Source of the DNA: Stappia sp. 28M-7 | Lineage (GTDB): Bacteria > Pseudomonadota > Alphaproteobacteria > Rhizobiales > Stappiaceae | DNA length: 64,000 nt | Direction of reading: 5' to 3' | NCBI RefSeq assembly: GCF_014252955.1 | Contig: NZ_JACMIA010000001.1 | Span: 2,998,258-3,062,257 of the forward strand | In this document: one piece after another, positions 1 through 64,000 of the stretch | How positions within the stretch are numbered: position 1 is the stretch's first letter | Layout of the letters: each line of letters starts with the position of its first letter | Notes under the pieces: model-generated | Databases searched by the model: none | Told to the model about the DNA's origin: nothing | What the model saw: the letters and a program-made list of their open reading frames with translations, nothing else | Position numbers and translations under genes: made by a program

Positions 1-419
1 ACATGCCGGTCGCCTCGCTGTCCTACGGCCTGCAGAAGCGGGTCGAGCTTGCCCGCGCGTTGGCCATGCGCCCGCGCATCCTGCTGCTCGACGAGCCGGT
101 CGCCGGCATGAACCGCGAGGAAACCGAGGACATGGCCCGCTTCATCCTCGACGTGAAGGAGGAATGGGGCACCACGATCCTGATGGTCGAGCACGACATG
201 GGCATGGTCATGGACATCTCCGACCATGTGGTCGTGCTGAATTTCGGCGAGGTCATCGCCAGCGGCCTGCCGCACGAAGTGCAGGCGGATCCGCATGTGA
301 CGGAAGCCTATCTCGGCAGCGGCGATCCCGCCGCACTGATGGCCCGCCTCAAGGGCGAGGCCGGCGCATCTGGCGGCACTGCCGCTGCAGAGCGCGAAAC
401 GCGCGAGGACGTGGCATGA
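1..419 (+). CDS. LIV-type ABC transporter ATP-binding protein, LivG-like (5' end cut)
   Basis: C-terminal part of a cytoplasmic ATPase that powers a LIV-type (branched-chain amino acid/amide family) importer. The frame is open to the window edge, so the Walker A half lies upstream. What remains starts just before the ABC signature LSYGLQKRVELARAL, followed by Walker B ILLLDEPVAGM and the switch region LMVEHDMGMV. The C-terminal extension of about 35 residues is Ala/Glu-rich. Its TGA overlaps the ATG of the next permease gene (ATGA joint), so the two are translationally coupled. The missing N-terminus is estimated at 120-150 residues from the family length. The family is certain; the substrate is not visible. 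Confidence 0.93.
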   Translation, partial: MPVASLSYGLQKRVELARALAMRPRILLLDEPVAGMNREETEDMARFILDVKEEWGTTILMVEHDMGMVMDISDHVVVLNFGEVIASGLPHEVQADPHVTEAYLGSGDPAALMARLKGEAGASGGTAAAERETREDVA

Positions 420-1297
420 GCGACCTTCTCTTCTTCACCGAGGTGACGCTGGCCGGTCTCGGCTCCGGCGCCCTGCTGTCGCTGACGGCGCTTGCCTTCG
501 TGCTGATCTACAAGGCGACGCGGGTGATCAACCTTGCCGTCGGCGAGCTGTTGATGCTCGGCGGCTACCTCTTCTTCGCCTTCGCCGCCGGTCTCGGCCT
601 TCCGGCCTGGGCGGCGATCCCGCTCGCCATCGCCGGCGGCGGTCTCGTCGGCGCGGTGGTCGAGCGCGGGTTGATCCGTCCGATGCTCGGCGAGAGCCCG
701 ATCGCCGTCTTCATGGTGACGATCGGCCTCGGCTCGGTCCTGGTCGGCCTCGTCGAACTCGTCTGGGGCACCGATCCGCGCGCCCTGCCCGCCTTCATGG
801 GCAATGCGCCGATCTTCATCGGCGAGGCCTATGTCTCGCGCAAGATCGCCATCGCCTTCGCGGTTGCCGCCGTGGTGATCGCGGTCTTTCTCGCCCTTTT
901 CCGCTTCTGGCGCGGCGGCGTCGCGCTGCGGGCGACGGCAACCGACCAGGCCGCGGCGTATTCCTGTGGCATCAACGTGCCGGGCGTCTTCTCGCTCGCC
1001 TGGGTGATCGGCTGCGGCACTGCCGCCGGCGCCGGCGTCCTGCTCGGTTCCATCGGCGGCATCTCGCCGGCCATGGGCGTCTTCGGCCTGTCCGCGCTGG
1101 TCGTGGTCATCGTCGGCGGTCTCGACTCCGTCGCCGGAGCCCTTGTCGGCGGCCTCGTCATCGGCCTCATCGAGGCCTGGGCCGGGACCTATCTCGGCGG
1201 CGAATACAAGCTCGTCACCACATTCGGCCTCCTCCTCGTCGCCTTGATGATCCGTCCCTACGGCTTGTTCGGCACGACAGAAATCGAGCGTCTCTGA
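416..1297 (+). CDS. LIV-type ABC transporter permease, LivH-like
   Basis: Inner-membrane permease of the same importer, 293 residues, the usual LivH length. About eight hydrophobic segments run through the protein, and the family's permease loop appears as ALRATATDQAAAYSCGI near residue 175, followed by the Gly-rich segment VVVIVGGLDSVAGALVGG. The ATG at 416 is chosen because it overlaps the stop of the upstream ATPase; an open frame extends further upstream but has no family similarity. The LivM-like partner begins 1 nt after the stop, so this is one operon. Confidence 0.93.
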   Translation: MSDLLFFTEVTLAGLGSGALLSLTALAFVLIYKATRVINLAVGELLMLGGYLFFAFAAGLGLPAWAAIPLAIAGGGLVGAVVERGLIRPMLGESPIAVFMVTIGLGSVLVGLVELVWGTDPRALPAFMGNAPIFIGEAYVSRKIAIAFAVAAVVIAVFLALFRFWRGGVALRATATDQAAAYSCGINVPGVFSLAWVIGCGTAAGAGVLLGSIGGISPAMGVFGLSALVVVIVGGLDSVAGALVGGLVIGLIEAWAGTYLGGEYKLVTTFGLLLVALMIRPYGLFGTTEIERL

Positions 1298-1298
1298 C

Positions 1299-2342
1299 AT
1301 GCAGATCGGAACCGCCAAGCACAGCTACCAGGCCGACGAGGCGCTGCTGACCACCCGGCCGCAGCGCGTGTGGATGGCCCTGTTCGCCCTGAGCCTTTGC
1401 ATCGCGCCCTTCGTGCTCGACAATTACTGGCTCTATCTCGCCTGCCTCGTGGCCATCAACGTGGCGAGCGCCACCGGCCTCAACATCCTTACCGGCTATA
1501 CAGGCCTCGTCAGCCTCGGCCAGGCCGCCTTCATGGCGGTCGGCGCCTACACGGTCGGCTGGATGCAGCTGAACCTCGGCACGCCCTTCCTGCTGAACCT
1601 CGTCGCCGGCGGCATCATTGCCGCGGCGGTCGGCATCCTGGTCGGCATCCCGAGCCTTCGGGTCAAGGGCCTCTACCTGGCCATCGCCACCATCGCCGCC
1701 TCGTTCATCCTGCATTTCATCTTCGTCAACTGGGAGAGCGTGACCAACGGCAACAGCGGCCTGACGCTGACACCGGCGAGCTTCTTCGGCACGCCGCTGA
1801 CGGACTACTCCCAGCTCTATTTCGTCTTCGTGCCGATCACCGCGCTGATGGTGCTGGGCGCGGCCAATCTCTTCCGCACCCGCGTCGGGCGCGCCTTCAT
1901 CGCCATCCGCGATCGCGACATCTCGGCCGAGGTGCTGGGCATCTCGCTGCTGCGCTACAAGCTGATGAGCTTTGCGATCTCGTCCTTCTATGCGGGCGTT
2001 GCCGGCGGCATGTGGGCCTACTTCTTCCGCGTCGTGACGCCGGAGAGCTTCCCGTTCGTCTATTCGATCTTCTTCCTCGCCGCGATCATCGTCGGCGGCA
2101 TGGGCACGATCCTCGGCGGCATTCTTGGCGCCGTCTTCATGACCCTCGTCCCGGAGCTGCTGCGCTTCGGCATCGACTGGCTCACCCCCGTTCTTCCCAA
2201 TGCGGCGGCGATGCTCTCGCCGGTTCGCACCATCGTTTTCGGCCTCCTCATCGTCGGCTTTCTCATTTTCGAGCCGAAGGGACTTGCCGAAATCGTCCAG
2301 AGATCCCGGCGTTACTTCCATCTCTGGCCCTTCAAGAAGTGA
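1299..2342 (+). CDS. LIV-type ABC transporter permease, LivM-like
   Basis: Second inner-membrane permease of the importer, 347 residues. The LivM landmarks are visible: LNILTGYTGLVSLGQAAFMAVGAY near residue 60-85, the cytoplasmic coupling loop FIAIRDRDISAEVLGI near 200, and IIVGGMGTILGGILGA near 265. It is hydrophobic throughout, with an N-terminal cytoplasmic leader of about 25 residues. The spacing of 1 nt from LivH and 36 nt to the binding-protein start places it in the same transcript. Confidence 0.93.
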   Translation: MQIGTAKHSYQADEALLTTRPQRVWMALFALSLCIAPFVLDNYWLYLACLVAINVASATGLNILTGYTGLVSLGQAAFMAVGAYTVGWMQLNLGTPFLLNLVAGGIIAAAVGILVGIPSLRVKGLYLAIATIAASFILHFIFVNWESVTNGNSGLTLTPASFFGTPLTDYSQLYFVFVPITALMVLGAANLFRTRVGRAFIAIRDRDISAEVLGISLLRYKLMSFAISSFYAGVAGGMWAYFFRVVTPESFPFVYSIFFLAAIIVGGMGTILGGILGAVFMTLVPELLRFGIDWLTPVLPNAAAMLSPVRTIVFGLLIVGFLIFEPKGLAEIVQRSRRYFHLWPFKK

Positions 2343-2378
2343 ATGAACAAAAGTCACGCGATAAAACCGGAGGAAACA

Positions 2379-3548
2379 ATGCTTAGCTTTACCAGGAGAA
2401 CGCTGCTTGCCCTGTCGGCATCGGCAGCCATTGCCACCGCGCTTCCGGCCGTTGCGGCCGACGACATCGTCATCGGCGGCTCGATCCCGCTCACCGGCGT
2501 CTTCGCCTTCGCGGGCGTCGGCATCGAGGCCGGCATGCAGGACTACATCAAGATCGTCAACGAGGCCGGCGGCATCCAGGGCCGCAAGCTGCGCCTCGCC
2601 TACGAGGACACCGGTTACAAGGTCGACGCGTCCGTCGCCGTGTTCAACAAGCTGACCAGCCAGGACGAGATCCACCTCTACTACGGCGACTCCACCGGCT
2701 TCGCGAAGACCATCAACGGCGAGATCGACCGCCGGGGCTCGATGATCATGGCCGGCGCGTCCTTCGCGACCGAGCTGAACGATCCCAAAGCCTTCCCGCA
2801 CCAGTTCATGGCCGGCCCCGACTATTCGGAAATGACCGGCATCCTGCTGGAATACATCGCCAAGGAGAAGCCGGGCGCCCGCATCGTGCTGGTCAACTCG
2901 GACACCGAGTTCGGCCGCGACCCGATCGCCGCCACCAAGGCGCGCGCCGGCGAACTGGGCCTTGAGGTCGTCGAGGAGATCATCACCCCGCCGACCGCCG
3001 TCGACGTCTCCACCGAGGTGCTGAAGCTGCGCCGCGCCCGCCCGGACTACACCATCTTCCACGGCTACGTGCTGGCGCCGCTGCCCGAATTCATGAGCCA
3101 GGCCAAGCAGCTCGGCCTGGAAACCAAGTTCATGGGCACGTTCTGGTCGATGGACTCCAGCATCTGGGCCAAGGTCGGCGAGGCTGCCGACGGCTTCATG
3201 GGCGTCATGCCCTATCGCTACTACTACGACGACGCCGACAACGCGCCGATGATGGACCGCATCCGCGAGATGCGCCCCGAGTACCAGTCGACCCCGTACA
3301 TGCAGGGCTTCCTGACCGCCATGCTGTTCACCGAGGCGGCCAAGCGCACGCTGGAGGCCGGCAAGGAGCTCAACGGCGCCAACCTGAAGGCCGCGCTCAA
3401 CTCCATCGAGAACTTCGACACCGGCGGCATCATCGGCGTGCCGATCTCGATCCCGGGCAACTCGATCCCGGTCGGCCGCATCTACCGTTACGACGCCAGC
3501 GCTCAGCAGATGAAGCCGGCGTCCGACTGGATCAGCGTTCAGGAGTAA
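2379..3548 (+). CDS. LIV-type ABC transporter periplasmic substrate-binding protein
   Basis: Periplasmic binding protein (type 1 fold), 389 residues, that delivers the solute to the adjoining permeases. The start at 2379 is preferred to the longer frame from 2343 because GGAGG at 2369-2373 sits 5 nt upstream and the product then opens with a typical Sec signal peptide, MLSFTRRTLLALSASAAIA, ending near AVAAD. The mature protein begins DDIVIGGSIPLTGVFAFAG, the classical N-terminal strand of the family. It lies between LivM-like and LivF-like genes. The ligand cannot be read from sequence; the linked acyl-CoA synthetase suggests an organic acid rather than an amino acid (inference). Confidence 0.93.
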   Translation: MLSFTRRTLLALSASAAIATALPAVAADDIVIGGSIPLTGVFAFAGVGIEAGMQDYIKIVNEAGGIQGRKLRLAYEDTGYKVDASVAVFNKLTSQDEIHLYYGDSTGFAKTINGEIDRRGSMIMAGASFATELNDPKAFPHQFMAGPDYSEMTGILLEYIAKEKPGARIVLVNSDTEFGRDPIAATKARAGELGLEVVEEIITPPTAVDVSTEVLKLRRARPDYTIFHGYVLAPLPEFMSQAKQLGLETKFMGTFWSMDSSIWAKVGEAADGFMGVMPYRYYYDDADNAPMMDRIREMRPEYQSTPYMQGFLTAMLFTEAAKRTLEAGKELNGANLKAALNSIENFDTGGIIGVPISIPGNSIPVGRIYRYDASAQQMKPASDWISVQE

Positions 3549-3553
3549 GTGAG

Positions 3554-4363
<810 letters not shown>

Positions 4364-4374
4364 GGCGAGACGAC

Positions 4375-6180
4375 ATGGCCGACTTTCCCCAACTCACCCT
4401 GCCACAGATGCTGCGCGCCCATGCCGAGGCGACACCCGACCGGGTGGCCGTCCTGCAGAAGGATTTCGGCATCTGGAATCCCCTCACCTGGCGCCAGTAT
4501 CACGAGCGTGCCTGCGATGTCGGCGAGGGCCTGCTGGCGCTCGGGCTCGGCGAAAGCGGCCATGTCGCCATCCTGTCCGAGAACCGGGTGGAGTGGGTGC
4601 TGGCGCAACTCGGCGTCAATGTCGTCGGCGGCGTCGCCATCGGCGTCTATCCGACCAGCCCGGCCAACGAGGTCGGCTATGTGCTGGAGCATTCCGACAG
4701 CGAGATCATCGTCTGCGAGGACCAGGAGCAGCTCGACAAGGTGATCGAGGTGCGCGACCAGTTGCCGAAGCTGCGCCGCGTCGTCGTCATCGAGACCAAG
4801 GGCCTGCGCGGCTATTCGGAGGACTTCGTGATCTCCTTCGCCGCCATGGAGGCGATGGGGCACGCGCGCCGTGCCAAGGCGCCCGGTCCCGAACGCAGCG
4901 CCTCCGCCGATCGCGGCCTCGATGACATCGCCCTGATGATCTACACCTCGGGTTCGACCGGAAAGCCGAAGGGCGCGATGCTGTCCTATCGCAACCTGCG
5001 CGCCCAGGCGATCGCGATCGCCGACCGCATCGATCTCGACGCCGAGACCGTGCACCTCTCCTACCTGCCGCTCTGCCACGTTGCCGAGCAGATGGTCACG
5101 GTGATGGCGCCGATCTACCTCGGCTCGCGGATCTGCTTCGGCGAGTCCCTGCGCACCGTCCAGGAGGACCTGCGCGAGGTCGCCCCCTCCTCCTTCCTCG
5201 GCGTGCCGCGGATCTGGGAGAAGCTGCATTCCTCGATCCATATCCGCATGCTGGAGGCCGGCGGCTACCGACGGGCGCTCTACGAATGGGCCTATCGCGC
5301 CTGCGAGCCCTTCGCCGAAAAGTCCCGAGCCGAGCGCAGCGTGAGCGAGCGGATCACCTTCGCGCTCTGCTACCTGTTGGTCTTCCGCGCGCTGCAAAAT
5401 TATATCGGCCTGCGCCGGACCCATATCGCCATGACGGGCGCCGCGCCCATCTCCCCGCGCATCGTCCGCTTCTTCCGCACCATCGGTGTGCCGCTGGTCG
5501 AGGTCTACGGCATGACGGAATCGAGCGGCGTCGCCCTCGGCCAGACGCTGGACCGCCTCATTCCGGGGTCGGTCGGCCCGGCCGCCAAGGGCGTCGAGGC
5601 GCGCGTCGGCGAACACGGCGAGCTGCAGCTGAAGGGCGATACCGTCTTCGTCGGCTACTACAAGAACCCGGCCGCCACCGAGAGTTCGCTGCGCGACGGC
5701 TGGCTCCACACCGGCGACGTAGTCGAGGTGGAGAACGGCGAGTTCCGCATCGTCGACCGCCTCAAGGACATCATGATCACCGCCGGCGGCAAGAACCTCA
5801 GCCCCTCGGAGATCGAGAACACGGTCAAGGGCAGCCCCTACATCAAGGAATGCATCGTCATCGGCGAGGCCCGCAAATACGTGGCGGCGCTCATCCAGAT
5901 CGACTTCGAGACCGTCGCCAAATGGGCGGAGGAGAAGGGCCTGTCCTACACCAACTTCCGCAGCCTTGCCGAGAACGCGGCGGTGCGTGAGCTGGTCGAC
6001 ACGGAGATCCGCGCCGCCAACGACCAGCTGGCCCAGGTCTCCCACATCCGCCGCTTCCACCTGCTGACCAAGGAGCTGGACCACGACGACGACGAGGTCA
6101 CCGCGACCATGAAGGTGCGTCGCTCCAGCATCCAGACCAAGTATGCGGGCGAGATCGCCAGCCTCTATCCGACCGGCTGA
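4375..6180 (+). CDS. AMP-dependent acyl-CoA synthetase (long-chain type)
   Basis: ANL-superfamily ligase of 601 residues that converts a carboxylic acid, ATP and CoA to the acyl-CoA, AMP and PPi. The P-loop is IYTSGSTGKPKGAM near residue 188; VEVYGMTESSG (A5) lies near 380, LHTGDVVEV (A7) near 445, and the hinge motif RLKDIMITAGGKNLSPSEIE near 465. Length and motifs fit the FadD15/long-chain-like branch rather than acetyl-CoA synthetase. Placed directly after a LIV importer and before thiolase and hydratase genes, it most likely activates the imported acid. The true chain length or ring structure of the substrate is unknown. Confidence 0.9.
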   Translation: MADFPQLTLPQMLRAHAEATPDRVAVLQKDFGIWNPLTWRQYHERACDVGEGLLALGLGESGHVAILSENRVEWVLAQLGVNVVGGVAIGVYPTSPANEVGYVLEHSDSEIIVCEDQEQLDKVIEVRDQLPKLRRVVVIETKGLRGYSEDFVISFAAMEAMGHARRAKAPGPERSASADRGLDDIALMIYTSGSTGKPKGAMLSYRNLRAQAIAIADRIDLDAETVHLSYLPLCHVAEQMVTVMAPIYLGSRICFGESLRTVQEDLREVAPSSFLGVPRIWEKLHSSIHIRMLEAGGYRRALYEWAYRACEPFAEKSRAERSVSERITFALCYLLVFRALQNYIGLRRTHIAMTGAAPISPRIVRFFRTIGVPLVEVYGMTESSGVALGQTLDRLIPGSVGPAAKGVEARVGEHGELQLKGDTVFVGYYKNPAATESSLRDGWLHTGDVVEVENGEFRIVDRLKDIMITAGGKNLSPSEIENTVKGSPYIKECIVIGEARKYVAALIQIDFETVAKWAEEKGLSYTNFRSLAENAAVRELVDTEIRAANDQLAQVSHIRRFHLLTKELDHDDDEVTATMKVRRSSIQTKYAGEIASLYPTG

Positions 6181-6221
6181 CGCCTCCCCGCCCCGGATCC
6201 AACGGAGCCCGACACCCCGAC

Positions 6222-7430
6222 ATGCCCGACGCCCTGATCTACGACCACCTGCGCACGCCGCGCGGCAGGGGAAAGCCGGACGGCGCCCTGCACGAGGTGA
6301 CGCCGATCCGCCTCGCCACCACCGTCCTGGAGGCGGTGCGCGAGCGCAACGCGCTGGACACGGCCCTTGTCGACGACGTGGTGATGGGCATCGTCATGCC
6401 CGTCGGCGAACAGGGCCAGTGCCTACCGCGCGTTGCCGCCATCGCCGCCGGCTATGCGGAAGAGACCGCGGGCGTCCAGATCAACCGCTTCTGCGCCTCG
6501 GGGCTCGAGGCCTGCAACATGGCCGCCGCCAAGGTGATGGCCGGCCAGGCCGACATGATGGTCGCCGGGGGCGTCGAATCCATGTCGCGCATCCCGATCC
6601 TTTCCGACGGCGGCGCCTGGGGCGCCGACCCGCAGGTCGCGGCCGCCACCACCTTCGTGCCGCAGGGCATTTCCGCCGATCTCATCGCCACCAAATGGGG
6701 CTACTCCCGCGAACAGCTCGACGCCTATGCGGTGGAAAGCCACCGCCGCGCCGCACAGGCCTGGTCGCAGGACCGCTTCGCCCGCAGCATCGTTCCCGTG
6801 CGCGACCGGGTCGGCGAGGTGCTGCTCGCCCGCGACGAGACCATTCGCGGCAATTCCACCGTCGAGGACCTTGGCCGGTTGAAGCCGTCCTTCGCCGGGC
6901 TCGGCGAAAAGGCCGGCTTCGACGCGGTGGCGCTGGAGCGCTATCCCGGCTTTGCCGAAATCCGCCACGTCCACCATGCCGGCAATTCGTCCGGCATCGT
7001 CGACGGCGCCTCGGCCGTGCTGCTCGGCACGCGCGAGGCGGGAGCGCGCGCCGGCCTGGTCCCGCGTGCCCGCATCCGCGCCTTCGCCGAAATCGGCTCC
7101 GAGCCGACCATGATGCTCACAGCGCCTTCCTTTGCGGCGGAAAAGGCGCTGAAGCGGGCCGGCATGACCGCCGCCGACATCGATCTTTTCGAGATCAACG
7201 AGGCCTTCGCGGCCGTCGCCATGCGCTTCATCGAGGCGCTCGACCTCGACCCGGAGATCGTCAACGTCAACGGAGGCGCCATCGCCATGGGCCACCCGCT
7301 GGGGGCAACCGGTGCGATGATCCTCGGCACCGCGCTGGACGAGCTGGAGCGGACGGATCGCCAGACCGCCCTCGTCACCCTGTGCGTGGGCGCCGGCATG
7401 GGCGTGGCCACCATCATCGAGCGGATCTGA
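6222..7430 (+). CDS. Acetyl-CoA C-acyltransferase (thiolase)
   Basis: Thiolase of 402 residues, the usual length, that catalyses the last step of beta-oxidation (3-ketoacyl-CoA plus CoA to acyl-CoA and acetyl-CoA). Catalytic features seen: the nucleophilic Cys91 in INRFCASGLEACN, the NEAFAAVAMRF segment, the GGAIAMGHPLGATGA histidine box, and the second Cys in LVTLCVGAGMG. All three catalytic motifs are intact, so the enzyme should be active. It is 41 nt after the acyl-CoA synthetase and 11 nt before a FadB-like gene, in one beta-oxidation operon. Confidence 0.93.
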   Translation: MPDALIYDHLRTPRGRGKPDGALHEVTPIRLATTVLEAVRERNALDTALVDDVVMGIVMPVGEQGQCLPRVAAIAAGYAEETAGVQINRFCASGLEACNMAAAKVMAGQADMMVAGGVESMSRIPILSDGGAWGADPQVAAATTFVPQGISADLIATKWGYSREQLDAYAVESHRRAAQAWSQDRFARSIVPVRDRVGEVLLARDETIRGNSTVEDLGRLKPSFAGLGEKAGFDAVALERYPGFAEIRHVHHAGNSSGIVDGASAVLLGTREAGARAGLVPRARIRAFAEIGSEPTMMLTAPSFAAEKALKRAGMTAADIDLFEINEAFAAVAMRFIEALDLDPEIVNVNGGAIAMGHPLGATGAMILGTALDELERTDRQTALVTLCVGAGMGVATIIERI

Positions 7431-7441
7431 GGAGAGGCTCC

Positions 7442-8833
7442 ATGCTGACAAGCGAGATCGATAGCGGCGGCATCGCCCTTCTCACCATCGACATGCCGGG
7501 CCGCTCGATGAATGTCATCGACTGGGCGTTCACCGAGGCCCTGCGCGAGGAGATCGCTCGGCTCACCGCCGATCCGCAGGTTACCGGCATCATCGTCGCG
7601 TCCGGCAAGGACAGCTTCATCGCCGGCGCCGACCTTGCGATCATGAACGGCATGACCGGTCCGGGCACCTCGCCGGCCACCGCATCCGAGCGCATTCGCG
7701 CCATGACCGATGCCTTCCGCGCGCTGGAGACCTGCGGCAAGCCGGTCGTTGCAGCGGCCAGCGGCACCGCGCTCGGCGGCGGGCTGGAGCTGATGCTCGC
7801 CTGCCACCACCGGATCGCCGCGCGCAATCCCAAGGCCGTCTTCGGCCTGCCCGAGGTCACGCTCGGCATCCTGCCGGGCGCCGGCGGCACCCAGCGCCTG
7901 CCCCGCGTCATCGGCATCGAGGCGGCCCTGCCCCTGCTGCTGGAGGGGCGCCGCCTGTCCTCCGACGAGGCCCTGTCGCTCGGCATTCTCGACGAGATGG
8001 CCGAACCGGACGATCTGGTCGCCGCGGCACGGCGCGCGCTCACCGAAGGCCGGGTTTCAGCCGCCGCCCCGTGGGACGCCAGGGGCTTCGCCCCGCCGGG
8101 TCCGCCCGTGACCTCCGAGGCCGCATCGAACGTCTTCCTCTTCGCCAATGCAAAGGTTCGCGCAAGCGGCCACCGCAACTATCCCGCGCTGGAGGCAATC
8201 CTCTCCTGCGTCTACGAGGGTCTGCGGCTGCCCATCGACAAGGCGCTCAAGGTGGAGCGCCAGTATTTCGGCCATCTCGTCCACGGCGATGTCGCGCAGG
8301 CGATGATCCGCACCCAGTTCTTCGCCCGCCAGGCGCTGGCCCGCGAGGGACGGGCGCGCGCGGACAAGGACGGCCCCCTTGCCAACGCCTGCCGAAACGC
8401 GCTCGACGCCGAGGCGCTTCGCATGCAGGCTGAGGGCATGAGTCCCGCCTTCATCCGCAATGCCGCCGAGGCTGTCGGCCTGTCCGCCCTGCCCGCCTTG
8501 CCGACCGATGCCCCCCTTGCGGCCACCGACGATGCGAGCGCGCGCGCGGCCCTGCGCCCCGCCGGCATGCGGCTGCTGCGCGCCATGGCCCTTGCTGCCG
8601 CCGCAACGCTCGACCGAGGCGACGTCGCCTCGGCGCTGGAGGCCGATGTCCACGCCATCGACGCGGCCGGCTTTCCCGTGTGGACCGGCGGGCCACTGAG
8701 CCTGATCGACACGCAAGGAGCGGCGGAATTCGTCGCGGCCTGCCGTGTCGACAAGCTGGAGGTCCCGGTCGGCCTTGCCGCCATGGCCCGGGACGGCAGC
8801 CGGTTCCATTCCACGAAGGAGGCCGCCGCATGA
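7442..8833 (+). CDS. FadB/FadJ-like enoyl-CoA hydratase lacking the NAD-binding domain
   Basis: The protein has 463 residues against about 700-730 for the bifunctional FadB/FadJ. Residues 1 to about 190 form a crotonase domain with the oxyanion segment GTALGGGLELMLACHHRIA and GLPEVTLGILPGAGGT; both catalytic glutamates (GGGLE and LPE) are present. The linker helix region typical of FadB follows (KVRASGHRNYPAL, IDKALKVERQYFGHLV). The Rossmann segment (GxGxxG) is absent. The last 130 residues resemble the C-terminal dehydrogenase domain (EGMSPAFIRNAAEAVG, GFPVWTGGPLSLIDTQG). Hydratase activity is likely and dehydrogenase activity is not. The start at 7442 follows the GAGG at 7430-7433. The next gene overlaps it by ATGA. 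Confidence 0.85.
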   Translation: MLTSEIDSGGIALLTIDMPGRSMNVIDWAFTEALREEIARLTADPQVTGIIVASGKDSFIAGADLAIMNGMTGPGTSPATASERIRAMTDAFRALETCGKPVVAAASGTALGGGLELMLACHHRIAARNPKAVFGLPEVTLGILPGAGGTQRLPRVIGIEAALPLLLEGRRLSSDEALSLGILDEMAEPDDLVAAARRALTEGRVSAAAPWDARGFAPPGPPVTSEAASNVFLFANAKVRASGHRNYPALEAILSCVYEGLRLPIDKALKVERQYFGHLVHGDVAQAMIRTQFFARQALAREGRARADKDGPLANACRNALDAEALRMQAEGMSPAFIRNAAEAVGLSALPALPTDAPLAATDDASARAALRPAGMRLLRAMALAAAATLDRGDVASALEADVHAIDAAGFPVWTGGPLSLIDTQGAAEFVAACRVDKLEVPVGLAAMARDGSRFHSTKEAAA

Positions 8834-9624
8834 GCGACGAACCGGTTCTTGCCGAGATCGATGCCGCAACCGGCATCGCCACCATCACCATCAACCGGCC
8901 GAAGGTGCTGAACGCGCTCGACGTGCCGACGGCGCGTGCCTTCCTGCAGGCGGTGCGCAAGGTCACAACGACCAAGGGCGTTCGCTGCATCGTCCTTTCC
9001 GGTACAGGCCGCGCCTTCGTCGCCGGCGGCGATGTCGCGGCTTTCGGCACCGACCCGGACCGCGCTGCAGAGGTCGTCCACGACCTGCTTGATGCCCTGC
9101 ATCCTGCCCTGACGGCCTTGCGAGAATCCCCCGCCCCGGTGATCGCGGCCGTGCGCGGCGTGGCGGCCGGCGCCGGCTTCAGCCTGGTGCTTGGCGCCGA
9201 TCTCGTGGTCGCCGAGGCCGGCGCGCGCTTTGTCGTCGCCTATGATCGCATCGGCGCCTCGCCCGACTGCGGCGGCACATGGGCGCTGCCGCGCAAGGTC
9301 GGCCGGGCCAAGGCGATGGAACTGCTGCTGCTCGGCGATGCCCTGAGCGCGGAGGAGGCCCACGCGGCGGGCATCGTCAACAAGGTGGTGCCGGCAGAAG
9401 ACCTCGACGCCGAGACCCTCGCCCTGGCAATGCGCGTTGCCAGCGGCCCGACACAGGCGCAGGGTGCGGTCCGCGCCCTCGTCGACGGCGCGCTGGACCG
9501 TCCCTTCGCCGCCCATCTGGAGGCCGAACGCGCCTCCTTCATCCGCATGACCGGGACCCGCGATTTCCGCGAGGGCGTCTCGGCATTCCTCGAAAAGCGC
9601 CAGCCGCAGTTCCGCGGCGAGTGA
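8830..9624 (+). CDS. Enoyl-CoA hydratase/isomerase family protein
   Basis: Stand-alone crotonase of 264 residues. N-terminal ITINRPKVLNALD and the oxyanion-hole regions AFVAGGDVAAF and GVAAGAGFSLVLGADLVVAE are clear. At the position of the first catalytic glutamate the sequence reads GAGFSL rather than GGGxE, and the second region reads YDRIGASPDCGGTWALPRKVG with Asp in place of the usual Glu. It may therefore be an isomerase or another crotonase reaction rather than a standard hydratase. It starts inside the stop codon of the FadB-like gene, so the two are translationally coupled. Confidence 0.88.
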   Translation: MSDEPVLAEIDAATGIATITINRPKVLNALDVPTARAFLQAVRKVTTTKGVRCIVLSGTGRAFVAGGDVAAFGTDPDRAAEVVHDLLDALHPALTALRESPAPVIAAVRGVAAGAGFSLVLGADLVVAEAGARFVVAYDRIGASPDCGGTWALPRKVGRAKAMELLLLGDALSAEEAHAAGIVNKVVPAEDLDAETLALAMRVASGPTQAQGAVRALVDGALDRPFAAHLEAERASFIRMTGTRDFREGVSAFLEKRQPQFRGE

Positions 9625-9658
9625 CCGGCACGCCCGGCAGATACCGGAGGGATCCCGC

Positions 9659-10597
9659 ATGACCATGCCGAAATCATTCGACGGCCGCCTCAAGGTTCCG
9701 GCGATCGCCTCGCCGATGTTCCTCGCCTCCGGCCCGGACCTTGTCGTCGCCACCTGCCGCGCCGGCGTGATCGGCACCTTCCCGGCGCTCAACCAGCGCA
9801 CGAGCGAAGGCTACGGCGAGTGGCTGAGCGAAATCGAGGATCGTCTGTCCGGCCATGACGATGCCGCCCCCTACGGCGTCAATCTGATCGTCCACCGCAG
9901 CAACAAGCGGCTGGAGGCCGATCTTGCAGTGACCGTCGAGCGGAAGGTGCCCCTGGTCATCACCTCGCTCGGCGCCAATCCCGATGTCGTCTCCGCCGTC
10001 CACTCCTATGGCGGCCTCGTCTTCCATGACGTCATCAACCCGCGCCATGCGCGCAAGGCGGCCGAAGCCGGCGTCGACGGCATCATCGCGGTCTGTGCCG
10101 GCGCGGGCGGTCATGCCGGCACCATGAGCCCCTTCGCGCTGGTCTCGGAAATCCGCGCCTTCTACGACGGCGCCATCATTCTGGCCGGCGCCATCAACAC
10201 CGGCGCGCAGATTGCCGCCGCCCGCGCGATGGGCGCGGACCTCGCCTATCTGGGCACCCGCTTCCTCGCCACCGCGGAAGCGATGATCGTCGACGACTAC
10301 AAGCAGATGATCCTGGATGCGACCGCTGCCGACATCCTCTACACGCCGGCGATCAGCGGCGTGAACGCCAACTTCCTGCGCCCGAGCATCGAGCGCGCCG
10401 GACTCGACCCGGACAACCTGCAGCATGCGGGCTCGCTCGACATGGGCAGCGAGGCGAAGGTCTGGAAGAACATCTGGTCCGCCGGCCAGGGCACCGGGAC
10501 GATCACCGACCTGCCGCCTGCGGCCGAGCTGTGCGAGCGCCTGCGCGCCGAATACCGCGCTGCCTGCGCCGCCCTTGCCTCGGACCCCTACGCCTGA
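9659..10597 (+). CDS. NAD(P)H-dependent flavin oxidoreductase / nitronate monooxygenase family
   Basis: FMN-dependent TIM-barrel protein of 312 residues. Seen: the N-terminal VPAIASPMFLASGPDLVVA, the catalytic-His stretch CAGAGGHAGTMSPFAL near residue 150, and the phosphate-binding segment ILAGAINTGAQIAAARAMGADLAYLGTRFL (described here in part) near 180-210. The His in GGHAG is the class I nitronate monooxygenase base. The family also holds enoyl reductases and 2-nitropropane dioxygenases, so the reaction is not fixed. GGAGG at 9646-9650 supports the start. It is last in the + strand operon; a lipoprotein gene converges 20 nt on. Confidence 0.85.
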   Translation: MTMPKSFDGRLKVPAIASPMFLASGPDLVVATCRAGVIGTFPALNQRTSEGYGEWLSEIEDRLSGHDDAAPYGVNLIVHRSNKRLEADLAVTVERKVPLVITSLGANPDVVSAVHSYGGLVFHDVINPRHARKAAEAGVDGIIAVCAGAGGHAGTMSPFALVSEIRAFYDGAIILAGAINTGAQIAAARAMGADLAYLGTRFLATAEAMIVDDYKQMILDATAADILYTPAISGVNANFLRPSIERAGLDPDNLQHAGSLDMGSEAKVWKNIWSAGQGTGTITDLPPAAELCERLRAEYRAACAALASDPYA

Positions 10598-10616
10598 GGC
10601 AAGGGCACACCGCCCC

Positions 10617-11072
10617 TCACGAAACGGGAACGGCCTTGGGCTTCGTCACCGGCGGCTCCGGCTTGGTGATGTTGGTGCTCTCGCCCTCGGCATCCACCGG
10701 GACCAGCGTGATGTTGACCGGATTCGGCGTGTGGTCGAGCGTCGCGCCGGAAATGGCGTCGACACCGACACCGACCACGCCGCCCAGCAGGATGTTGCCA
10801 GCAAGGCCTGCGGCCCCTCCACCGCTCACCTTGGTGTCGACGAAGACCTGCCCCGGCTTGTAGCCCTCCTTCTCCGCTCGCACCATGAAGGTCTTCTTGC
10901 GGCTCACCTCGACCGTGCAAGGCGACTTTTTGCAGGAGTGTCCAAGCGTCGTGGTGACCAGCGCATCTCCCGGTTCCACGTTGATGATGACGTCTTCGCT
11001 GGTGCCACGAACGACCGATGCGCAGCCCGAGACCAGGACGGCGCAGGCAATACCACAAATAATTACCTTCAT
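10617..11072 (-). CDS. Small lipoprotein, PEGA-like
   Basis: Predicted exported lipoprotein of 151 residues. The signal peptide ends in the lipobox VSGC (Cys17), then CASVVRGTSEDVIINVEPG, which fits small lipoproteins carrying a PEGA-like sugar-surface domain (AEKEGYKPGQVF). Two cysteines in GHSCKKSPCTVEV could form a disulphide. A Gly-rich hydrophobic segment, GGGAAGLAGNILLGGVVG, follows and the C-terminus is Pro/Lys-rich. The ATG at 11072 is preferred to the GTG at 11084 because GGGGG lies 4-8 nt upstream of it. A monocistronic gene converging on the beta-oxidation operon; function unknown. Confidence 0.75.
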   Translation of the reverse strand: MKVIICGIACAVLVSGCASVVRGTSEDVIINVEPGDALVTTTLGHSCKKSPCTVEVSRKKTFMVRAEKEGYKPGQVFVDTKVSGGGAAGLAGNILLGGVVGVGVDAISGATLDHTPNPVNITLVPVDAEGESTNITKPEPPVTKPKAVPVS

Positions 11073-11214
11073 TACTACCCCCACAAAATACGGAGGGACT
11101 GAAACACACGCAGGAGGAAGGAGTCGATATATATATCAGTAGTTGTCCACGCATATGACACAGGTTTCGCCTTGTGCCGGTGCGCGGATGCCGCCGCCCC
11201 TCTTGCCGCCGGCG

Positions 11215-12324
11215 ATGAAGCAGGAGAAACTGCGGCCCAGCCAGGTTCGGCGCATGCGCCGCCAGCTTCAGCCATCGTCCCTCCCTCTTTTCAAGACCGC
11301 TGCCGAACCGTTCGGATCGGCGTGGCGGCAGGATCCCGCCTTGACATCGTCGTCCTTAACCGTGCTCGTCTCGGCCCTGTTCGGCTGGGCTCTTGTTCTT
11401 GTGGTCAGCCGCATGCTGCTGATCGGTTTCGGGTTCGATCCCTGGCTTTTCACGCTCATCCAGATGCTGACCGGCGGGATCTTTCTGATCGCCGTTGCCG
11501 GGCGTGGGCCTGCCGTCGGCGGGGCCCTGCGCAACCCCTGGACCTGGGTCTACGGCACGCTGCGCATCGTCACTGCCGCCCTGTTCACCGCGGCCCTCGT
11601 CCATATCAGCACCGCGAACGCCGCCTTTCTCGCCGTCACCTCCGTGCCGATCAGCGCTGTCATGCTCTGGCTCGTCCTGTCCCGGCGCCCCTTGCGCCAG
11701 GAATTGCCCGGACACGCCCTGATCGTCGGCGGGCTGGTGTTGCTGGTCTTCACTCTCGACGGGGGATGGCACAATCCGGCGATCCTGCTGATGGCCGGCT
11801 CGGAGATCTGCGTGGTCGCCACCACCGCCATTGCCGAATTGCACCCGCTCAACCGCACCAACGACATGCGCCAGCGCGCCAGCCTGACCGGCGTCATGCT
11901 GCTCGCCAGCGCACTCGTCATGTTGGCCTCGGCCCTCGGCCTTGCGTTCGCCGCCACCTGGCTGCCGGGCCTGCGGGAGCTGGTGCCCGTCAGCCTGCCG
12001 TGGCTCACCGATCCCGCTCTTGCCCTCGATCCGTTCCTCTGGATCCTTGCCGCAGCCGTCGGCATCGCCTTGCGCGGCCCCTCGATGTTCTTCTCGCTGA
12101 AGGCGATCTATCTGGTGCGCACCGAGAACTATCTCGCCGCGATGGCCACGCTCCCCTTCATGTGCATGCTGCTGGAGAGCATCGCCTATGCCGTCGGCTG
12201 GCTGCCGCCGGTGACATTGGCAAGCCCCACCACCGCGTTCGGCCTGATCATGACGCTCGGCTCTCTCGCCGTCCTGTGGGGCCGCTCGCGGGCGGCACGG
12301 TCGGCGCGGATGGCGCAGGCCTGA
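11215..12324 (+). CDS. EamA/DMT-superfamily transporter
   Basis: Integral membrane protein with about ten hydrophobic segments in two EamA repeats, a family of drug/metabolite exporters. The core begins near 11341 (LTSSSLTVLVSALFGWAL), and VHISTANAAFLAVTSVPIS is the typical end of repeat 1. The start is uncertain: ATG at 11155 and 11215 and TTG at 11341 are in frame and none has a good ribosome site, although TTG 11341 is preceded by CAGGAT. With the ATG at 11215 the product is 369 residues, longer than the usual 290-310. It converges with the LysR gene downstream. Substrate unknown. Confidence 0.75.
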   Translation: MKQEKLRPSQVRRMRRQLQPSSLPLFKTAAEPFGSAWRQDPALTSSSLTVLVSALFGWALVLVVSRMLLIGFGFDPWLFTLIQMLTGGIFLIAVAGRGPAVGGALRNPWTWVYGTLRIVTAALFTAALVHISTANAAFLAVTSVPISAVMLWLVLSRRPLRQELPGHALIVGGLVLLVFTLDGGWHNPAILLMAGSEICVVATTAIAELHPLNRTNDMRQRASLTGVMLLASALVMLASALGLAFAATWLPGLRELVPVSLPWLTDPALALDPFLWILAAAVGIALRGPSMFFSLKAIYLVRTENYLAAMATLPFMCMLLESIAYAVGWLPPVTLASPTTAFGLIMTLGSLAVLWGRSRAARSARMAQA

Positions 12325-12330
12325 GGCACG

Positions 12331-12362
12331 ACGCGGAAGGCCTCTCCCTAGAGAGGCCGCGT
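12331..12362. terminator. Bidirectional hairpin between converging genes
   Basis: Arms CCTCTC (12341-12346) and GAGAGG (12351-12356) are closed by ACGCGG and CCGCGT, with a four-base AAGG bulge; the loop is CCTA. It sits at the junction of the EamA gene and the convergent LysR gene and includes the LysR stop codon. No run of T follows on either strand, so termination is inferred from position and stem strength only. Confidence 0.45.
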
Positions 12363-13247
12363 CTTCGTCACATAGGTCTCGAAGAAGTCGGAGAATTTCG
12401 CAACCCGCATCGGCAGGCGCTCATAGGGCGGATAGTAGAGCGTCAGCCAGATTTCGGGCGCCTCCCAATCGGTCAGCACCTGGGCGAGCCGACCCGTCGC
12501 CAATGCATCCTCGACGATGAACAGCGGCAGCAGGGCGATGCCCTCGCCGTTTTCGGCAAGCCGCGCCAGCAGGTCGCCGTTGTTGCCGGCGATCGTGCCC
12601 CCGGCCCGCACCCGGCGCGTGCGCCCTTCGCGGCGCAGCTCCCAGGTCTCGGCTTGTGAGCGCTCGTCATAGGCGATGCAGGAATGGCCTGAAAGGTCGT
12701 CTGGCGTCTCGGGCACGCCGCGCAAGGCCAGATAGGCTGGCGATGCCACCATCACCCGGCGCACCAGGCACATCTTGCGCCAGATCGTCGACTTGTCGCG
12801 CGGCGCCTCGGAGATGCGGATCGCCAGGTCGAAGTCGTCGGACACGATGTCGATGAAGCGGTCGGTGAGGCTGATCGACAGCGACGCCTGCGGATACTGG
12901 CTGCGGAACCCCGCCGCCACGTCGGGCAGCACCTGCTGGCCGAGCGACATCGGCGCGTTGATGCGGATCGTGCCGGCCACGTCGCCATGCTGTTCCTGCA
13001 GGTCCTCGGTGGTGCGGCGGAACTCCTCCAGCAACGGCGCGATGCGCGCGGCATAGACCGCGCCCGCCGAGGTCAGCGACACCTGCCGCGTGGTGCGCAG
13101 CAGCAGTTGCACGCCGAGCTGCTGCTCCAGCGCACTCACCGCGCGCGTCACGGTCGGCGCCGTCATCGACAGCTGCCTAGCGGCGGCCACGAAGCTCCTG
13201 TGCTCGGCGACCGCCAGGAAGATGCGAATGTGGTCGAGATCGATCAT
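12348..13247 (-). CDS. LysR-family transcriptional regulator
   Basis: DNA-binding regulator of 299 residues. The winged helix-turn-helix is at residues 1-60 (MIDLDHIRIFLAVAEHRSF, AARQLSMTAPTVTRAVSALE), followed by the LysR co-inducer domain from about residue 90. The start at 13247 gives the canonical LysR N-terminus; the longer frame to 13391 would run into the divergent gene. It is divergent from the VOC dioxygenase/esterase/pirin genes with a T-N11-A box 8-30 nt upstream of its start, so it very probably controls that operon and itself. The effector may be a quinone or phenolic compound (inference). Confidence 0.9.
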   Translation of the reverse strand: MIDLDHIRIFLAVAEHRSFVAAARQLSMTAPTVTRAVSALEQQLGVQLLLRTTRQVSLTSAGAVYAARIAPLLEEFRRTTEDLQEQHGDVAGTIRINAPMSLGQQVLPDVAAGFRSQYPQASLSISLTDRFIDIVSDDFDLAIRISEAPRDKSTIWRKMCLVRRVMVASPAYLALRGVPETPDDLSGHSCIAYDERSQAETWELRREGRTRRVRAGGTIAGNNGDLLARLAENGEGIALLPLFIVEDALATGRLAQVLTDWEAPEIWLTLYYPPYERLPMRVAKFSDFFETYVTKTRPL

Positions 13248-13254
13248 GCCGACT

Positions 13255-13277
13255 ATTATTACATGTTCTGCAATAAT
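13255..13277. promoter_or_regulatory. LysR-type box (T-N11-A inverted repeat)
   Basis: Perfect 6-bp arms ATTATT (13255-13260) and AATAAT (13272-13277) are separated by exactly 11 bases, giving the T-N11-A pattern that LysR proteins bind. It lies in the 127-bp gap between the divergent LysR and dioxygenase genes, in an AT-rich island in otherwise GC-rich DNA. Assignment to the adjacent LysR protein is inference from position. Confidence 0.6.
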
Positions 13278-13374
13278 CTCAGCGAAATTAATTCCATTCT
13301 CAAAAGGCCCTTCCTGCCCCATCTTCACGTCAACGGCACAAGCCGGCGGCTTTTCGACAGAAGGGACAAGCGCC

Positions 13375-14307
13375 ATGCTCACGCAGATCAAGGGCCTGCA
13401 TCACGTCACCTCGATGGCGGGCGATGCCCAGGAAAACAACGACTTCTTCACCCGCAGCCTCGGCCTGAGGCGCGTCAAGAAGACCGTCAACTTCGATGAC
13501 CCGGAGGTCTATCACCTCTATTACGGCGACGAGACCGGCACGCCGGGCTCAGTCATGACCTACTTCCCCTTCCCGCAAATCGTGCAAGGCCGGCCCGGCG
13601 TCGGCGAGGTGGGCGATACCTACTTTGCGGTTCCGAAGGGCTCCCTGCCCTACTGGAAGGAGCGCCTGTCCGGCCTCGGCGTCGGCGGTCTCGAAGAGTA
13701 CGAGGCTTTCGGCGAGAAGCGCCTGCGCTTCAAGGGACCGGACGGCGACGGCTTTTCTCTGGTGGAGACGACGGACGATGAGCGCCTCGGCTGGACAGCC
13801 GGCGGCGTCGGTTCGGCCGAGGCGATCCAGGGGTTCCGCGGCGCGGCCTTCCGCCTGCAGGATGCCGGCGGCACGGCCGAGCTGCTCCGCTTCATGAACT
13901 ACCGCGAGGTGGAGCGGAGCGGCAACTGGACCCGCTTCGCCATCGAGGGCGGCAACGGCGCCGATGTCATCGACATCGAGGAAGCGCCCTCCGCCGGCCA
14001 TGCCCGCCAGGGCGCCGGCTCGGTCCATCACATCGCCTTCGCGGTGGAGAACCGGGCGGCCCAGCTGGAGGTCCGCAAGGCCCTGCTCGACACGGGATAC
14101 CAGGTCACGCCGGTGATCGACCGGGACTATTTCTGGGCGATCTACTTCCGCACCCCCGGCGGCATCCTCTTCGAGGTGGCGACCAACGAGCCCGGCTTCG
14201 ATCGGGACGAGGACACCGCCCATCTCGGCGAGGCGCTGAAGCTGCCGACCCGCTACGAACAGTTCCGCGCGCAGATCGAGGAGATCCTCACCCCGATCCG
14301 GGACTGA
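13375..14307 (+). CDS. Ring-cleaving dioxygenase, VOC/glyoxalase superfamily (MhqO-like)
   Basis: Two-repeat VOC metalloprotein of 310 residues. The N-terminal repeat opens with IKGLHHVTSMAGDAQENN (metal His in LHHVT), and the C-terminal repeat has SVHHIAFAVEN and ends with the metal Glu in TPGGILFEVATNEPGF. This arrangement is that of the MhqO/PcpA-like hydroquinone ring-cleaving dioxygenases. It would open a hydroquinone ring with O2 in the cytoplasm. The next genes are a MhqD-type esterase and a pirin, matching the quinone-detoxifying sets known in Bacillus (mhqNOP, mhqED). The upstream frame to 13090 is not coding. Regulated by the divergent LysR (inference). Confidence 0.87.
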   Translation: MLTQIKGLHHVTSMAGDAQENNDFFTRSLGLRRVKKTVNFDDPEVYHLYYGDETGTPGSVMTYFPFPQIVQGRPGVGEVGDTYFAVPKGSLPYWKERLSGLGVGGLEEYEAFGEKRLRFKGPDGDGFSLVETTDDERLGWTAGGVGSAEAIQGFRGAAFRLQDAGGTAELLRFMNYREVERSGNWTRFAIEGGNGADVIDIEEAPSAGHARQGAGSVHHIAFAVENRAAQLEVRKALLDTGYQVTPVIDRDYFWAIYFRTPGGILFEVATNEPGFDRDEDTAHLGEALKLPTRYEQFRAQIEEILTPIRD

Positions 14308-14316
14308 CATCCCACG

Positions 14317-14348
14317 CTCCCGCACGGCTCCCGAGGGCCGTGCGGGAG
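14317..14348. repeat. 12-bp perfect inverted repeat, intergenic hairpin
   Basis: CTCCCGCACGGC (14317-14328) and GCCGTGCGGGAG (14337-14348) are perfect complements with an 8-base loop. It occupies the gap between the dioxygenase and the esterase on the same strand. There is no T run, so it is not a classical terminator; it may lower read-through or protect the upstream message. Confidence 0.55.
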
Positions 14349-14380
14349 GCTGCTCCCTCGGTCCATCTGGGACTTGCGTC

Positions 14381-14983
14381 ATGACCACGGATACCTATCA
14401 CGCACTGACCACGGAGCCGGCTCCCGGCGCGCCGCTGGTCTTCGCCTTCCACGGCACCGGCGGCGACGAGCATCAGTTCGCCCGCTTCGTCGAGGAAGCC
14501 CTGCCCGGTGCCGGCCTCGTTGCCCCGCGCGGCGACGTATCGGAGCACGGAGCGCTACGCTTCTTCCGCCGCACCGGCGAAGGCGTCTACGACATGGACG
14601 ACCTTGCCCGCCGCACGCAGGCGATGGCCGCCTTCGTCGAGGCCCACCGCAAGGTCCATCCGGGCCGCCCGGTCTACAGCTTCGGCTACTCCAACGGCGC
14701 AAATATCCTGGCCTCGGTCGCCTTCCTGCGGCCGGACCTGTTCGACCGGATCGCCCTGCTGCATCCGCTGATCCCGTTCGAACCCGCGCCCCAGCCCGGT
14801 CTTGCCGGGCGAAGGGTGCTGATTTCCGCCGGCCAGCGGGACCCGATCTGCCCTCCGGCCGCGACCAGCGCCCTGATCGACTGGTTCAAGGCCCAGGGCG
14901 CCGAGATCACGCTCGCCGTCCATGAGGGCGGGCACGAGCTCCGACAGAACGAAATCGACGCGCTGGTAGGCTTCCTGAAATAG
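14381..14983 (+). CDS. Phospholipase/carboxylesterase family hydrolase (MhqD-like)
   Basis: Alpha/beta hydrolase of 200 residues, the expected length. The catalytic triad can be placed: Ser104 in FGYSNGANIL, Asp154 in GQRDPICP, His185 in EGGHEL, with the oxyanion region FAFHGTGGDEHQF at 22-33. MhqD proteins accompany MhqO-type dioxygenases in the methylhydroquinone/electrophile response and probably hydrolyse an ester or lactone product. It lies 73 nt after the dioxygenase, beyond a hairpin, and 32 nt before the pirin. Confidence 0.87.
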   Translation: MTTDTYHALTTEPAPGAPLVFAFHGTGGDEHQFARFVEEALPGAGLVAPRGDVSEHGALRFFRRTGEGVYDMDDLARRTQAMAAFVEAHRKVHPGRPVYSFGYSNGANILASVAFLRPDLFDRIALLHPLIPFEPAPQPGLAGRRVLISAGQRDPICPPAATSALIDWFKAQGAEITLAVHEGGHELRQNEIDALVGFLK

Positions 14984-15015
14984 CCGCCAGCCGCATCAGC
15001 CAAGGAGACGGTACG

Positions 15016-15732
15016 ATGGTCCTGATCCACGAGAACATGAGCCGGGGCCGCACGCAGAGCGGCTGGCTCGACGCCTGGCACACCTTCTCCTTCGGCGGCT
15101 TCCGCGATCCCACTCGGATAGGCTACGCCGCCCTTCGGGTGATCAACGAGGACCACGTCGTCCCCGGCGCCGGCTTTTCCGAGCACGGCCATTCCGACAT
15201 GGACATCCTTACCATGGTTCTGTCGGGTCGGCTGCGCCACACCGACACGCTCGGCAACGAGACGGAGATCGCTGCTGGCGAACTCCAGCTCATGTCGGCG
15301 GGAAGCGGCATCCGCCATGCGGAGATGAACGCCTCCGACAGCGAGCAGGCGCATGTGCTGCAGATCTGGCTGATCCCGGACACGACCGGCGGCGCGCCGA
15401 CCTACCAGCAGGTCGACCTACCGGCGGCGGAGACCACCCGGACCTGGTTCCTTCTTGCCAGCGGCAAGGAAGGAGAGGCCCCGCTCAAGCTCCTGTCCGA
15501 CACCCGCGTGTCGATCGCGACACCGCTGGCGGGCGATACCACCGCGCTTCCCGTTGCCGGCGGGCGGCGGCTCTTCCTCCACTTGGTGGAAGGCATCGCC
15601 ACGGTCGACGGTGAACGGCTGGTCGCCGGAGACGGACTACAGGTCGGCGAAGAGGAGATCGGCGACCTCCTCTGGCAGACCGACGGCCGCGCCCTGCTGT
15701 TCGACATGGGCGCCCGCCGCACCGCCGCCTGA
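15016..15732 (+). CDS. Pirin family protein (quercetinase-like)
   Basis: Two-cupin protein of 238 residues. The metal ligands of the pirin/YhhW family are seen as His57 and His59 (FSEHGHSDMDI), His101 and Glu103 (GSGIRHAEMN). N-terminal SFGGFRDPTRIGYAALRVINED is the family hallmark. Relatives such as E. coli YhhW cleave quercetin with O2, and others act as redox-sensing regulators. It follows a dioxygenase and esterase, so a role in aromatic or quinone breakdown fits. AAGGAGACGG (15001-15010) is a good ribosome site. Confidence 0.9.
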   Translation: MVLIHENMSRGRTQSGWLDAWHTFSFGGFRDPTRIGYAALRVINEDHVVPGAGFSEHGHSDMDILTMVLSGRLRHTDTLGNETEIAAGELQLMSAGSGIRHAEMNASDSEQAHVLQIWLIPDTTGGAPTYQQVDLPAAETTRTWFLLASGKEGEAPLKLLSDTRVSIATPLAGDTTALPVAGGRRLFLHLVEGIATVDGERLVAGDGLQVGEEEIGDLLWQTDGRALLFDMGARRTAA

Positions 15733-15815
15733 ACCGCCTTGCGGAACTGCCGATCCGGGCCGGAGACCGGTCCGGATCGGCGCCGCGCGCCACCCGGCAA
15801 AGGTGTGTGCGATGC

Positions 15816-15841
15816 AAAATCCCGTTGCCTGTCGCACAGGC
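15816..15841. promoter_or_regulatory. Nested inverted repeats upstream of the AraC gene
   Basis: Two overlapping inverted repeats occur 74-99 nt upstream of the AraC start: TGTGCGA (15816-15822) with TCGCACA (15832-15838), and GCCTGT with ACAGGC (15827-15841). This could be an operator. No -35/-10 pair could be set with confidence. Confidence 0.3.
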
Positions 15842-15914
15842 TCGGAAAATACTTCGCAGAATTGGCGGAAAGACCGGAACTCTTCCTCGACAACCCAATC
15901 AAAGGGGTGCCGTG

Positions 15915-16814
15915 ATGACCGTTGTCGCATCGTCCCGCGATCGTCTTGGCTGCCGCGCGACCGATCTGGCGCGCGACGAAGAGATCGCCCTCTCTGACGT
16001 CACCTTCCTGCGCAAGACCTCCGCCAGCCCGTGCCCGGTCAAGGTCGAGACGCCGCCGAGCGGACAGGGCCTCGTCCTCGGCATGTCGCTCGGCGAGAAC
16101 CACTGGCGCGACATCCGCATCGGCAAGGCCGCGCATCGCCATCACTTCCAGCGCAACAGCCTTTACCTGCGCGACTTCGAGATCGCCTACCGGGCCGAGC
16201 TCGGCGGACAGTTCGACTTCCTGCTGGTCGAAATTCCGTGGGCGCGCTTCCTGCCGCAGGACGACAGCGGCCCGCGCCTGATGCCGCGCCGCATCGACTT
16301 CGAGACCGGCATGACCGATCCGACGGTCACCCATCTCCTGTCGGCGATCCAGCCTATGCTGTCCGGCCAGCAGCCCGCCGACCAGCTCTTCATCGACCAG
16401 GTCGCCGAGGCGCTCATCACCTATCTGCGGCACCGCTACGCCCCGATCCGCATCCCTCGGCAAAAGCGCGAGCGCACGCCCTCCCCGCTGGTCCGGCAGG
16501 CGCTGGAGATCCTGCGCGACTCGCTCGACGGCAACGTCTCGCTCGACGACATCGCGCGGCGCTGCAATGTCTCGCGCTCGCATTTCTATCAGGTCTTCCG
16601 CCAGGAACTCGGCTGCACGCCGCACGAATGGCTGATGCGCATGCGTATCGAGCAGGCGCGCTCCCTGCTGCGGCGGCCGGACCTGACGCTGGCCGAGATT
16701 GCCGGGCGCTGCGGCTTTTCCGACCAGAGCCACTTCACCCGCACTTTCAGCCGCCGCTTCGGCATGTCGCCGGGCCGCTGGCGCGCCGAATACGGCGTCA
16801 CGGCGATCGCATAA
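15915..16814 (+). CDS. AraC-family transcriptional regulator
   Basis: Regulator of 299 residues with an AraC-binding-like N-terminal domain (about 1-180) and a double helix-turn-helix at the C-terminus (about 195-295; NVSLDDIARRCNVSRSHFY and LTLAEIAGRCGFSDQSHFT). The C-terminal FSRRFGMSPGRWRAEY is the family signature. The start at 15915 follows AAAGGGG; the frame extends to 15807 but that stretch has no domain. It stands directly upstream of the YcaC-like/XapX/amidohydrolase/MFS genes on the same strand and is the likely activator of that set. Confidence 0.9.
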   Translation: MTVVASSRDRLGCRATDLARDEEIALSDVTFLRKTSASPCPVKVETPPSGQGLVLGMSLGENHWRDIRIGKAAHRHHFQRNSLYLRDFEIAYRAELGGQFDFLLVEIPWARFLPQDDSGPRLMPRRIDFETGMTDPTVTHLLSAIQPMLSGQQPADQLFIDQVAEALITYLRHRYAPIRIPRQKRERTPSPLVRQALEILRDSLDGNVSLDDIARRCNVSRSHFYQVFRQELGCTPHEWLMRMRIEQARSLLRRPDLTLAEIAGRCGFSDQSHFTRTFSRRFGMSPGRWRAEYGVTAIA

Positions 16815-16920
16815 GCAGACTTACGGACAATCCTTCAAGGTGCAGGCGACTGCCGTTCAAGACAGCCGAGGGATGCCAACACTACCGTCAGGCCATCCGA
16901 CACACCTTGCAAGAGGATCC

Positions 16921-17583
16921 ATGTCCATGGCCCCGACCGCCACGCCCACCCCCGGCGACCTGCTGCTTTCCCCGACCGACCACATGCTGGTGATGATCGA
17001 CTTCCAGTCGCAGATGTCCTTCGCGACCAAATCGATCGACGCCACGCTTTTGCGCAACAACGCGGCCCTCGTCGCCAATGCCGCCGCCGGCTTCAAGGTG
17101 CCGACGATCCTGACCACCGTCGCCGAGAAATCGTTCTCTGGCCCGATGTTCTCCGAGATCACCGACGCCTTCCCGGGACAGGCGCTGCTCGACCGCACCT
17201 CCATGAACACCTGGGAGGACGCCGCCGTCATCGACGAGGTCAACCGCATCGGCAAGCCGCGCATCGTGCTGAGCGGGTTGTGGACCAGCGTCTGCATCGT
17301 CGGCCCGGCGCTCTCGGCCTTGTCGCAGGGCTTCGAGGTCTATGTCATCGCCGATGCCTGCGGCGACATCTCCGACGAGGCGCATGAGCGCGCGATGGAG
17401 CGCATGGTGCAGGCGGGCGCACGCCCGATGACCTCGCTGCAGTACATTCTGGAACTGCAGCGCGACTGGGCCCGCACCGAAACCTACGACATGACCACCG
17501 GCATCGCGAAGAGGTTCGGCGGCGCCTACGGCCTCGGCATCATCTACGCCAAGTCGATGTTCGGCGCCTCCGAAGGGCACTGA
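16921..17583 (+). CDS. Isochorismatase-family hydrolase, YcaC-like
   Basis: Cysteine hydrolase of 220 residues. The catalytic Asp27 lies in MLVMIDFQSQM and the nucleophile Cys125 in LSGLWTSVCIVGPAL, both conserved in the YcaC branch. MNTWED near residue 95 is also typical. YcaC proteins are octameric and have no firmly established substrate. The start at 16921 follows AGAGG (16912-16916); ATG 16927 is possible and better spaced. It is followed by a XapX-type membrane protein and an amidohydrolase, a neighbourhood I have seen repeatedly for this family. Confidence 0.87.
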   Translation: MSMAPTATPTPGDLLLSPTDHMLVMIDFQSQMSFATKSIDATLLRNNAALVANAAAGFKVPTILTTVAEKSFSGPMFSEITDAFPGQALLDRTSMNTWEDAAVIDEVNRIGKPRIVLSGLWTSVCIVGPALSALSQGFEVYVIADACGDISDEAHERAMERMVQAGARPMTSLQYILELQRDWARTETYDMTTGIAKRFGGAYGLGIIYAKSMFGASEGH

Positions 17584-17599
17584 CGGGCAAGTCCGGCGG

Positions 17600-17617
17600 G
17601 GCCGCGTCCGCGCGGCC
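17600..17617 (+). terminator. Possible weak hairpin after the YcaC-like gene
   Basis: GGCCGCG (17600-17606) and CGCGGCC (17611-17617) form a 7-bp stem with a TCCG loop 17 nt after the stop. Only a mixed pyrimidine stretch follows, so termination would be partial at best. Confidence 0.3.
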
Positions 17618-17660
17618 TCGCTCCCGTCTTTGTATTCTCTCGCTGCCGGAGTGCCCGACC

Positions 17661-17957
17661 ATGAAGATGTACCTTCTCTCGCTCGGTGCCGGGATCCTCG
17701 TCGGCATCGTATACAGCCTGCTCAACGTCCGCTCGCCCGCCCCTCCCATTGTCGCGCTGGTCGGCCTTCTCGGCATTCTGCTCGGCGAGCAGGTGGTGCC
17801 AATGGTTCGCCACGCCCTGCGCGGTGCGCCCATGACCCTCGGCTGGATCGCCGAGCATCGCCTTCCGCACATCTGCGGCGAGCTGCCGAGCGGCACCGAT
17901 CCTCGTCAGGCAACCGCTACCTCCGCCCCGCCGGATCGCGGCGGCGCTGCCGGCTGA
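17661..17957 (+). CDS. XapX domain (DUF1427) membrane protein
   Basis: Small membrane protein of 98 residues. The first 52 residues form two hydrophobic helices carrying the XapX pattern (YLLSLGAGILVGIVYSLLNV, then VRSPAPPIVALVGLLGILLG); the remaining 45 residues are polar and may be cytoplasmic. The domain is found alone or in pairs and has no assigned biochemical function. It is placed between a YcaC-like hydrolase and an amidohydrolase, a recurring neighbourhood, so a transport or anchoring role for that pathway is plausible but unproven. Confidence 0.82.
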   Translation: MKMYLLSLGAGILVGIVYSLLNVRSPAPPIVALVGLLGILLGEQVVPMVRHALRGAPMTLGWIAEHRLPHICGELPSGTDPRQATATSAPPDRGGAAG

Positions 17958-17992
17958 TCCCGTCCCGACACGACCTCACGCAAGGCCATGCC

Positions 17993-19861
17993 ATGACCCC
18001 CGATCTCGTCCTCTACAACGGCCGCGTCACCACGCTCGACCGCACCCGGCCGGAAGTGTCCGCCGTGGCGATCCGCGACGGTGCGTTCACCGCCGTCGGT
18101 GAGGACGCCGCGATCCTTGGGCTCGCCGGCCCGCAGACCCGCCGCATCGACCTGCAGCGCCGGCGGGTCCTGCCGGGGCTCATCGACAACCACACCCACG
18201 TCGTGCGCGGCGGCCTCAACTTCAACATGGAGCTGCGCTGGGACGGGGTGACCTCGCTCGCCGACGCCATGGCCATGCTGCGCGCCCAGGTCGCCATCAC
18301 GCCGCCGCCGCAATGGGTCCGGGTCGTGGGCGGCTTCACCGAGCATCAGTTCGCGGAAAAGCGCCTGCCGACGCTGGACGAGATCAATGCCGCCGCGCCC
18401 GACACCCCGGTCTTCCTGCTGCATCTCTACGACCGCGCCTTGCTGAACGGGGCGGCCCTGCGCGCCGTCGGCTATGACCGCGACACGCCCAATCCGCCGG
18501 GCGGCGAGATCCAGCGCGATGCGAAGGGCAACCCGACCGGCCTGCTGCTGGCCAAGCCCAATGCCGGCATCCTCTATTCGACCCTGGCGAAGGGGCCGAA
18601 GCTGCCGCCCGAATACCAGCTCAACTCCACCCGCCATTTCATGCGCGAGCTCAACCGGCTCGGCATCACCGGCGTGATCGACGCCGGCGGCGGCTTCCAG
18701 AACTATCCCGAGGACTACGAGATCATCCGCACCCTGGCCGAGGCCGGGCAGATGACCGTGCGCCTCGCCTACAACCTCTTCACCCAGAAGCCGGGCGAGG
18801 AGAAGGAGGACTTCCTCGCCTGGACCCGCTCGGTGAAGTACCGCCAGGGCGACGACTATTTCCGCCACAACGGCGCCGGCGAGATGCTGGTCTTCTCCGC
18901 CGCCGACTTCGAGGATTTCCGCCAGCCCCGGCCGGACATGGCCGAGAGCATGGAGGACGAGCTTGAGGAGGTCGTGCGCATCCTCGCCGAGAACCGCTGG
19001 CCCTGGCGGCTACACGCCACCTATGACGAGACGATCTCCCGCGCCCTCGACGTCTTCGAGAAGGTCGACCGCGACATCCCGCTCGCCGGCCTCAACTGGA
19101 TGTTCGACCACGCGGAGACGATCTCGGAGCGCTCCATCGACCGGGTCGCCGCGCTCGGCGGCGGCATCGCCACCCAGCACCGCATGGCCTATCAGGGCGA
19201 ATATTTCGTCGAGCGCTACGGCGCGGCGGCGGCCGCCGCCACCCCGCCCATCGCCCGCATGCTGGACAAGGGCGTCAACGTCTCCGCCGGCTCGGATGCC
19301 ACCCGCGTCGCCTCCTACAACCCCTGGGTCTCCATCGCCTGGATGGTCACCGGCCGCACGGTCGGCGGCCTGCGGGTGACGCCGGCGGCCAACTGCCTCG
19401 ACCGCGAGACCGCGCTGCGCATGTGGAGCGAGAAGGTCGCCTGGTTCAGCAACGACGAGGGCCGGCGCGGACGCATCGCGCCGGGCTATCTCGCCGACCT
19501 GATGGTGCCCGACCGCGACTATTTCTCGGTTCCCGAGGCGGAGCTGTCGCATCTCGTCTCCGACCTGACGATGGTCGGCGGTCGCGTGGTCTGGGGCTCG
19601 GGCGACTTCGCCGCCCTCGACGACAATCCGCTGCCGCCTGCAATGCCCGACTGGTCGCCCGTGCGGCGCTACGGCGGCTTCGCGGCCTGGGCGGCGGACA
19701 AGCCCGACCCGGGCCTTGCCCGCACGGCGGCGGCCGGATGCGGCTGCGCCAGCGCCTGTCATGTCCACGGCCATGACCATGCCCGCGCCTGGGGCGCCGC
19801 GCTGCCGGTCAGCGACCTCAAGGGTTTCTTCGGCGCGCTCGGCTGCGCCTGCTGGATGTGA
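17993..19861 (+). CDS. Amidohydrolase family protein, YtcJ-like
   Basis: Metal-dependent hydrolase of 622 residues. The metal-binding HxH is His67-Thr-His69 in GLIDNHTHVVRGG; RLHATYDETISRALDVFEK supplies a further His in the barrel, and VNVSAGSDATRVASYNPW provides the catalytic Asp. The N-terminal YNGRVTTLDRTRP is typical of YtcJ-like proteins. The C-terminal 45 residues are unusual: a Cys/His-rich tail GCGCASACHVHGHDHA and a terminal GCACWM, possibly a second metal site. The start at 17993 is chosen by family alignment. The substrate is unknown. The MFS gene starts 5 nt after the stop. Confidence 0.87.
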   Translation: MTPDLVLYNGRVTTLDRTRPEVSAVAIRDGAFTAVGEDAAILGLAGPQTRRIDLQRRRVLPGLIDNHTHVVRGGLNFNMELRWDGVTSLADAMAMLRAQVAITPPPQWVRVVGGFTEHQFAEKRLPTLDEINAAAPDTPVFLLHLYDRALLNGAALRAVGYDRDTPNPPGGEIQRDAKGNPTGLLLAKPNAGILYSTLAKGPKLPPEYQLNSTRHFMRELNRLGITGVIDAGGGFQNYPEDYEIIRTLAEAGQMTVRLAYNLFTQKPGEEKEDFLAWTRSVKYRQGDDYFRHNGAGEMLVFSAADFEDFRQPRPDMAESMEDELEEVVRILAENRWPWRLHATYDETISRALDVFEKVDRDIPLAGLNWMFDHAETISERSIDRVAALGGGIATQHRMAYQGEYFVERYGAAAAAATPPIARMLDKGVNVSAGSDATRVASYNPWVSIAWMVTGRTVGGLRVTPAANCLDRETALRMWSEKVAWFSNDEGRRGRIAPGYLADLMVPDRDYFSVPEAELSHLVSDLTMVGGRVVWGSGDFAALDDNPLPPAMPDWSPVRRYGGFAAWAADKPDPGLARTAAAGCGCASACHVHGHDHARAWGAALPVSDLKGFFGALGCACWM

Positions 19862-19866
19862 CGCGG

Positions 19867-21504
19867 ATGAGCAAGCCCTCCACGCCCGCCTCCGCCGCCG
19901 CCCCCGGCGCCTTCGCACCGCTGGCCGGGCGCGTCTTCCTGGTCCTGTGGGTGGCGACGGTCATCGGCAATGTCGGCAGCTTCATCCGCGATACGGCGAG
20001 CGGCTGGATCGCCACCGACCTCAGCGCCTCTCCGGCCGCCATCGCCACCGTGCAGGCCGCCGCCACGCTGCCGGTCTTCCTGCTCGCCATCCCCGCCGGG
20101 GTCCTGTCCGACATTCTCGACCGCCGCCGCTTCCTCATCGTCGTGCAGATCTTCCTCGGCCTCGTCAGCCTGTCCCTGATGCTGCTGTCGGCCTTCGGCG
20201 CCATGTCGCTGACCGCGCTCGTCGCCCTCACCTTTCTCGGCGGCACGGGCGCGGCCCTGATGGCGCCGACCTGGCAGGCCATCGTGCCTGAGCTCGTCGA
20301 ACGCCCGCAGATGAAGGCCGCCGTCGCGCTCAACTCGCTCGGCATCAACGTCGCCCGCGCCATCGGCCCCGCCGCCGGCGGCCTGCTGCTCACCGCCGCC
20401 GGCACCACGATCACCTATGGCGTCGACGTGCTCAGCTACGTGCTGGTCGTCGCCGCGCTGGCCTGGTGGCCGCGCAAGGCGAAGGGCAGCGACCCGCTGG
20501 CCGAGCATTTCGGCGGCGCCTTCCGCGCCGGCCTGCGCTACGCGCGCCAGAGCCGGGAGCTGCATGTGGTGCTGCTTCGCGCTGCCGTGTTCTTCTTGTG
20601 CGCCAGCGCTGTCTGGGCCCTGCTGCCGCTCGTCGCCCGCCAGCTGCTGGGCGGAGGTTCCGGCCTCTACGGCCTGTTGCTCGGCGCCGTCGGGCTCGGT
20701 GCCATCGGCGGCGCGGTGCTGCTGCCGCGCCTTCGCACCCGGCTGGATGCCGACGGGTTGCTGCTGGCCGCCTCGCTCATCGCAGGCGCGGTCATGCTGG
20801 CGCTCGCCCTCGGCCCGCCGCAAGAGGCGGCGCTCGCCCTCCTCGCAATGCTCGGCGCTGCGTGGATAACCGCCCTGACGACGCTGAACGGCACGGCCCA
20901 GTCCGTCCTGCCGGACTGGGTGCGCGGGCGGGCGCTAGCCGTCTATCTCACTGTTTTCAATGGTGCAATGACGCTCGGCAGCCTCGCCTGGGGCGGCGTC
21001 GCGCAGCTCTTCGGCATTGCCGCGGCCCTTGTTGCGGCGGCTGTCGCGCTCGCCCTTGCCGGAGTGATCTTCCACCGGATCCGCCTGCCGCGCGGCGAAG
21101 CGGACCTCACCCCCTCGAACCACTGGCCCGAGCCCCTGGTCGCCGGCGACCTCGCAGGCAGTCTCGAAGCCGACCGCGGCCCCGTGCTGATCACCATCGC
21201 CTATCGCGTCACGGCCGAGGATCGCCCCGCCTTCCTGGAGGCGGTCAATCGGCTCGCCGGCTCGCGCCGCCGCGATGGGGCCTTTGCCTGGGGCATTACC
21301 GAGGATGTCGCCGAGCCCGGCGTGTTGCTGGAATGGTTCCTCGTCTCGTCCTGGGCCGAGCACCTGCGCCAGCACCGCCGCGTCGCCGGCCACGATGCCG
21401 ACCTGCAGCGCGAGGTGCAGCGCTTCCATTCCGGCGACAGCCCGCCGCAGGTTCGCCACTACCTGACCCTCGACCCACCACCACCTGAAGAGGCAAGAAA
21501 ATGA
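19867..21504 (+). CDS. MFS transporter (MFS_3/EntS type) with C-terminal monooxygenase-like domain
   Basis: Major facilitator of 545 residues: about 12 membrane segments to residue 410, beginning [20 protein letters not shown], with the loop [11 protein letters not shown] between helices 2 and 3. The last 130 residues are soluble and resemble the antibiotic-biosynthesis-monooxygenase (ferredoxin-like) domain that follows MFS_3 carriers ([38 protein letters not shown]). Most likely an exporter. ATG 19867 is preferred to GTG 19858, which would overlap the upstream stop. The next gene overlaps by ATGA, so it shares the operon. Confidence 0.88.
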
Positions 21505-22319
21505 GCACCTTGACCACCAGCGACGGCGCCGAGATCTTCTACAAGGACTGGGGCTCCGGCCAGCCCATCCTCTTCTCCCATGGCTGGCCGCTGTCGGGCG
21601 ATGCCTGGGACGCGCAGATGCTGTTCTTCGGCATGAACGGCTACCGGGTCATCGCCCATGACCGGCGCGGCCACGGCCGCTCCTCCCAGCCGTGGGACGG
21701 GAATAACATGGACCGCTATGCCGACGACCTGGCCGAGCTGATCGAGCATCTCGACCTCAAGGACGCGATCCTGATCGGCCATTCCACCGGCGGCGGCGAG
21801 GTCGCCCGCTACATCGGCCGCCACGGCACGGCCCGCGTTGCCCGCGTCGTGCTGGTCGGCGCCGTGCCGCCGGTCATGCTGAAGTCGGACAGCAATCCGG
21901 AAGGCACGCCGATGGAAGTGTTCGACAGCATCCGTGAGGGCACCGCAAAGAACCGCGCGCAGTTCTTCCTCGATCTGACGACGCCTTTCTACGGCCTCAA
22001 CCGTGATGGCGCACCGAAAGTGCCGGGAATGCAGGAAAAATTCTGGCTTCAAGGCATGGCCGGCAGCATCAAGGGCCACTACGACTGTATTCGCGAGTTT
22101 TCGGAAGTCGATTACACCGAAGACCTGAAGAAGATCGACGTTCCGGCGCTGGTCATCCACGGATCCGACGACCAGATCGTGCCGATTGCCGCTTCGGCGG
22201 AAAAGGCCGTGAAGCTGCTGCCGCAGGGCGAGCTTCTGGTGATCGAGGGCGGCAGCCACGGGCTCGCCGAGATCGATCCCGACACGTTCAATCAGGCCGT
22301 GGACAAGTTCATCCGCTGA
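21501..22319 (+). CDS. Alpha/beta hydrolase (non-haem chloroperoxidase-like)
   Basis: Alpha/beta hydrolase of 272 residues, matching bacterial cofactor-free haloperoxidases/esterases. Nucleophile elbow [17 protein letters not shown] (Ser near residue 95), acid in [11 protein letters not shown] and His in [10 protein letters not shown] complete the triad. N-terminal [25 protein letters not shown] is the family signature. It starts inside the MFS stop codon. The 3' end overlaps the convergent oxyR gene by 11 nt. Confidence 0.9.
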
Positions 22320-23259
22320 CGGGCATATCGGCGGACGCCCCCAGTGGGTCCGGCAGCGGCCGGGCCCGCATTTCCTGCGCGGTCTGGCGCACCGCATCGG
22401 CGATCTGCTGCAACTGGCGGGCAAGCGGGCTGGCCTTGCGCCAGATCATGCCGATGGTGCGCGAGGGCTGCGGCTCGTCGAAGCGCGAGACCGAAACCGA
22501 GGCGGAGCGGGTCTCCACCGGCAGCGCCATTTCCGGAATCAGGGTCACGCCGATGCCGGCGCTCACCATCTGCACCAGCGTCGACAGCGAACTGCCGTCC
22601 ATCAGCTCGCGCGGCTGCGCCGGGCCCATGTTGCAGAAGGACAGCGCCTGCTCGCGAAAGCAGTGCCCCTCCTCCAGCAACAGAAGGCGCATCTCGCGCA
22701 AGGCTTCGCGGTTCGGCACGGGCTTGCCTTCGTCCTCCGTCGGGCGGACGAGCACGAAGTTCTCGGAAAACAGCGCCACCTCGCTGAGCGCCGGCTCGGA
22801 AACCGGCAGCGCGACGATGGCCGTGTCGAGGCGCCCTTCGGCAAGTTCCTGCACCAGGCGCGACGTGACGGTCTCGCGCACATGGATGTCCAGCCCCTCG
22901 TTGGCGCGGGTCAGCCGGGCGATCACCGCCGGCAGGAGATAGGGCGCGATCGTCGGAATGATGCCGATCCGCAGGCGCCCGGCCAGCCGGTCCTGCGAGG
23001 CGCGAGCCAGATCGCCGAGCTCGTCCACCGCCTGCAGGATGTCGCTGACCCGGCTGGCAAATTCCTCGCCGAACGAGGTCAGGCGCACCTGGCGCGCAGT
23101 ACGCTCGAACAGCTCGGTGCCGAGCGCATCCTCCAGATCGCGGATCTGCACCGACAGCGCGGGCTGGGAAATCGAGCAGGCTTCCGCCGCCCGGCCGAAG
23201 TGGCCGTGCTCGGCCAGGGCGCGGAAATAGCGCAGCTGCTTGAGCGTCAGGTTTCTCAT
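22309..23259 (-). CDS. oxyR: LysR-family hydrogen peroxide sensor OxyR
   Basis: Regulator of 316 residues with an N-terminal winged helix (residues 1-60, [19 protein letters not shown]). The redox pair Cys200 and Cys209 lies in [17 protein letters not shown], with the same nine-residue spacing as Cys199/Cys208 of E. coli OxyR. On peroxide these form a disulphide and the protein activates antioxidant genes. Divergent from katG across a 321-nt gap, it almost certainly controls katG and itself. An OxyR-like motif overlaps its start codon. Confidence 0.92.
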
Positions 23260-23294
23260 AACAAAAAACTATCGCGACAATCAAAAAATACAAC
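23258..23294. promoter_or_regulatory. Candidate OxyR-binding site
   Basis: The + strand reads ATAA-N7-CTAT-N7-ATCA-N7-CAAC from 23258, in register with the OxyR consensus ATAG-N7-CTAT-N7-ATAG-N7-CTAT and matching 11 of the 16 defined bases by my count. It lies in an AT-rich block at the start of oxyR, in the oxyR-katG gap. Suggests autoregulation and divergent control of katG; binding is not shown. Confidence 0.42.
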
Positions 23295-25785
<2,491 letters not shown>

Positions 25786-25842
25786 GCACCGCAATGCCCG
25801 CTGGCGGCCGGGGTTCTCCCCGCCCGCCGGCCCCGAACGCGA

Positions 25843-25875
25843 AAGGCGCGGCGGTTCTTCCGCCGCGCCTTTTTT
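25843..25875 (+). terminator. Rho-independent terminator of katG
   Basis: A 12-bp stem AAGGCGCGGCGG (25843-25854) and CCGCCGCGCCTT (25860-25871) with a TTCTT loop runs into six T residues (25870-25875). It lies 57 nt after the katG stop and is the clearest intrinsic terminator in the window. Confidence 0.92.
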
Positions 25876-26026
25876 GTTTGGCAGCAGAGGCTTGCCCGCA
25901 ATTGACTCCTGCCGCGTGCGGCCTACCATCCCCTTCCCCGAGGCGGGCCGGACACGGAACTCCCCGCCTGCCTGACCACCTGTCCACGGCCTGCAGTCTC
26001 TCGCAGGGGCTTGGCAGGGCCTTGCA

Positions 26027-26094
26027 AATTTTGCGCGGAATTTTGCGAAACTCCGTCTCGAAATCGCTGAAATTCGAGACGCCCGTCTCAATTC
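26027..26094. promoter_or_regulatory. Operator-like repeat cluster upstream of the DapA-like gene
   Basis: In an AT-richer stretch ending 20 nt before the ATG, AATTTTGCG occurs twice in direct repeat (26027-26035, 26039-26047; 12-nt period). Then CGTCTCGAA (26054-26062) is followed by its perfect complement TTCGAGACG (26073-26081), and a third GTCTC half-site CGTCTCAATTC (26084-26094). The layout fits a promoter with an operator of several half-sites. No regulator gene adjoins it on this strand. The remaining part of the katG-to-dapA gap (25876-26026) shows nothing recognisable. Confidence 0.5.
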
Positions 26095-26114
26095 ACCTCA
26101 TGCGGAAGGACATC

Positions 26115-27038
26115 ATGGCCCGACTGGACGAAAGTGCCCGCGGCGTCTACCTGATCGCCGTCACCCCCTTCACCGAAACCGGCGCGCTCGACCTCGAGGG
26201 CTGCGACCGGATGGTCGACTTCTACCTGGAGGCGGGAGCCACCGGCCTCACCCTCTTGGGCGTGATGGGCGAGGCGCCGAAGCTGACGACCGACGAGTCC
26301 GCCACCATCGTCAACCGGGTGCTGAAGCGCGTCGACGGGCGCGTGCCGATCGTCGTCGGCGTGTCATCGCCGGGCTTCGCCCAGATGCAGGCGCTGACGG
26401 GGCGGGTGATGGACGACGGCGCCGCCGGCGTGATGATCGCCCCGCCGGGCAGCCTTCGCACCGACGACCAGATCGCCGGCTATTACGAGCAGGCGGCCGA
26501 GATGATCGGGGATGTCCCCTTCGTGCTGCAGGACTTCCCGCTGACCACCGGCGTGCAGATGTCCGTGCCAGTGATCGCCCGCATAATCCGAGATATCCCC
26601 ACCTGCGTGTGCCTGAAGCACGAGGACTGGCCCGGCCTTGCCAAGATCACGGCGCTGCGCAAGGAGGGGGCGACCGCCCGCCGGGTGTCGATCCTGTGCG
26701 GCAATGGCGGCGTCTTCCTGCCCGAGGAGATGGAGCGCGGCGCCGACGGCGCGATGACCGGCTTCGCCTATCCGGAGATGATGACCGGCGTCGTCGAGAA
26801 CCACGCGAAGGGCGACATGGAGCGGGCCCGCGACCTGTTCGACGCCTATCTGCCGCTCGCCCGCTTCGAACAGCAGCCGGGCCTAGGCCTTGCCATCCGC
26901 AAATACGTCCTCTACCGGCGCGGCGTGCTCGCCAACCCGACCCTGCGCAAGCCGGGCGCCGCCCTCGATCCGCTGTCGCGGGCCGAGGTCGACCGCCTGA
27001 TGGCCCGTCTCGAAAAACGCCTGAAGGAGCTCAACTGA
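26115..27038 (+). CDS. Dihydrodipicolinate synthase (DapA) family aldolase, non-DHDPS type
   Basis: TIM-barrel Schiff-base aldolase family, 307 residues. The substrate-carboxylate loop reads LLGVMGEAPKLTTDE and the Schiff-base Lys lies in TCVCLKHEDWP. The catalytic Tyr of true DHDPS (YNxPxRTG) is replaced: the segment is VLQDFPLTTGV, with Gln in its place. Lysine biosynthesis is therefore unlikely; a keto-acid aldolase or dehydratase role is more probable. GGAAGGA (26104-26110) selects ATG 26115. The downstream SDR gene overlaps by one base (TGATG). Confidence 0.83.
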   Translation: MARLDESARGVYLIAVTPFTETGALDLEGCDRMVDFYLEAGATGLTLLGVMGEAPKLTTDESATIVNRVLKRVDGRVPIVVGVSSPGFAQMQALTGRVMDDGAAGVMIAPPGSLRTDDQIAGYYEQAAEMIGDVPFVLQDFPLTTGVQMSVPVIARIIRDIPTCVCLKHEDWPGLAKITALRKEGATARRVSILCGNGGVFLPEEMERGADGAMTGFAYPEMMTGVVENHAKGDMERARDLFDAYLPLARFEQQPGLGLAIRKYVLYRRGVLANPTLRKPGAALDPLSRAEVDRLMARLEKRLKELN

Positions 27039-27814
27039 TGGATCTCGGCCTGAAGGGCAAACGCGCCCTCGTCCTTGGAGCCAGCCGCGGCCTCGGCCGG
27101 GCCATCGCCGAAACGCTGGCGCGCGAGGGCGTTCGCGTCATCGCCGCCGCCCGCAACGAACCGGCGATTGCCGAATGGGCCGCCGCGATGCCAGACTGCG
27201 ACATCACCCCGCTGCGGATCGACCTTGCCGACATCGCCTCGATCGACGGCACGCTGGAGGCGATCCTGGCCGATGGCGGGGTCGACATCCTGATCAACAA
27301 TGCCGGCGGCCCGCCTCCGGGAACGGCGCTCGATGCCGACCATGCCGCCTGGACCGCCAATTTCTCGGCGATGGCCGCAAGCCTCTTCCACATCACCTCG
27401 AAGCTGGTGCCAGCGATGCGAGAGCGCGGCTTCGGCCGGGTGATCACCATCGGCTCGTCCGGCGTCGAGCAGCCGATCCCCAACCTTGCCATGTCGAACG
27501 GCATCCGCGCGGCGGTGCTGGCCTGGTCGAAGACGCTGGCGAGCGAGGTGGCGAGCGACGGCGTCACCGTCAACATGGTGGTGCCGGGGCGCATCCATAC
27601 CGCCCGCGTCGACGAGCTGGACGCGGCCGCCGCCAAGCGCACCGGAAAGAGCCTCGAGGAAATCGCCAAGGCGTCCGCCGCCTCGATCCCGGCGGGGCGC
27701 TACGGCCGGCCGCAGGAATTCGCCGACATGGTGGTGTTCCTGGCGTCCGAGCGCGCGTCCTATGTGACGGGAAGCCGGGTGCGCGTCGACGGCGGCGCGA
27801 TCAGAAGCCTTTGA
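27038..27814 (+). CDS. Short-chain dehydrogenase/reductase, atypical active site
   Basis: Rossmann-fold SDR of 258 residues. The cofactor motif LGASRGLGRAIAE (about 14-26) and NNAGG are intact. After the catalytic Ser region IGSSGVEQPIPN the expected Tyr-x3-Lys is missing; the sequence reads LAMSNGIRAAVLAW, giving Ser/Met and Arg in place of Tyr and Lys. SDR members with this replacement exist, but their mechanism is unclear. It begins at the last base of the DapA-like stop codon, so the two probably act on the same metabolite. Confidence 0.85.
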   Translation: MDLGLKGKRALVLGASRGLGRAIAETLAREGVRVIAAARNEPAIAEWAAAMPDCDITPLRIDLADIASIDGTLEAILADGGVDILINNAGGPPPGTALDADHAAWTANFSAMAASLFHITSKLVPAMRERGFGRVITIGSSGVEQPIPNLAMSNGIRAAVLAWSKTLASEVASDGVTVNMVVPGRIHTARVDELDAAAAKRTGKSLEEIAKASAASIPAGRYGRPQEFADMVVFLASERASYVTGSRVRVDGGAIRSL

Positions 27815-27851
27815 CCGCAAACGCATCTCAAGACAGACCGCCGGGTCCCGC

Positions 27852-28613
27852 TCAAAAGGCGGAGATCCGGCGGGTGGTCTCCGGGTCGAGAAAGCCGGCA
27901 ACGGTCGCCTCGGTTTCCAGATCGAGCGCGCGGTGAAGGTCGCCGGCGGCAACCGCGTTGAGCACTCGCTTCATCGAGCGCACGGCGAGCGGCGGCAGCT
28001 CGGCAAGCCGCCGGGCCAGCGCCTGCGCCTCGTCCATCACCTCGTCGTCCGCCACGACCTTGTGGGCGAGGCCCAGCCTGCCCAGCTCGGCCGCCGTGTA
28101 GCGCTCGCCGAAGAACAGCATCTCGCGCGCCTTCATGAGGCCGACCAGCGCCGGCAGCAGCGCCGTCACCGCACCGGTGACGAAAACGTTCAGCGAGACT
28201 TCCGGGAAGAAGGCCTTCGCCCCCTCGCCCCAGATGGGAAAGTCGCAGTTGATCGCCCATTCGAAGCCGCCGCCGACGGCCCAGCCATGGATCGCCCCGA
28301 CCACCGGCTTGGGACCGAAGGTGATGGCATGGGTCGCCCGCTGGATGGCAAGGACGAGATCGCGCGCGGCCTCCTCGGTTTCCGGGTGGACATGCTCGCG
28401 TCGGTCGTCGCCGGCACAGAACGCCTTGCCGGCGCCGGTGAAGAGGATCGCGCGGGTTTGCGGGTCGCGGTTGGCATCGTCGAAGGCGCGCGCGACATCG
28501 TTGATCAGCTGCCGGTTCATGGCGTTGAGGCTTTCCGGCCGGTTGAGGGCGATGGTGCGCACCCCGCCCTCACCGAGCGTGCTCAGCACGGTCTTGTAGG
28601 TAAAATCGGTCAT
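27852..28613 (-). CDS. Enoyl-CoA hydratase/isomerase
   Basis: Crotonase of 253 residues. IALNRPESLNAMNRQL, the oxyanion segments AFCAGDDRREH and GWAVGGGFEWAINCDF, and FPEVSLNVFVTGAV are seen. One acidic catalytic residue is kept (GGGFE) and a Glu is present in FPEVSL, so hydratase or isomerase chemistry is possible. Last gene of a three-gene operon with a CoA ligase and a TetR regulator; its start overlaps the ligase stop (ATG at 28613, ligase ends 28610). Converges with the SDR. Confidence 0.88.
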   Translation of the reverse strand: MTDFTYKTVLSTLGEGGVRTIALNRPESLNAMNRQLINDVARAFDDANRDPQTRAILFTGAGKAFCAGDDRREHVHPETEEAARDLVLAIQRATHAITFGPKPVVGAIHGWAVGGGFEWAINCDFPIWGEGAKAFFPEVSLNVFVTGAVTALLPALVGLMKAREMLFFGERYTAAELGRLGLAHKVVADDEVMDEAQALARRLAELPPLAVRSMKRVLNAVAAGDLHRALDLETEATVAGFLDPETTRRISAF

Positions 28614-29914
28614 TGGTCCCCCCTGATGACCCGCCGGGTCTTGCCTTCGGTGCGCGGCATGCTGCCGGCGGGCAGCAGCGTGACGCTGGCACTGGCCCCG
28701 AGCCGTGCCTTGATCTCGGCCGCCACCCGGGCGGCAAGCTCCCCGCTCTCCGGCGCGCCCTGCGCCAGTTCCGCCTCGACCGGCAACGTGTCGTAGGGCG
28801 GCGGCGCGGCAAGGCGGATGCGGTACTCGCCCGACAGCTCGGCAAAGGAGTTGAGCACCGCCGCGACCATGGTCGGGAACATGTTGAGCCCGCGCACCAC
28901 CACCATGTCGTCGGAGCGGCCGACGACGGAAAAGCGGAAGCCCGTGCGGCCGCAGGAGCACGGCGAAGTGCTGCCCACGCGGATGATGTCGCCGGTGCGA
29001 AAGCGCACCAGGGGCTGGCAGTCGCGCACCAGATGGGTGAGCACCAGCTCGCCGCTCTCGCCAGCCTCCAAGGCCTTCGGCGCGCCGCTGTCCGGGTCGA
29101 TCAGCTCGGCATGCAGCACGTCCGCTGCCATGAAATGCAGATGCGTGTCGTGCTCGCATTCGGAGGCGAAATTGCAGAAGACGTCGGAGACGCCATAGTT
29201 GGAATTGCGCGGCTGCAGGCCCCAGGTCGCGGTCATCCGCGCGCGGAAGGCGGGGTCGTCGACGCCGGGCTCGCCGCCGAAAAGGCCGAGCTTCAGGCCG
29301 AGGTCGCGCGGGGCAAGGCCGGGGAACTTCTGCGCGATCACCCGTTCCAGCACCGCCGGATAGGACGGCGTGCAGGAAATCGCGGTCACCCCGACCTCCA
29401 GGATTGTGCGCACCAGCAGCTCGGTCGAGCCGACGCCGAAGGGCACGACGGTCGCCCCCGTCTCCTCCAGCGTCAGGTGATCGGTCAGCCCGCCCATCCA
29501 CATCTGGTAATTGAGGCAGTGCACCACCGTGTGGCCGGGGCCAAGGCCGGCCGCGCTCTGGCAGCGGCCGCCGATCTCCTGGGTGACGCGGGTGTCGCGG
29601 GCCGACAGGGCAAGGTTCATCGCCTGCCCGGTGGTGCCGGAGGTGCGGTGCAGCCGGCGCACGGTGTCCCGCGGGGCGGCGAGATAGTCGCCGAAGGGCG
29701 GATGCGCGGCCTGCGACAGGCGCAGCTGCGACTTGTCGGAGAGCGGCAGTCGGGAGAGGTCGGACAGCACCGGCGGCGGCGCCTCGCCCTGCCACAGGGC
29801 GCGATAGAAGGGAGAGTTCGCCATCACATGCGCCCGCTGGCGCTCCCAGGCGGCCTCGACATGCGGCCGCAGATCCTCGGCGGACGCGAAGTCCGCCCGC
29901 GCCAGCGTGCTCAT
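28610..29914 (-). CDS. Phenylacetate-CoA-ligase-like AMP-dependent ligase
   Basis: ANL-family acid:CoA ligase of 434 residues, the PaaK length. The P-loop is LHRTSGTTGQAMN near residue 90; YGVSDVF stands at the A5 position, and TGDIIRVGSTSPCSCGRTG resembles the PaaK A7/Cys segment. SECEHDTHLHF adds a Cys/His cluster seen in PaaK relatives. It should activate an aromatic or related acid to its CoA ester, which the downstream enoyl-CoA hydratase then processes. It starts inside the TetR stop (ATGA). Confidence 0.86.
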   Translation of the reverse strand: MSTLARADFASAEDLRPHVEAAWERQRAHVMANSPFYRALWQGEAPPPVLSDLSRLPLSDKSQLRLSQAAHPPFGDYLAAPRDTVRRLHRTSGTTGQAMNLALSARDTRVTQEIGGRCQSAAGLGPGHTVVHCLNYQMWMGGLTDHLTLEETGATVVPFGVGSTELLVRTILEVGVTAISCTPSYPAVLERVIAQKFPGLAPRDLGLKLGLFGGEPGVDDPAFRARMTATWGLQPRNSNYGVSDVFCNFASECEHDTHLHFMAADVLHAELIDPDSGAPKALEAGESGELVLTHLVRDCQPLVRFRTGDIIRVGSTSPCSCGRTGFRFSVVGRSDDMVVVRGLNMFPTMVAAVLNSFAELSGEYRIRLAAPPPYDTLPVEAELAQGAPESGELAARVAAEIKARLGASASVTLLPAGSMPRTEGKTRRVIRGDQ

Positions 29915-30588
29915 AGGCTCATCCCCCGCTTCCAGATCAGGGTCAACGTGTCGATGACGGCCTCGTCGCTGGCCGAGATCGCGACCAGCGCCGGGTCCTG
30001 CGACAGGATCAGCGCGGACAGGTACTGGTCGACCATGCCGCCCAGCGCATAGGCGCGGCGCAGCAATTCCTCGCGGTCCACCGCCTCGCCGCGCCCGAGG
30101 CGATGCAGCCGGCGCTCGACCGCCGCGACCACGGTTTCCAGCCAGTCGCGGTTCAGCCGGTGAAAGGCCTCGCGCGCCTGCGGCAGCGTGTCGAGATGAT
30201 GGACGAGGCAGCGCATCAGGCCGGGATTGCGGCGGAACAGCTCGACATAGGCGCTGGTCGCCGCGCGCACCGGATCTTCCGGCTGGGCGGAGCCAGCCAC
30301 CCGCATCGCCGCCTGCAGGAAGCCGACGAAGCCGACCAGCAGATCGTCGAGCAGCACGGTGCGGTCGGCGAAGTAGATGTAGAAGGTGCCGTTCGAGATC
30401 CCCGCCTGCTCGCACACGGCGGAGACGGTGAACTCCTGCGGCCCCTGCCGGTCGAGCACGGCACAGGCGGCCGCCTGGATCTGGGCGCGCGTGCGCTCGC
30501 CCTTGGGCCGCCCGGCGGCCCGCGCGGTCAGAGCCTGCGGATAGAACAGCACCTGATCCTCCCCCTTCCGGGGCAAGGCACGCAGCAT
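29911..30588 (-). CDS. TetR-family transcriptional regulator
   Basis: Regulator of 225 residues with an N-terminal helix-turn-helix (about 25-75; FTVSAVCEQAGISNGTFYIYFADR). The C-terminal ligand domain is helical. ATG 30588 is chosen; the longer frame to 31092 has no family similarity. First gene of the operon TetR, CoA ligase, enoyl-CoA hydratase, all with ATGA-type joints. A 16-bp palindromic site lies 20-35 nt upstream of the ATG, so autorepression relieved by an acyl-CoA or related ligand is likely. Confidence 0.88.
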   Translation of the reverse strand: MLRALPRKGEDQVLFYPQALTARAAGRPKGERTRAQIQAAACAVLDRQGPQEFTVSAVCEQAGISNGTFYIYFADRTVLLDDLLVGFVGFLQAAMRVAGSAQPEDPVRAATSAYVELFRRNPGLMRCLVHHLDTLPQAREAFHRLNRDWLETVVAAVERRLHRLGRGEAVDREELLRRAYALGGMVDQYLSALILSQDPALVAISASDEAVIDTLTLIWKRGMSL

Positions 30589-30607
30589 GGCGGCGACCTC
30601 ATAACTA

Positions 30608-30623
30608 AAACTGACATCAGTTT
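30608..30623. promoter_or_regulatory. TetR operator candidate (AAACTGA-N2-TCAGTTT)
   Basis: Perfect 7-bp arms AAACTGA (30608-30614) and TCAGTTT (30617-30623) around CA, in AT-rich DNA immediately upstream of the TetR gene. Such a short palindrome overlapping the promoter is what an autoregulated TetR operon shows. Confidence 0.68.
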
Positions 30624-30732
30624 CATATTTTGAAGGGAGATCGGAGTCAAAGGGGATTTTTTGGATCGGAGGGTTGGGCGGGGAAATGGGGAGCCCCCGG
30701 AGGCGAGAGTGGCAGGCGCCGTGCCTCCCCGG

Positions 30733-30769
30733 TTCCGGATCGTCGGCCTCCGGCCTCGTCCGGAATGAC
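30733..30769 (+). repeat. Hairpin-ATGAC repeat unit, copy 1
   Basis: Arms TTCCGGA (30733-30739) and TCCGGAA (30759-30765) enclose a GC-rich inner stem; the right arm runs into ATGAC (30765-30769). It shares the layout hairpin-then-ATGAC with two more units in the same spacer, a style common in intergenic repeats of alphaproteobacteria. Confidence 0.55.
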
Positions 30770-30816
30770 GAGGGAGAGATTGGGGCGAAGACCCGCCCGC
30801 CCGGCGGATACTGGAC

Positions 30817-30837
30817 ACCTGCCTTCGCAGGTATGAC
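30817..30837 (+). repeat. Hairpin-ATGAC repeat unit, copy 2
   Basis: ACCTGC (30817-30822), CTTC loop and GCAGGT (30827-30832) form a tight perfect hairpin directly followed by ATGAC (30833-30837). Same orientation and same tail as copies 1 and 3. Confidence 0.55.
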
Positions 30838-30890
30838 AGCCGTGGGCGTGGCCGCACCCTCCACCTCACCCCTGCTGAGGGGACCAATGG

Positions 30891-30927
30891 ATCCCGGCCC
30901 TCCGGCTTCGCCTGCGGCCGGGATGAC
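30891..30927 (+). repeat. Hairpin-ATGAC repeat unit, copy 3
   Basis: ATCCCGGCC (30891-30899) and GGCCGGGAT (30916-30924) are 9-bp perfect arms, with the right arm running into ATGAC (30923-30927). These three units fill much of the 538-nt spacer between the TetR gene and the P-loop kinase; otherwise that spacer shows no gene. Confidence 0.6.
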
Positions 30928-31126
30928 GGCGGGAGAGGCAGGAGCGACGGAGTGGCGGCGCCCCCTCGGCGGGCGTGACAAACCGGGAGCGAGGTGAGCA
31001 TTCTGTTCGCATCGATCTGAACATGGAAGCCGGCAGCAGCGCGTTGGTAGACAGTCGACCCGTTTCTCATTGCGGTCTGGCTGGATGTCCAAAAAAATGC
31101 GGCGAGATCAAAGGCCTGCTACAAAA

Positions 31127-31783
31127 ATGAAAACCTCAATCAACGCCGTCCACTCTCCGGCCGATCTATGCGCTCACATCGCGGCGAGGTTGCATGACAA
31201 AGACCTTCTGGTGGTCGGAGTTTGCGGCATGGCGGGTTCCGGGAAGTCGACGCTGTGCGATCAAATAGCTGAAATCGCCAGTTTCGATGCAGTTCGCCTG
31301 GACTGCGACCAGTTCTCCTCCCATAGCCTGGCCGAGCGGCAGACACTCATCGAGGAAGCTACGAAATCGGGAAATCCTCAGCAGATCGAGGCCATCGAAA
31401 ACCCGCTCAACTGGTATGCCTTCGGGGACATCCTCTCCGCCCTCGATGATTTGAAGTCCAATCGCATCCACACCTACAATCGCGCCTGGAACAGGCAGAC
31501 GGGTGAGTTGAACGGGCAATACTGTCTGACGGTCCCCACCGGCCGCCCGGCAGTAGTGCTCTGCGATTGCATTTACCTGTTACACCCGGCGGTCAGGAAT
31601 GAACTGGACCTGATGGTCCTGGTGGAGGCTCCAGAAGATATTTTAGTTGAACGAGGACGTCGGAGATCCAGAGGCGATCTCTCCCGCGCAAATCATATGG
31701 AGAGCCTTCGCAGGAAATATTCAGTGCCATACTTCAAGACCTTCGGCGGCACAGCCGATATCGTTTATCGAGTCCTCATATAG
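31127..31783 (+). CDS. P-loop kinase, uridine kinase-like
   Basis: Nucleotide-binding protein of 218 residues with Walker A GVCGMAGSGKSTLCD near residue 35 and an acidic DCDQF after strand 2, followed by a lid-like basic stretch ERGRRRSRGDLSR. This resembles the uridine kinase/phosphoribulokinase group, but the acceptor substrate cannot be named. ATG 31127 lies after an A-rich run; an in-frame ATG at 31070 is less likely. Base composition is visibly AT-richer than the neighbours and codon choice differs, so it may have been acquired. It stands alone. Confidence 0.7.
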   Translation: MKTSINAVHSPADLCAHIAARLHDKDLLVVGVCGMAGSGKSTLCDQIAEIASFDAVRLDCDQFSSHSLAERQTLIEEATKSGNPQQIEAIENPLNWYAFGDILSALDDLKSNRIHTYNRAWNRQTGELNGQYCLTVPTGRPAVVLCDCIYLLHPAVRNELDLMVLVEAPEDILVERGRRRSRGDLSRANHMESLRRKYSVPYFKTFGGTADIVYRVLI

Positions 31784-31979
31784 CCATCCCGGTTGCAAAC
31801 CGCCGTTGAAAATTCCATGAGGCACTTGTCCCGCAAGGCGTGCCTCTGGACACGCAGTCTTGCCCGCGGCCTCCCGGACCGCACGTGAGCGCCGAGCCGT
31901 ACACCCCGACGGGACCGGAGAGCCGGGAGCCGCTCGAAGAGGCACCCGAGGCTTGCAATCGGCGCTCGACCTCGAAACG

Positions 31980-32240
31980 ATGGGCCGCATCGGAACCGGG
32001 AGACGGCCCTTGCTGCGCGCAATTCTATCGCTGGCGTTTCTCGCCCTCTCCGGCTTCTCCGCGCAGCTTTACTATTCGACCCACTTCAAATGGCGCGACT
32101 GCTTCAACCAACTGGGCCGGTGCTATGACCCGGAAACGGGCGTCGTCTATCTGGAGCAGAGCGGCGCCATCTGGCTGGCGCTCGCGATTTCCGCGTTCGC
32201 GATAGCCGCCTATCAGGCCTGGCGCTGGACACGGCGCTAG
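31980..32240 (+). CDS. Small two-helix membrane protein, unknown function
   Basis: Protein of 86 residues: a basic N-terminus, a first hydrophobic helix (AILSLAFLALSGFSAQLYY), a short extracytoplasmic loop with two Cys (RDCFNQLGRCYDPETG), and a second helix (IWLALAISAFAIAAYQAW). Loop and helices look like real coding sequence, but I recognise no family. The frame is open to 31860, so the start is uncertain. The 196 nt upstream (31784-31979) hold nothing recognisable. Confidence 0.5.
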   Translation: MGRIGTGRRPLLRAILSLAFLALSGFSAQLYYSTHFKWRDCFNQLGRCYDPETGVVYLEQSGAIWLALAISAFAIAAYQAWRWTRR

Positions 32241-32453
32241 CACCCCGCCATCCCCTCACGGGCAAGAAGGGGCTGGCAATGCCGGCCGCATGGCTCCAGA
32301 AATAGACCTGCGGGCCCGACCGGAGGACCGCAGGAGGAAACGGGCCGCCATCGCGCCGCGCAAGGTGCGGGCGGTCCGGTCCGCACCGGCATTTCAGCCC
32401 GCGCCTTTACGCCAGCATGCCGTTTCAGTCGCCGAACGACAAAGGACAGGATC

Positions 32454-34085
32454 TTGAACTTTCCCCCCATGTCTTTCTTCATCCCGCCTGCCCGCAGCAT
32501 CCTTGCCCGTACCGCGATTGCCGTGTGCCTTGGCGCCGGCTCGGCCGCCCATGCCGACACCGCCCTGCCCACCCTCGGCCTGCCCGATCCGATGCCCGCC
32601 CCCGACCAGATGGTCTGGCTCCCGGTGACCCAGGAGAGGATCGATGCGGCGGTGGCGGCGCTCGACGCGCTCAGCACCTCGATGCTGGAGCGCTCCGGCA
32701 TTCCCGGCCTTGCTGTCGCCGTGGTGCACAAGGGCGAGACGGTCTATGCGCGCGGCTTCGGCAAGCGCGCGGCAAACGGCGATGCGGACGTGGATGCGGA
32801 CACGGTCTTCCTGCTGGCCTCCCTGTCGAAACCCGTCGGGGCGACCGTGGTCGCCGGGCAGGTCGGGACCGGGCGCATCGCCTGGGACACCCCGGTACGC
32901 GCGCATCTGCCACGCTTCGACATGGGCGATCCCTGGGTGAGCGCGCATGTCACCATCGGCGATCTCTATGCCCACCGTTCGGGCCTGCCGGACCATGCGG
33001 GCGACGATCTGGAGGATCTCGGCTATGACCGCAAGACGGTGCTGGAGCGGCTGGCCCTGCTGCCGAAGCACCCGTTCCGCGCGCACTACGCCTATACCAA
33101 TTTCGGGCTGACCGCCGCGGCCGAGGCGGTGGCCGCCGCTGCCGGCACCGACTGGGCGAGCCTGTCGGAGGAAACGCTCTACGCGCCGCTCGGCATGACC
33201 TCGACCAGCTCCCGCCACGCCGACTACATGGCGCGCGACAACCGCGCCTCCAGCCACATGATCGACGGCGACGGCTATGCCCTCACCGACATGCGGCAGC
33301 CGGACGCACAGAGCCCGGCCGGCGGCGTCAGCTCGAGCGTCAGCGACATGGCGCGCTGGATGGCGATGGTGCTGGCCGGCGGCGAGGCGAACGGCAGGCA
33401 GGTGGTGGACGCCAAGGCGCTGCTGGCGGCGACCTCGCCGCAGGTGATCAGCGGCGCCCCCGGAACGGCGGACGCGCGGGCCGGCACCTACGGGTTCGGA
33501 TTCGGAGTGGGAGTTCGCCCCTCGGGCCGGGTGACGATCAGCCATTCGGGCGCCTTCGCGCTGGGGGCCTCGACCAATTTCGTCCTGGTCCCGGATCTCG
33601 AGCTCGGCATCGTCGTGCTGACCAACGCCGCGCCGAGCGGCGTCCCGGAAGCGGTGACCGCCTCATTCCTCGACCGTGTGGAACTGGGGATCGAGACGCG
33701 CGACTGGCTCGCCGGCTACGGCCCGCGGCTGAAGGCGCTGAGCCGCCCGTTCGGCAGCCTCGTCGGTGTGCAGAAGCCCGCCGATCCGGCTCCCGCGCAG
33801 CAGGCCGAGGCCTATGTCGGGCACTACGACAACGCCTATTTCGGCCCGGCGACGGTGGAAGAGGCCGATGGCGGCCTGGTGCTGCGCCTCGGGTCCGGAC
33901 AGGCGCCGCTGGCGATGCAGCACTGGGACGGCGACAGCTTCATCGTGCAGCCGATGAGCGAGAACCAGCCGCAAGGGTCGATCTCGCGCGTCGACTTCTC
34001 GCGCACGGCCCCGGCCAGCGCCGCCTCGGTGACCATCGAGCATCTCGACGAGAACGGACTGGGGACCTTCGAGCGGCCGCGCTAG
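32454..34085 (+). CDS. Beta-lactamase-fold serine hydrolase, exported
   Basis: Class C beta-lactamase/penicillin-binding fold hydrolase of 543 residues. Ser123-x-x-Lys126 (LLASLSKPVGA), Tyr214-x-Asn216 (HYAYTNFG) and an HSG triad box (ISHSGAFALGAS) are all present. The N-terminus looks like a Sec signal peptide ending near AAHAD. A C-terminal domain of about 140 residues follows the catalytic fold. TTG 32454 is preferred because AAGGA at 32442-32446 is 7 nt upstream; ATG 32469 would lack a site. Probably a periplasmic esterase or peptidase; no evidence that it hydrolyses antibiotics. Confidence 0.85.
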   Translation: MNFPPMSFFIPPARSILARTAIAVCLGAGSAAHADTALPTLGLPDPMPAPDQMVWLPVTQERIDAAVAALDALSTSMLERSGIPGLAVAVVHKGETVYARGFGKRAANGDADVDADTVFLLASLSKPVGATVVAGQVGTGRIAWDTPVRAHLPRFDMGDPWVSAHVTIGDLYAHRSGLPDHAGDDLEDLGYDRKTVLERLALLPKHPFRAHYAYTNFGLTAAAEAVAAAAGTDWASLSEETLYAPLGMTSTSSRHADYMARDNRASSHMIDGDGYALTDMRQPDAQSPAGGVSSSVSDMARWMAMVLAGGEANGRQVVDAKALLAATSPQVISGAPGTADARAGTYGFGFGVGVRPSGRVTISHSGAFALGASTNFVLVPDLELGIVVLTNAAPSGVPEAVTASFLDRVELGIETRDWLAGYGPRLKALSRPFGSLVGVQKPADPAPAQQAEAYVGHYDNAYFGPATVEEADGGLVLRLGSGQAPLAMQHWDGDSFIVQPMSENQPQGSISRVDFSRTAPASAASVTIEHLDENGLGTFERPR

Positions 34086-35416
34086 CGGTCGTCGAGGATC
34101 GCCAGCGCCACGAGCATCAGCACGATGGCGGGGCCGGTCTTGACCAGCGCGCCGAGCGGCTCGATCCACATGTCCGGCGTCAGCACCGCCGCGCCCGCCA
34201 TGTAGAAGAGCGACAGGGCGATGCCGGCGAGAAGCCCGGCCCGGCAGCTGCGCCGGGCCGCGATGGCCGCGCCGATGCTCATGTCGGCAAGGCTGGTGAC
34301 CACGGTGATCGCTTTCGCCAGAAGCGGCGGGAAGGCATGCGCCGTCAGGATCGCCACCGCCGCGTCGAAGGCCACCGTGAGCGCGATCAGCCCCGAGACG
34401 AACCAGAAGACGACGAGAATGCCGAGGATCGCCGGCTTCAGCATGTAGAGGCGGGCGAACCAGAGCTCCTGCACGCCGGCGGGATAGCGGGCGAGCGCGG
34501 CCTCCAGCGACCGGGGCTCGAGGCTGGTCGCCGCCGACCAGGGGCCGGGATCGCCGGCAACGCCGCGCCGCATCTCGGCCAGCGCCGTACTGCGCACGGG
34601 CGGCGCCCAGCCGAGACGCGCGGCAAGATCCCCCGCCCTTGCCCCCAGCGACAGGAGCACACCCGGCAAAAGCCAGCGCGGCGCCGGGCCGCCGATGCGG
34701 GCGCGGAATGCCTCCACCACCTCGCCGACGGTGTGCGGGCGGCGCTCCATGATCTCCCAGGTCTCGCGCCAATCGCGCCGCCCCTGCCCCCAGGCGTCCG
34801 CGAGAAAGGCGATGCTGCGGGAAATGTCGGCGACATCGGTCGCGGCAAAGGGGCGCGAGGCTTCCTCCTGCGGCAGGCGGACCGGCAAAGCGGCGAGGCC
34901 TCGGATCAGCGCGCTGCCGCCATAGGCGACGGGCGCAACGACGAAGCCCGGCCGCAGGATCGCGAAGGGAACGGTGCTGTCGGCAATCAGCCGCTCCGCC
35001 TCGCGCTTGGTGGCGGAAAAGGCGGTGCGGTCGCCCTCAGGCGTGCCGGGGATCGACAACTGTACCAGAAGCTGCGGCCGCGCGCCCTCTTGCCCGATCG
35101 CGGCGAGCAGACGCGAGACGAAGCCGCCATGCGCGTCGCTTGCCGTGCCCTTGCCCGGCATGTCCTGCAACACGCCGATGCAGTTGACGAGGATATCGAC
35201 ATTGCGCCCGGCCAGCAGGGCGGCAAGGCCGCGCGCGTCCAGATCGACCAGCGGTGCCTCGACGGCAGCGTCCCCGAGCGCGGCTTTCTGTGCGCGGGTA
35301 AAGCGGCGGGCGAACGCCGCAACGGGAAAGCCCCGGTGCATGAGATCGAGCGCGACGGCGTGGCCGATCAGGCCGGAGGCGCCGAGAACGGCGATGGTGG
35401 GAGCAGCGGCGGCCAT
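34082..35416 (-). CDS. NAD(P)-binding epimerase fused to DoxX-like membrane domain
   Basis: Fusion of 444 residues. The N-terminal 300 residues form a Rossmann-type NAD(P)H-binding domain (IAVLGASGLIGHAVALDL at 8-25; DILVNCIGVLQ). The C-terminal 130 residues carry four hydrophobic helices resembling DoxX (AILGILVVFWFVSGLIALTV, GLLAGIALSLFYMAGAAVL). Known as a two-domain family with no assigned substrate. It converges on the serine hydrolase with a 4-nt overlap. The DUF2269 gene upstream ends 3 nt before its start codon, so they share an operon. Confidence 0.83.
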   Translation of the reverse strand: MAAAAPTIAVLGASGLIGHAVALDLMHRGFPVAAFARRFTRAQKAALGDAAVEAPLVDLDARGLAALLAGRNVDILVNCIGVLQDMPGKGTASDAHGGFVSRLLAAIGQEGARPQLLVQLSIPGTPEGDRTAFSATKREAERLIADSTVPFAILRPGFVVAPVAYGGSALIRGLAALPVRLPQEEASRPFAATDVADISRSIAFLADAWGQGRRDWRETWEIMERRPHTVGEVVEAFRARIGGPAPRWLLPGVLLSLGARAGDLAARLGWAPPVRSTALAEMRRGVAGDPGPWSAATSLEPRSLEAALARYPAGVQELWFARLYMLKPAILGILVVFWFVSGLIALTVAFDAAVAILTAHAFPPLLAKAITVVTSLADMSIGAAIAARRSCRAGLLAGIALSLFYMAGAAVLTPDMWIEPLGALVKTGPAIVLMLVALAILDDR

Positions 35417-35419
35417 CGG

Positions 35420-35887
35420 TCAGATCTCCGGTTTTGCGATCATCAGCCAGAGGATCGCCGCGACCGAGCCGAAGCCGGGAAAGCCGAAGACGAACCAGAT
35501 GCGAAACAGGCGGTGATAGGCGGCGGGAAGCGGCGCGCCCTCAGCGGCGGCACCGCGCGCAAGATCGCGCATGCGCGCCTGGATCCACACCACCGGCAGC
35601 CAGAAGACGCCGGCGACGAGGTAGAGCCCCAGCGACAGGGCAATCCAGCCGTCGGTGAAGGCGTATCCGCTCTCGCGCATCAAGAGATAGCCGGTGACCG
35701 GCTGCACCGCGACGGCGGTGGCGGTGAAGAGCTTGTCGGCCAGCACGACCACCGCCGAGGTCTCGGCGATAAAGGCGGCGCTGCGGGAGCGATGCGCCAT
35801 CAGCATGAAGAAGGCGATGCCGGTGCCCGTGCCGAGAATGACGATGGCGCCGAGGACGTGGAGATACTTGAGCAGCAGATAGGTCAC
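35420..35887 (-). CDS. DUF2269 integral membrane protein
   Basis: Membrane protein of about 155 residues with four hydrophobic helices (YLLLKYLHVLGAIVILGTG, VLADKLFTATAVAVQPVTG, WIALSLGLYLVAGVFWLPV, FGFPGFGSVAAILWLMI). The LKYLHVLGAI start is the DUF2269 hallmark. GTG 35887 is chosen to match family N-termini; ATG 35926 is in frame and also lacks a clear ribosome site. It is immediately upstream of the epimerase-DoxX fusion. Function unknown. Confidence 0.75.
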   Translation of the reverse strand: MTYLLLKYLHVLGAIVILGTGTGIAFFMLMAHRSRSAAFIAETSAVVVLADKLFTATAVAVQPVTGYLLMRESGYAFTDGWIALSLGLYLVAGVFWLPVVWIQARMRDLARGAAAEGAPLPAAYHRLFRIWFVFGFPGFGSVAAILWLMIAKPEI

Positions 35888-36050
35888 GGCGGGCGGCCCC
35901 AGGAGGACGGGCTTTCCTCTTCGCATCCGCAGCAGGCGGGATCAACCCGTTAGCTGGCCGCGAACAGGCCCCCGCCCGCTCGCAAATCGGGTCGAGCCCG
36001 CCGGGCGCCCCTCGTTAAGGTCGCGCGCAACACCGCCAACGGAGCCTGCC

Positions 36051-37265
36051 ATGCGCGCCCTCGACAGACTTGTCGCCTCTTCCTACGGACTGAACATCGC
36101 CGACCAGATCGCGCTGGTCGCGGTGCCCATCGTCGCCGCGACCGCCTTCGGTGCCGGCGCCAGCACCATCGGGCTGCTGGTCGCCTGCCAGTCGATGGCG
36201 CATCTGGTGGGCAGCCTCCCCTTCGGCGTTCTGATCGACCGCATCCAGCCGCGCAGCGCGGTGCTCGCCTCGGCGGTGCTGTCGCTCAGTGGCTTTGCGG
36301 CGGCGGCCCTTGCCATCGCTGCCGGAGAAATCCTGCCCTTTGCCGGGGCGATCGCGCTCGCCGGCCTCGGCATCGTGCTCTACGGACTGGCGAGCCTGTC
36401 GATCCTGCCGCGGATCGTGACGCAGGGCGAGCTCACCAGCGCCAACGCAGCGATCTCCCTGCCCCGCTCGGTCGCCTCGCTGGCCGTGCCGCTCGCCCTC
36501 GGACTGGCGCTCGACCGGGCGGGCGCTGCCGCCGTGTTCTGGGCAGCGGCGACCTGCGCGCTGTCGGCGCTGGTGCTGACGGTGCGCCTGCCGGTCTTTC
36601 CCTTGCGCCCCGTGCAGCGCGAGGCGCTGGCGGTCCGGCTGGCGAAAGGCGCCGGCTTCGTGCTGCGTCACCCGATGCTGCTGCCGATCACCTTCTGCGC
36701 CGTGTTCTGGAACTTTGCGTTCTCGATGCTGGTGGTGCTGGCCGTCCCGGTGATCACCCAAGCACACGGTGGCGAGGCGACGCTCTTTGCCGGTGCGATG
36801 GCCGCCTTCGGTCTCGCCTCGGTCGCCGGCATCTTCGTGGCCGGACGCCTTGCAAACCGCATCGCCCCGCGCGTCGTACTGATGTTCGGCCCCGGCAGCT
36901 CGGCCATCGCCGCCTTGATGCTTCTGGTGCTGCCGCAAGGCAATCCAGGTCCGCTGTTGCTCACCGCCTTCTTCGTGCTCGGCTTCGGCCCGTCGATGTG
37001 GCTGGTGACGCAGAACACGGTGCGCCAGCTGGTGACGCCAGCGCAGATGCTGGGGCGCGTCAACGCGGTGATCCAGACGGCGATCTACGGCACGCGGCCG
37101 CTCGGCGCACTGGCGGCCGGCGCCATCGGCACGGCCTTCGCCCCGCAAACCGGGCTCGTCGTGGTGGCGGCCCTCTTCGCCCTCTCCTTCGCCGTGGTGC
37201 TCGCGAGCCGGCTGACGACGGTCACCGACTATGGCGCACTGGCGATTGCAGAGGAGACGGCCTAG
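36051..37265 (+). CDS. MFS transporter
   Basis: Major facilitator superfamily protein of 404 residues with about 12 hydrophobic segments. GVLIDRIQPRSAV is the typical loop between helices 2 and 3, and VTPAQMLGRVNAVIQTAIYG appears near residue 330 as in EntS-like carriers. GGAG lies 7 nt upstream of ATG 36051. The substrate is not visible. Its 3' end is 5 nt from that of the convergent queF, so no room remains for a separate terminator. Confidence 0.85.
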   Translation: MRALDRLVASSYGLNIADQIALVAVPIVAATAFGAGASTIGLLVACQSMAHLVGSLPFGVLIDRIQPRSAVLASAVLSLSGFAAAALAIAAGEILPFAGAIALAGLGIVLYGLASLSILPRIVTQGELTSANAAISLPRSVASLAVPLALGLALDRAGAAAVFWAAATCALSALVLTVRLPVFPLRPVQREALAVRLAKGAGFVLRHPMLLPITFCAVFWNFAFSMLVVLAVPVITQAHGGEATLFAGAMAAFGLASVAGIFVAGRLANRIAPRVVLMFGPGSSAIAALMLLVLPQGNPGPLLLTAFFVLGFGPSMWLVTQNTVRQLVTPAQMLGRVNAVIQTAIYGTRPLGALAAGAIGTAFAPQTGLVVVAALFALSFAVVLASRLTTVTDYGALAIAEETA

Positions 37266-37270
37266 TCCGC

Positions 37271-37738
37271 TCAGCCCCGGCCGCGATAGGGCGGCACGCC
37301 CTGGTCGGGGATCCACACATCAGCGGGTGCCGGGCCGGTCTGGTAGAAGACGTCGATGGGAATGCCGCCGCGCGGATACCAGTAGCCGCCGATGCGCAGC
37401 CAGTCCGGCGCCAGCAGGTCGACGAGCCGCCGGCCGATGCTGACCGTGCAGTCCTCGTGGAAGGCGCCGTGGTTGCGGAACGAGGTGAGGTAGAGCTTCA
37501 GCGACTTGCTCTCCACCAGCCAGCCGGACGGCAGGTAGTCGATGACCAGATGTGCGAAATCGGGCTGGCCGGTCATCGGGCAGAGCGAAGTGAATTCCGG
37601 CGCGGTGAAGCGCACGGCATAGCGCACGTCCGGCTGCGGATTGGGCACCCGCTCCAACACGGCGTCCTTCGGGCTTGCCGGGATCTCGGTCGCGCTGCCG
37701 AGCTGGGTCAGGCCGGAATAGATATCCTTGTCGCTCAT
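37271..37738 (-). CDS. queF: NADPH-dependent 7-cyano-7-deazaguanine reductase QueF
   Basis: Type I (unimodular) QueF of 155 residues that reduces preQ0 to preQ1 in queuosine biosynthesis. The catalytic Cys53 and Asp60 lie in [15 protein letters not shown], and the NADPH motif is [15 protein letters not shown] followed by FHE. All family residues are intact. No preQ1 riboswitch could be recognised in the 120 nt upstream. Single gene, convergent with the MFS gene. Confidence 0.95.
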
Positions 37739-37858
37739 CGCACACCGTCCATCGCTAGAAAGCGTTGAGGGAAACCGGCCGCTGCCGGCGCCCTCCGTGT
37801 ATCACCGCGCGGGAAACGCGGCAAACCGGGCGGGGCTCTTGCGGGATATGGGACGGGA

Positions 37859-38773
37859 TCAGGGCACCGACCAGGGCGGGACGCGGAAGGTCTCGACCAG
37901 ATAGTCGATGAAGAGGCGCGCCCGCGGCAGGAGCTGGCGCTCGGGCAGGTAGACCGCGTGAAAGGCGGTGTCGTCGCGCACCTGATACTCGCTCAGCAAG
38001 GGCACCAGATCGCCGCGCGCGATGGCGGGATTGGCCAGGTGCTCGGCCATGCGCATGACGCCGTGGCCGGCAAGGCAGATCTGCACCAGGGACAAGCCGT
38101 TTGCACTGCGGAAGTCGCCCTCCACCGCCACGGTCTCCACCGCGCCATCGACGAGGAACGGCCAGCGGTTGAGATGGCCGCGCCGCCCCTCCCACATCAG
38201 GCAGTTGGCGCGGGCAAGGTCGCGCGGATGCGCGATGGGCCCGTGCGCGGCGAGATAGGCGGGCGCGGCGACGACGACGCGCTGCAGGTCGCAGAGCTTG
38301 CGGCTCATCAGCGAGGAATCCTCCAGCCGCCCCATGCGCACGGCAACGTCGATGTTTTCCTCGATGAGATTGGCGAAGCGGTCGGTGAGCGACAGGGCGA
38401 GAGTCAGCCCCGGATGCCGTTTCAGGAAGTCGGGAATGCGCGGCACGATCTGATCGGTGCCGAAGGCGATGGGCGCGCTGACGCGCAGCTCGCCGGCGGC
38501 CGCCCGCGTGGCCGAGGAGACCTCCCCTTCCGCCGCCTCCACCGTGTCGATGGCGCGCACGCAGGCCTCGAAATAGGTCTGTCCCTCGTCGGTGAGCCGG
38601 TGGCCCCTGGTCGAGCGGTGCAGCAGCTTGACGCCGAGCCGCTTTTCCAGCCCCGAAACGCTCTGGCTGACGAAGGGCTGGCTGACGCGCAGCATGTCGG
38701 CGGCATGGCGAAAGCCCCCCGCCTCGACGACCGCGCGGAACACCCGCATTTCCAGCAAGCGATTGTCCTTCAT
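37859..38773 (-). CDS. LysR-family transcriptional regulator
   Basis: Regulator of 304 residues. Winged helix at residues 1-62 (LEMRVFRAVVEAGGFRHAADML, RVSQPFVSQSVSGLEKRLGV), then the co-inducer domain (ELRVSAPIAFGTDQIVPRIP onwards). Immediately upstream on the same strand, beyond a terminator hairpin, is the class II aldolase of the molybdenum hydroxylase/TRAP operon; control of that operon is possible but the TetR gene at its head is another candidate. Confidence 0.88.
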   Translation of the reverse strand: MKDNRLLEMRVFRAVVEAGGFRHAADMLRVSQPFVSQSVSGLEKRLGVKLLHRSTRGHRLTDEGQTYFEACVRAIDTVEAAEGEVSSATRAAAGELRVSAPIAFGTDQIVPRIPDFLKRHPGLTLALSLTDRFANLIEENIDVAVRMGRLEDSSLMSRKLCDLQRVVVAAPAYLAAHGPIAHPRDLARANCLMWEGRRGHLNRWPFLVDGAVETVAVEGDFRSANGLSLVQICLAGHGVMRMAEHLANPAIARGDLVPLLSEYQVRDDTAFHAVYLPERQLLPRARLFIDYLVETFRVPPWSVP

Positions 38774-38856
38774 GCCCCGTCCATGTCCCCCTCGCCGCCC
38801 CCCCTCAGGCAGCGGGACACACTAGCAAGGCGGGCGGGCGGCGTCAGCCGGGAGAC

Positions 38857-38893
38857 AAAAAAAGACGGCCGGGCGCACGGGACGCACCGGCCG
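38857..38893 (-). terminator. Intrinsic terminator after the aldolase gene
   Basis: Read on the minus strand, a GC-rich stem (right arm CGGCCGGGCG at 38866-38875 on +, left arm CGCACCGGCCG at 38883-38893, one bulged A) is followed by seven T residues (38857-38863 on +, A-tract). It closes the hydroxylase/TRAP/aldolase operon 31 nt after its last stop. Confidence 0.75.
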
Positions 38894-38923
38894 CTGAAGC
38901 GGTGTAAGCAGGGGACACAATCG

Positions 38924-39736
38924 TCAGTCGAACATGTCCGGGCAATCCTGGACCAGCTGGTCCCAGATGGTCTGGAAATGCAGCCAGCCGATATATTCGC
39001 TGCCGACATGCTCGCGGCTGTAGCGGGCGCGGTCCTCGCGGATGTAGATCGGCGGGATGCCAGCGGCGGCAATCGCCAGCTGCTGCTGGCAGCAGCGCTC
39101 CAGCGCGATGAACCAGAAGGCCGCCGCCTCGATGCTGTGGCGGCTCGCCGTCAGCAGGCCGTGGTTCTGGTGGATCGCCGCCTTGACGCCCTTGAAGGCG
39201 GTCGCGACGTTGGACCCGGCATGGTTCTCGACCGCGACCGCACCGGCCTCGTCGCCGATGATGACATGGTCCTCGAAGAAGGCGCAGGCATCCTGGGTGA
39301 TCGGCTCGATGGGCCGGCCGAGCGCGGCATAGGCGGTGCCGTAGACCGTGTGCGCATGGCACATGGCGATGATGTCGGGATGCGCCTCGTGCACATTGGC
39401 ATGCAGGACGAAGCCGGCGCGGTTCACCGCATGGGTGCCCTCGATGACATTGCCTGCATGGTCGACGAGGATCAGGTTCGACATCTTCACCTTGTCGAAG
39501 TGGATCGCCATCGGGTTGGTCCAGTAGAGCTCCGGACGCTCCGGGTCGCGCACCGTCAGGTGGCCGGCGAAACCGTAGTCGAAGCCCTGCTGAGCGAAAG
39601 CGCGGCAGGCGCCGACCAGGCGCTCCTTGCGGTGGCGGCGCTCTTCCTCGACGCTCTCGAACGAGGGCTCGTACGGAAAGATCAGGCCTTCCTGCTCCGG
39701 CTGGTAGATCGAAACCCGTCCCTTGAGATCCAGCAT
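38924..39736 (-). CDS. Class II aldolase/adducin family protein
   Basis: Metal-dependent aldolase fold of 270 residues. The zinc ligands are visible in IIAMCHAHTVYG (His-Ala-His) and IHQNHGLL; the substrate-loop region is GFDYGFAGHLTVRDP. It is longer than FucA/AraD (about 215-230 residues) and fits the adducin-type group. It is the last gene of the operon with a molybdenum hydroxylase and TRAP carrier, so it may cleave or decarboxylate the hydroxylated product (inference). A palindromic site lies about 90 nt upstream of its start. Confidence 0.83.
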   Translation of the reverse strand: MLDLKGRVSIYQPEQEGLIFPYEPSFESVEEERRHRKERLVGACRAFAQQGFDYGFAGHLTVRDPERPELYWTNPMAIHFDKVKMSNLILVDHAGNVIEGTHAVNRAGFVLHANVHEAHPDIIAMCHAHTVYGTAYAALGRPIEPITQDACAFFEDHVIIGDEAGAVAVENHAGSNVATAFKGVKAAIHQNHGLLTASRHSIEAAAFWFIALERCCQQQLAIAAAGIPPIYIREDRARYSREHVGSEYIGWLHFQTIWDQLVQDCPDMFD

Positions 39737-39825
39737 GTCGTTCCCTCCTGAAGGCCGGCGAAACCCCGGCTCGCATATCTCCCCTTCTGGCTCGCATGCC
39801 CACCGGAACGGGTCAATTCCGCCCC

Positions 39826-39844
39826 GGTGATAACTGTTATCGCC
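39826..39844. promoter_or_regulatory. Palindrome GGTGATAAC-T-GTTATCGCC
   Basis: Nine-base arms with one mismatch (perfect core GATAAC-T-GTTATC, 39829-39841), in the 109-nt gap between the TRAP large permease and the aldolase. It could be an operator for a second promoter serving the aldolase, or a processing hairpin. No T run follows. Confidence 0.4.
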
Positions 39845-39845
39845 C

Positions 39846-41168
39846 TCACACGAGGGCGAGCGTCAGGAAGGGAAACAGCGCGATCAGCGCCAGCGAACCG
39901 AGCATGACCAACATGAACGGCACGGTGCCGAGGAAGATCTGCTCCACGCCGACGCTCGGATCGGCCAGCGTGTTGTGCACCGTGAAGACGGAGATGCCGA
40001 AGGGCGGCGTCAGCAGGCCGATCTCCACCGCGATGACGGTGACGATGCCGAAATGGATGAGATCGAAGCCCATCGACTGGGCGATAGGCGCGGCGATGGG
40101 CACCATGATCAGCAGGATCGAGCTGCTGTCGAGGATCATGCCGAGCAGCAGCAGCAGCACGACATAGAGCACGAGGAAGCCGTAAGGGCCGAAGCCGCTC
40201 ATCCGCACCACGTCGCCGATGGCGTTGGGAATGCCGGCAACCGACAGCATGCGGCTGTAGAAGCCGGCCGCGATCAGCAGGATCAGGATGCCGACGGACA
40301 CCGTGCCGGTCTGCTTCAGGACCTCCCAGATGCGGTGGCGGTCGAGCTTGCGGCGGGCAAGCGCGATGACCAGCGCGCCGAAGGCACCGACGCCGCCGGC
40401 CTCGGTCGGGGTGAAGAAGCCGCTGTACAGGCCGCCGAGCACGAGGACGACGAGCATCAGGATCGGCAGCAGCTTGACCGCGATCTCGCGCCCGCCCATC
40501 TCGCGCTCGCGGGTGGCGGTGCGTGCGGCGGCGGAGGGATCGGTGAAGACGAAGGCGGGACGGAAGCGGGCGAGCAGCATGATCACCGCGACGAAGCCGA
40601 GGGCCAGCATCACGCCCGGAATGACGCCGGCGACGAACATGCGGCCGATGGAGACTTCGGCGAGCACGCCGTAGATGATCAGCAAAAGGCTCGGCGGGAT
40701 CAGCATGCCGAGGACGGAGCTGCCGGCGACGGTGCCGGCGGAAAAGCCCGCGCGGTAGCCGTGGCGGCGCATTTCCGGCACCGCGACGCGGGTGAAGACG
40801 GCGGCCGAGGCGATGGAGACGCCGGTGACGGCGGCAAAGACCGTGTTGGCGGCAACGGTGGCAACGCCCAGCCCGCCGGCGATGCGCCGCAGCAGGCTCT
40901 CGGCCACCTCGAACGTGTCGCGCCCGACATTGGAGACGCTGACCAGGAGCCCCATCAGCACGAAGAGCGGGATGGTGGCGAAGAGATAGTCGGCGATGCC
41001 GTTATAGGCGGTGATCGACAGGAGCCGCATGGCGAGCTCGAAATTGTCGCGGATGATCCACACGCCGGCAAAGGCGACGGCGAACAGCGCCACCGCGATC
41101 TGCATGCCCAGCAGGACCAGGAAGATGAGCGCGGCGATCAGCAGGGCGCCGATGGTCAGGGCGGTCAT
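39846..41168 (-). CDS. TRAP transporter large permease (DctM-like)
   Basis: Inner-membrane subunit of a TRAP carrier, 440 residues, about 12 hydrophobic segments. SAGTVAGSSVLGMLIPPSLL and GFFTPTEAGGVGAFGAL are diagnostic of DctM. It uses the sodium or proton gradient to import a carboxylate brought by the binding protein. It starts 4 nt inside the small-permease gene (ATG 41168, DctQ ends 41165). Confidence 0.93.
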   Translation of the reverse strand: MTALTIGALLIAALIFLVLLGMQIAVALFAVAFAGVWIIRDNFELAMRLLSITAYNGIADYLFATIPLFVLMGLLVSVSNVGRDTFEVAESLLRRIAGGLGVATVAANTVFAAVTGVSIASAAVFTRVAVPEMRRHGYRAGFSAGTVAGSSVLGMLIPPSLLLIIYGVLAEVSIGRMFVAGVIPGVMLALGFVAVIMLLARFRPAFVFTDPSAAARTATREREMGGREIAVKLLPILMLVVLVLGGLYSGFFTPTEAGGVGAFGALVIALARRKLDRHRIWEVLKQTGTVSVGILILLIAAGFYSRMLSVAGIPNAIGDVVRMSGFGPYGFLVLYVVLLLLLGMILDSSSILLIMVPIAAPIAQSMGFDLIHFGIVTVIAVEIGLLTPPFGISVFTVHNTLADPSVGVEQIFLGTVPFMLVMLGSLALIALFPFLTLALV

Positions 41169-41734
41169 GGACGGGCCTTCCGGTAGGCGGCGAGATGCGA
41201 GGCGGCGACCGCGATATAGGCGGCAACGGCAAAGCCCGAGCCGACGACGATGATGGCGCGGAACGGCAGGGTGGGAATGGTGAAGACGCCCTGGACGCCG
41301 AAATACTCGCTGCCGCGCCAGGCGCCGACCGTGTCCGGCCAGGCGGAATAGAGGATCGCCAGGAAGACGGCGGCGCCGACCAGCGAGAACAGCGCGTCGA
41401 CCAGCGCCATCAGCCGCGGCGTCGCCCGCTCCAGCCCGCGCACGAAGAAGTCGGCCCGGGTCATGCGGCCGCTGAGAATGGCGGAGGCGACCTGCAGGAA
41501 GACGATGGCCACGACCGAGCGGGCGCAGACCTCGGCGACGCCGGTGATCGGGGCATTGAGCAGGTTGCGGCCGACGACATCGGCGACGATGGCCAGCATC
41601 ATCGCGAAGATCCACACGGTGCCGATGGCGGCCAGCGCATTGGCGGCAAGGGCCAGCGCGGCTGCGCCCGGCACCCCGGCGCTTACCGGCGGCGCGCTCG
41701 CCTCGCCGGCCTCCAGGTCGATTTCCTCAGCCAT
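41165..41734 (-). CDS. TRAP transporter small permease (DctQ-like)
   Basis: Four-helix membrane subunit, 189 residues, with a 35-residue acidic N-terminus. DVVGRNLLNAPITGVAEVC and ADFFVRGLERATPRL match the DctQ pattern. ATG 41734 is chosen because GGGGGAGACG precedes it; the longer frame to 41788 is not supported. It pairs with the DctM and DctP products. Confidence 0.9.
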   Translation of the reverse strand: MAEEIDLEAGEASAPPVSAGVPGAAALALAANALAAIGTVWIFAMMLAIVADVVGRNLLNAPITGVAEVCARSVVAIVFLQVASAILSGRMTRADFFVRGLERATPRLMALVDALFSLVGAAVFLAILYSAWPDTVGAWRGSEYFGVQGVFTIPTLPFRAIIVVGSGFAVAAYIAVAASHLAAYRKARP

Positions 41735-41788
41735 CGTCTCCCCCGCTGGCTTTTCCCGCATGCAATGTCCCGCCCCCCCGGCAAGCAA

Positions 41789-41817
41789 GTCCCGCCCGGC
41801 AAGCGGCCGGGCGGGAC
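41789..41817 (-). repeat. Strong intercistronic hairpin between dctP- and dctQ-like genes
   Basis: GTCCCGCCCGGC (41789-41800) and GCCGGGCGGGAC (41806-41817) are 12-bp perfect arms around a 5-base loop. It lies between binding-protein and permease genes on the minus strand, with no T run. Such stems often slow 3' exonucleases so that the binding protein is made in excess. Confidence 0.65.
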
Positions 41818-41839
41818 GATCATCGCAGCACCAAGGATA

Positions 41840-42898
41840 TTACAGGCCCTCGTCCCATGCGCGCAGCGGCTCGACACCGCGCTCGCGCAGGGCCGCGAAA
41901 TAGGCCTTCAGAACGGTCTTCGCCGGCTCGCCACCGGTCGCCAGCCAGGGCTCGACGATGTTCGGCAGGTTGTTCACCCACTTGCGCTTCTCCTCCTCGG
42001 GAAGCTCGCGGATCTCCAGGCCCGCTGCCTGCATCTCGGTGATGGCGGTGGTCGCCTTCTCCGTGACATAGGCGCCGTGACGCTTGGAGGTCTCCTTGCC
42101 GGCGGCGCGGAACGCCGCCTGCACGTCCTCCGGCAGACCGTCGAAGAAGCTCTTGTTGACGGCGATGCCGCCGAAATACATCGAGCCGATGCCGACGCGA
42201 GTGAGCTTCGGCGCGACCTCGTAGACGCGGGTCGGCAGGATGCCCGAGGCAAACGACAGCGTGCCCTCGGTCACGCCGGTCTGGATGTTGGTGTAGTAGG
42301 TGGTCAGCGCGCCGTCGACGGGCGTGGCGCCGGTGTCGCGCAGCCAGTTGGCCGAGGTGCCCGGCGCATTCAGCTTGCGGTTCTGCAGGTCGGCGAGGCT
42401 GTTGGCCTCGAACGTGGCGTAGATGTCGTAGCTGTCGGTGATCAGCGACGACAGGTGCACCATGTTCTGCTCGGCCCAGCTGTCGCGCAGCTCCGGCAGC
42501 TCGTCGGTGAGCTTGTCGAATATCTCGATCAAGAGCTCATGGTCGCCGGTGGCGAAGGGCGTGAAGTAGGTGACGTTCTGGAGCGGCATGGTTGCGCCTT
42601 CCCAGACCGTGCCGACCATGCCGACATCGACGATGCCGTCGCGCACCGCCTCGCGGGTGTCGGTGAACTTGTAGAGCGTGCCGCCGTAGGACTCGACCCA
42701 GTTGACCTTGTACTCGCCCTTTTCGGCGAGCAGGCGGTCGACCTCCGGCTGGAAGCCGTTCTTCATCGCCCAGGCCCAGATATTCGCTTCCGGATGGCTG
42801 GAGCCGATGTTGACGGTGATGGTCTGCTGGGCGCTGGCCGGAACGGCGAAGACCGTTCCCGCGAGCGCGGCAGCCACGATGAGATGCTTGAACTTCAT
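41840..42898 (-). CDS. TRAP transporter substrate-binding protein (DctP-like)
   Basis: Periplasmic solute receptor of 352 residues with Sec signal peptide (MKFKHLIVAAALAGTVFAVP, cleavage after ASA). Family features include IGSSHPEANIWAWAMKN and ITDSYDIYATFEANSLADL. The expected carboxylate-clamping Arg/Asn region reads LQNRKLNAPGTSANWL. A GGGGAGGAAG ribosome site supports ATG 42898. Preceded on the same strand by the molybdenum subunit gene; the imported acid is probably what that enzyme or the aldolase acts on. Confidence 0.92.
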   Translation of the reverse strand: MKFKHLIVAAALAGTVFAVPASAQQTITVNIGSSHPEANIWAWAMKNGFQPEVDRLLAEKGEYKVNWVESYGGTLYKFTDTREAVRDGIVDVGMVGTVWEGATMPLQNVTYFTPFATGDHELLIEIFDKLTDELPELRDSWAEQNMVHLSSLITDSYDIYATFEANSLADLQNRKLNAPGTSANWLRDTGATPVDGALTTYYTNIQTGVTEGTLSFASGILPTRVYEVAPKLTRVGIGSMYFGGIAVNKSFFDGLPEDVQAAFRAAGKETSKRHGAYVTEKATTAITEMQAAGLEIRELPEEEKRKWVNNLPNIVEPWLATGGEPAKTVLKAYFAALRERGVEPLRAWDEGL

Positions 42899-42957
42899 GG
42901 TCTTCCTCCCCAGTTCGGCCCCGTCAGCGGACGGAGCCCGGCACCCTTGAGGGCGCG

Positions 42958-45333
42958 TTACACAGCCCCGAGCGCCGCCAGGATCCTGGCCGGCGTGAAG
43001 GGCATTTCGGTCACCCGCCCCCCCAGCGGGCGCAAGGCGTCGTTGATGGCGTTCATCACGGCCGCCGGCGCGCCGGCGGTGCCGGCCTCGCCCGCGCCCT
43101 TGGCGCCGAGCACGGACTCCTTCGTCGGCGTCTCGACATGGCCGATGACCATGTCCGGCATCTCCGCCGCCATCGGCACGAGATAGTCCGCCATGTTGGC
43201 GTTGAGCAGCTGGCCGTCCTCGTCGTAGTGGCACTCCTCGTAGAGCGCCCCGCCGATGCCCTGGACGATGCCGCCGCGGATCTGCTCGTCGACCAGCCGC
43301 GGGTTGATCACCCGGCCGCAATCCTCGACGCACCAGTGCTTCAGGAGCTTGACGAAGCCCGTCTCCGTGTCGACCTCGAGATAGCTCGCCTGCACGCCGT
43401 TGGTGAAGGCGAAGGGATAGTCCGAGGTGATGAAGTGGCGGGTCTGCACCAGCTCGCGCGGCAGGCCCTTGGGCAGCGTGTCGCCGCGGAAATAGACGAT
43501 GCGACCGAGCTCCTCCAGCGGCATGCGCGCCTCGCCCGTGGTTTTGTCGGTCACCGCACCGTCGACGATGTCGAGCCCGTCGGCCGAGGCCTGCAGCATG
43601 GAGGCGGCAACGGTGAGGATGCTCTCCTTCAGCGCAAGGCCGGCCTGAAGCGCCGCCTCGCCGCCGATGCCGGCGCCGCGCGAGGCCCAGGTGCCGCCGC
43701 CATAGGGCGTCGTCTGGGTGTCGCCGGTGATCACCTTGACCCGCTCGACCGGCACGCCGACCGCCTCGGCAACCACCTGCGCCAGCATCGCCTCGGTGCC
43801 CTGGCCCTGCTCGGTGACGCCGGACATGGCGACGACGCTGCCGTCCGGGTCCATGCGCACGGTGCAGCCGTCCTGCGCCGAGATGCGCGCGCCGCCGATG
43901 CCGTACATGAACGGGCTGGGGTTGGTCAGCTCGATGAAGCTGGCGATGCCGATGCCGCGATAAATGCCCTTCTCGCGCAGGGCCGCCTGCTCGGCCCGAA
44001 GGCCCTCGTAATCCATCAGCTCCAGCAGCTTGGCGAGCGAGGCGTGATGCGACAGGCCCTCGAAGCGCATGTTGGCCGGCGAGGTGTAGGGATAGGCGTT
44101 GTCCGCAATCAGGTTGCGGCGGCGGATCTCGACCGGATCCATGCCCAGCGCTTCGGCCGCGAAGTCGACGAGCCCTTCCGTGATCGCTGCGGCGATGGGA
44201 TGGCCGACGGCCCGGTACTGGCAGGTCGGCGTCTTGTTCTGCAGCACCACGGTGGTGCGGGCGCGGTAGGCGGCGAAGTCGTAGGGGCCGCCGCACAGGT
44301 TGACCACCTGGTTGCCCTCGATGGCCGAGGTGCGCGGATAGACCGAATAGGGGCCGATGCCGGTCCAGTCGTCGACGTCGATGGCAAGGATCTTCCCCTC
44401 GCCGTCGACCGCGATGCGCGCGTCGATCTCGTGGTCGCGGGCGTGAATGTCGGTGGCGAAGCTCTCGACCCGGTCGGCGATGAACTTGACCGGCCGGCCC
44501 ATTGCCTTCGCGATCGCCGCCGTCGCCATCTCGTCGGGATAGACGTGGACCTTGATGCCGTAGGAACCGCCGACATCGCCGCAGATCACCCGGACCTTGC
44601 CCTCGGGCAGGTCGAGATGGCGGGCGATGATGCTCTGCATCATGTGCGGCGCCTGGGTGGAATGGTGGACCGTCATCTGGCCTTCGGCCGGATTGTAGTC
44701 GGCAAGGATCGAGCGCGGCTCGAGGCAGACACCGGTGTGGCGGCCGGTCTTGAAGCTGGCCTCGACCACCGTGTGCGCCTCGGCGAAGACCTTGTCGACC
44801 TCGCCCTGCTCGTGCAGGCGGCGGAAGGTGAGGTTGTCGCCGAGCTCGGGATGAATGAGCGGCGTCGCCTCATCGAGCGCCGTGCGGATGTCGGTGACGA
44901 CGGGCAGCGGCTCGTACTCCACCTCCACCAGCGCCGCCCCGTCCTCGGCCGCCGCGCGGCTGTCGGCAACGACCGCGACCACCGCCTCGCCGGTCCAGGT
45001 GACCCGGTCGATGGCGAGCGCATGCTGGGGCGCCGACTTCAGCCCCTTGAGATGGGCGAGCACCGCCACCCAGGGCGTGCAATGCTCGGCAAGCTCGGTG
45101 CCGGTAAAGATGCGGCGCACGCCGCGCACGGAGGCGGCGGCCTGCGTGTCCACCGACAGGATGCGCGCATGGGCATGGGGGCTGCGCACGAAGGCGACAT
45201 GCAGCATGCGCGGCAGCACGATGTCGTCGACATAGCGCCCGCGCCCTTCCACCAGGCGGCGGGCATTGGGGCGGGGAACCGTGCGGCCGATATAGCTGTT
45301 GGGGCGGTCGGGGTTGCCGAAATTGATGGTCAT
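42958..45333 (-). CDS. Xanthine-dehydrogenase-family molybdopterin-binding subunit (CoxL-like)
   Basis: Catalytic molybdenum-cytosine-dinucleotide-type subunit of 791 residues. The catalytic Glu749 lies in LGAKGAGEAGTAG. The loop that reads AYRCSFR in form I CO dehydrogenase and PYRGAGR in many other members here is TCQYRAVGHP, so CO oxidation is unlikely and the substrate is not evident. N-terminal GRTVPRPNARRLVEGRGRYV is typical of CoxL-type proteins. The small-subunit gene overlaps its start. It hydroxylates a carbon atom using water, passing electrons to the Fe-S and FAD subunits. Confidence 0.92.
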   Translation of the reverse strand: MTINFGNPDRPNSYIGRTVPRPNARRLVEGRGRYVDDIVLPRMLHVAFVRSPHAHARILSVDTQAAASVRGVRRIFTGTELAEHCTPWVAVLAHLKGLKSAPQHALAIDRVTWTGEAVVAVVADSRAAAEDGAALVEVEYEPLPVVTDIRTALDEATPLIHPELGDNLTFRRLHEQGEVDKVFAEAHTVVEASFKTGRHTGVCLEPRSILADYNPAEGQMTVHHSTQAPHMMQSIIARHLDLPEGKVRVICGDVGGSYGIKVHVYPDEMATAAIAKAMGRPVKFIADRVESFATDIHARDHEIDARIAVDGEGKILAIDVDDWTGIGPYSVYPRTSAIEGNQVVNLCGGPYDFAAYRARTTVVLQNKTPTCQYRAVGHPIAAAITEGLVDFAAEALGMDPVEIRRRNLIADNAYPYTSPANMRFEGLSHHASLAKLLELMDYEGLRAEQAALREKGIYRGIGIASFIELTNPSPFMYGIGGARISAQDGCTVRMDPDGSVVAMSGVTEQGQGTEAMLAQVVAEAVGVPVERVKVITGDTQTTPYGGGTWASRGAGIGGEAALQAGLALKESILTVAASMLQASADGLDIVDGAVTDKTTGEARMPLEELGRIVYFRGDTLPKGLPRELVQTRHFITSDYPFAFTNGVQASYLEVDTETGFVKLLKHWCVEDCGRVINPRLVDEQIRGGIVQGIGGALYEECHYDEDGQLLNANMADYLVPMAAEMPDMVIGHVETPTKESVLGAKGAGEAGTAGAPAAVMNAINDALRPLGGRVTEMPFTPARILAALGAV

Positions 45334-45845
45334 GCCGAGACCTCCTCAGCCCGCGCGCGGGACCCCGCGACGGTCTCGATGGCATCGACCACCGCCTCGT
45401 AACCGGTGCAGCGGCAGTAGTTGCCGGAAATGTGCTCGCGGATCTCCTCGCGGCTGGGCTGCCCGCCCTGCCCCAGGATGTCGGCGGCGGCAAACAGCAT
45501 GCCCGGCGTGCAGAAGCCGCACTGCAGGGCGTTGCGCTCGACGAAGGCCGCCTGCAGGTCGGCAAGCGCGCCGGTCTCGGTCAGGCCCTCGACGGTCCAC
45601 ACTTCGGCGCCGTCGAGCTGGGCGGCCAGCATGAGGCAGCCGCGCACGATCTCGCCGTTGACCTGCAGCGTGCAGGCGCCGCACACCCCGTGCTCGCAGC
45701 CCGCATGGGCGCCGGTCAGGCCGAGATCGAGGCGGAGGAAGTCGACGAGATGGCGGGAGACGTCGACACGGGCGTCGACCGGCTCGCCGTTGACCTTGAG
45801 CGAGATGTCGACGCGGGTGGGAAAGCTCTGCGCTGTATCGGACAT
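45330..45845 (-). CDS. Two-iron-sulphur small subunit of the hydroxylase (CoxS-like)
   Basis: Subunit of 171 residues carrying two [2Fe-2S] clusters. The plant-type cluster uses Cys50, Cys55, Cys58 and Cys70 (HAGCEHGVCGACTLQV); the second uses Cys109, Cys112, Cys144 and Cys146 (LQCGFCTPG, NYCRCTGYE). All eight ligands are present, so electron transfer from molybdenum to FAD is intact. It sits between the FAD and molybdenum subunit genes, in CoxM-S-L order. Confidence 0.95.
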   Translation of the reverse strand: MSDTAQSFPTRVDISLKVNGEPVDARVDVSRHLVDFLRLDLGLTGAHAGCEHGVCGACTLQVNGEIVRGCLMLAAQLDGAEVWTVEGLTETGALADLQAAFVERNALQCGFCTPGMLFAAADILGQGGQPSREEIREHISGNYCRCTGYEAVVDAIETVAGSRARAEEVSA

Positions 45846-45854
45846 GTCGGACCT

Positions 45855-46682
45855 TCAGGAACGTGTCGCGGCAAGGGCGCGGCGCAGCAGCACCCGCGCC
45901 AGATGGAGACGGACGGCAGCCGGGGCATGGACGTCGTCGAGCGGTTGCAGGTCGCCCTCAAGCAGCTCGGCCGCCTCGTCCGGCGAGGCGCCGCGGTCGA
46001 TGGCGGACATCGCGCCGGTGGCCAGCACCGGCGTCGGTCCGACGCCGAAGAAGGCCGCGCGGACACCGGACGGACGGTCGACCAGCACGATGCCGGCCAG
46101 CGCGTAGTCGCCCGACCGGCGCGCCAGCTCCATGGTGGTCTGCCGTTCGCCGGCCACCGCCACCGGCACCTCGACGGCGACGATCATCTCGTCCTCGGCA
46201 AGGTCCGTGGTGAACAGGTCGATGAAGAAGTCGCCGGCCCGCACGCGGCGCTCGCCGGCCGGACCGCGCAGCACGATCACAGCATCCAGCGCCAGCATGC
46301 AGGCGGGCAGCTCGGCAGCCGGGTCCGCATAGGCGAGCGAGCCGCCGATGGTGCCGCGATTGCGGATCGCCGCATGGGCGATCAGGGGTGCGGCCTGCGC
46401 AATCGCCGGCACATGGCGGGCGACGAGGTCGGAGGTGGCGAGCTCCCGGTGACGGGTCAGCGCGCCGATGCGCAGGAGCTCGCCGACGAGCTCGATGCCC
46501 GACAGTTCGGCAACGCCGTTGATGTCGATAAGGGACGTTTCGCCGGCCAGTCGCAGATTGAGCGATGCAACGAGGCTCTGCCCGCCGGCAAGGATGCGCG
46601 CCTCGCCCCGCGACTGCTCCAGCAGGGAAATGGCGTGCGCAAGATCGTTCGCCCGGATGTACCCGGCCGCTGCGGCTTTCAT
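45855..46682 (-). CDS. FAD-binding medium subunit of the hydroxylase (CoxM-like)
   Basis: FAD subunit of 275 residues. The FAD signatures ARILAGGQSLVASLNLRLA (about 30-48) and AIRNRGTIGGSLAYADPAAE (about 105-125) are clear. GGGGGAGG upstream supports ATG 46682. It is first in the operon, followed by the Fe-S and Mo subunits, then the TRAP genes. Divergent from a TetR gene. Confidence 0.93.
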   Translation of the reverse strand: MKAAAAGYIRANDLAHAISLLEQSRGEARILAGGQSLVASLNLRLAGETSLIDINGVAELSGIELVGELLRIGALTRHRELATSDLVARHVPAIAQAAPLIAHAAIRNRGTIGGSLAYADPAAELPACMLALDAVIVLRGPAGERRVRAGDFFIDLFTTDLAEDEMIVAVEVPVAVAGERQTTMELARRSGDYALAGIVLVDRPSGVRAAFFGVGPTPVLATGAMSAIDRGASPDEAAELLEGDLQPLDDVHAPAAVRLHLARVLLRRALAATRS

Positions 46683-46766
46683 CTCGATTTCCTCCCCCGC
46701 GCCGCCATGGCGACCCGGCCCTTTCCCCCCGGAAAGGTTGTCCCGGATCGGCGGCACACTCTTATT

Positions 46767-46778
46767 GATCAAATGATC
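46767..46778. promoter_or_regulatory. Inverted repeat GATCA-AA-TGATC between the hydroxylase operon and TetR
   Basis: Perfect 5-bp arms around AA in an AT-rich patch of the 195-nt divergent gap. It is 85-96 nt upstream of the CoxM-like start and 100 nt upstream of the TetR start. Candidate TetR operator by position; the arms are short. Confidence 0.4.
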
Positions 46779-46877
46779 TATTGCGGCCGGAGAAATTGCA
46801 AGAGAAAACTTGACGGAGCGGTTTCCGCCCTCAACAAGAGGTCAGCCCAGAAATTCTGCCCCGAAGAGCGCAGCACG

Positions 46878-47552
46878 ATGACAAAAGCTTCCCCTTCCGC
46901 AGGCGATCGCAAGCGCCTGTCCCCCGAAGAGCGACGGGCGATGATCCTGGCCGGCGCGACGGCCTACTTTTCCGAAGTGGGGCTGGAAGGAAACACGCGC
47001 GAGCTGTCGAAGCGGCTCGGTGTCACGCAGTCGCTGATCTTCAATTATTTCAGCACCAAGACCGACCTGCTGGAGGCGGTCTATCGCAGCGTCTATCTCG
47101 ACCGGATCTCGCCGGACTGGCCGGCGCTGATCGCCGACCGCAGCCGCTCGATCCACGACCGGGCGCTGACCTTCTACCGCGAATACACGCAGGCGATCTT
47201 CAGCTACGAATGGATGCGCATCTTCATGTTCTCCGGCCTTGCCGGCGCGGAGCTGAACCGGCGTTACCTGGAACATGTCAGCGGGCTGCTGTTGCGTCCG
47301 TTGATGGAGGAGTTCCGCCACGCCGCCCCCGGCCCCCGCAAGCCGGAGATGGAGGACATCTGGAACCTGCACGGCGGGATCATCTATATCGGCATCCGCC
47401 GCTACGTCTATCAGGTGCCCTGCCCCGACGACCAGGATCCGGCGATCTGCGCCGCGATCAGCCGCTTCGTCGATGCCTTCGACATCCCCTGCCCGAGCAC
47501 GGAGAGCCTGCCGGCCCGCAACGCTCAGGCCGCCGACATCACCACCAGGTAG
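46878..47552 (+). CDS. TetR-family transcriptional regulator
   Basis: Regulator of 224 residues with an N-terminal helix-turn-helix (NTRELSKRLGVTQSLIFNYF near 40-60) and helical ligand domain. ATG 46878 is chosen; the much longer upstream frame to 45432 is antisense to the hydroxylase genes and not coding. Divergent from the molybdenum hydroxylase/TRAP operon, it is probably its repressor. Its 3' end overlaps the convergent membrane-protein gene by 28 nt. Confidence 0.88.
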   Translation: MTKASPSAGDRKRLSPEERRAMILAGATAYFSEVGLEGNTRELSKRLGVTQSLIFNYFSTKTDLLEAVYRSVYLDRISPDWPALIADRSRSIHDRALTFYREYTQAIFSYEWMRIFMFSGLAGAELNRRYLEHVSGLLLRPLMEEFRHAAPGPRKPEMEDIWNLHGGIIYIGIRRYVYQVPCPDDQDPAICAAISRFVDAFDIPCPSTESLPARNAQAADITTR

Positions 47553-47926
47553 ATGAGGATGAACAGCGGCGGCACGCCGAGGAAGGCGTCGCCGAACAGG
47601 AACAGCTTCAGCAGGAAGAACAGGAAGGCCGAGTAGAGGCACGCCGCGAAGGGCATCAGGAAGCCCGGCGTGATCGGCGCCGTGAGCGCCAGCAGCGGAT
47701 CGGTCAGCTTCCTCAGCACCACGAAGAAGGTGAGATCGCGGTCCGAGCCGACGAAGAACTCCAGCACCCCGCGCGAGAACAGGAAGGCGGCAAGCCCGGT
47801 CAACGCATAGGTTCCGCCCAGGAAGATCGCCACTTCGGCAGGAGCGCCGGCGACCATGAAGGTGACGAGGGCGAGCAGGTAGGTGGCGATGAGCAGAAGA
47901 ACGCCGCCGAACGCGGAAGCTGGCAT
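47525..47926 (-). CDS. Four-helix membrane protein, symporter-associated, unknown function
   Basis: Hydrophobic protein of 133 residues with about four membrane helices (GVLLLIATYLLALVTFMVAG, EVAIFLGGTYALTGLAAFLF, MPFAACLYSAFLFFLLKLFL, VPPLFILIYLVVM). LRKLTDPLLALTAPITP weakly recalls YggT-type proteins. The gene lies just beyond the terminator of the sodium/solute symporter, with the same orientation. I do not know its function. Confidence 0.68.
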   Translation of the reverse strand: MPASAFGGVLLLIATYLLALVTFMVAGAPAEVAIFLGGTYALTGLAAFLFSRGVLEFFVGSDRDLTFFVVLRKLTDPLLALTAPITPGFLMPFAACLYSAFLFFLLKLFLFGDAFLGVPPLFILIYLVVMSAA

Positions 47927-47948
47927 GAATGTCCGTCCCTTCGAGGAT

Positions 47949-47978
47949 AAAAAAGCGCAGGGCCCGTGGGCCCTGCGC
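47949..47978 (-). terminator. Intrinsic terminator of the symporter operon
   Basis: On the minus strand an 11-bp perfect stem (GCGCAGGGCCC at 47955-47965 and GGGCCCTGCGC at 47968-47978 on +) with a 2-base loop runs into six T residues (A-tract 47949-47954 on +). It is 21 nt after the symporter stop. Confidence 0.88.
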
Positions 47979-47998
47979 CTTGTTCTATAGCCGCTTTG

Positions 47999-49858
47999 TC
48001 AGTGGCCTTGAACCATCATCGTGCCGCCCTTGGGCAGGCGCAGACGATCCACGAAGTCCTGCATCTCCTGACTGGGCTCCGGCGTGATCAGCGACACCAC
48101 ATAGGTGACGACGAACGCGACCGGGACACCGAAGACGCCGGCAGAGATCGACGCCACGCCGAACCACGAGATCTCGTCGCCCGTGCCCTTGACGAAGTCG
48201 AAGCCGTACACGTTGCCGATCAGGTAGTACATCGTGACGCAGAAGCCGGACGCCATGCCGAGCACGCCGCCGAGCGTCGTCGTCCGCTTCCACCACACGC
48301 CCATGACGAGCGGGGCGAAGAGGCCGGCAGCCGCGATCGAGAACGCCCACGCCACCATCGACAGAATGTCGGACGGTTTGGTGCGCGCCAGGAAGGCCGC
48401 CGCAAGCGCGACCACCACAAGCAGGATCTTGGCGACCAACAGGCGGCGCTTGGCGTCCGCATTCGGGTCGATCATCTTGTAGTAGACGTCGTGCGACAGG
48501 GCGTTGGCGATGGCCAGCAGCAGGCCGTCGGCGGTCGAGAGCGCCGCGGCGAAACCGCCGGCACCGACGAGACCGACAACCCAGATCGGCATGCCGGCGA
48601 TCGACGGGGTCGAAAGCACGATCATGTCGTTGTTCAGCTTCAGCTCGGTATACGGGAAGCCCGTTGCGAACCCCTTGGCCTCGCAGGCCGCCTGGATCGC
48701 CGCGACGGTTTCCGCCTTCACGCCGCAGATCGTCACCAGCTGGTGACCGGCGATAGAGCCCCACTGGATCATCCACTGCGGAATGGCGGAGAAGGCGAGC
48801 TGGTAGTTCGCCTCCGCACCGGCACCCACGAAGAGACCCATCAGGTTGAACTTCGAGAAGGCCGCATAGGCGGGAGCCGTGAAGTACAGCAGGAAGATGA
48901 AGAGCAGCGACCAGCCCACCGACTTGCGCGCCTCACGAACCGTCGGGGTCGTGAAGAAGCGCATGAGGATGTGCGGCAGCGAGGCCGTACCCACCATCAG
49001 GCAGAAGATCAGGAAGAAGTAGTCCTGGGCGCTGTAGGTCTGGAACGGCGCGACGTGCGTCCGCGTGACCTCCAGGAGCCGCTCGTACTCCGCGATCTGC
49101 GACAGGGCGCCGCCGTAGGTCAGCTGCGGCACCGGAATGCCGAACTGCACGGTGGACATCCAGATCGCCGGAAGCAGGTAGGCGACGATCAGCACGATGT
49201 ACTGAGCCACCTGCGTCCAGGTCACCGCCTTCATGCCGCCCAGCATCGAGCAGACGAGAATGCCCGCAAGACCGGCGAACACCGCATAGCGGAAGTCGAT
49301 GCCGAGGAACTGCGAGGCGATGATGCCCGAGGCGTAGACCTGCGCCGTGATGTAGGTGAACGAGCAGCAGAACAGCACGACGATACCGACGAGCCGGGCC
49401 ATGTTGCCGCCGTAGCGGGTGCCCAGGAAGTCGGGCACCGTGTAGGCGCCGAACTTGCGCAGGTAGGGTGCCAGAAGCACGGCCACCAGCACGTAGCCGC
49501 CGGTCCAGCCCAGCACGAAGGCGAGGCCGTCATAACCCAGCACGAAGAGCGTGCCGGCCATGCCGACGAAGGACGCGCCGGACATCCAGTCCGCGCCCGT
49601 CGCCATGCCGTTGTAGATGGCAGGCACCGAGCGTCCGGCGACGTAGTATTCCGCCACCTGCGCCGTTCGCGACATGATGCCGATGAACGCGTAGATGCCG
49701 ATCGTGGCGGCCATGTAGCACCACAGGATGAACCTGTCGGGCACGCCGATCATGGAGAAGATCGCCATCAGGACGACGAAAGCGGCAAAGCCGCCGACGT
49801 AGATCCCGTAGATCTTCCCGAGGTTGTCGGTGAAATCACCCTTCATGGAAAGTGCCAT
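47999..49858 (-). CDS. Sodium/solute symporter, VC_2705-type
   Basis: Sodium:solute symporter (SSS family) of 619 residues with about 13-14 helices. RSVPAIYNGMATGADWMSGASF and VPDFLGTRYGGNMARLVG are family segments, and GGFAAALSTADGLLLAIANALSHD is the conserved sodium-site helix. The type pairs with a small DUF4212 subunit, encoded 10 nt upstream, and typically carries acetate or another short acid. ATG 49858 follows GGGGGATCC; ATG 49846 is also possible. Confidence 0.93.
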   Translation of the reverse strand: MALSMKGDFTDNLGKIYGIYVGGFAAFVVLMAIFSMIGVPDRFILWCYMAATIGIYAFIGIMSRTAQVAEYYVAGRSVPAIYNGMATGADWMSGASFVGMAGTLFVLGYDGLAFVLGWTGGYVLVAVLLAPYLRKFGAYTVPDFLGTRYGGNMARLVGIVVLFCCSFTYITAQVYASGIIASQFLGIDFRYAVFAGLAGILVCSMLGGMKAVTWTQVAQYIVLIVAYLLPAIWMSTVQFGIPVPQLTYGGALSQIAEYERLLEVTRTHVAPFQTYSAQDYFFLIFCLMVGTASLPHILMRFFTTPTVREARKSVGWSLLFIFLLYFTAPAYAAFSKFNLMGLFVGAGAEANYQLAFSAIPQWMIQWGSIAGHQLVTICGVKAETVAAIQAACEAKGFATGFPYTELKLNNDMIVLSTPSIAGMPIWVVGLVGAGGFAAALSTADGLLLAIANALSHDVYYKMIDPNADAKRRLLVAKILLVVVALAAAFLARTKPSDILSMVAWAFSIAAAGLFAPLVMGVWWKRTTTLGGVLGMASGFCVTMYYLIGNVYGFDFVKGTGDEISWFGVASISAGVFGVPVAFVVTYVVSLITPEPSQEMQDFVDRLRLPKGGTMMVQGH

Positions 49859-49868
49859 TGGATCCCCC

Positions 49869-50135
49869 TCAGTCTTCGGCGACGCCGAATTCCTCGTCGA
49901 TCGCATTCTGGCGCGAAGCGAACCAGAAGATCTGGATGACGAAGACGATGAGCGACCCCTGCGCGGCCATGTAGAAGCCGAGCGGGAAGCCAAGGATCAC
50001 GACGTCGTTCAACGCCGTCACGAAGAAGTGGATGAAGAAGCCGAAGAACGCCCAGATGGCCAGCGAAACCCACATCAGGTTGCGCGTCTTGGACCAGTGC
50101 GCCTCCGCCACTTCCGGTGGCAGTTTCTCGGTCAA
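49869..50135 (-). CDS. DUF4212 small subunit of the sodium/solute symporter
   Basis: Membrane protein of 88 residues with two helices (RNLMWVSLAIWAFFGFFIHF and GFPLGFYMAAQGSLIVFVIQ). Ends RQNAIDEEFGVAED. The TTG at 50135 is preferred because GGAGGA (minus strand, 50147-50142) lies 6 nt upstream and the product then matches the family length; a frame to 50204 is open but has no such site. It forms a two-part transporter with the symporter. Confidence 0.88.
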   Translation of the reverse strand: MTEKLPPEVAEAHWSKTRNLMWVSLAIWAFFGFFIHFFVTALNDVVILGFPLGFYMAAQGSLIVFVIQIFWFASRQNAIDEEFGVAED

Positions 50136-50254
50136 AACAAATCCTCCCACTGAATGCACCGTCGGCTGAACGACCTCGGCCAGCCCGGTCTTCCCCGCCC
50201 GCAATAATCACAAAGTCTAATAGGGTCCTCCCCGACCTTTTCGCACTAGCAGCA

Positions 50255-50268
50255 TGCGATATATTGCA
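50255..50268. promoter_or_regulatory. Near-perfect palindrome TGCGATATATTGCA
   Basis: A 14-bp near-palindrome (one mismatched pair) in the 249-nt gap between the divergent symporter and hypothetical/exonuclease operons, about 120 nt from either start. Position suits a shared operator. The rest of that gap shows no gene or terminator. Confidence 0.33.
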
Positions 50269-50384
50269 ATGCAGGGGCACTTGCGCCGTCAGGTTATTCT
50301 CTTCAATGTAGAAAAGGAAAGTTATCCGAAAGACTAATCACGAAAGCCGGGACCAACCGGCCGGCCACCAGGGAGTAGCACCAA

Positions 50385-51011
50385 GTGCTTGATTTGATTG
50401 GATCCATCCTGCCCCGACGGCAGCGCTCCGACTGGGACTCGGCGGTCGAGGCGATCCGCGCCGGCGCGGCTTTTCTCGCGCAAGGGGCGAGCTACTCGTA
50501 CCTGCGCGCCCGCTCGCTGCTCGCCGGGCCCCGTCTCTTCCAGGACGAGGGATTCGGCATGGCGCTGAAGATCTGCAAATGGGAGGGATTCGCGGTCGCG
50601 GCGCAGGACCTGATCCTGATGATCGAGGCGGAGGTGCGCCCGCATCTTCCCGCCGATCCGAAGCTGCGCGCCGCCGGCCTTGCCGAGCTCTACCGCACGG
50701 TGCTGGCCGCCGAAGAGATGCCCGAGCACCGCGCCGAGCGCGGCTGGGACGACGTGATCGAGGAGTTCGACCGCCGGCTGGAGGTCTACATGGACAAGCC
50801 GCCGCTCAAGCCGGACGCGATCTCCATCGCCACCGCCCTGCGCCTGCTCGACCACGCCCCCATCGACAGCGCCGTGCGCGAGGCCGACAAGATGATGGTG
50901 GTCAACAACGTCGCCTTCCGCTTCATCGACTACCAGGCCACCTTGCGCAAGCGCATCGACCTCGTCGCCTTCGCCCGCCAGCTTTCCGACAGGATGGTGG
51001 CGGTGTCGTGA
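50385..51011 (+). CDS. Conserved hypothetical protein, upstream of the exonuclease-CBS-DUF294 gene
   Basis: Soluble helical protein of 208 residues with no membrane segment or signal peptide. Regions such as LARSLLAGPRLFQ-like RARSLLAGPRLFQDEGFG and AAEEMPEHRAERGWDDVIEEF look conserved, but I do not recognise the family. GTG 50385 is preceded by AGGGAG (50370-50375). Its stop overlaps the next start (GTGA), so it is probably a partner of that signalling protein, both being linked to the symporter. Confidence 0.72.
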   Translation: MLDLIGSILPRRQRSDWDSAVEAIRAGAAFLAQGASYSYLRARSLLAGPRLFQDEGFGMALKICKWEGFAVAAQDLILMIEAEVRPHLPADPKLRAAGLAELYRTVLAAEEMPEHRAERGWDDVIEEFDRRLEVYMDKPPLKPDAISIATALRLLDHAPIDSAVREADKMMVVNNVAFRFIDYQATLRKRIDLVAFARQLSDRMVAVS

Positions 51012-53182
51012 GCCCGGCGTCGCGCCAAGGCAACGGACAACGCGCCGGCGCGACGCCCCTGATCGCGCTCGATGTGGTCGTGCTCGACACCGAGACCACC
51101 GGTCTCGACATCCGCAAGGACCGCATCGTGCAGATCGGCGCGGTGCGCATGGAAGGGGTGGAGGTCCATCCCGAACTCAGCTTCCAGGAACTCGTCGCCC
51201 CCGGCCTTGCGATCCCGGAGGTCGCCCGCCGCATCCACGGGCTCGGCGACGAGGACGTCGCCGGCAAGCCGGACTTCTCGCAAGTCGGCCCGCGGCTGCT
51301 GGAATTCATCGGCGATTCCGTCGTCGTCGGCCATTCGATCCATTTCGACCTCGCCGTGCTGCGCCACGAGGCCGACCGGCACGGCATCGCCTGGCGCGAG
51401 CCGCGCTCGCTCGACGTGGCGCTGCTGGTCGCGGGCCTCGACCGGGCGATGATCGACACCTCGCTCGACAGTCTGGCGCTCGGCTACGGCATCCCGGTGG
51501 AAGGGCGGCACACCGCCTTCGGCGATGCAGTCGCGACCGCGCGGATCTATTCCGCGCTGATCCCCAGGCTGCTCGCCAAGGACGTGCGCACGCTCGCGGA
51601 GGCGGAGAACCTGTCGCGCAAGCCCGCCGGCCTGATCGCCCGGCAGGAGGAGGCCGGCTGGTTCGAGCGCCCCTCCGAGCGGCCGGACTTCTCCCGCGCG
51701 GTGATGCGCTCGGGCAGCCAGCGCGCCATCGACAGCTTCCTCTACCGCCACCGACTGGCCGACGTGATGAACAGCCCGCCGATCTGCATCGCGCCGGAGG
51801 CGAGTCTGCACGAGGCCGCGCAGCTGATGGCCGACCGCGGCATCGGCTGCCTGATCGTCGATCCCGCGCACGAGGACGGGGAGCCCGGTATCGTCACCGA
51901 ACGCGACGTGCTGCATGCGCTGGCCCGAGAGGGACCTGGCGCCAGCGAGGTTGCGGTCGGAAAGGTGATGAGCGCGCCGGTGATCAGCGCGCCCGACGAC
52001 ACGTTCCTCTATCGCGCCCTCGGCCTGATGGCCCGGCGCAACCTGCGCTATATCGGCGTCACCGACGGCGCCGGACGGCTGGCCGGCGTCTTCACTCTGC
52101 GCACGCTGCTGCGCAAGCGCGCGCTGGCAACGCTGACCGTCGGCGACGAGATCGCCACCGCCGCCCGCCCGCGCGATCTTGCAAGGGTGCAGGCCGCCCT
52201 GCCCTCGCTCGCCGCCGGGCTGCTGGCCGACGGCCAGGACGCACGGCAGGTGGCGGCGATCATCGCGGCGGAAGCGCGGGCGATGACGGCGCGCGCGGCG
52301 GAACTGGCCGAGGCGGAGCTGGTGGCCGCCGGCCGTGGCCCGGCGCCGGCCGACTATGCGCTGCTGGTGCTGGGTTCGGGCGGGCGCGGCGAAAGCCTGC
52401 TCGCCCCCGACCAGGACAATGCGCTGGTGATCGCCGACGACTATACGGGCGATCTCGACGACCCCGACGACTGGTTCACCCGCTTTGCCGCGCGCATCAA
52501 CGAGATCCTCGACCGCGCGGGCATCCCCTATTGCAAGGGCGGGGTGATGGCGAAGAACCGGCCCTGGCGGCGACGCCTCGGCGAATGGCTGGATCAGGCG
52601 CGCGACTGGGCCGGCCACCCCTCGCCGCAGGCGCTGCTCAGCGTCGACATCTTCTACGATTTCACGCCCGCGCATGTGTCGGGCAGCGGCGGCAGCCGAC
52701 TGGCGGGGCAGCTGCGGCGGGACGCCGGCGAGATCGCCCGCGGCTCGCTCTCCATGCTGCGGGCGCTCGGCAATGCGGCCGGCAGCCACGCCCCGCCGCT
52801 CGGCCTGTTCGGGCGGATTAAGAAGGACGACACGGGCCGCGTCGACCTCAAGGCCGGCGGGCTGCTGCCCATCGTTTCGGGCGCCCGCGCCATCGCCCTG
52901 CGCCACGGCGTCGCCTCGCTGTCGACGCCCCAGCGCCTGCGCCAGGCGGCGGAAAAGGCCGGCCGCTCGCAGGCGGATGCGGACCTGCTCGCCGACATCC
53001 ATGGCTTCCTGATGCGACTGATCCTGACCCAGCAGATCGTCGACCTGGAGGCCGGCGTGCCGCCGACCAACCGGGTGCGGCTCGACGCGCTGAGCCACCG
53101 CGACCAGGACGAGCTGCGCGAGGCGCTCGGCCGGATCGACCTGATCACCCACATGCTGCAGGACCTGTTGCAGGGCCTGTAG
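51008..53182 (+). CDS. Exonuclease-CBS-DUF294 nucleotidyltransferase-like fusion protein
   Basis: Protein of 724 residues with three parts. Residues 20-190: DEDDh 3'-5' exonuclease (Asp27, Glu29 in LDTETTG; Asp114 in IHFDLA; His168 and Asp173 in RHTAFGDA). Residues 253-372: two CBS domains, which bind adenosine nucleotides. Residues 395-720: DUF294 nucleotidyltransferase-like domain (LGSGGRGESLLAPDQD, 455-470) and its C-terminal helical part. Similar CBS-DUF294 proteins sit beside SSS symporters and are thought to sense nucleotides for transport control. The start GTG 51008 overlaps the previous stop. Confidence 0.88.
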   Translation: MSPASRQGNGQRAGATPLIALDVVVLDTETTGLDIRKDRIVQIGAVRMEGVEVHPELSFQELVAPGLAIPEVARRIHGLGDEDVAGKPDFSQVGPRLLEFIGDSVVVGHSIHFDLAVLRHEADRHGIAWREPRSLDVALLVAGLDRAMIDTSLDSLALGYGIPVEGRHTAFGDAVATARIYSALIPRLLAKDVRTLAEAENLSRKPAGLIARQEEAGWFERPSERPDFSRAVMRSGSQRAIDSFLYRHRLADVMNSPPICIAPEASLHEAAQLMADRGIGCLIVDPAHEDGEPGIVTERDVLHALAREGPGASEVAVGKVMSAPVISAPDDTFLYRALGLMARRNLRYIGVTDGAGRLAGVFTLRTLLRKRALATLTVGDEIATAARPRDLARVQAALPSLAAGLLADGQDARQVAAIIAAEARAMTARAAELAEAELVAAGRGPAPADYALLVLGSGGRGESLLAPDQDNALVIADDYTGDLDDPDDWFTRFAARINEILDRAGIPYCKGGVMAKNRPWRRRLGEWLDQARDWAGHPSPQALLSVDIFYDFTPAHVSGSGGSRLAGQLRRDAGEIARGSLSMLRALGNAAGSHAPPLGLFGRIKKDDTGRVDLKAGGLLPIVSGARAIALRHGVASLSTPQRLRQAAEKAGRSQADADLLADIHGFLMRLILTQQIVDLEAGVPPTNRVRLDALSHRDQDELREALGRIDLITHMLQDLLQGL

Positions 53183-53217
53183 CGGGCGCCGGCAATCTCA
53201 GCCGCGCAGGGTCTCGG

Positions 53218-53294
53218 CTAGTGTGGTGAATTTGAAATACGCCTCACTTTGGCAGCACACCCAGAGCGTATTTCAAATTCGAAAACCACACTAG
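53218..53294. repeat. CTAG-ended bulged inverted repeat, copy 1
   Basis: Outer arms CTAGTGTGGT (53218-53227) and ACCACACTAG (53285-53294); inner arms GAATTTGAAATACGC (53228-53242) and GCGTATTTCAAATTC (53266-53280), both perfect. The right side has a 4-base insert GAAA (53281-53284) and the loop is 23 nt. It has the same architecture as copy 2, inverted relative to it. It is AT-richer than surrounding genes and lies 36 nt after the DUF294 fusion gene. Confidence 0.9.
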
Positions 53295-53307
53295 AAACAT
53301 AAACTTG

Positions 53308-53383
53308 CTAGTCACCCTTTTGAATCTGAAGTTCGTTCAGAGCATGCCGTGAAATACGACGAACTTCAGATTCGGGTGACTAG
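53308..53383. repeat. CTAG-ended bulged inverted repeat, copy 2
   Basis: Outer arms CTAGTCACCC (53308-53317) and GGGTGACTAG (53374-53383); inner arms GAATCTGAAGTTCGT (53322-53336) and ACGAACTTCAGATTC (53359-53373), perfect, with a 4-base TTTT insert on the left (53318-53321) and a 22-nt loop. Against the reverse complement of copy 1, the inner arms match at 11 of 15 positions and the changes are compensated on the other arm. It overlaps the 3' end of the next minus-strand gene. Confidence 0.9.
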
Positions 53384-53920
53384 GTCGTTCCACACCATCT
53401 GCCGCGTCAGCTTGCCCGCCTCGACCTCGAACCGGTCGATGAAGCGCACGCCGGAAAAGGCGGTGCCGTCCGGCCATTCGCCCGACAGGGTGCCGAAGCA
53501 GAACACCGTGGCGCCCTCGACGCCCAGCGCCGTGTCGAACCCCTCATAGCTCTTGCGCACGAAGCGGTAACGCCCCTTCGCCCAGGCGGCGAGCTCCTCG
53601 GGTCGGGAAAAGCTGACCCCGCCGGGGAAGGTCATGACGAACCCTTCGGCGAGATATTCCGAGGCGCGGGCGAGATCGCGCGCCTCCATCGCCTCGAGGA
53701 AGCCGCGAACCAGCGCCTGCGGGTCGGGAGACGGCGCGCCCGGCACGCGGGACGTGCCGCCGCGCATGTAGTTGTCGGGCCGCACCTCCTCGATCGCCAC
53801 GGTGATTCCCTCCAGCGGCGCGGCCATCGTGCCGCGCACGGCGGCGGTCAGCCGCTCGCCCAGAAGCCGCCGCGTCTCGGCCGGATAGCCCTCGATCAAG
53901 GTCACGCGCACCACCGGCAT
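53366..53920 (-). CDS. Tautomerase-SnoaL-like fusion protein
   Basis: Protein of 184 residues. Residues 1-60 resemble a 4-oxalocrotonate tautomerase subunit (Pro2 in MPVVRVTLIEGYPAETRRLL; EEVRPDNYMRGG), and residues 65-180 a SnoaL/NTF2-like domain (QALVRGFLEAMEARDLARASEYL, GVRFIDRFEVEAGKLTRQMVW). Fusions of this kind are unusual in my knowledge. The last residues LVTRI and the stop are encoded by the arm of the CTAG repeat, so the original C-terminus has probably been replaced. GGAGGAGAGG precedes ATG 53920. Function unknown. Confidence 0.75.
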   Translation of the reverse strand: MPVVRVTLIEGYPAETRRLLGERLTAAVRGTMAAPLEGITVAIEEVRPDNYMRGGTSRVPGAPSPDPQALVRGFLEAMEARDLARASEYLAEGFVMTFPGGVSFSRPEELAAWAKGRYRFVRKSYEGFDTALGVEGATVFCFGTLSGEWPDGTAFSGVRFIDRFEVEAGKLTRQMVWNDLVTRI

Positions 53921-54008
53921 CCGCCTCTCCTCCCTGTTCTCTGGCCAAGTCTTTGGCCCGCCGCCGCCCCTGCCGAAAACAAGGATGTTTCGCGAAAGAG
54001 CAGCCAGT

Positions 54009-54040
54009 TGACATATTGATATAATGACATACCATTATCA
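54009..54040. promoter_or_regulatory. 16-nt direct repeat in the GntR promoter region
   Basis: TGACATATTGATATAA (54009-54024) is followed at once by TGACATACCATTATCA (54025-54040); TGACATA is repeated exactly with a 16-nt period. The block is AT-rich and holds TTGACA (54008-54013) and TATAAT (54020-54025), though not at standard mutual spacing. Candidate operator/promoter for the GntR-led operon. Confidence 0.45.
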
Positions 54041-54102
54041 CACATCAACCGGAAAGAACGGCCGCACAAGACGGCTGCTCCAGAGCGCGAGGCGGGCCAC
54101 AG

Positions 54103-54969
54103 GTGGCAGCGACGAAGTCCCGGAACGGATCGGCGGCAGGCTCGGATGCGGGCAGCATGGCAGCGCCCGCGACCAGCGCCCTCGACCCCAACGGCCCGGT
54201 GCCGCTCTACCACCAGATCTTCCTGATCCTGCGCAATCGCATCTACGGCGGCGATCTGGCCGCCGGCGAACGGGTGCCGAGCGAGCAGGACCTGACGACC
54301 GAGTTCGGCGTCTCGCGCATCACCGCCAAGCGCGCGCTCAACGAGCTGGCCGATGCCGGCCTCGTCATCCGCGAACGCGGCCGCGGCACCAGGGTGGTCA
54401 ACCGGCCGCCCGCACCGGCCGTCACCTCCTCCATCGAGGGCTGGCTGGAGAACATCTCGCTGATGGGCCAGTCGACCACCGCGCAGGTGCTGTCCTTCGC
54501 CTATCCGCCGGCGAGCGAGGAAATCGCCGCCGCGCTCGAGATCGAGCCGGGCACCGAGGTTCAGCGCGCGGTGCGCGTGCGCCGGCTCGAGGGCGAGCCG
54601 ATGTCCTATCTCGTCACCTATGTGCCCGCCGACATCGGTCGCCAGTACGAGCGCGACGAGCTGAACTCGCAGCCGCTGCTCAACCTCCTGGAGCGCGCCG
54701 GCGTCGATGTCGCCTCCGCCCGGCAGACCATCTCGGCGACCGTCGCCGACACCGAGGTCGCCGAGGTCCTGTCCATTCCCGCCGGCTCGCCCCTCATCGA
54801 GGTGCGCCGCGTGGTGCGCGATCGGATGGAACGGCCGGTCGAATACATCCGCGTCCTCTACAGGCCGGATCTCTACCGTTTCGAGATGTCCATGCGACGG
54901 GTGCGCGCCGAAAGCGGCCCGCGCTGGACAACGACAAGCTCCTCGCCGGTCCCGGCCGGCGGCGGATAA
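54103..54969 (+). CDS. GntR-family regulator, HutC/UTRA type
   Basis: Regulator of up to 288 residues: winged helix-turn-helix at about 30-100 (PLYHQIFLILRNRIYGGDL, VPSEQDLTTEFGVSRITAKRAL) and a UTRA ligand-binding domain from about residue 115 to 265. The N-terminal 25 residues are low-complexity. The start is uncertain: GTG 54103 has a modest GAGGCGG site, ATG 54157 has none. First gene of the operon whose binding-protein gene begins 65 nt downstream; the inducer is probably the imported compound or a product of it. Confidence 0.85.
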   Translation: MAATKSRNGSAAGSDAGSMAAPATSALDPNGPVPLYHQIFLILRNRIYGGDLAAGERVPSEQDLTTEFGVSRITAKRALNELADAGLVIRERGRGTRVVNRPPAPAVTSSIEGWLENISLMGQSTTAQVLSFAYPPASEEIAAALEIEPGTEVQRAVRVRRLEGEPMSYLVTYVPADIGRQYERDELNSQPLLNLLERAGVDVASARQTISATVADTEVAEVLSIPAGSPLIEVRRVVRDRMERPVEYIRVLYRPDLYRFEMSMRRVRAESGPRWTTTSSSPVPAGGG

Positions 54970-54998
54970 CCAAAAGTGGGGTTCCGGGGTCACCAGCC

Positions 54999-55015
54999 GG
55001 CCGCATGAGGCGGCC
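54999..55015 (+). repeat. Short hairpin in the leader of the binding-protein gene
   Basis: GGCCGC (54999-55004) and GCGGCC (55010-55015) with a 5-base loop lie 8 nt upstream of the GGAGG at 55023. It could modulate translation or end GntR transcripts partially. Weak evidence. Confidence 0.3.
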
Positions 55016-55034
55016 TGTAGTGGGAGGTTTGCGA

Positions 55035-56282
55035 ATGACTGAAACGAACAAGACAGGCACGAAGAAGACCGGTGGCCTGCGCCGCCGCGAGTTCCTTGCC
55101 ACGGGCGCGGCCGCCGTCGGCCTCGGCATCACCGGCTTTCCGGCGATCCTGCGGGCGCAGCCGGCAGCGGTGAAGCTGGGCCTGATCCATCCGGTTTCCG
55201 GCTTCATCGCCTTCTCCGGCACCCAGTGCCGCGAGGGCGCGCAGATGGCGATCGCCGACATCAACGCCGCCGGCGGCATCAAGTCGCTGGGCGGTGCCAA
55301 GATCGAGGCGATGCTGGCCGACAGCCAGGGCAAGCCCGAGATCGGCGCGGCCGAAGTGACCAAGATGGTCGAGGCAGGCGCCGACGGCATCGTCGCCGGC
55401 TATTCCTCGGCAATCTCGCTGGCGACCTCGCAGGAAGCGGCCAAGACCAACACGCCGCATATCGTCGATGTCGGCGTCTCGGACCAGATCGTCCAGCGCG
55501 GCCTGAAGAACACGTTCCGCTTCAGCCCCGGCTACGGCAAGATCGCCCAGTTCGCCGTCGACAATCTCGACACGATCAACAAGGCCGCCGGTGCGCCGGC
55601 CAAGACCGCGATGATCATCCACGAGGAGTCGCTGTTCGGCACCGGCACCGCCGAGCTGCTGCAGAAGCGCCTGCCGGAGAAGGGCATCGAGGTCGTCGAC
55701 GTCATCAAGCATGCCAACCCGACCCGCGACTTCACCAACATCGTGCTGCAGATCAAGTCGAAGAAGCCCGACCTGATCATCCCGGCGAACTACTACAACG
55801 AGTATGTGCTGCTCGCCCGCACCATGCGCCAGCAGCGCGTCGAGGCGATGGGCATCTACTCGGTGCTCGGCGGCGCCGCCTCCAGCTACCAGTTCGTGAA
55901 GGAGTTCCCGGAGGCTGCGGACCTGATCATGGACTGCAACCACTGGTTCAACCCGAAATCGGACCTCGCCCAGCAGCGCAAGGCCGCCGCCGAGGCCAAG
56001 GGCCTGATCTACACCTACGAGGTGTTCCTGGCCTACAACGCGGTGCTTGCCTATGCCGACGCGCTGGAGCGCGCCGGCACCACCGACAAGGAGGCCGTGA
56101 ATGCGGCCCTTGCGGCTTCGACGCTGGACATGTCCTACATGCCCTACGGCCCGACCAAGATGGTCGACGGGCAGAACGAGGGCGCCCAGCCGGTCAACAC
56201 CCAGGTCCAGAACGGCGTCATCGAGGTGATCTTCCCCGAAGAGTTCGCCTCGGCGCAGACCGTGTTCCCGATGAAGTCGTAA
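55035..56282 (+). CDS. LIV-type ABC transporter substrate-binding protein, Tat-exported
   Basis: Periplasmic type 1 binding protein of 415 residues. The N-terminus carries a twin-arginine signal (LRRREFLATGAAAVGLGITG), so it is probably exported folded. The mature part starts VKLGLIHPVSGFIAFSGTQ and contains FRFSPGYGKIAQFAVDNL, like amide/urea-type receptors. GGAGG (55023-55027) selects ATG 55035. A strong hairpin follows before the permease genes. It is the second LIV-type receptor in the window and differs in export route from the first. Confidence 0.92.
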   Translation: MTETNKTGTKKTGGLRRREFLATGAAAVGLGITGFPAILRAQPAAVKLGLIHPVSGFIAFSGTQCREGAQMAIADINAAGGIKSLGGAKIEAMLADSQGKPEIGAAEVTKMVEAGADGIVAGYSSAISLATSQEAAKTNTPHIVDVGVSDQIVQRGLKNTFRFSPGYGKIAQFAVDNLDTINKAAGAPAKTAMIIHEESLFGTGTAELLQKRLPEKGIEVVDVIKHANPTRDFTNIVLQIKSKKPDLIIPANYYNEYVLLARTMRQQRVEAMGIYSVLGGAASSYQFVKEFPEAADLIMDCNHWFNPKSDLAQQRKAAAEAKGLIYTYEVFLAYNAVLAYADALERAGTTDKEAVNAALAASTLDMSYMPYGPTKMVDGQNEGAQPVNTQVQNGVIEVIFPEEFASAQTVFPMKS

Positions 56283-56305
56283 TCGTCGCCCCATCGACGA
56301 TGACT

Positions 56306-56331
56306 GCCGGGCGGGGACACTCCCGCCCGGC
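56306..56331 (+). repeat. Strong intercistronic hairpin between binding protein and permease
   Basis: GCCGGGCGGG (56306-56315) and CCCGCCCGGC (56322-56331) are perfect arms with a 6-base loop, 24 nt after the receptor stop, with no T run. It is placed like the hairpin between the dctP- and dctQ-like genes. Confidence 0.65.
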
Positions 56332-56352
56332 CCCCTCCTGCACAGCGATCGG

Positions 56353-57231
56353 GTGACCATGCCGGACCTGGCGATCATCGTTCCTTCCGTGCTCAACGGG
56401 CTGACGACGGGTGCGCTCTACGCGCTGGTCGCGCTCGGACTGACGCTCATCTACGGCGTGCTGCACATCATCAACTTCGCCCACGGGGCGCTGCTGATGG
56501 TCGGTCTCTACGCCGTCTATTTCCTGCACAGCAGCTTCGGCATCGATCCTTACGTGTCGCTGCTGATCGTGCCGCCGGCCATGTTCGCGCTCGGCTATGC
56601 CCTGCAGCGCGGCATCATCGGTCGCGCCAGCCACGGCCGCGACGAGAACATCCTGCTCGTCACGCTCGGCCTGTCGATCGTCATCGAGAACCTGGCGCTG
56701 TTCGTCTTCCGCTCCGACACGCGCAGCGTCGACACGCCCTATTCCTTCGAGGTGGTCGAGATCCTCGGCGCCTTCCTGCCGCTGCCCAAGGTGATCGCCT
56801 TCGCCGGGGCGCTGGTGACTGCCGCGCTCTTGTGGCTGCTGATGTCGCGCACCGACCTTGGCCGCGCGATCCGCGCGCTCGCCAAGGAGCGCAAGGGTGC
56901 GAAACTCGTCGGCATCGATGTCGACCATGTCTTTGCCATGAGCTTCGGCCTCGGCATCGGCTGCCTCGGCGTTGCCGCCTGCCTGCTCCTGCCGAGCTAC
57001 TACGTGACGCCGCAGGTCGGCCACGGCTTCGTGCTGATCGCCTTCACCATCGTCGTGCTCGGCGGCATGGGCTCCTTCGTCGGAGCGCTGGTCGGCGGGC
57101 TGATCATCGGTGTCGTCGAAGCGCTCGGCGGCCTCTTTCTCGGCGAGAGCCTCGGCCAGATCGGCATCTTCCTGATCTTCATCCTGGTCCTCGTCTTCCG
57201 GCCGACCGGCCTGCTCGGACACAAGGTCTGA
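56353..57231 (+). CDS. LIV-type ABC transporter permease, LivH-like
   Basis: Permease of 292 residues. Hallmarks: GALYALVALGLTLIYGVLHIINFAHG is the typical first-helix region, RAIRALAKERKGAKLVGID the coupling loop, and TIVVLGGMGSFVGALVGGLI the Gly-rich segment. GTG 56353 and ATG 56359 are both possible starts. Followed after 3 nt by the LivM-like gene. Confidence 0.93.
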   Translation: MTMPDLAIIVPSVLNGLTTGALYALVALGLTLIYGVLHIINFAHGALLMVGLYAVYFLHSSFGIDPYVSLLIVPPAMFALGYALQRGIIGRASHGRDENILLVTLGLSIVIENLALFVFRSDTRSVDTPYSFEVVEILGAFLPLPKVIAFAGALVTAALLWLLMSRTDLGRAIRALAKERKGAKLVGIDVDHVFAMSFGLGIGCLGVAACLLLPSYYVTPQVGHGFVLIAFTIVVLGGMGSFVGALVGGLIIGVVEALGGLFLGESLGQIGIFLIFILVLVFRPTGLLGHKV

Positions 57232-57234
57232 CCC

Positions 57235-58203
57235 ATGCGCCAGCTCGCCCTTCTCGGTCTCGTCTTCGCCGCCCTGTTCTTCGTGCCCTTCGTGGTCACT
57301 TCGGAGGCCTGGCAGAACACCATCCTGATGACCCTCTACGCCGCCCTGCTCGGCCAGGCATGGAACATCCTCGGCGGCTATGGCGGCCAGTTCTCCTTCG
57401 GCCATGCCGCCTTCTTCGGCACCGGCGCCTACACGGTCGCGGTGCTGCAGGTGCAGCTCGGCGTCAATCCGTGGATCGGCCTTGTCGCCGGCGGGGCGAT
57501 GGCCGTGGCGGTCGCCGCCTTCATCGGCTTCACCACGTTCCGCTACGGCCTGCGCGGGTCCTATTTCGCACTGGTGACGCTGGCCTTTGCCGAGGTGCTG
57601 CGGATCCTGGCCAACACCGTGCCCTTCACCGGCGCCGGCGTCGGCATCCTGATCCCGCTCGAGCAGAGCGCCGCCAACCTGCAATTCGCCTCCAAGGCGG
57701 GCTATTACTGGCTGGTCTGGGCCATCGCGCTCGCCGCCTTCCTCACCGTGTGGTGGATCGGCCATTCCCGCTTCGGCGCGCGGCTGATGGCGGTGCGCGA
57801 CAACGAGGACGCCGCGCGCGCCCTCGGCGTCGATCCCTTCGCGGTGAAGATGCGGGCGATCATGCTGTCGGGCCTGTTCTCCGGCCTCGCCGGCGTCTTC
57901 TACGCCCAGTATTTCCTCTATCTCGACCCGGCCATCGCCTATGGGCCCGCCATCTCGGTGGAGAGCCTGCTGGTGCCCATCGTCGGCGGCATGGGCACCC
58001 TGTTCGGCCCGCTGCTCGGCGCCGTCGCCCTGCACGGCGTCTCGGAAGCCTCGCGCGCGCTGATCGGCGACCTGCCGGGCATCAGCCTGGTGCTCTACGG
58101 CACGATCCTGATCCTGATGGTGCTGTTCGCCCCGCGCGGCCTCGCCGGTCTGGTGCGCCGCCTCTCGGCACGCCGCAGCTCGCGGGAGACGACGAATGTC
58201 TGA
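57235..58203 (+). CDS. LIV-type ABC transporter permease, LivM-like
   Basis: Second permease, 322 residues. QAWNILGGYGGQFSFGHAAFFG, the coupling loop LMAVRDNEDAARALGVD and VPIVGGMGTLFGPLLGAV are diagnostic. Its stop overlaps the start of the following ATPase by 8 nt. With the LivH-like product it forms the membrane channel. Confidence 0.93.
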   Translation: MRQLALLGLVFAALFFVPFVVTSEAWQNTILMTLYAALLGQAWNILGGYGGQFSFGHAAFFGTGAYTVAVLQVQLGVNPWIGLVAGGAMAVAVAAFIGFTTFRYGLRGSYFALVTLAFAEVLRILANTVPFTGAGVGILIPLEQSAANLQFASKAGYYWLVWAIALAAFLTVWWIGHSRFGARLMAVRDNEDAARALGVDPFAVKMRAIMLSGLFSGLAGVFYAQYFLYLDPAIAYGPAISVESLLVPIVGGMGTLFGPLLGAVALHGVSEASRALIGDLPGISLVLYGTILILMVLFAPRGLAGLVRRLSARRSSRETTNV

Positions 58204-58973
58204 GACGGCACAGTCGGATACCATGCTCCGCGTCGAGGGCGTGTCGAAGAGCTTCGGCGGGTTGCAGGCCTCGAAGGACATCTCGATGTCCGTGCCGAAG
58301 GGCAAGATCACCTCGCTGATCGGCCCGAACGGCGCCGGCAAGACGACGCTCTTCGCGCTGATCACCGGCTTTCACAAGCCCGATGCCGGCACGGTCTCGT
58401 TCCTGGGCGAAGACATCACCGGCATGGCGCCGCAGGACATCGCCCGGCGCGGCATGATCCGCACCTTCCAGATCGTCCAGCCCTTCGCCGGGCAGAGCGT
58501 GCGCGAGAACATCGCCGTCGGGGCGCACCTGCATATCCGCTCGCGCGATGCGGCACTCGCCAAGGCCGAGGAGGTCGCCCGCAAGGTCGGCCTCGGCGAC
58601 CGGCTGGACATGGACGCGGCGGCACTGACCGTTGCCGGGCGCAAGCGGCTGGAAGTCGCAAGGGCGCTCGCCACCGACCCCAAGCTGATCCTCTTCGACG
58701 AGGTGCTGGCCGGGCTCAACCCGTCGGAGATCCGCGATGTGATCCCGGTGATCCGCGCCATCCGCGACGAGGGCGTCACCATCCTCCTGATCGAGCATGT
58801 CATGCAGGCGGTGATGAGCCTGTCGGAGCACACCTGGGTGCTGAACCAGGGAGAACTGATCGCGCAAGGCCCGCCGGCCGAGGTGGTGGGCGACCCGCTC
58901 GTCATCGAGGCCTATCTCGGCAAGGGCATGGCCGAGCGCATCGCGCGCCAGCGCATGACCGCGGGAGGCGCCC

Positions 58974-58981
<8 letters not shown>
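58196..58981 (+). CDS. LIV-type ABC transporter ATP-binding protein, LivG-like
   Basis: ATPase of 261 residues. Walker A is GPNGAGKTTLFALITGF and Walker B is LILFDEVLAGLNPSE. The LivG-type signature has changed to LTVAGRKRLEVARALA, lacking the usual SGG or SYG, which is common in this subgroup. The switch His is in LIEHVMQAVMS. It overlaps both neighbours. Confidence 0.93.
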
Positions 58982-59677
<696 letters not shown>

Positions 59678-59678
<1 letters not shown>

Positions 59679-60979
59679 TGACCGCCTCCCCCACCACCCT
59701 CGCCCAGAAGATCGTCGCGCGCGCGGCCGGCAGGGCCAGCGTCGCGCCCGGCGAGATCGTCACCGCCCGTGTCGACCTTGCCATGATCCACGACAGCGGC
59801 GGCCCGCGCCGGGTCGAGCCGATCCTGCAGGACCTCGGCGTCGGCCTGTTCGACGCCAGCAAGGTCGTGCTGATCTCCGACCATTTCGTGCCCGGCGACA
59901 CCGACGAGGGCGCGCGGATCCTGGAGCTGACCCGGCAATGGGCGGCGCAGCGCAAGGTCGCCTTCCACGACGGCGAAGGCATCTGCCATGTGGTGCTGCC
60001 CGAGCGCGGGCACCTGGCGCCCGGCATGCTGGTCGTCGGCGGCGACAGCCACTCGCCGACGGGCGGGGCCTTCGGTGCCTACATGTTCGGCGTCGGCGCG
60101 ACCGAGATGGCCGGCGTGCTCGCCACCGGCGAGATCTGGCTGAAGGTGCCCGAGACCATCCTGATCGAATGGCGCGGGCGGCTTTCCGACGGGGTCACCG
60201 CCAAGGACATCATGCTCGCCCTATGCGGCCGGCTCGGCATGGACGGCGGCAAGTATCAGGCGGTCGAATACACAGGCGAGGCCATCGCCGCGCTCTCCAT
60301 GCAGGAGCGGATGACGCTCTCCAACATGGCGGCGGAGCTGGGCGGACAGGCCGGGCTGATCGCCCCGGACGAGGTGACGGCCGCCTTCCTGCGAGAGGCC
60401 GGCAGCGACCCGGCCGGCTGGGGCGACTGGCGGGGCCTTCGCACCGATCCCGGCGCGCCGCTGATGGAGCATCACGTCTTTGCGGCCGGCGAACTCGCCC
60501 CGCAGGTCGCAGCCCCCCACTCGCCCGCCAACAGCGGCCCGGTGGACGACGCCCCGCAGACCAAGGTGGATGTGGCGTATCTCGGCGCCTGCACCGGCGC
60601 CAAGTATCAGGACCTTGCCAATGCCGCGCGCATCCTGAAAGGCCGGCGCGTCGCCTCCGGTGTCGAGCTGCTGGTCGCCCCGGCCTCGCGCCGCGACCAG
60701 GACCGCGCCGCCCGCGACGGCATCATGGCCGTGCTGGAGGACGCCGGCGCGAAGCTGCTGCCGAACGCCTGCGGCATCTGCGCGGGCTATGGCAGCGCCC
60801 GGCTCGGCGAGGACGTCACCTGCATCTCGTCGACGGCCCGCAACTTCAAGGGCCGCATGGGCGCGGCAAGCTCCAAGGTGTGGCTCGGCTCGCCGCTGAC
60901 CGTGGCGGCCTCCGCCGTCGCAGGCCGGATCACCGATCCGCGCCCGATGCTGACCGAGGGCGCGGGAGGCACGGCATGA
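59678..60979 (+). CDS. Aconitase-family dehydratase large subunit (LeuC-like)
   Basis: Large subunit of an aconitase/isopropylmalate-isomerase-type hydro-lyase, 433 residues. The [4Fe-4S] ligands are Cys305 (LGACTGAKYQDL), Cys365 and Cys368 (NACGICAGYG). VGGDSHSPTGGAFGAYMFGVGATEMA gives further active-site residues (described here in part). Leucine biosynthesis is unlikely: the gene lies in a transporter/GntR operon and the cluster loops differ from LeuC (GSCTNSR, CSMCLGMN). It probably hydrates or isomerises an unsaturated or hydroxy dicarboxylate; dimethylmaleate hydratase is one known analogue. Confidence 0.87.
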
Positions 60980-61482
60980 GCGGGCGCGTCTTCCTGTTCG
61001 GCGACGACATCGACACCGACCAGCTGGCACCGGGCCAGTACATGAAGGGCGGGATCGCGGCCCTTGCCGCCCATTGCCTGGAGGGCGTGCGGCCGGACTT
61101 CGCCGGAAGCGTCGCCTCCGGCGACGTGGTGGTTGCGGGCAAGAACTTCGGCATGGGCTCCTCGCGCGAGCAGGCGGCCGAGGCGCTGAAGCATCTCGGC
61201 GTTGCCGGCGTCGTCGCCCTGTCCTTCGCCGGCATCTTCTACCGCAACGCGATCAATCTCGGCCTGCCGGTGCTCACCGCGCCAAGCCTTGCCGATCTTG
61301 CGGATGGCGAGCGCGTCACCCTCGATCTCGACACCGGTCGGCTGGAGCGCGCGGGCGAAAAGCCTGCCCTCCCCCTCGATCCGCTGCCCGACAATCTCAA
61401 GGCCCTGCTCGCCGATGGCGGGCTGGTGCCGCATCTGAAGAAGCGCTTTGCGCAAGAGCGCCAGAAGGAGCAAGGCCGATGA
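60976..61482 (+). CDS. Aconitase-family dehydratase small subunit (LeuD-like)
   Basis: Swivelling-domain subunit of 168 residues. FGDDIDTDQLAPGQYMKG and GKNFGMGSSREQAAEALKHLGV (the GSSREQA substrate loop) are diagnostic of LeuD/DmdB-like proteins. It completes the enzyme with the overlapping large-subunit gene (ATGA). Its own stop overlaps the lyase start. Confidence 0.9.
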   Translation: MSGRVFLFGDDIDTDQLAPGQYMKGGIAALAAHCLEGVRPDFAGSVASGDVVVAGKNFGMGSSREQAAEALKHLGVAGVVALSFAGIFYRNAINLGLPVLTAPSLADLADGERVTLDLDTGRLERAGEKPALPLDPLPDNLKALLADGGLVPHLKKRFAQERQKEQGR

Positions 61483-62378
61483 GCCTGGAAACGCCCGCAA
61501 CCCCGCCGCTGCCCGACCTGAAGCAGCGACTCGCCGGACCGCGCATCCTGCTTGCGCCCGGCGTCTACGACGCGCTCACGGCCCTGATCGCCGAGCAGAG
61601 CGGCGCGGAGACCGTGTATCTGTCGGGCGCCTCCATCGCTTATACCCGCTTCGGCCGGCCGGATATCGGCCTCGTCTCGATGAGCGAGGTCGCCGACACC
61701 ATCGCCGTGATCCGCGACCGGGTGGCGCTTCCCATCGTCGTCGATGCGGACACCGGCTTCGGCAATGCGCTGAACGTCCAGCGCACGGTGCGCGTCTTCG
61801 AGCGTATGGGCGCCAACGCCCTGCAGCTGGAGGACCAGACGAGCCCCAAGCGCTGCGGCCACCTGAACGGCAAGTCGCTGATCCCGGCCGGCGAGATGGC
61901 CGGCAAGATCCGCGCCGCATGCGATGCAAGGGCCGGCGACGGCACGCTGATCATCGCCCGCACCGACGCCATCGCGGTGGAAGGCTTCGAGGCTGCGCTC
62001 GACCGCGCCGAGGCCTATCTGGAGGCCGGCGCCGACATGCTCTTCGTGGAGGCACCGCGCTCGCTGGAGGAGATCCGCGCCATCCATGCCCGCTTCGGCG
62101 GACGGGTGCCGCTGATGGCCAACATGGTGGAGGGCGGCAAGACCCCCATCGTCAACGCCGCCGGGCTGGAGGAGCTGGGCTTCAGCTTCTGCATCTTCCC
62201 CGGCGGGATCGTCCGCGCGCTGGCCGCCACCGCGCGCGACTATTACGGGAACCTGGTCGCGAACGGCTCCAACGAGGCGTTCCGCAACCGCATGTTCGAC
62301 TTCGCCGGCCTCAACGGCGTCATCGGCACGCCCGAGATGCTGAAGACCGGCGAGCGCTACGACACGGGAGCCGCCTGA
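61479..62378 (+). CDS. PEP mutase/isocitrate lyase family carbon-carbon lyase
   Basis: TIM-barrel lyase of 299 residues. Metal ligands Asp89 and Asp91 are in IVVDADTGFGN, and the catalytic loop is QTSPKRCGHLNGK with Cys126, as in 2-methylisocitrate lyase and 2,3-dimethylmalate lyase rather than PEP mutase. It would split a substituted malate or isocitrate-type acid to pyruvate or glyoxylate and a second acid. Directly after the dehydratase subunits, it probably acts on their product. Overlaps both neighbours. Confidence 0.88.
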   Translation: MSLETPATPPLPDLKQRLAGPRILLAPGVYDALTALIAEQSGAETVYLSGASIAYTRFGRPDIGLVSMSEVADTIAVIRDRVALPIVVDADTGFGNALNVQRTVRVFERMGANALQLEDQTSPKRCGHLNGKSLIPAGEMAGKIRAACDARAGDGTLIIARTDAIAVEGFEAALDRAEAYLEAGADMLFVEAPRSLEEIRAIHARFGGRVPLMANMVEGGKTPIVNAAGLEELGFSFCIFPGGIVRALAATARDYYGNLVANGSNEAFRNRMFDFAGLNGVIGTPEMLKTGERYDTGAA

Positions 62379-64000
62379 TGGCGATCGATACCGTCACGCT
62401 GGCGATCCTCAAGGGTCGCCTGGAACAGATCGCCGACGAGATGGACGCGACGCTGTTCCGCTCCGCCTTCAACCCGATCATCGCCGAGGCTCATGACGCC
62501 TCGCACGGCATCTACGATGCCACGACCGGCGAAACCCTGGTGCAGGGCAAGTCGGGCCTGCCGATCTTCGTCGGCGTCATGGCCTTCGCCGTGAAGGCGG
62601 TGATCGACAAGGCGGCGAAGGCCGGCGGCGTCCACGAGGGCGACGTGTGGATCTTCAACGACCCTTACGACGGCGGAACGCACCTGTCCGACTTCCGGCT
62701 GGTCAAGCCGGTGTTCCGGAACGGCAAGCTGTTCTGCTTCCTCGCCTCGGTCGGCCACTGGCACGATGTCGGCGGCAATGTGCCGGGCAACTACAACCCG
62801 GCCGCGACCGAATGCTTCCAGGAAGGCATGCTGATCCCGCCGGTGAAGCTCTACGACCGCGGCGAGTTCCGCCAGGACGTGGTGGACATCCTGTCCGCCA
62901 ACTCGCGCCTGCCACTGTCGCTATACGGCGACCTCAACGGCCAGATCAACGCGCTGGAGCTCGGCGAAAAGCGCATGCACGCGCTGCTCGACGACTACGG
63001 CGATGCCACCGTCGCCACCTGCCTCATCGAGCTGAAGGCGCGCGCGGCGCGGATGATGCGCGCCCAGATCGCCGAGCTGCCGCAGGGCACCGTCTCGGCC
63101 GAGGACTGGCTGGACAATGACGGCATTGTCGACACGCCGCTGAAGATCGCCCTCGACCTGACCATCGACGGCGACCGCATGGTGATGGACTTCTCGCGCT
63201 CCTCGCCCGCTTGCGCGGGGCCGGTCAACATCTCGCGCTCCACCGCCATCGCCGCCTGCTACGTCGCGCTGAAGCACATCTTCGGCGAGGTGCCGGCCAA
63301 TGCCGGCGTGCTGGAGCCGGTGGAGTTCCGCATCGACGACGGCTCGCTGCTGGCGGTGCGCGCGCCCAAACCCGTCGGCGGCTACACCGAGACCATCCTG
63401 CGGCTGATCGACGTGGTGTTCCAGGCGGTGGCGAAGATCGCGCCGGAGCCGGCCATGGCCTGCGCCTATGGCACGATCAACGCCCTGTCGCTGGCCGGCC
63501 ATCGCAAGGACGGCCGCCGCTGGGTGATGTTCTCCTTCTTCGGCGGCGGCCACGGCGCCCATGCCGGGGGCGACGGGCTCAACCACGGCAACGCGCCGAT
63601 CTCCACCGCGACGATCCCGCCGCTGGAAATCCTGGAGGCGGCCTATCCGGTGCGCTTCACCCAGTGGGCGCTCAGGCCGGACTCGGCCGGTCCCGGTGAG
63701 ACGCGCGGCGGCCTCGGCGCGACCTACGAGATCGAGCTGCTGGAGGAAAACGCCGACGTCTTCCTGTTCGGCGAACGCGGGCGCCATGCCCCTCCCGGCG
63801 TCGTCGGCGGCGGCCCGGCCGCCCTCAACCGCTTCTCCTTCGAGCAGGTCGACGGATGGCACGAGCCGCCGATGGCCTCCAAGATGGTCGGCATCCGCAT
63901 CGCCCGCGGCCAGCGGCTGCGGCTGGAAACGCCCGGCGGCGGCGGCTACGGCGCGCCAAGCGCCCGCGATCCGCAGGCCGTCGCCCGCGATGTGGCGCAA
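62378..64000 (+). CDS. Hydantoinase B/oxoprolinase family protein, 3' end cut
   Basis: At least 541 residues, still open at the window edge. DEMDATLFRSAFNPIIAEAHD, DPYDGGTHLSDF, HWHDVGGNVPG and GPGETRGGLGATYEIE are landmarks of HyuB-type subunits. With a HyuA partner, such enzymes open cyclic amides (N-methylhydantoin, 5-oxoproline, caprolactam) or carboxylate ketones using ATP. The partner HyuA gene is not in the window and may lie just downstream. It starts at the last base of the lyase stop codon (TGATG), so it is part of the operon. Confidence 0.9.
   Translation, partial: MAIDTVTLAILKGRLEQIADEMDATLFRSAFNPIIAEAHDASHGIYDATTGETLVQGKSGLPIFVGVMAFAVKAVIDKAAKAGGVHEGDVWIFNDPYDGGTHLSDFRLVKPVFRNGKLFCFLASVGHWHDVGGNVPGNYNPAATECFQEGMLIPPVKLYDRGEFRQDVVDILSANSRLPLSLYGDLNGQINALELGEKRMHALLDDYGDATVATCLIELKARAARMMRAQIAELPQGTVSAEDWLDNDGIVDTPLKIALDLTIDGDRMVMDFSRSSPACAGPVNISRSTAIAACYVALKHIFGEVPANAGVLEPVEFRIDDGSLLAVRAPKPVGGYTETILRLIDVVFQAVAKIAPEPAMACAYGTINALSLAGHRKDGRRWVMFSFFGGGHGAHAGGDGLNHGNAPISTATIPPLEILEAAYPVRFTQWALRPDSAGPGETRGGLGATYEIELLEENADVFLFGERGRHAPPGVVGGGPAALNRFSFEQVDGWHEPPMASKMVGIRIARGQRLRLETPGGGGYGAPSARDPQAVARDVAQ

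Follow-up and report, generated by a model that had tools for sequence, protein, structure and literature searches.

The window, a stretch of 64,000 nucleotides from Stappia sp. 28M-7, carries at 53218..53383 (plus strand) a 166-bp element that runs from one CTAG foot to another and is built from two palindromes in inverted orientation to each other. Hairpin A (53218..53294, plus strand) begins with the left outer foot, a CTAG (53218..53221, unstranded) that may be the target site or its duplicate, and contains a CTAG-led outer stem of 10 bp (53218-53227/53285-53294), an inner stem of 15 bp (53228-53242/53266-53280), a loop of 23 nt (53243-53265) and a 4-nt GAAA insert in its inner (3') arm (53281..53284, plus strand). 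A central spacer of 13 nt, AAACATAAACTTG (53295..53307, plus strand), which is similar to an IHF site, leads to the mirror image of hairpin A, hairpin B (53308..53383, plus strand), with an outer stem of 10 bp (53308-53317/53374-53383), a TTTT insert in the inner (5') arm (53318..53321, plus strand), an inner stem of 15 bp (53322-53336/53359-53373), a loop of 22 nt (53337-53358) and the right outer foot, again CTAG (53380..53383, unstranded). The original prediction had described two bulged, CTAG-ended hairpins with one-sided inserts, and every detail that we checked was correct, including 50 Watson-Crick pairs out of 50 across the two hairpins. It had also suggested mobility as one possible role of the hairpins; mobility was supported, but not for each hairpin alone, as the unit is the hairpin pair together with the 13-nt spacer, which the prediction did not mention and which belongs to the mobile unit. 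The inner arms of hairpins A and B differ at 4 of 15 positions, and a comparison by eye of the left end with the right end in the window copy gives 16 matching positions out of 25. Folded as a single DNA strand, the element reached -49.7 kcal/mol compared with -14.8 ± 2.6 for shuffled sequences (z = -13.4), a value attained by 0 of 200 shuffles. A host gene on the minus strand (53366..53920), encoding Tautomerase and SnoaL-like domains, now has its last codons and its stop within hairpin B, and its C terminus, as read by eye, differs from the version at the empty site in genome G012.

Many dispersed copies had been expected in the genome and its relatives, and these were found with BLAST, pattern and covariance model searches. 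The same 5.1-Mb genome contains a second near-complete copy, inverted, 93% identical and with identical end points, as well as four further partial or decayed copies. Matches at E <= 0.001 occurred in 13 of 61 genomes (own included), and since 7 of the 14 genomes in the genus of the window genome gave no match, the distribution is patchy. From 10 of the 13 matching genomes we extracted 82 copies, some of them partial, whose flanks fell into 12 shared-site groups and many unshared sites. Roseibium sediminicola holds 36 near-full copies, eight of which, the query among them, are identical to each other; Martelella mediterranea has nine copies spanning at least 159 of 167 positions as well as 11 places, one of them incomplete, occupied by a further subfamily whose stems differ in their letters. 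An identical element sequence was also found at two distinct loci in two genomes (L050, L059), and copies are present on Roseibium/Labrenzia plasmids. With covariance model R1 the architecture was detected in 77 of the 397 genomes sampled from the order (own included) and in 33 of 141 genera, and a class-level draw gave 18 of 385 genomes, own included (17 of 384 others); per-genome copy numbers from the covariance searches are lower bounds, seven candidates having been scored per genome. The stems of the order- and class-level copies are largely different in their letters. In being short, non-coding and present in many dispersed copies, the element resembles MITEs.

Several individual copies deserve separate mention. 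A viral contig (L332, IMGVR_UViG_3300033180_000047) bears two inverted copies, at 2118-2281 and at 4346-4475, the latter truncated where the contig stops, and they flank the genes for the terminase small and large subunits; this contig is a possible vehicle for spread between genera. A search of a phage collection with the element gave no match. A stretch resembling hairpin A (77%) lies on two Sphingopyxis plasmids (NZ_CP009430.1, 110144-110218). Copy L349 (genome G474) is a shorter version of ~133 bp that keeps both stems and has almost no hairpin loops, and shorter versions of about 133 bp also occur in genome G750. At L003 and L013 (G000, positions 3505463 and 753422), a remnant of hairpin B lies at the stop codon of each of two genes with C-terminal sequences similar to each other, which suggests that gene and repeat were copied together or that the site is preferred.

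Pairing is kept throughout the family while the stem letters change. In alignment A1, 53 chosen copies had 95.1% of their cells paired, with 30 of the 50 pairs changed on both sides and 146 doubly changed cells compared with 27.9 ± 4.4 after shuffling, and pairing fell to 22-42% when the arms were slid out of register. This alignment holds 53 of the 64 non-redundant sequences, the window element replacing L043, and omits by choice L054, L058, L072, L074, L082, L097, L098, L099, L113, L117 and L119; the choice of rows favours pairing, and the count was repeated with all 64. These 64 copies and the reference gave 93.8% paired cells (88.3% when shuffled), 30 of 50 pairs doubly changed and 161 doubly changed cells against a shuffle maximum of 46. 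Similarly, the 75 BLAST-found copies were 94.7% paired (92.2% when shuffled), with 24 of 50 pairs doubly changed. The largest numbers came from 45 diverse copies (45 of 90 aligned rows, best strand per place), in an alignment that is fitted to the covariance model and leans towards pairing: 97.9% of cells were paired, 39 of 50 pairs doubly changed, and 381 cells doubly changed compared with at most 129 in 200 shuffles. The set of 115 members omits 7 of the 82 BLAST-found copies (L114, L086, L120, L121, L079, L080 and L109), 3 of the 35 named-contig copies (L155, L160 and L190) and 3 of the 11 M2 places.

Copies that stay at one locus behave differently. Comparing same-locus copies between species at 12 loci, the species pairs being non-independent, we counted 99 changes in total: 59 single changes disrupted a pair and 30 left it intact, and of the double changes 4 were paired and 6 were not. 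By our estimate, chance would leave the pair intact in about one third of cases with a single change, which is close to the observed share, so resident copies look unconstrained. As same-locus copies decay freely, pairing seems to be kept by mobility or by templated renewal rather than by an RNA function in the host, and a copy, once inserted, seemingly brings its host no benefit and decays. In three copies in R. sediminicola (L282-L284) the 4 inserted nucleotides of hairpin A, and no others, have been lost, and a fourth (L285) has lost the insert of hairpin B. In L054 an AAAA faces the TTTT, which is not so in the orthologues L071 and L085. Judged from the letters of these copies (L282-L285 and L054), the arms are evidently renewed by templating, and PMC8794818 reports that compensatory changes can arise by template switching. 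Templated correction between arms could explain the covariation. The original prediction had read this covariation as a sign that pairing is selected; the step to selection is too strong as worded, because templated arm correction happens here. The insert persists in most copies despite templating, which suggests that the lineages that move need it.

The inserts belong to a small group of constant features. Of the 68 BLAST-found copies that were parsed, 67 carry an insert of 3-4 nt in the inner arm of hairpin A and 66 one of 2-6 nt in that of hairpin B. With the pattern-found and M2 copies included, the inserts are present in 107 of 108 (hairpin A) and 106 of 108 (hairpin B), and in other families in 39 of 41 and 41 of 41, respectively; this wide census of inserts and spacers has 10 of 159 copies unparsed and excludes L282-L285, each without one insert, and its 32 pattern-found copies are biased because the search pattern covers part of the insert. 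The traits that recur are the CTAG feet, an A-rich inner-arm insert of 3-5 nt per hairpin and the central spacer, which measures 13 nt in 95 of 108 close and 38 of 41 other-family parsed copies.

The spacer occupies the middle of the element and resembles an IHF-like site in its letters. The IHF consensus is WATCAANNNNTTR, and in the diverse set the best conserved spacer positions (A1, C4, A5, T11, T12 and G13, about 88-96%) coincide with the specified positions of this consensus; positions 7-10 are weakly conserved, and positions 3 and 6 mismatch it. Scored against the consensus, 30 diverse spacers had a mean of 7.4 out of 9 compared with 5.9 for shuffled spacers, and 16 of the 30 scored 8, as do 1.5% of shuffles, with 14 of 44 diverse copies unscored for want of a spacer recognised by the rule. 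The 100 spacers of close copies had a mean of 6.75 (5.75 when shuffled), 79 of them scoring 7 and only one scoring 8.

To define the target site, we compared orthologous sites and identified six at which some relative has no element: the window site (empty in G012), L044 (in G006 and G012), L081 (in G002), L045 (in G000, G004, G006 and G012), L048 (in G006 and G012) and L083/L060 (in G002 and G000). Filled sites have CTAG on both sides and empty sites a single CTAG or a near-variant of it. For L044 and for L083, each of the two relatives has an unaltered CTAG at the empty site. The other four sites depart from CTAG by a single change (CGAG, CTGG and TTAG) or by one or two (CTGAG or TTGAG). The CTAG duplication foreseen in the original prediction would agree with the single tetranucleotide at empty sites and the CTAG on both sides of filled ones, but an exact CTAG was found at only two of the six. 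Duplication of TA, duplication of CTAG and one CTAG borne by the element would all fit these sites equally well. The outer bases of the element feet vary in 20 of 230 and the inner bases in 7 of 230, which leans towards TA duplication. By eye, the difference at the empty window site looks like one between the leucine codons CTA and CTC on the minus strand, which makes an ancestral CTAG plausible there. At L188 two tandem copies have one CTAG in common. The junction of L045 in G003 and G001 has diverged beyond reading, the L068 insertion had no orthologous site among the 13 other genomes of the genus, and no empty site was found for L046, L049 or L050 among the 20 stretches compared. A tandem duplication of ~15 bp adjoins the empty CTAG of the L083 site in G000 (L321, near 9447).

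Within the genomes compared, the dispersed copies, the empty sites and the eight identical copies in R. sediminicola show that the element has moved recently and that it enters CTAG or similar sites as one unit, in line with the mobility first proposed for the hairpins. We consider it, on balance, probably a mini-transposon of about 166 bp that is structure-dependent and non-autonomous. The enzyme, a transposase or recombinase provided in trans, would recognize each end in a folded form, either single-stranded or cruciform, a mode of recognition that we infer because the stem letters may change while pairing stays. Each end is a bulged palindrome whose outer arm starts with CTAG and whose inner arm is the reverse complement plus the A-rich insert, and it may be this insert that distinguishes the outer foot from the inner foot. 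IHF would bend the centre, allowing two ends only 166 bp apart to meet, and insertion would duplicate TA or the whole CTAG.

We searched for the enzyme that may mobilize the element. An end-pattern search of G061, G062 and G002 gave, among the matches listed, no longer version with the same ends and no parent IS; the matches in the three genomes belonged to element copies or remnants, a lone weak two-mismatch match (G061:C35:9986) and three-mismatch matches being left out. Another CTAG-footed, MITE-like repeat adjoins ten of the 35 named-contig copies, every one of the ten from R. sediminicola, and inspection by eye of the open frames beside three of these ten found no transposase. An inner foot of L114 contains a further repeat of ~268 bp (490-757), also MITE-like and with CTAG feet, whose ends are GGGTCTGGACC; its placement fits TA duplication, and related ends abut the ten R. 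sediminicola copies. At L046, an open frame that by its look may encode an IS5-type transposase lies ~55 bp beyond a foot reading CTAA. The CTAG-footed repeats at the feet, together with the repeat in L114, make a CTAG/TA-targeting DDE enzyme (IS5/IS427 or IS630 type) a fair candidate.

Such an enzyme is central to the alternative that survives best, which we hold to be possible though rather unlikely, namely that the element is an ordinary MITE whose double-stranded ends are bound by a DDE transposase (IS5/IS427- or IS630-like, with TA duplication within YTAR/CTAG). Its palindromes would then be pairs of inverted binding sites, and pairing would be renewed by template switching during replication with no hairpin recognition. 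The single tetranucleotide at empty sites agrees with this, as do the greater variability of the outer foot bases, the MITE-like repeats at the same CTAG in the ten named-contig copies and the fit of the L114 repeat to TA duplication; template switching, moreover, is evident in L054 and L282-L284 and is reported elsewhere (PMC8794818). However, both ends vary in their stem letters from one subfamily to another, which one sequence-specific transposase would hardly tolerate, the two ends of the window copy match only to the extent given above, and no parent IS with these ends was present among the matches listed.

The remaining alternatives are weaker. Integron attC sites and some phage attachment sites are folded recombination sites, and the element might likewise be a folded site for a tyrosine recombinase, spread with phages or plasmids. 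The bulged hairpins with one-sided inserts would suit such a role, as would the two copies on the terminase-bearing viral contig and those on the Roseibium/Labrenzia plasmids; the copies are nevertheless dispersed singly, each unit has two hairpins and the phage collection gave no match, and we judge this reading very unlikely.

Slightly less credible still is a structured regulatory RNA, or a stabilizer or terminator of 3' ends, that is selected in the host and copied around. The fold is very stable, and in 44 of 134 feet the TAG of the outer foot serves as the stop of an open frame of 100 codons or more, compared with 25 and 14 for the other frames (50 of 184 feet, which have no TAG, being excluded), so either the element prefers to insert at stop codons or CTAG occurs at such places. 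Against this stand a scan of 53000-53600, in which no terminator-like or promoter-like signal was detected, and the Rfam searches, in which six relatives gave no match at the gathering threshold and the window stretch only matches below the gathering score, for example mir-4637 with E 0.12. Unfitted alignments displayed no G-U excess (58 G-T versus 68 A-C cells, and 83 versus 96); the surplus in the model-fitted 45-copy alignment (39 G-T versus 18 A-C cells) is given little weight because the aligner favours G-U. Along with the free decay of stems in resident copies, where same-locus pairs are lost at about the unconstrained rate, these results lend no support to the RNA stem that had been put forward in the original prediction.

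Weakest of all, and close to refuted, is a REPIN or BIME moved by an IS200/IS605-type tyrosine transposase (RAYT): PMC6006769 and PMC3733652 describe the recognition of subterminal secondary structures by such enzymes, the element has a pair of bulged palindromes in inverted orientation whose feet carry a tetranucleotide, and 17 of 70 carriers gave a Y1_Tnp match, but the tag is CTAG on both feet rather than GTAG or CGTC, and in two Pfam family searches Y1_Tnp (PF01797) was absent from 53 of the 70 carriers, R. sediminicola and Martelella included, and from all 9 carriers among 37 genomes of the other set. The control for this search was positive in 5 of 14 known genomes, and the Y1 searches omit 19 carriers of the order survey (G030 among them) and two of the class draw (G604 and G643).

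Returning to the proposed mini-transposon with folded ends, its defining trait would be structure rather than sequence, so that repeat finders based on sequence may split or miss it. No title or abstract among the open-licence papers that our searches listed described the element, and its sequence strings had no match there; it is apparently a common, undescribed mobile repeat, for which a prior name is possible. It raises two testable questions, namely whether folded DNA ends are used without an HUH transposase, and what shares selection and template switching have in the compensatory change of palindromes. For annotation, some copies lie at stop codons, at least one C terminus has been changed (in the window), and copies could be mistaken for RNA genes. 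More speculatively, and with doubts that outweigh our confidence by a good deal, the element could represent a class-wide family whose ends are recognized by shape, as bulged hairpins that an IHF bend at the centre draws together, and whose enzyme is of a type other than IS200/IS605-HUH; hairpin-dependent transposition would then have arisen in bacteria in another, independent lineage.

Several known repeats share features with the element. Correia elements and RUP are MITEs of the IS630/IS5 type with a TA-type target and a single end-to-end hairpin, and Correia elements contain an IHF site. The element is likewise short and non-coding with what may be a TA-type target, whereas its two ends form separate bulged hairpins and its stem letters are free. 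RIME, with two large palindromes and about 106-116 bp, is like it an alphaproteobacterial intergenic repeat made of palindromes and differs in length, the two being compared by description only. RIME was described in Rhizobium (Osteras et al. 1995, as cited in a passage of PMC2573895). Bru-RS1 and Bru-RS2 of Brucella, of 103 and 106 bp, are portrayed in excerpts of PMC2266754, PMC3163539 and PMC10800456 as likely hot spots for IS711, which inserts at YTAR with TA duplication and has one new copy in a Bru-RS1 (excerpts of PMC2266754 and PMC3163539). These are alphaproteobacterial palindromic repeats as well, and the CTAG-footed repeats at the feet of the element are placed in a similar way to IS711 in Bru-RS1; the element, at 166 bp, differs from Bru-RS1 and Bru-RS2 in length.

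The likeness to REPINs lies in short, non-coding, mobile pairs of palindromes with a tetranucleotide tag. According to parts of PMC3733652 and PMC3116915, REPs measure 20-40 bp and have the tags GTAG or CGTC, with a RAYT partner proposed for GTAG, and the CGTC REPs are likewise without a known transposase in these parts. The element differs from REPINs in its CTAG tag, in having mostly no Y1 and in its hairpins of 76-77 bp. The closest parallel in design is RIP or BIME-1 of Escherichia coli, in which two REPs enclose an IHF site: both are dispersed and have an IHF-like site at the centre, flanked by imperfect palindromes in inverted orientation, and REPs bind IHF (stated in a passage of PMC1525189). 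Here, in contrast, CTAG feet lie on both sides of each 76-77-bp hairpin, the stems are of 25 bp with a 4-nt inner-arm insert, a 166-bp unit moves to a target site and most tested carriers are without RAYT. As tag, size, enzyme and target differ, the element works like RIP/BIME-1 and is no member of it.
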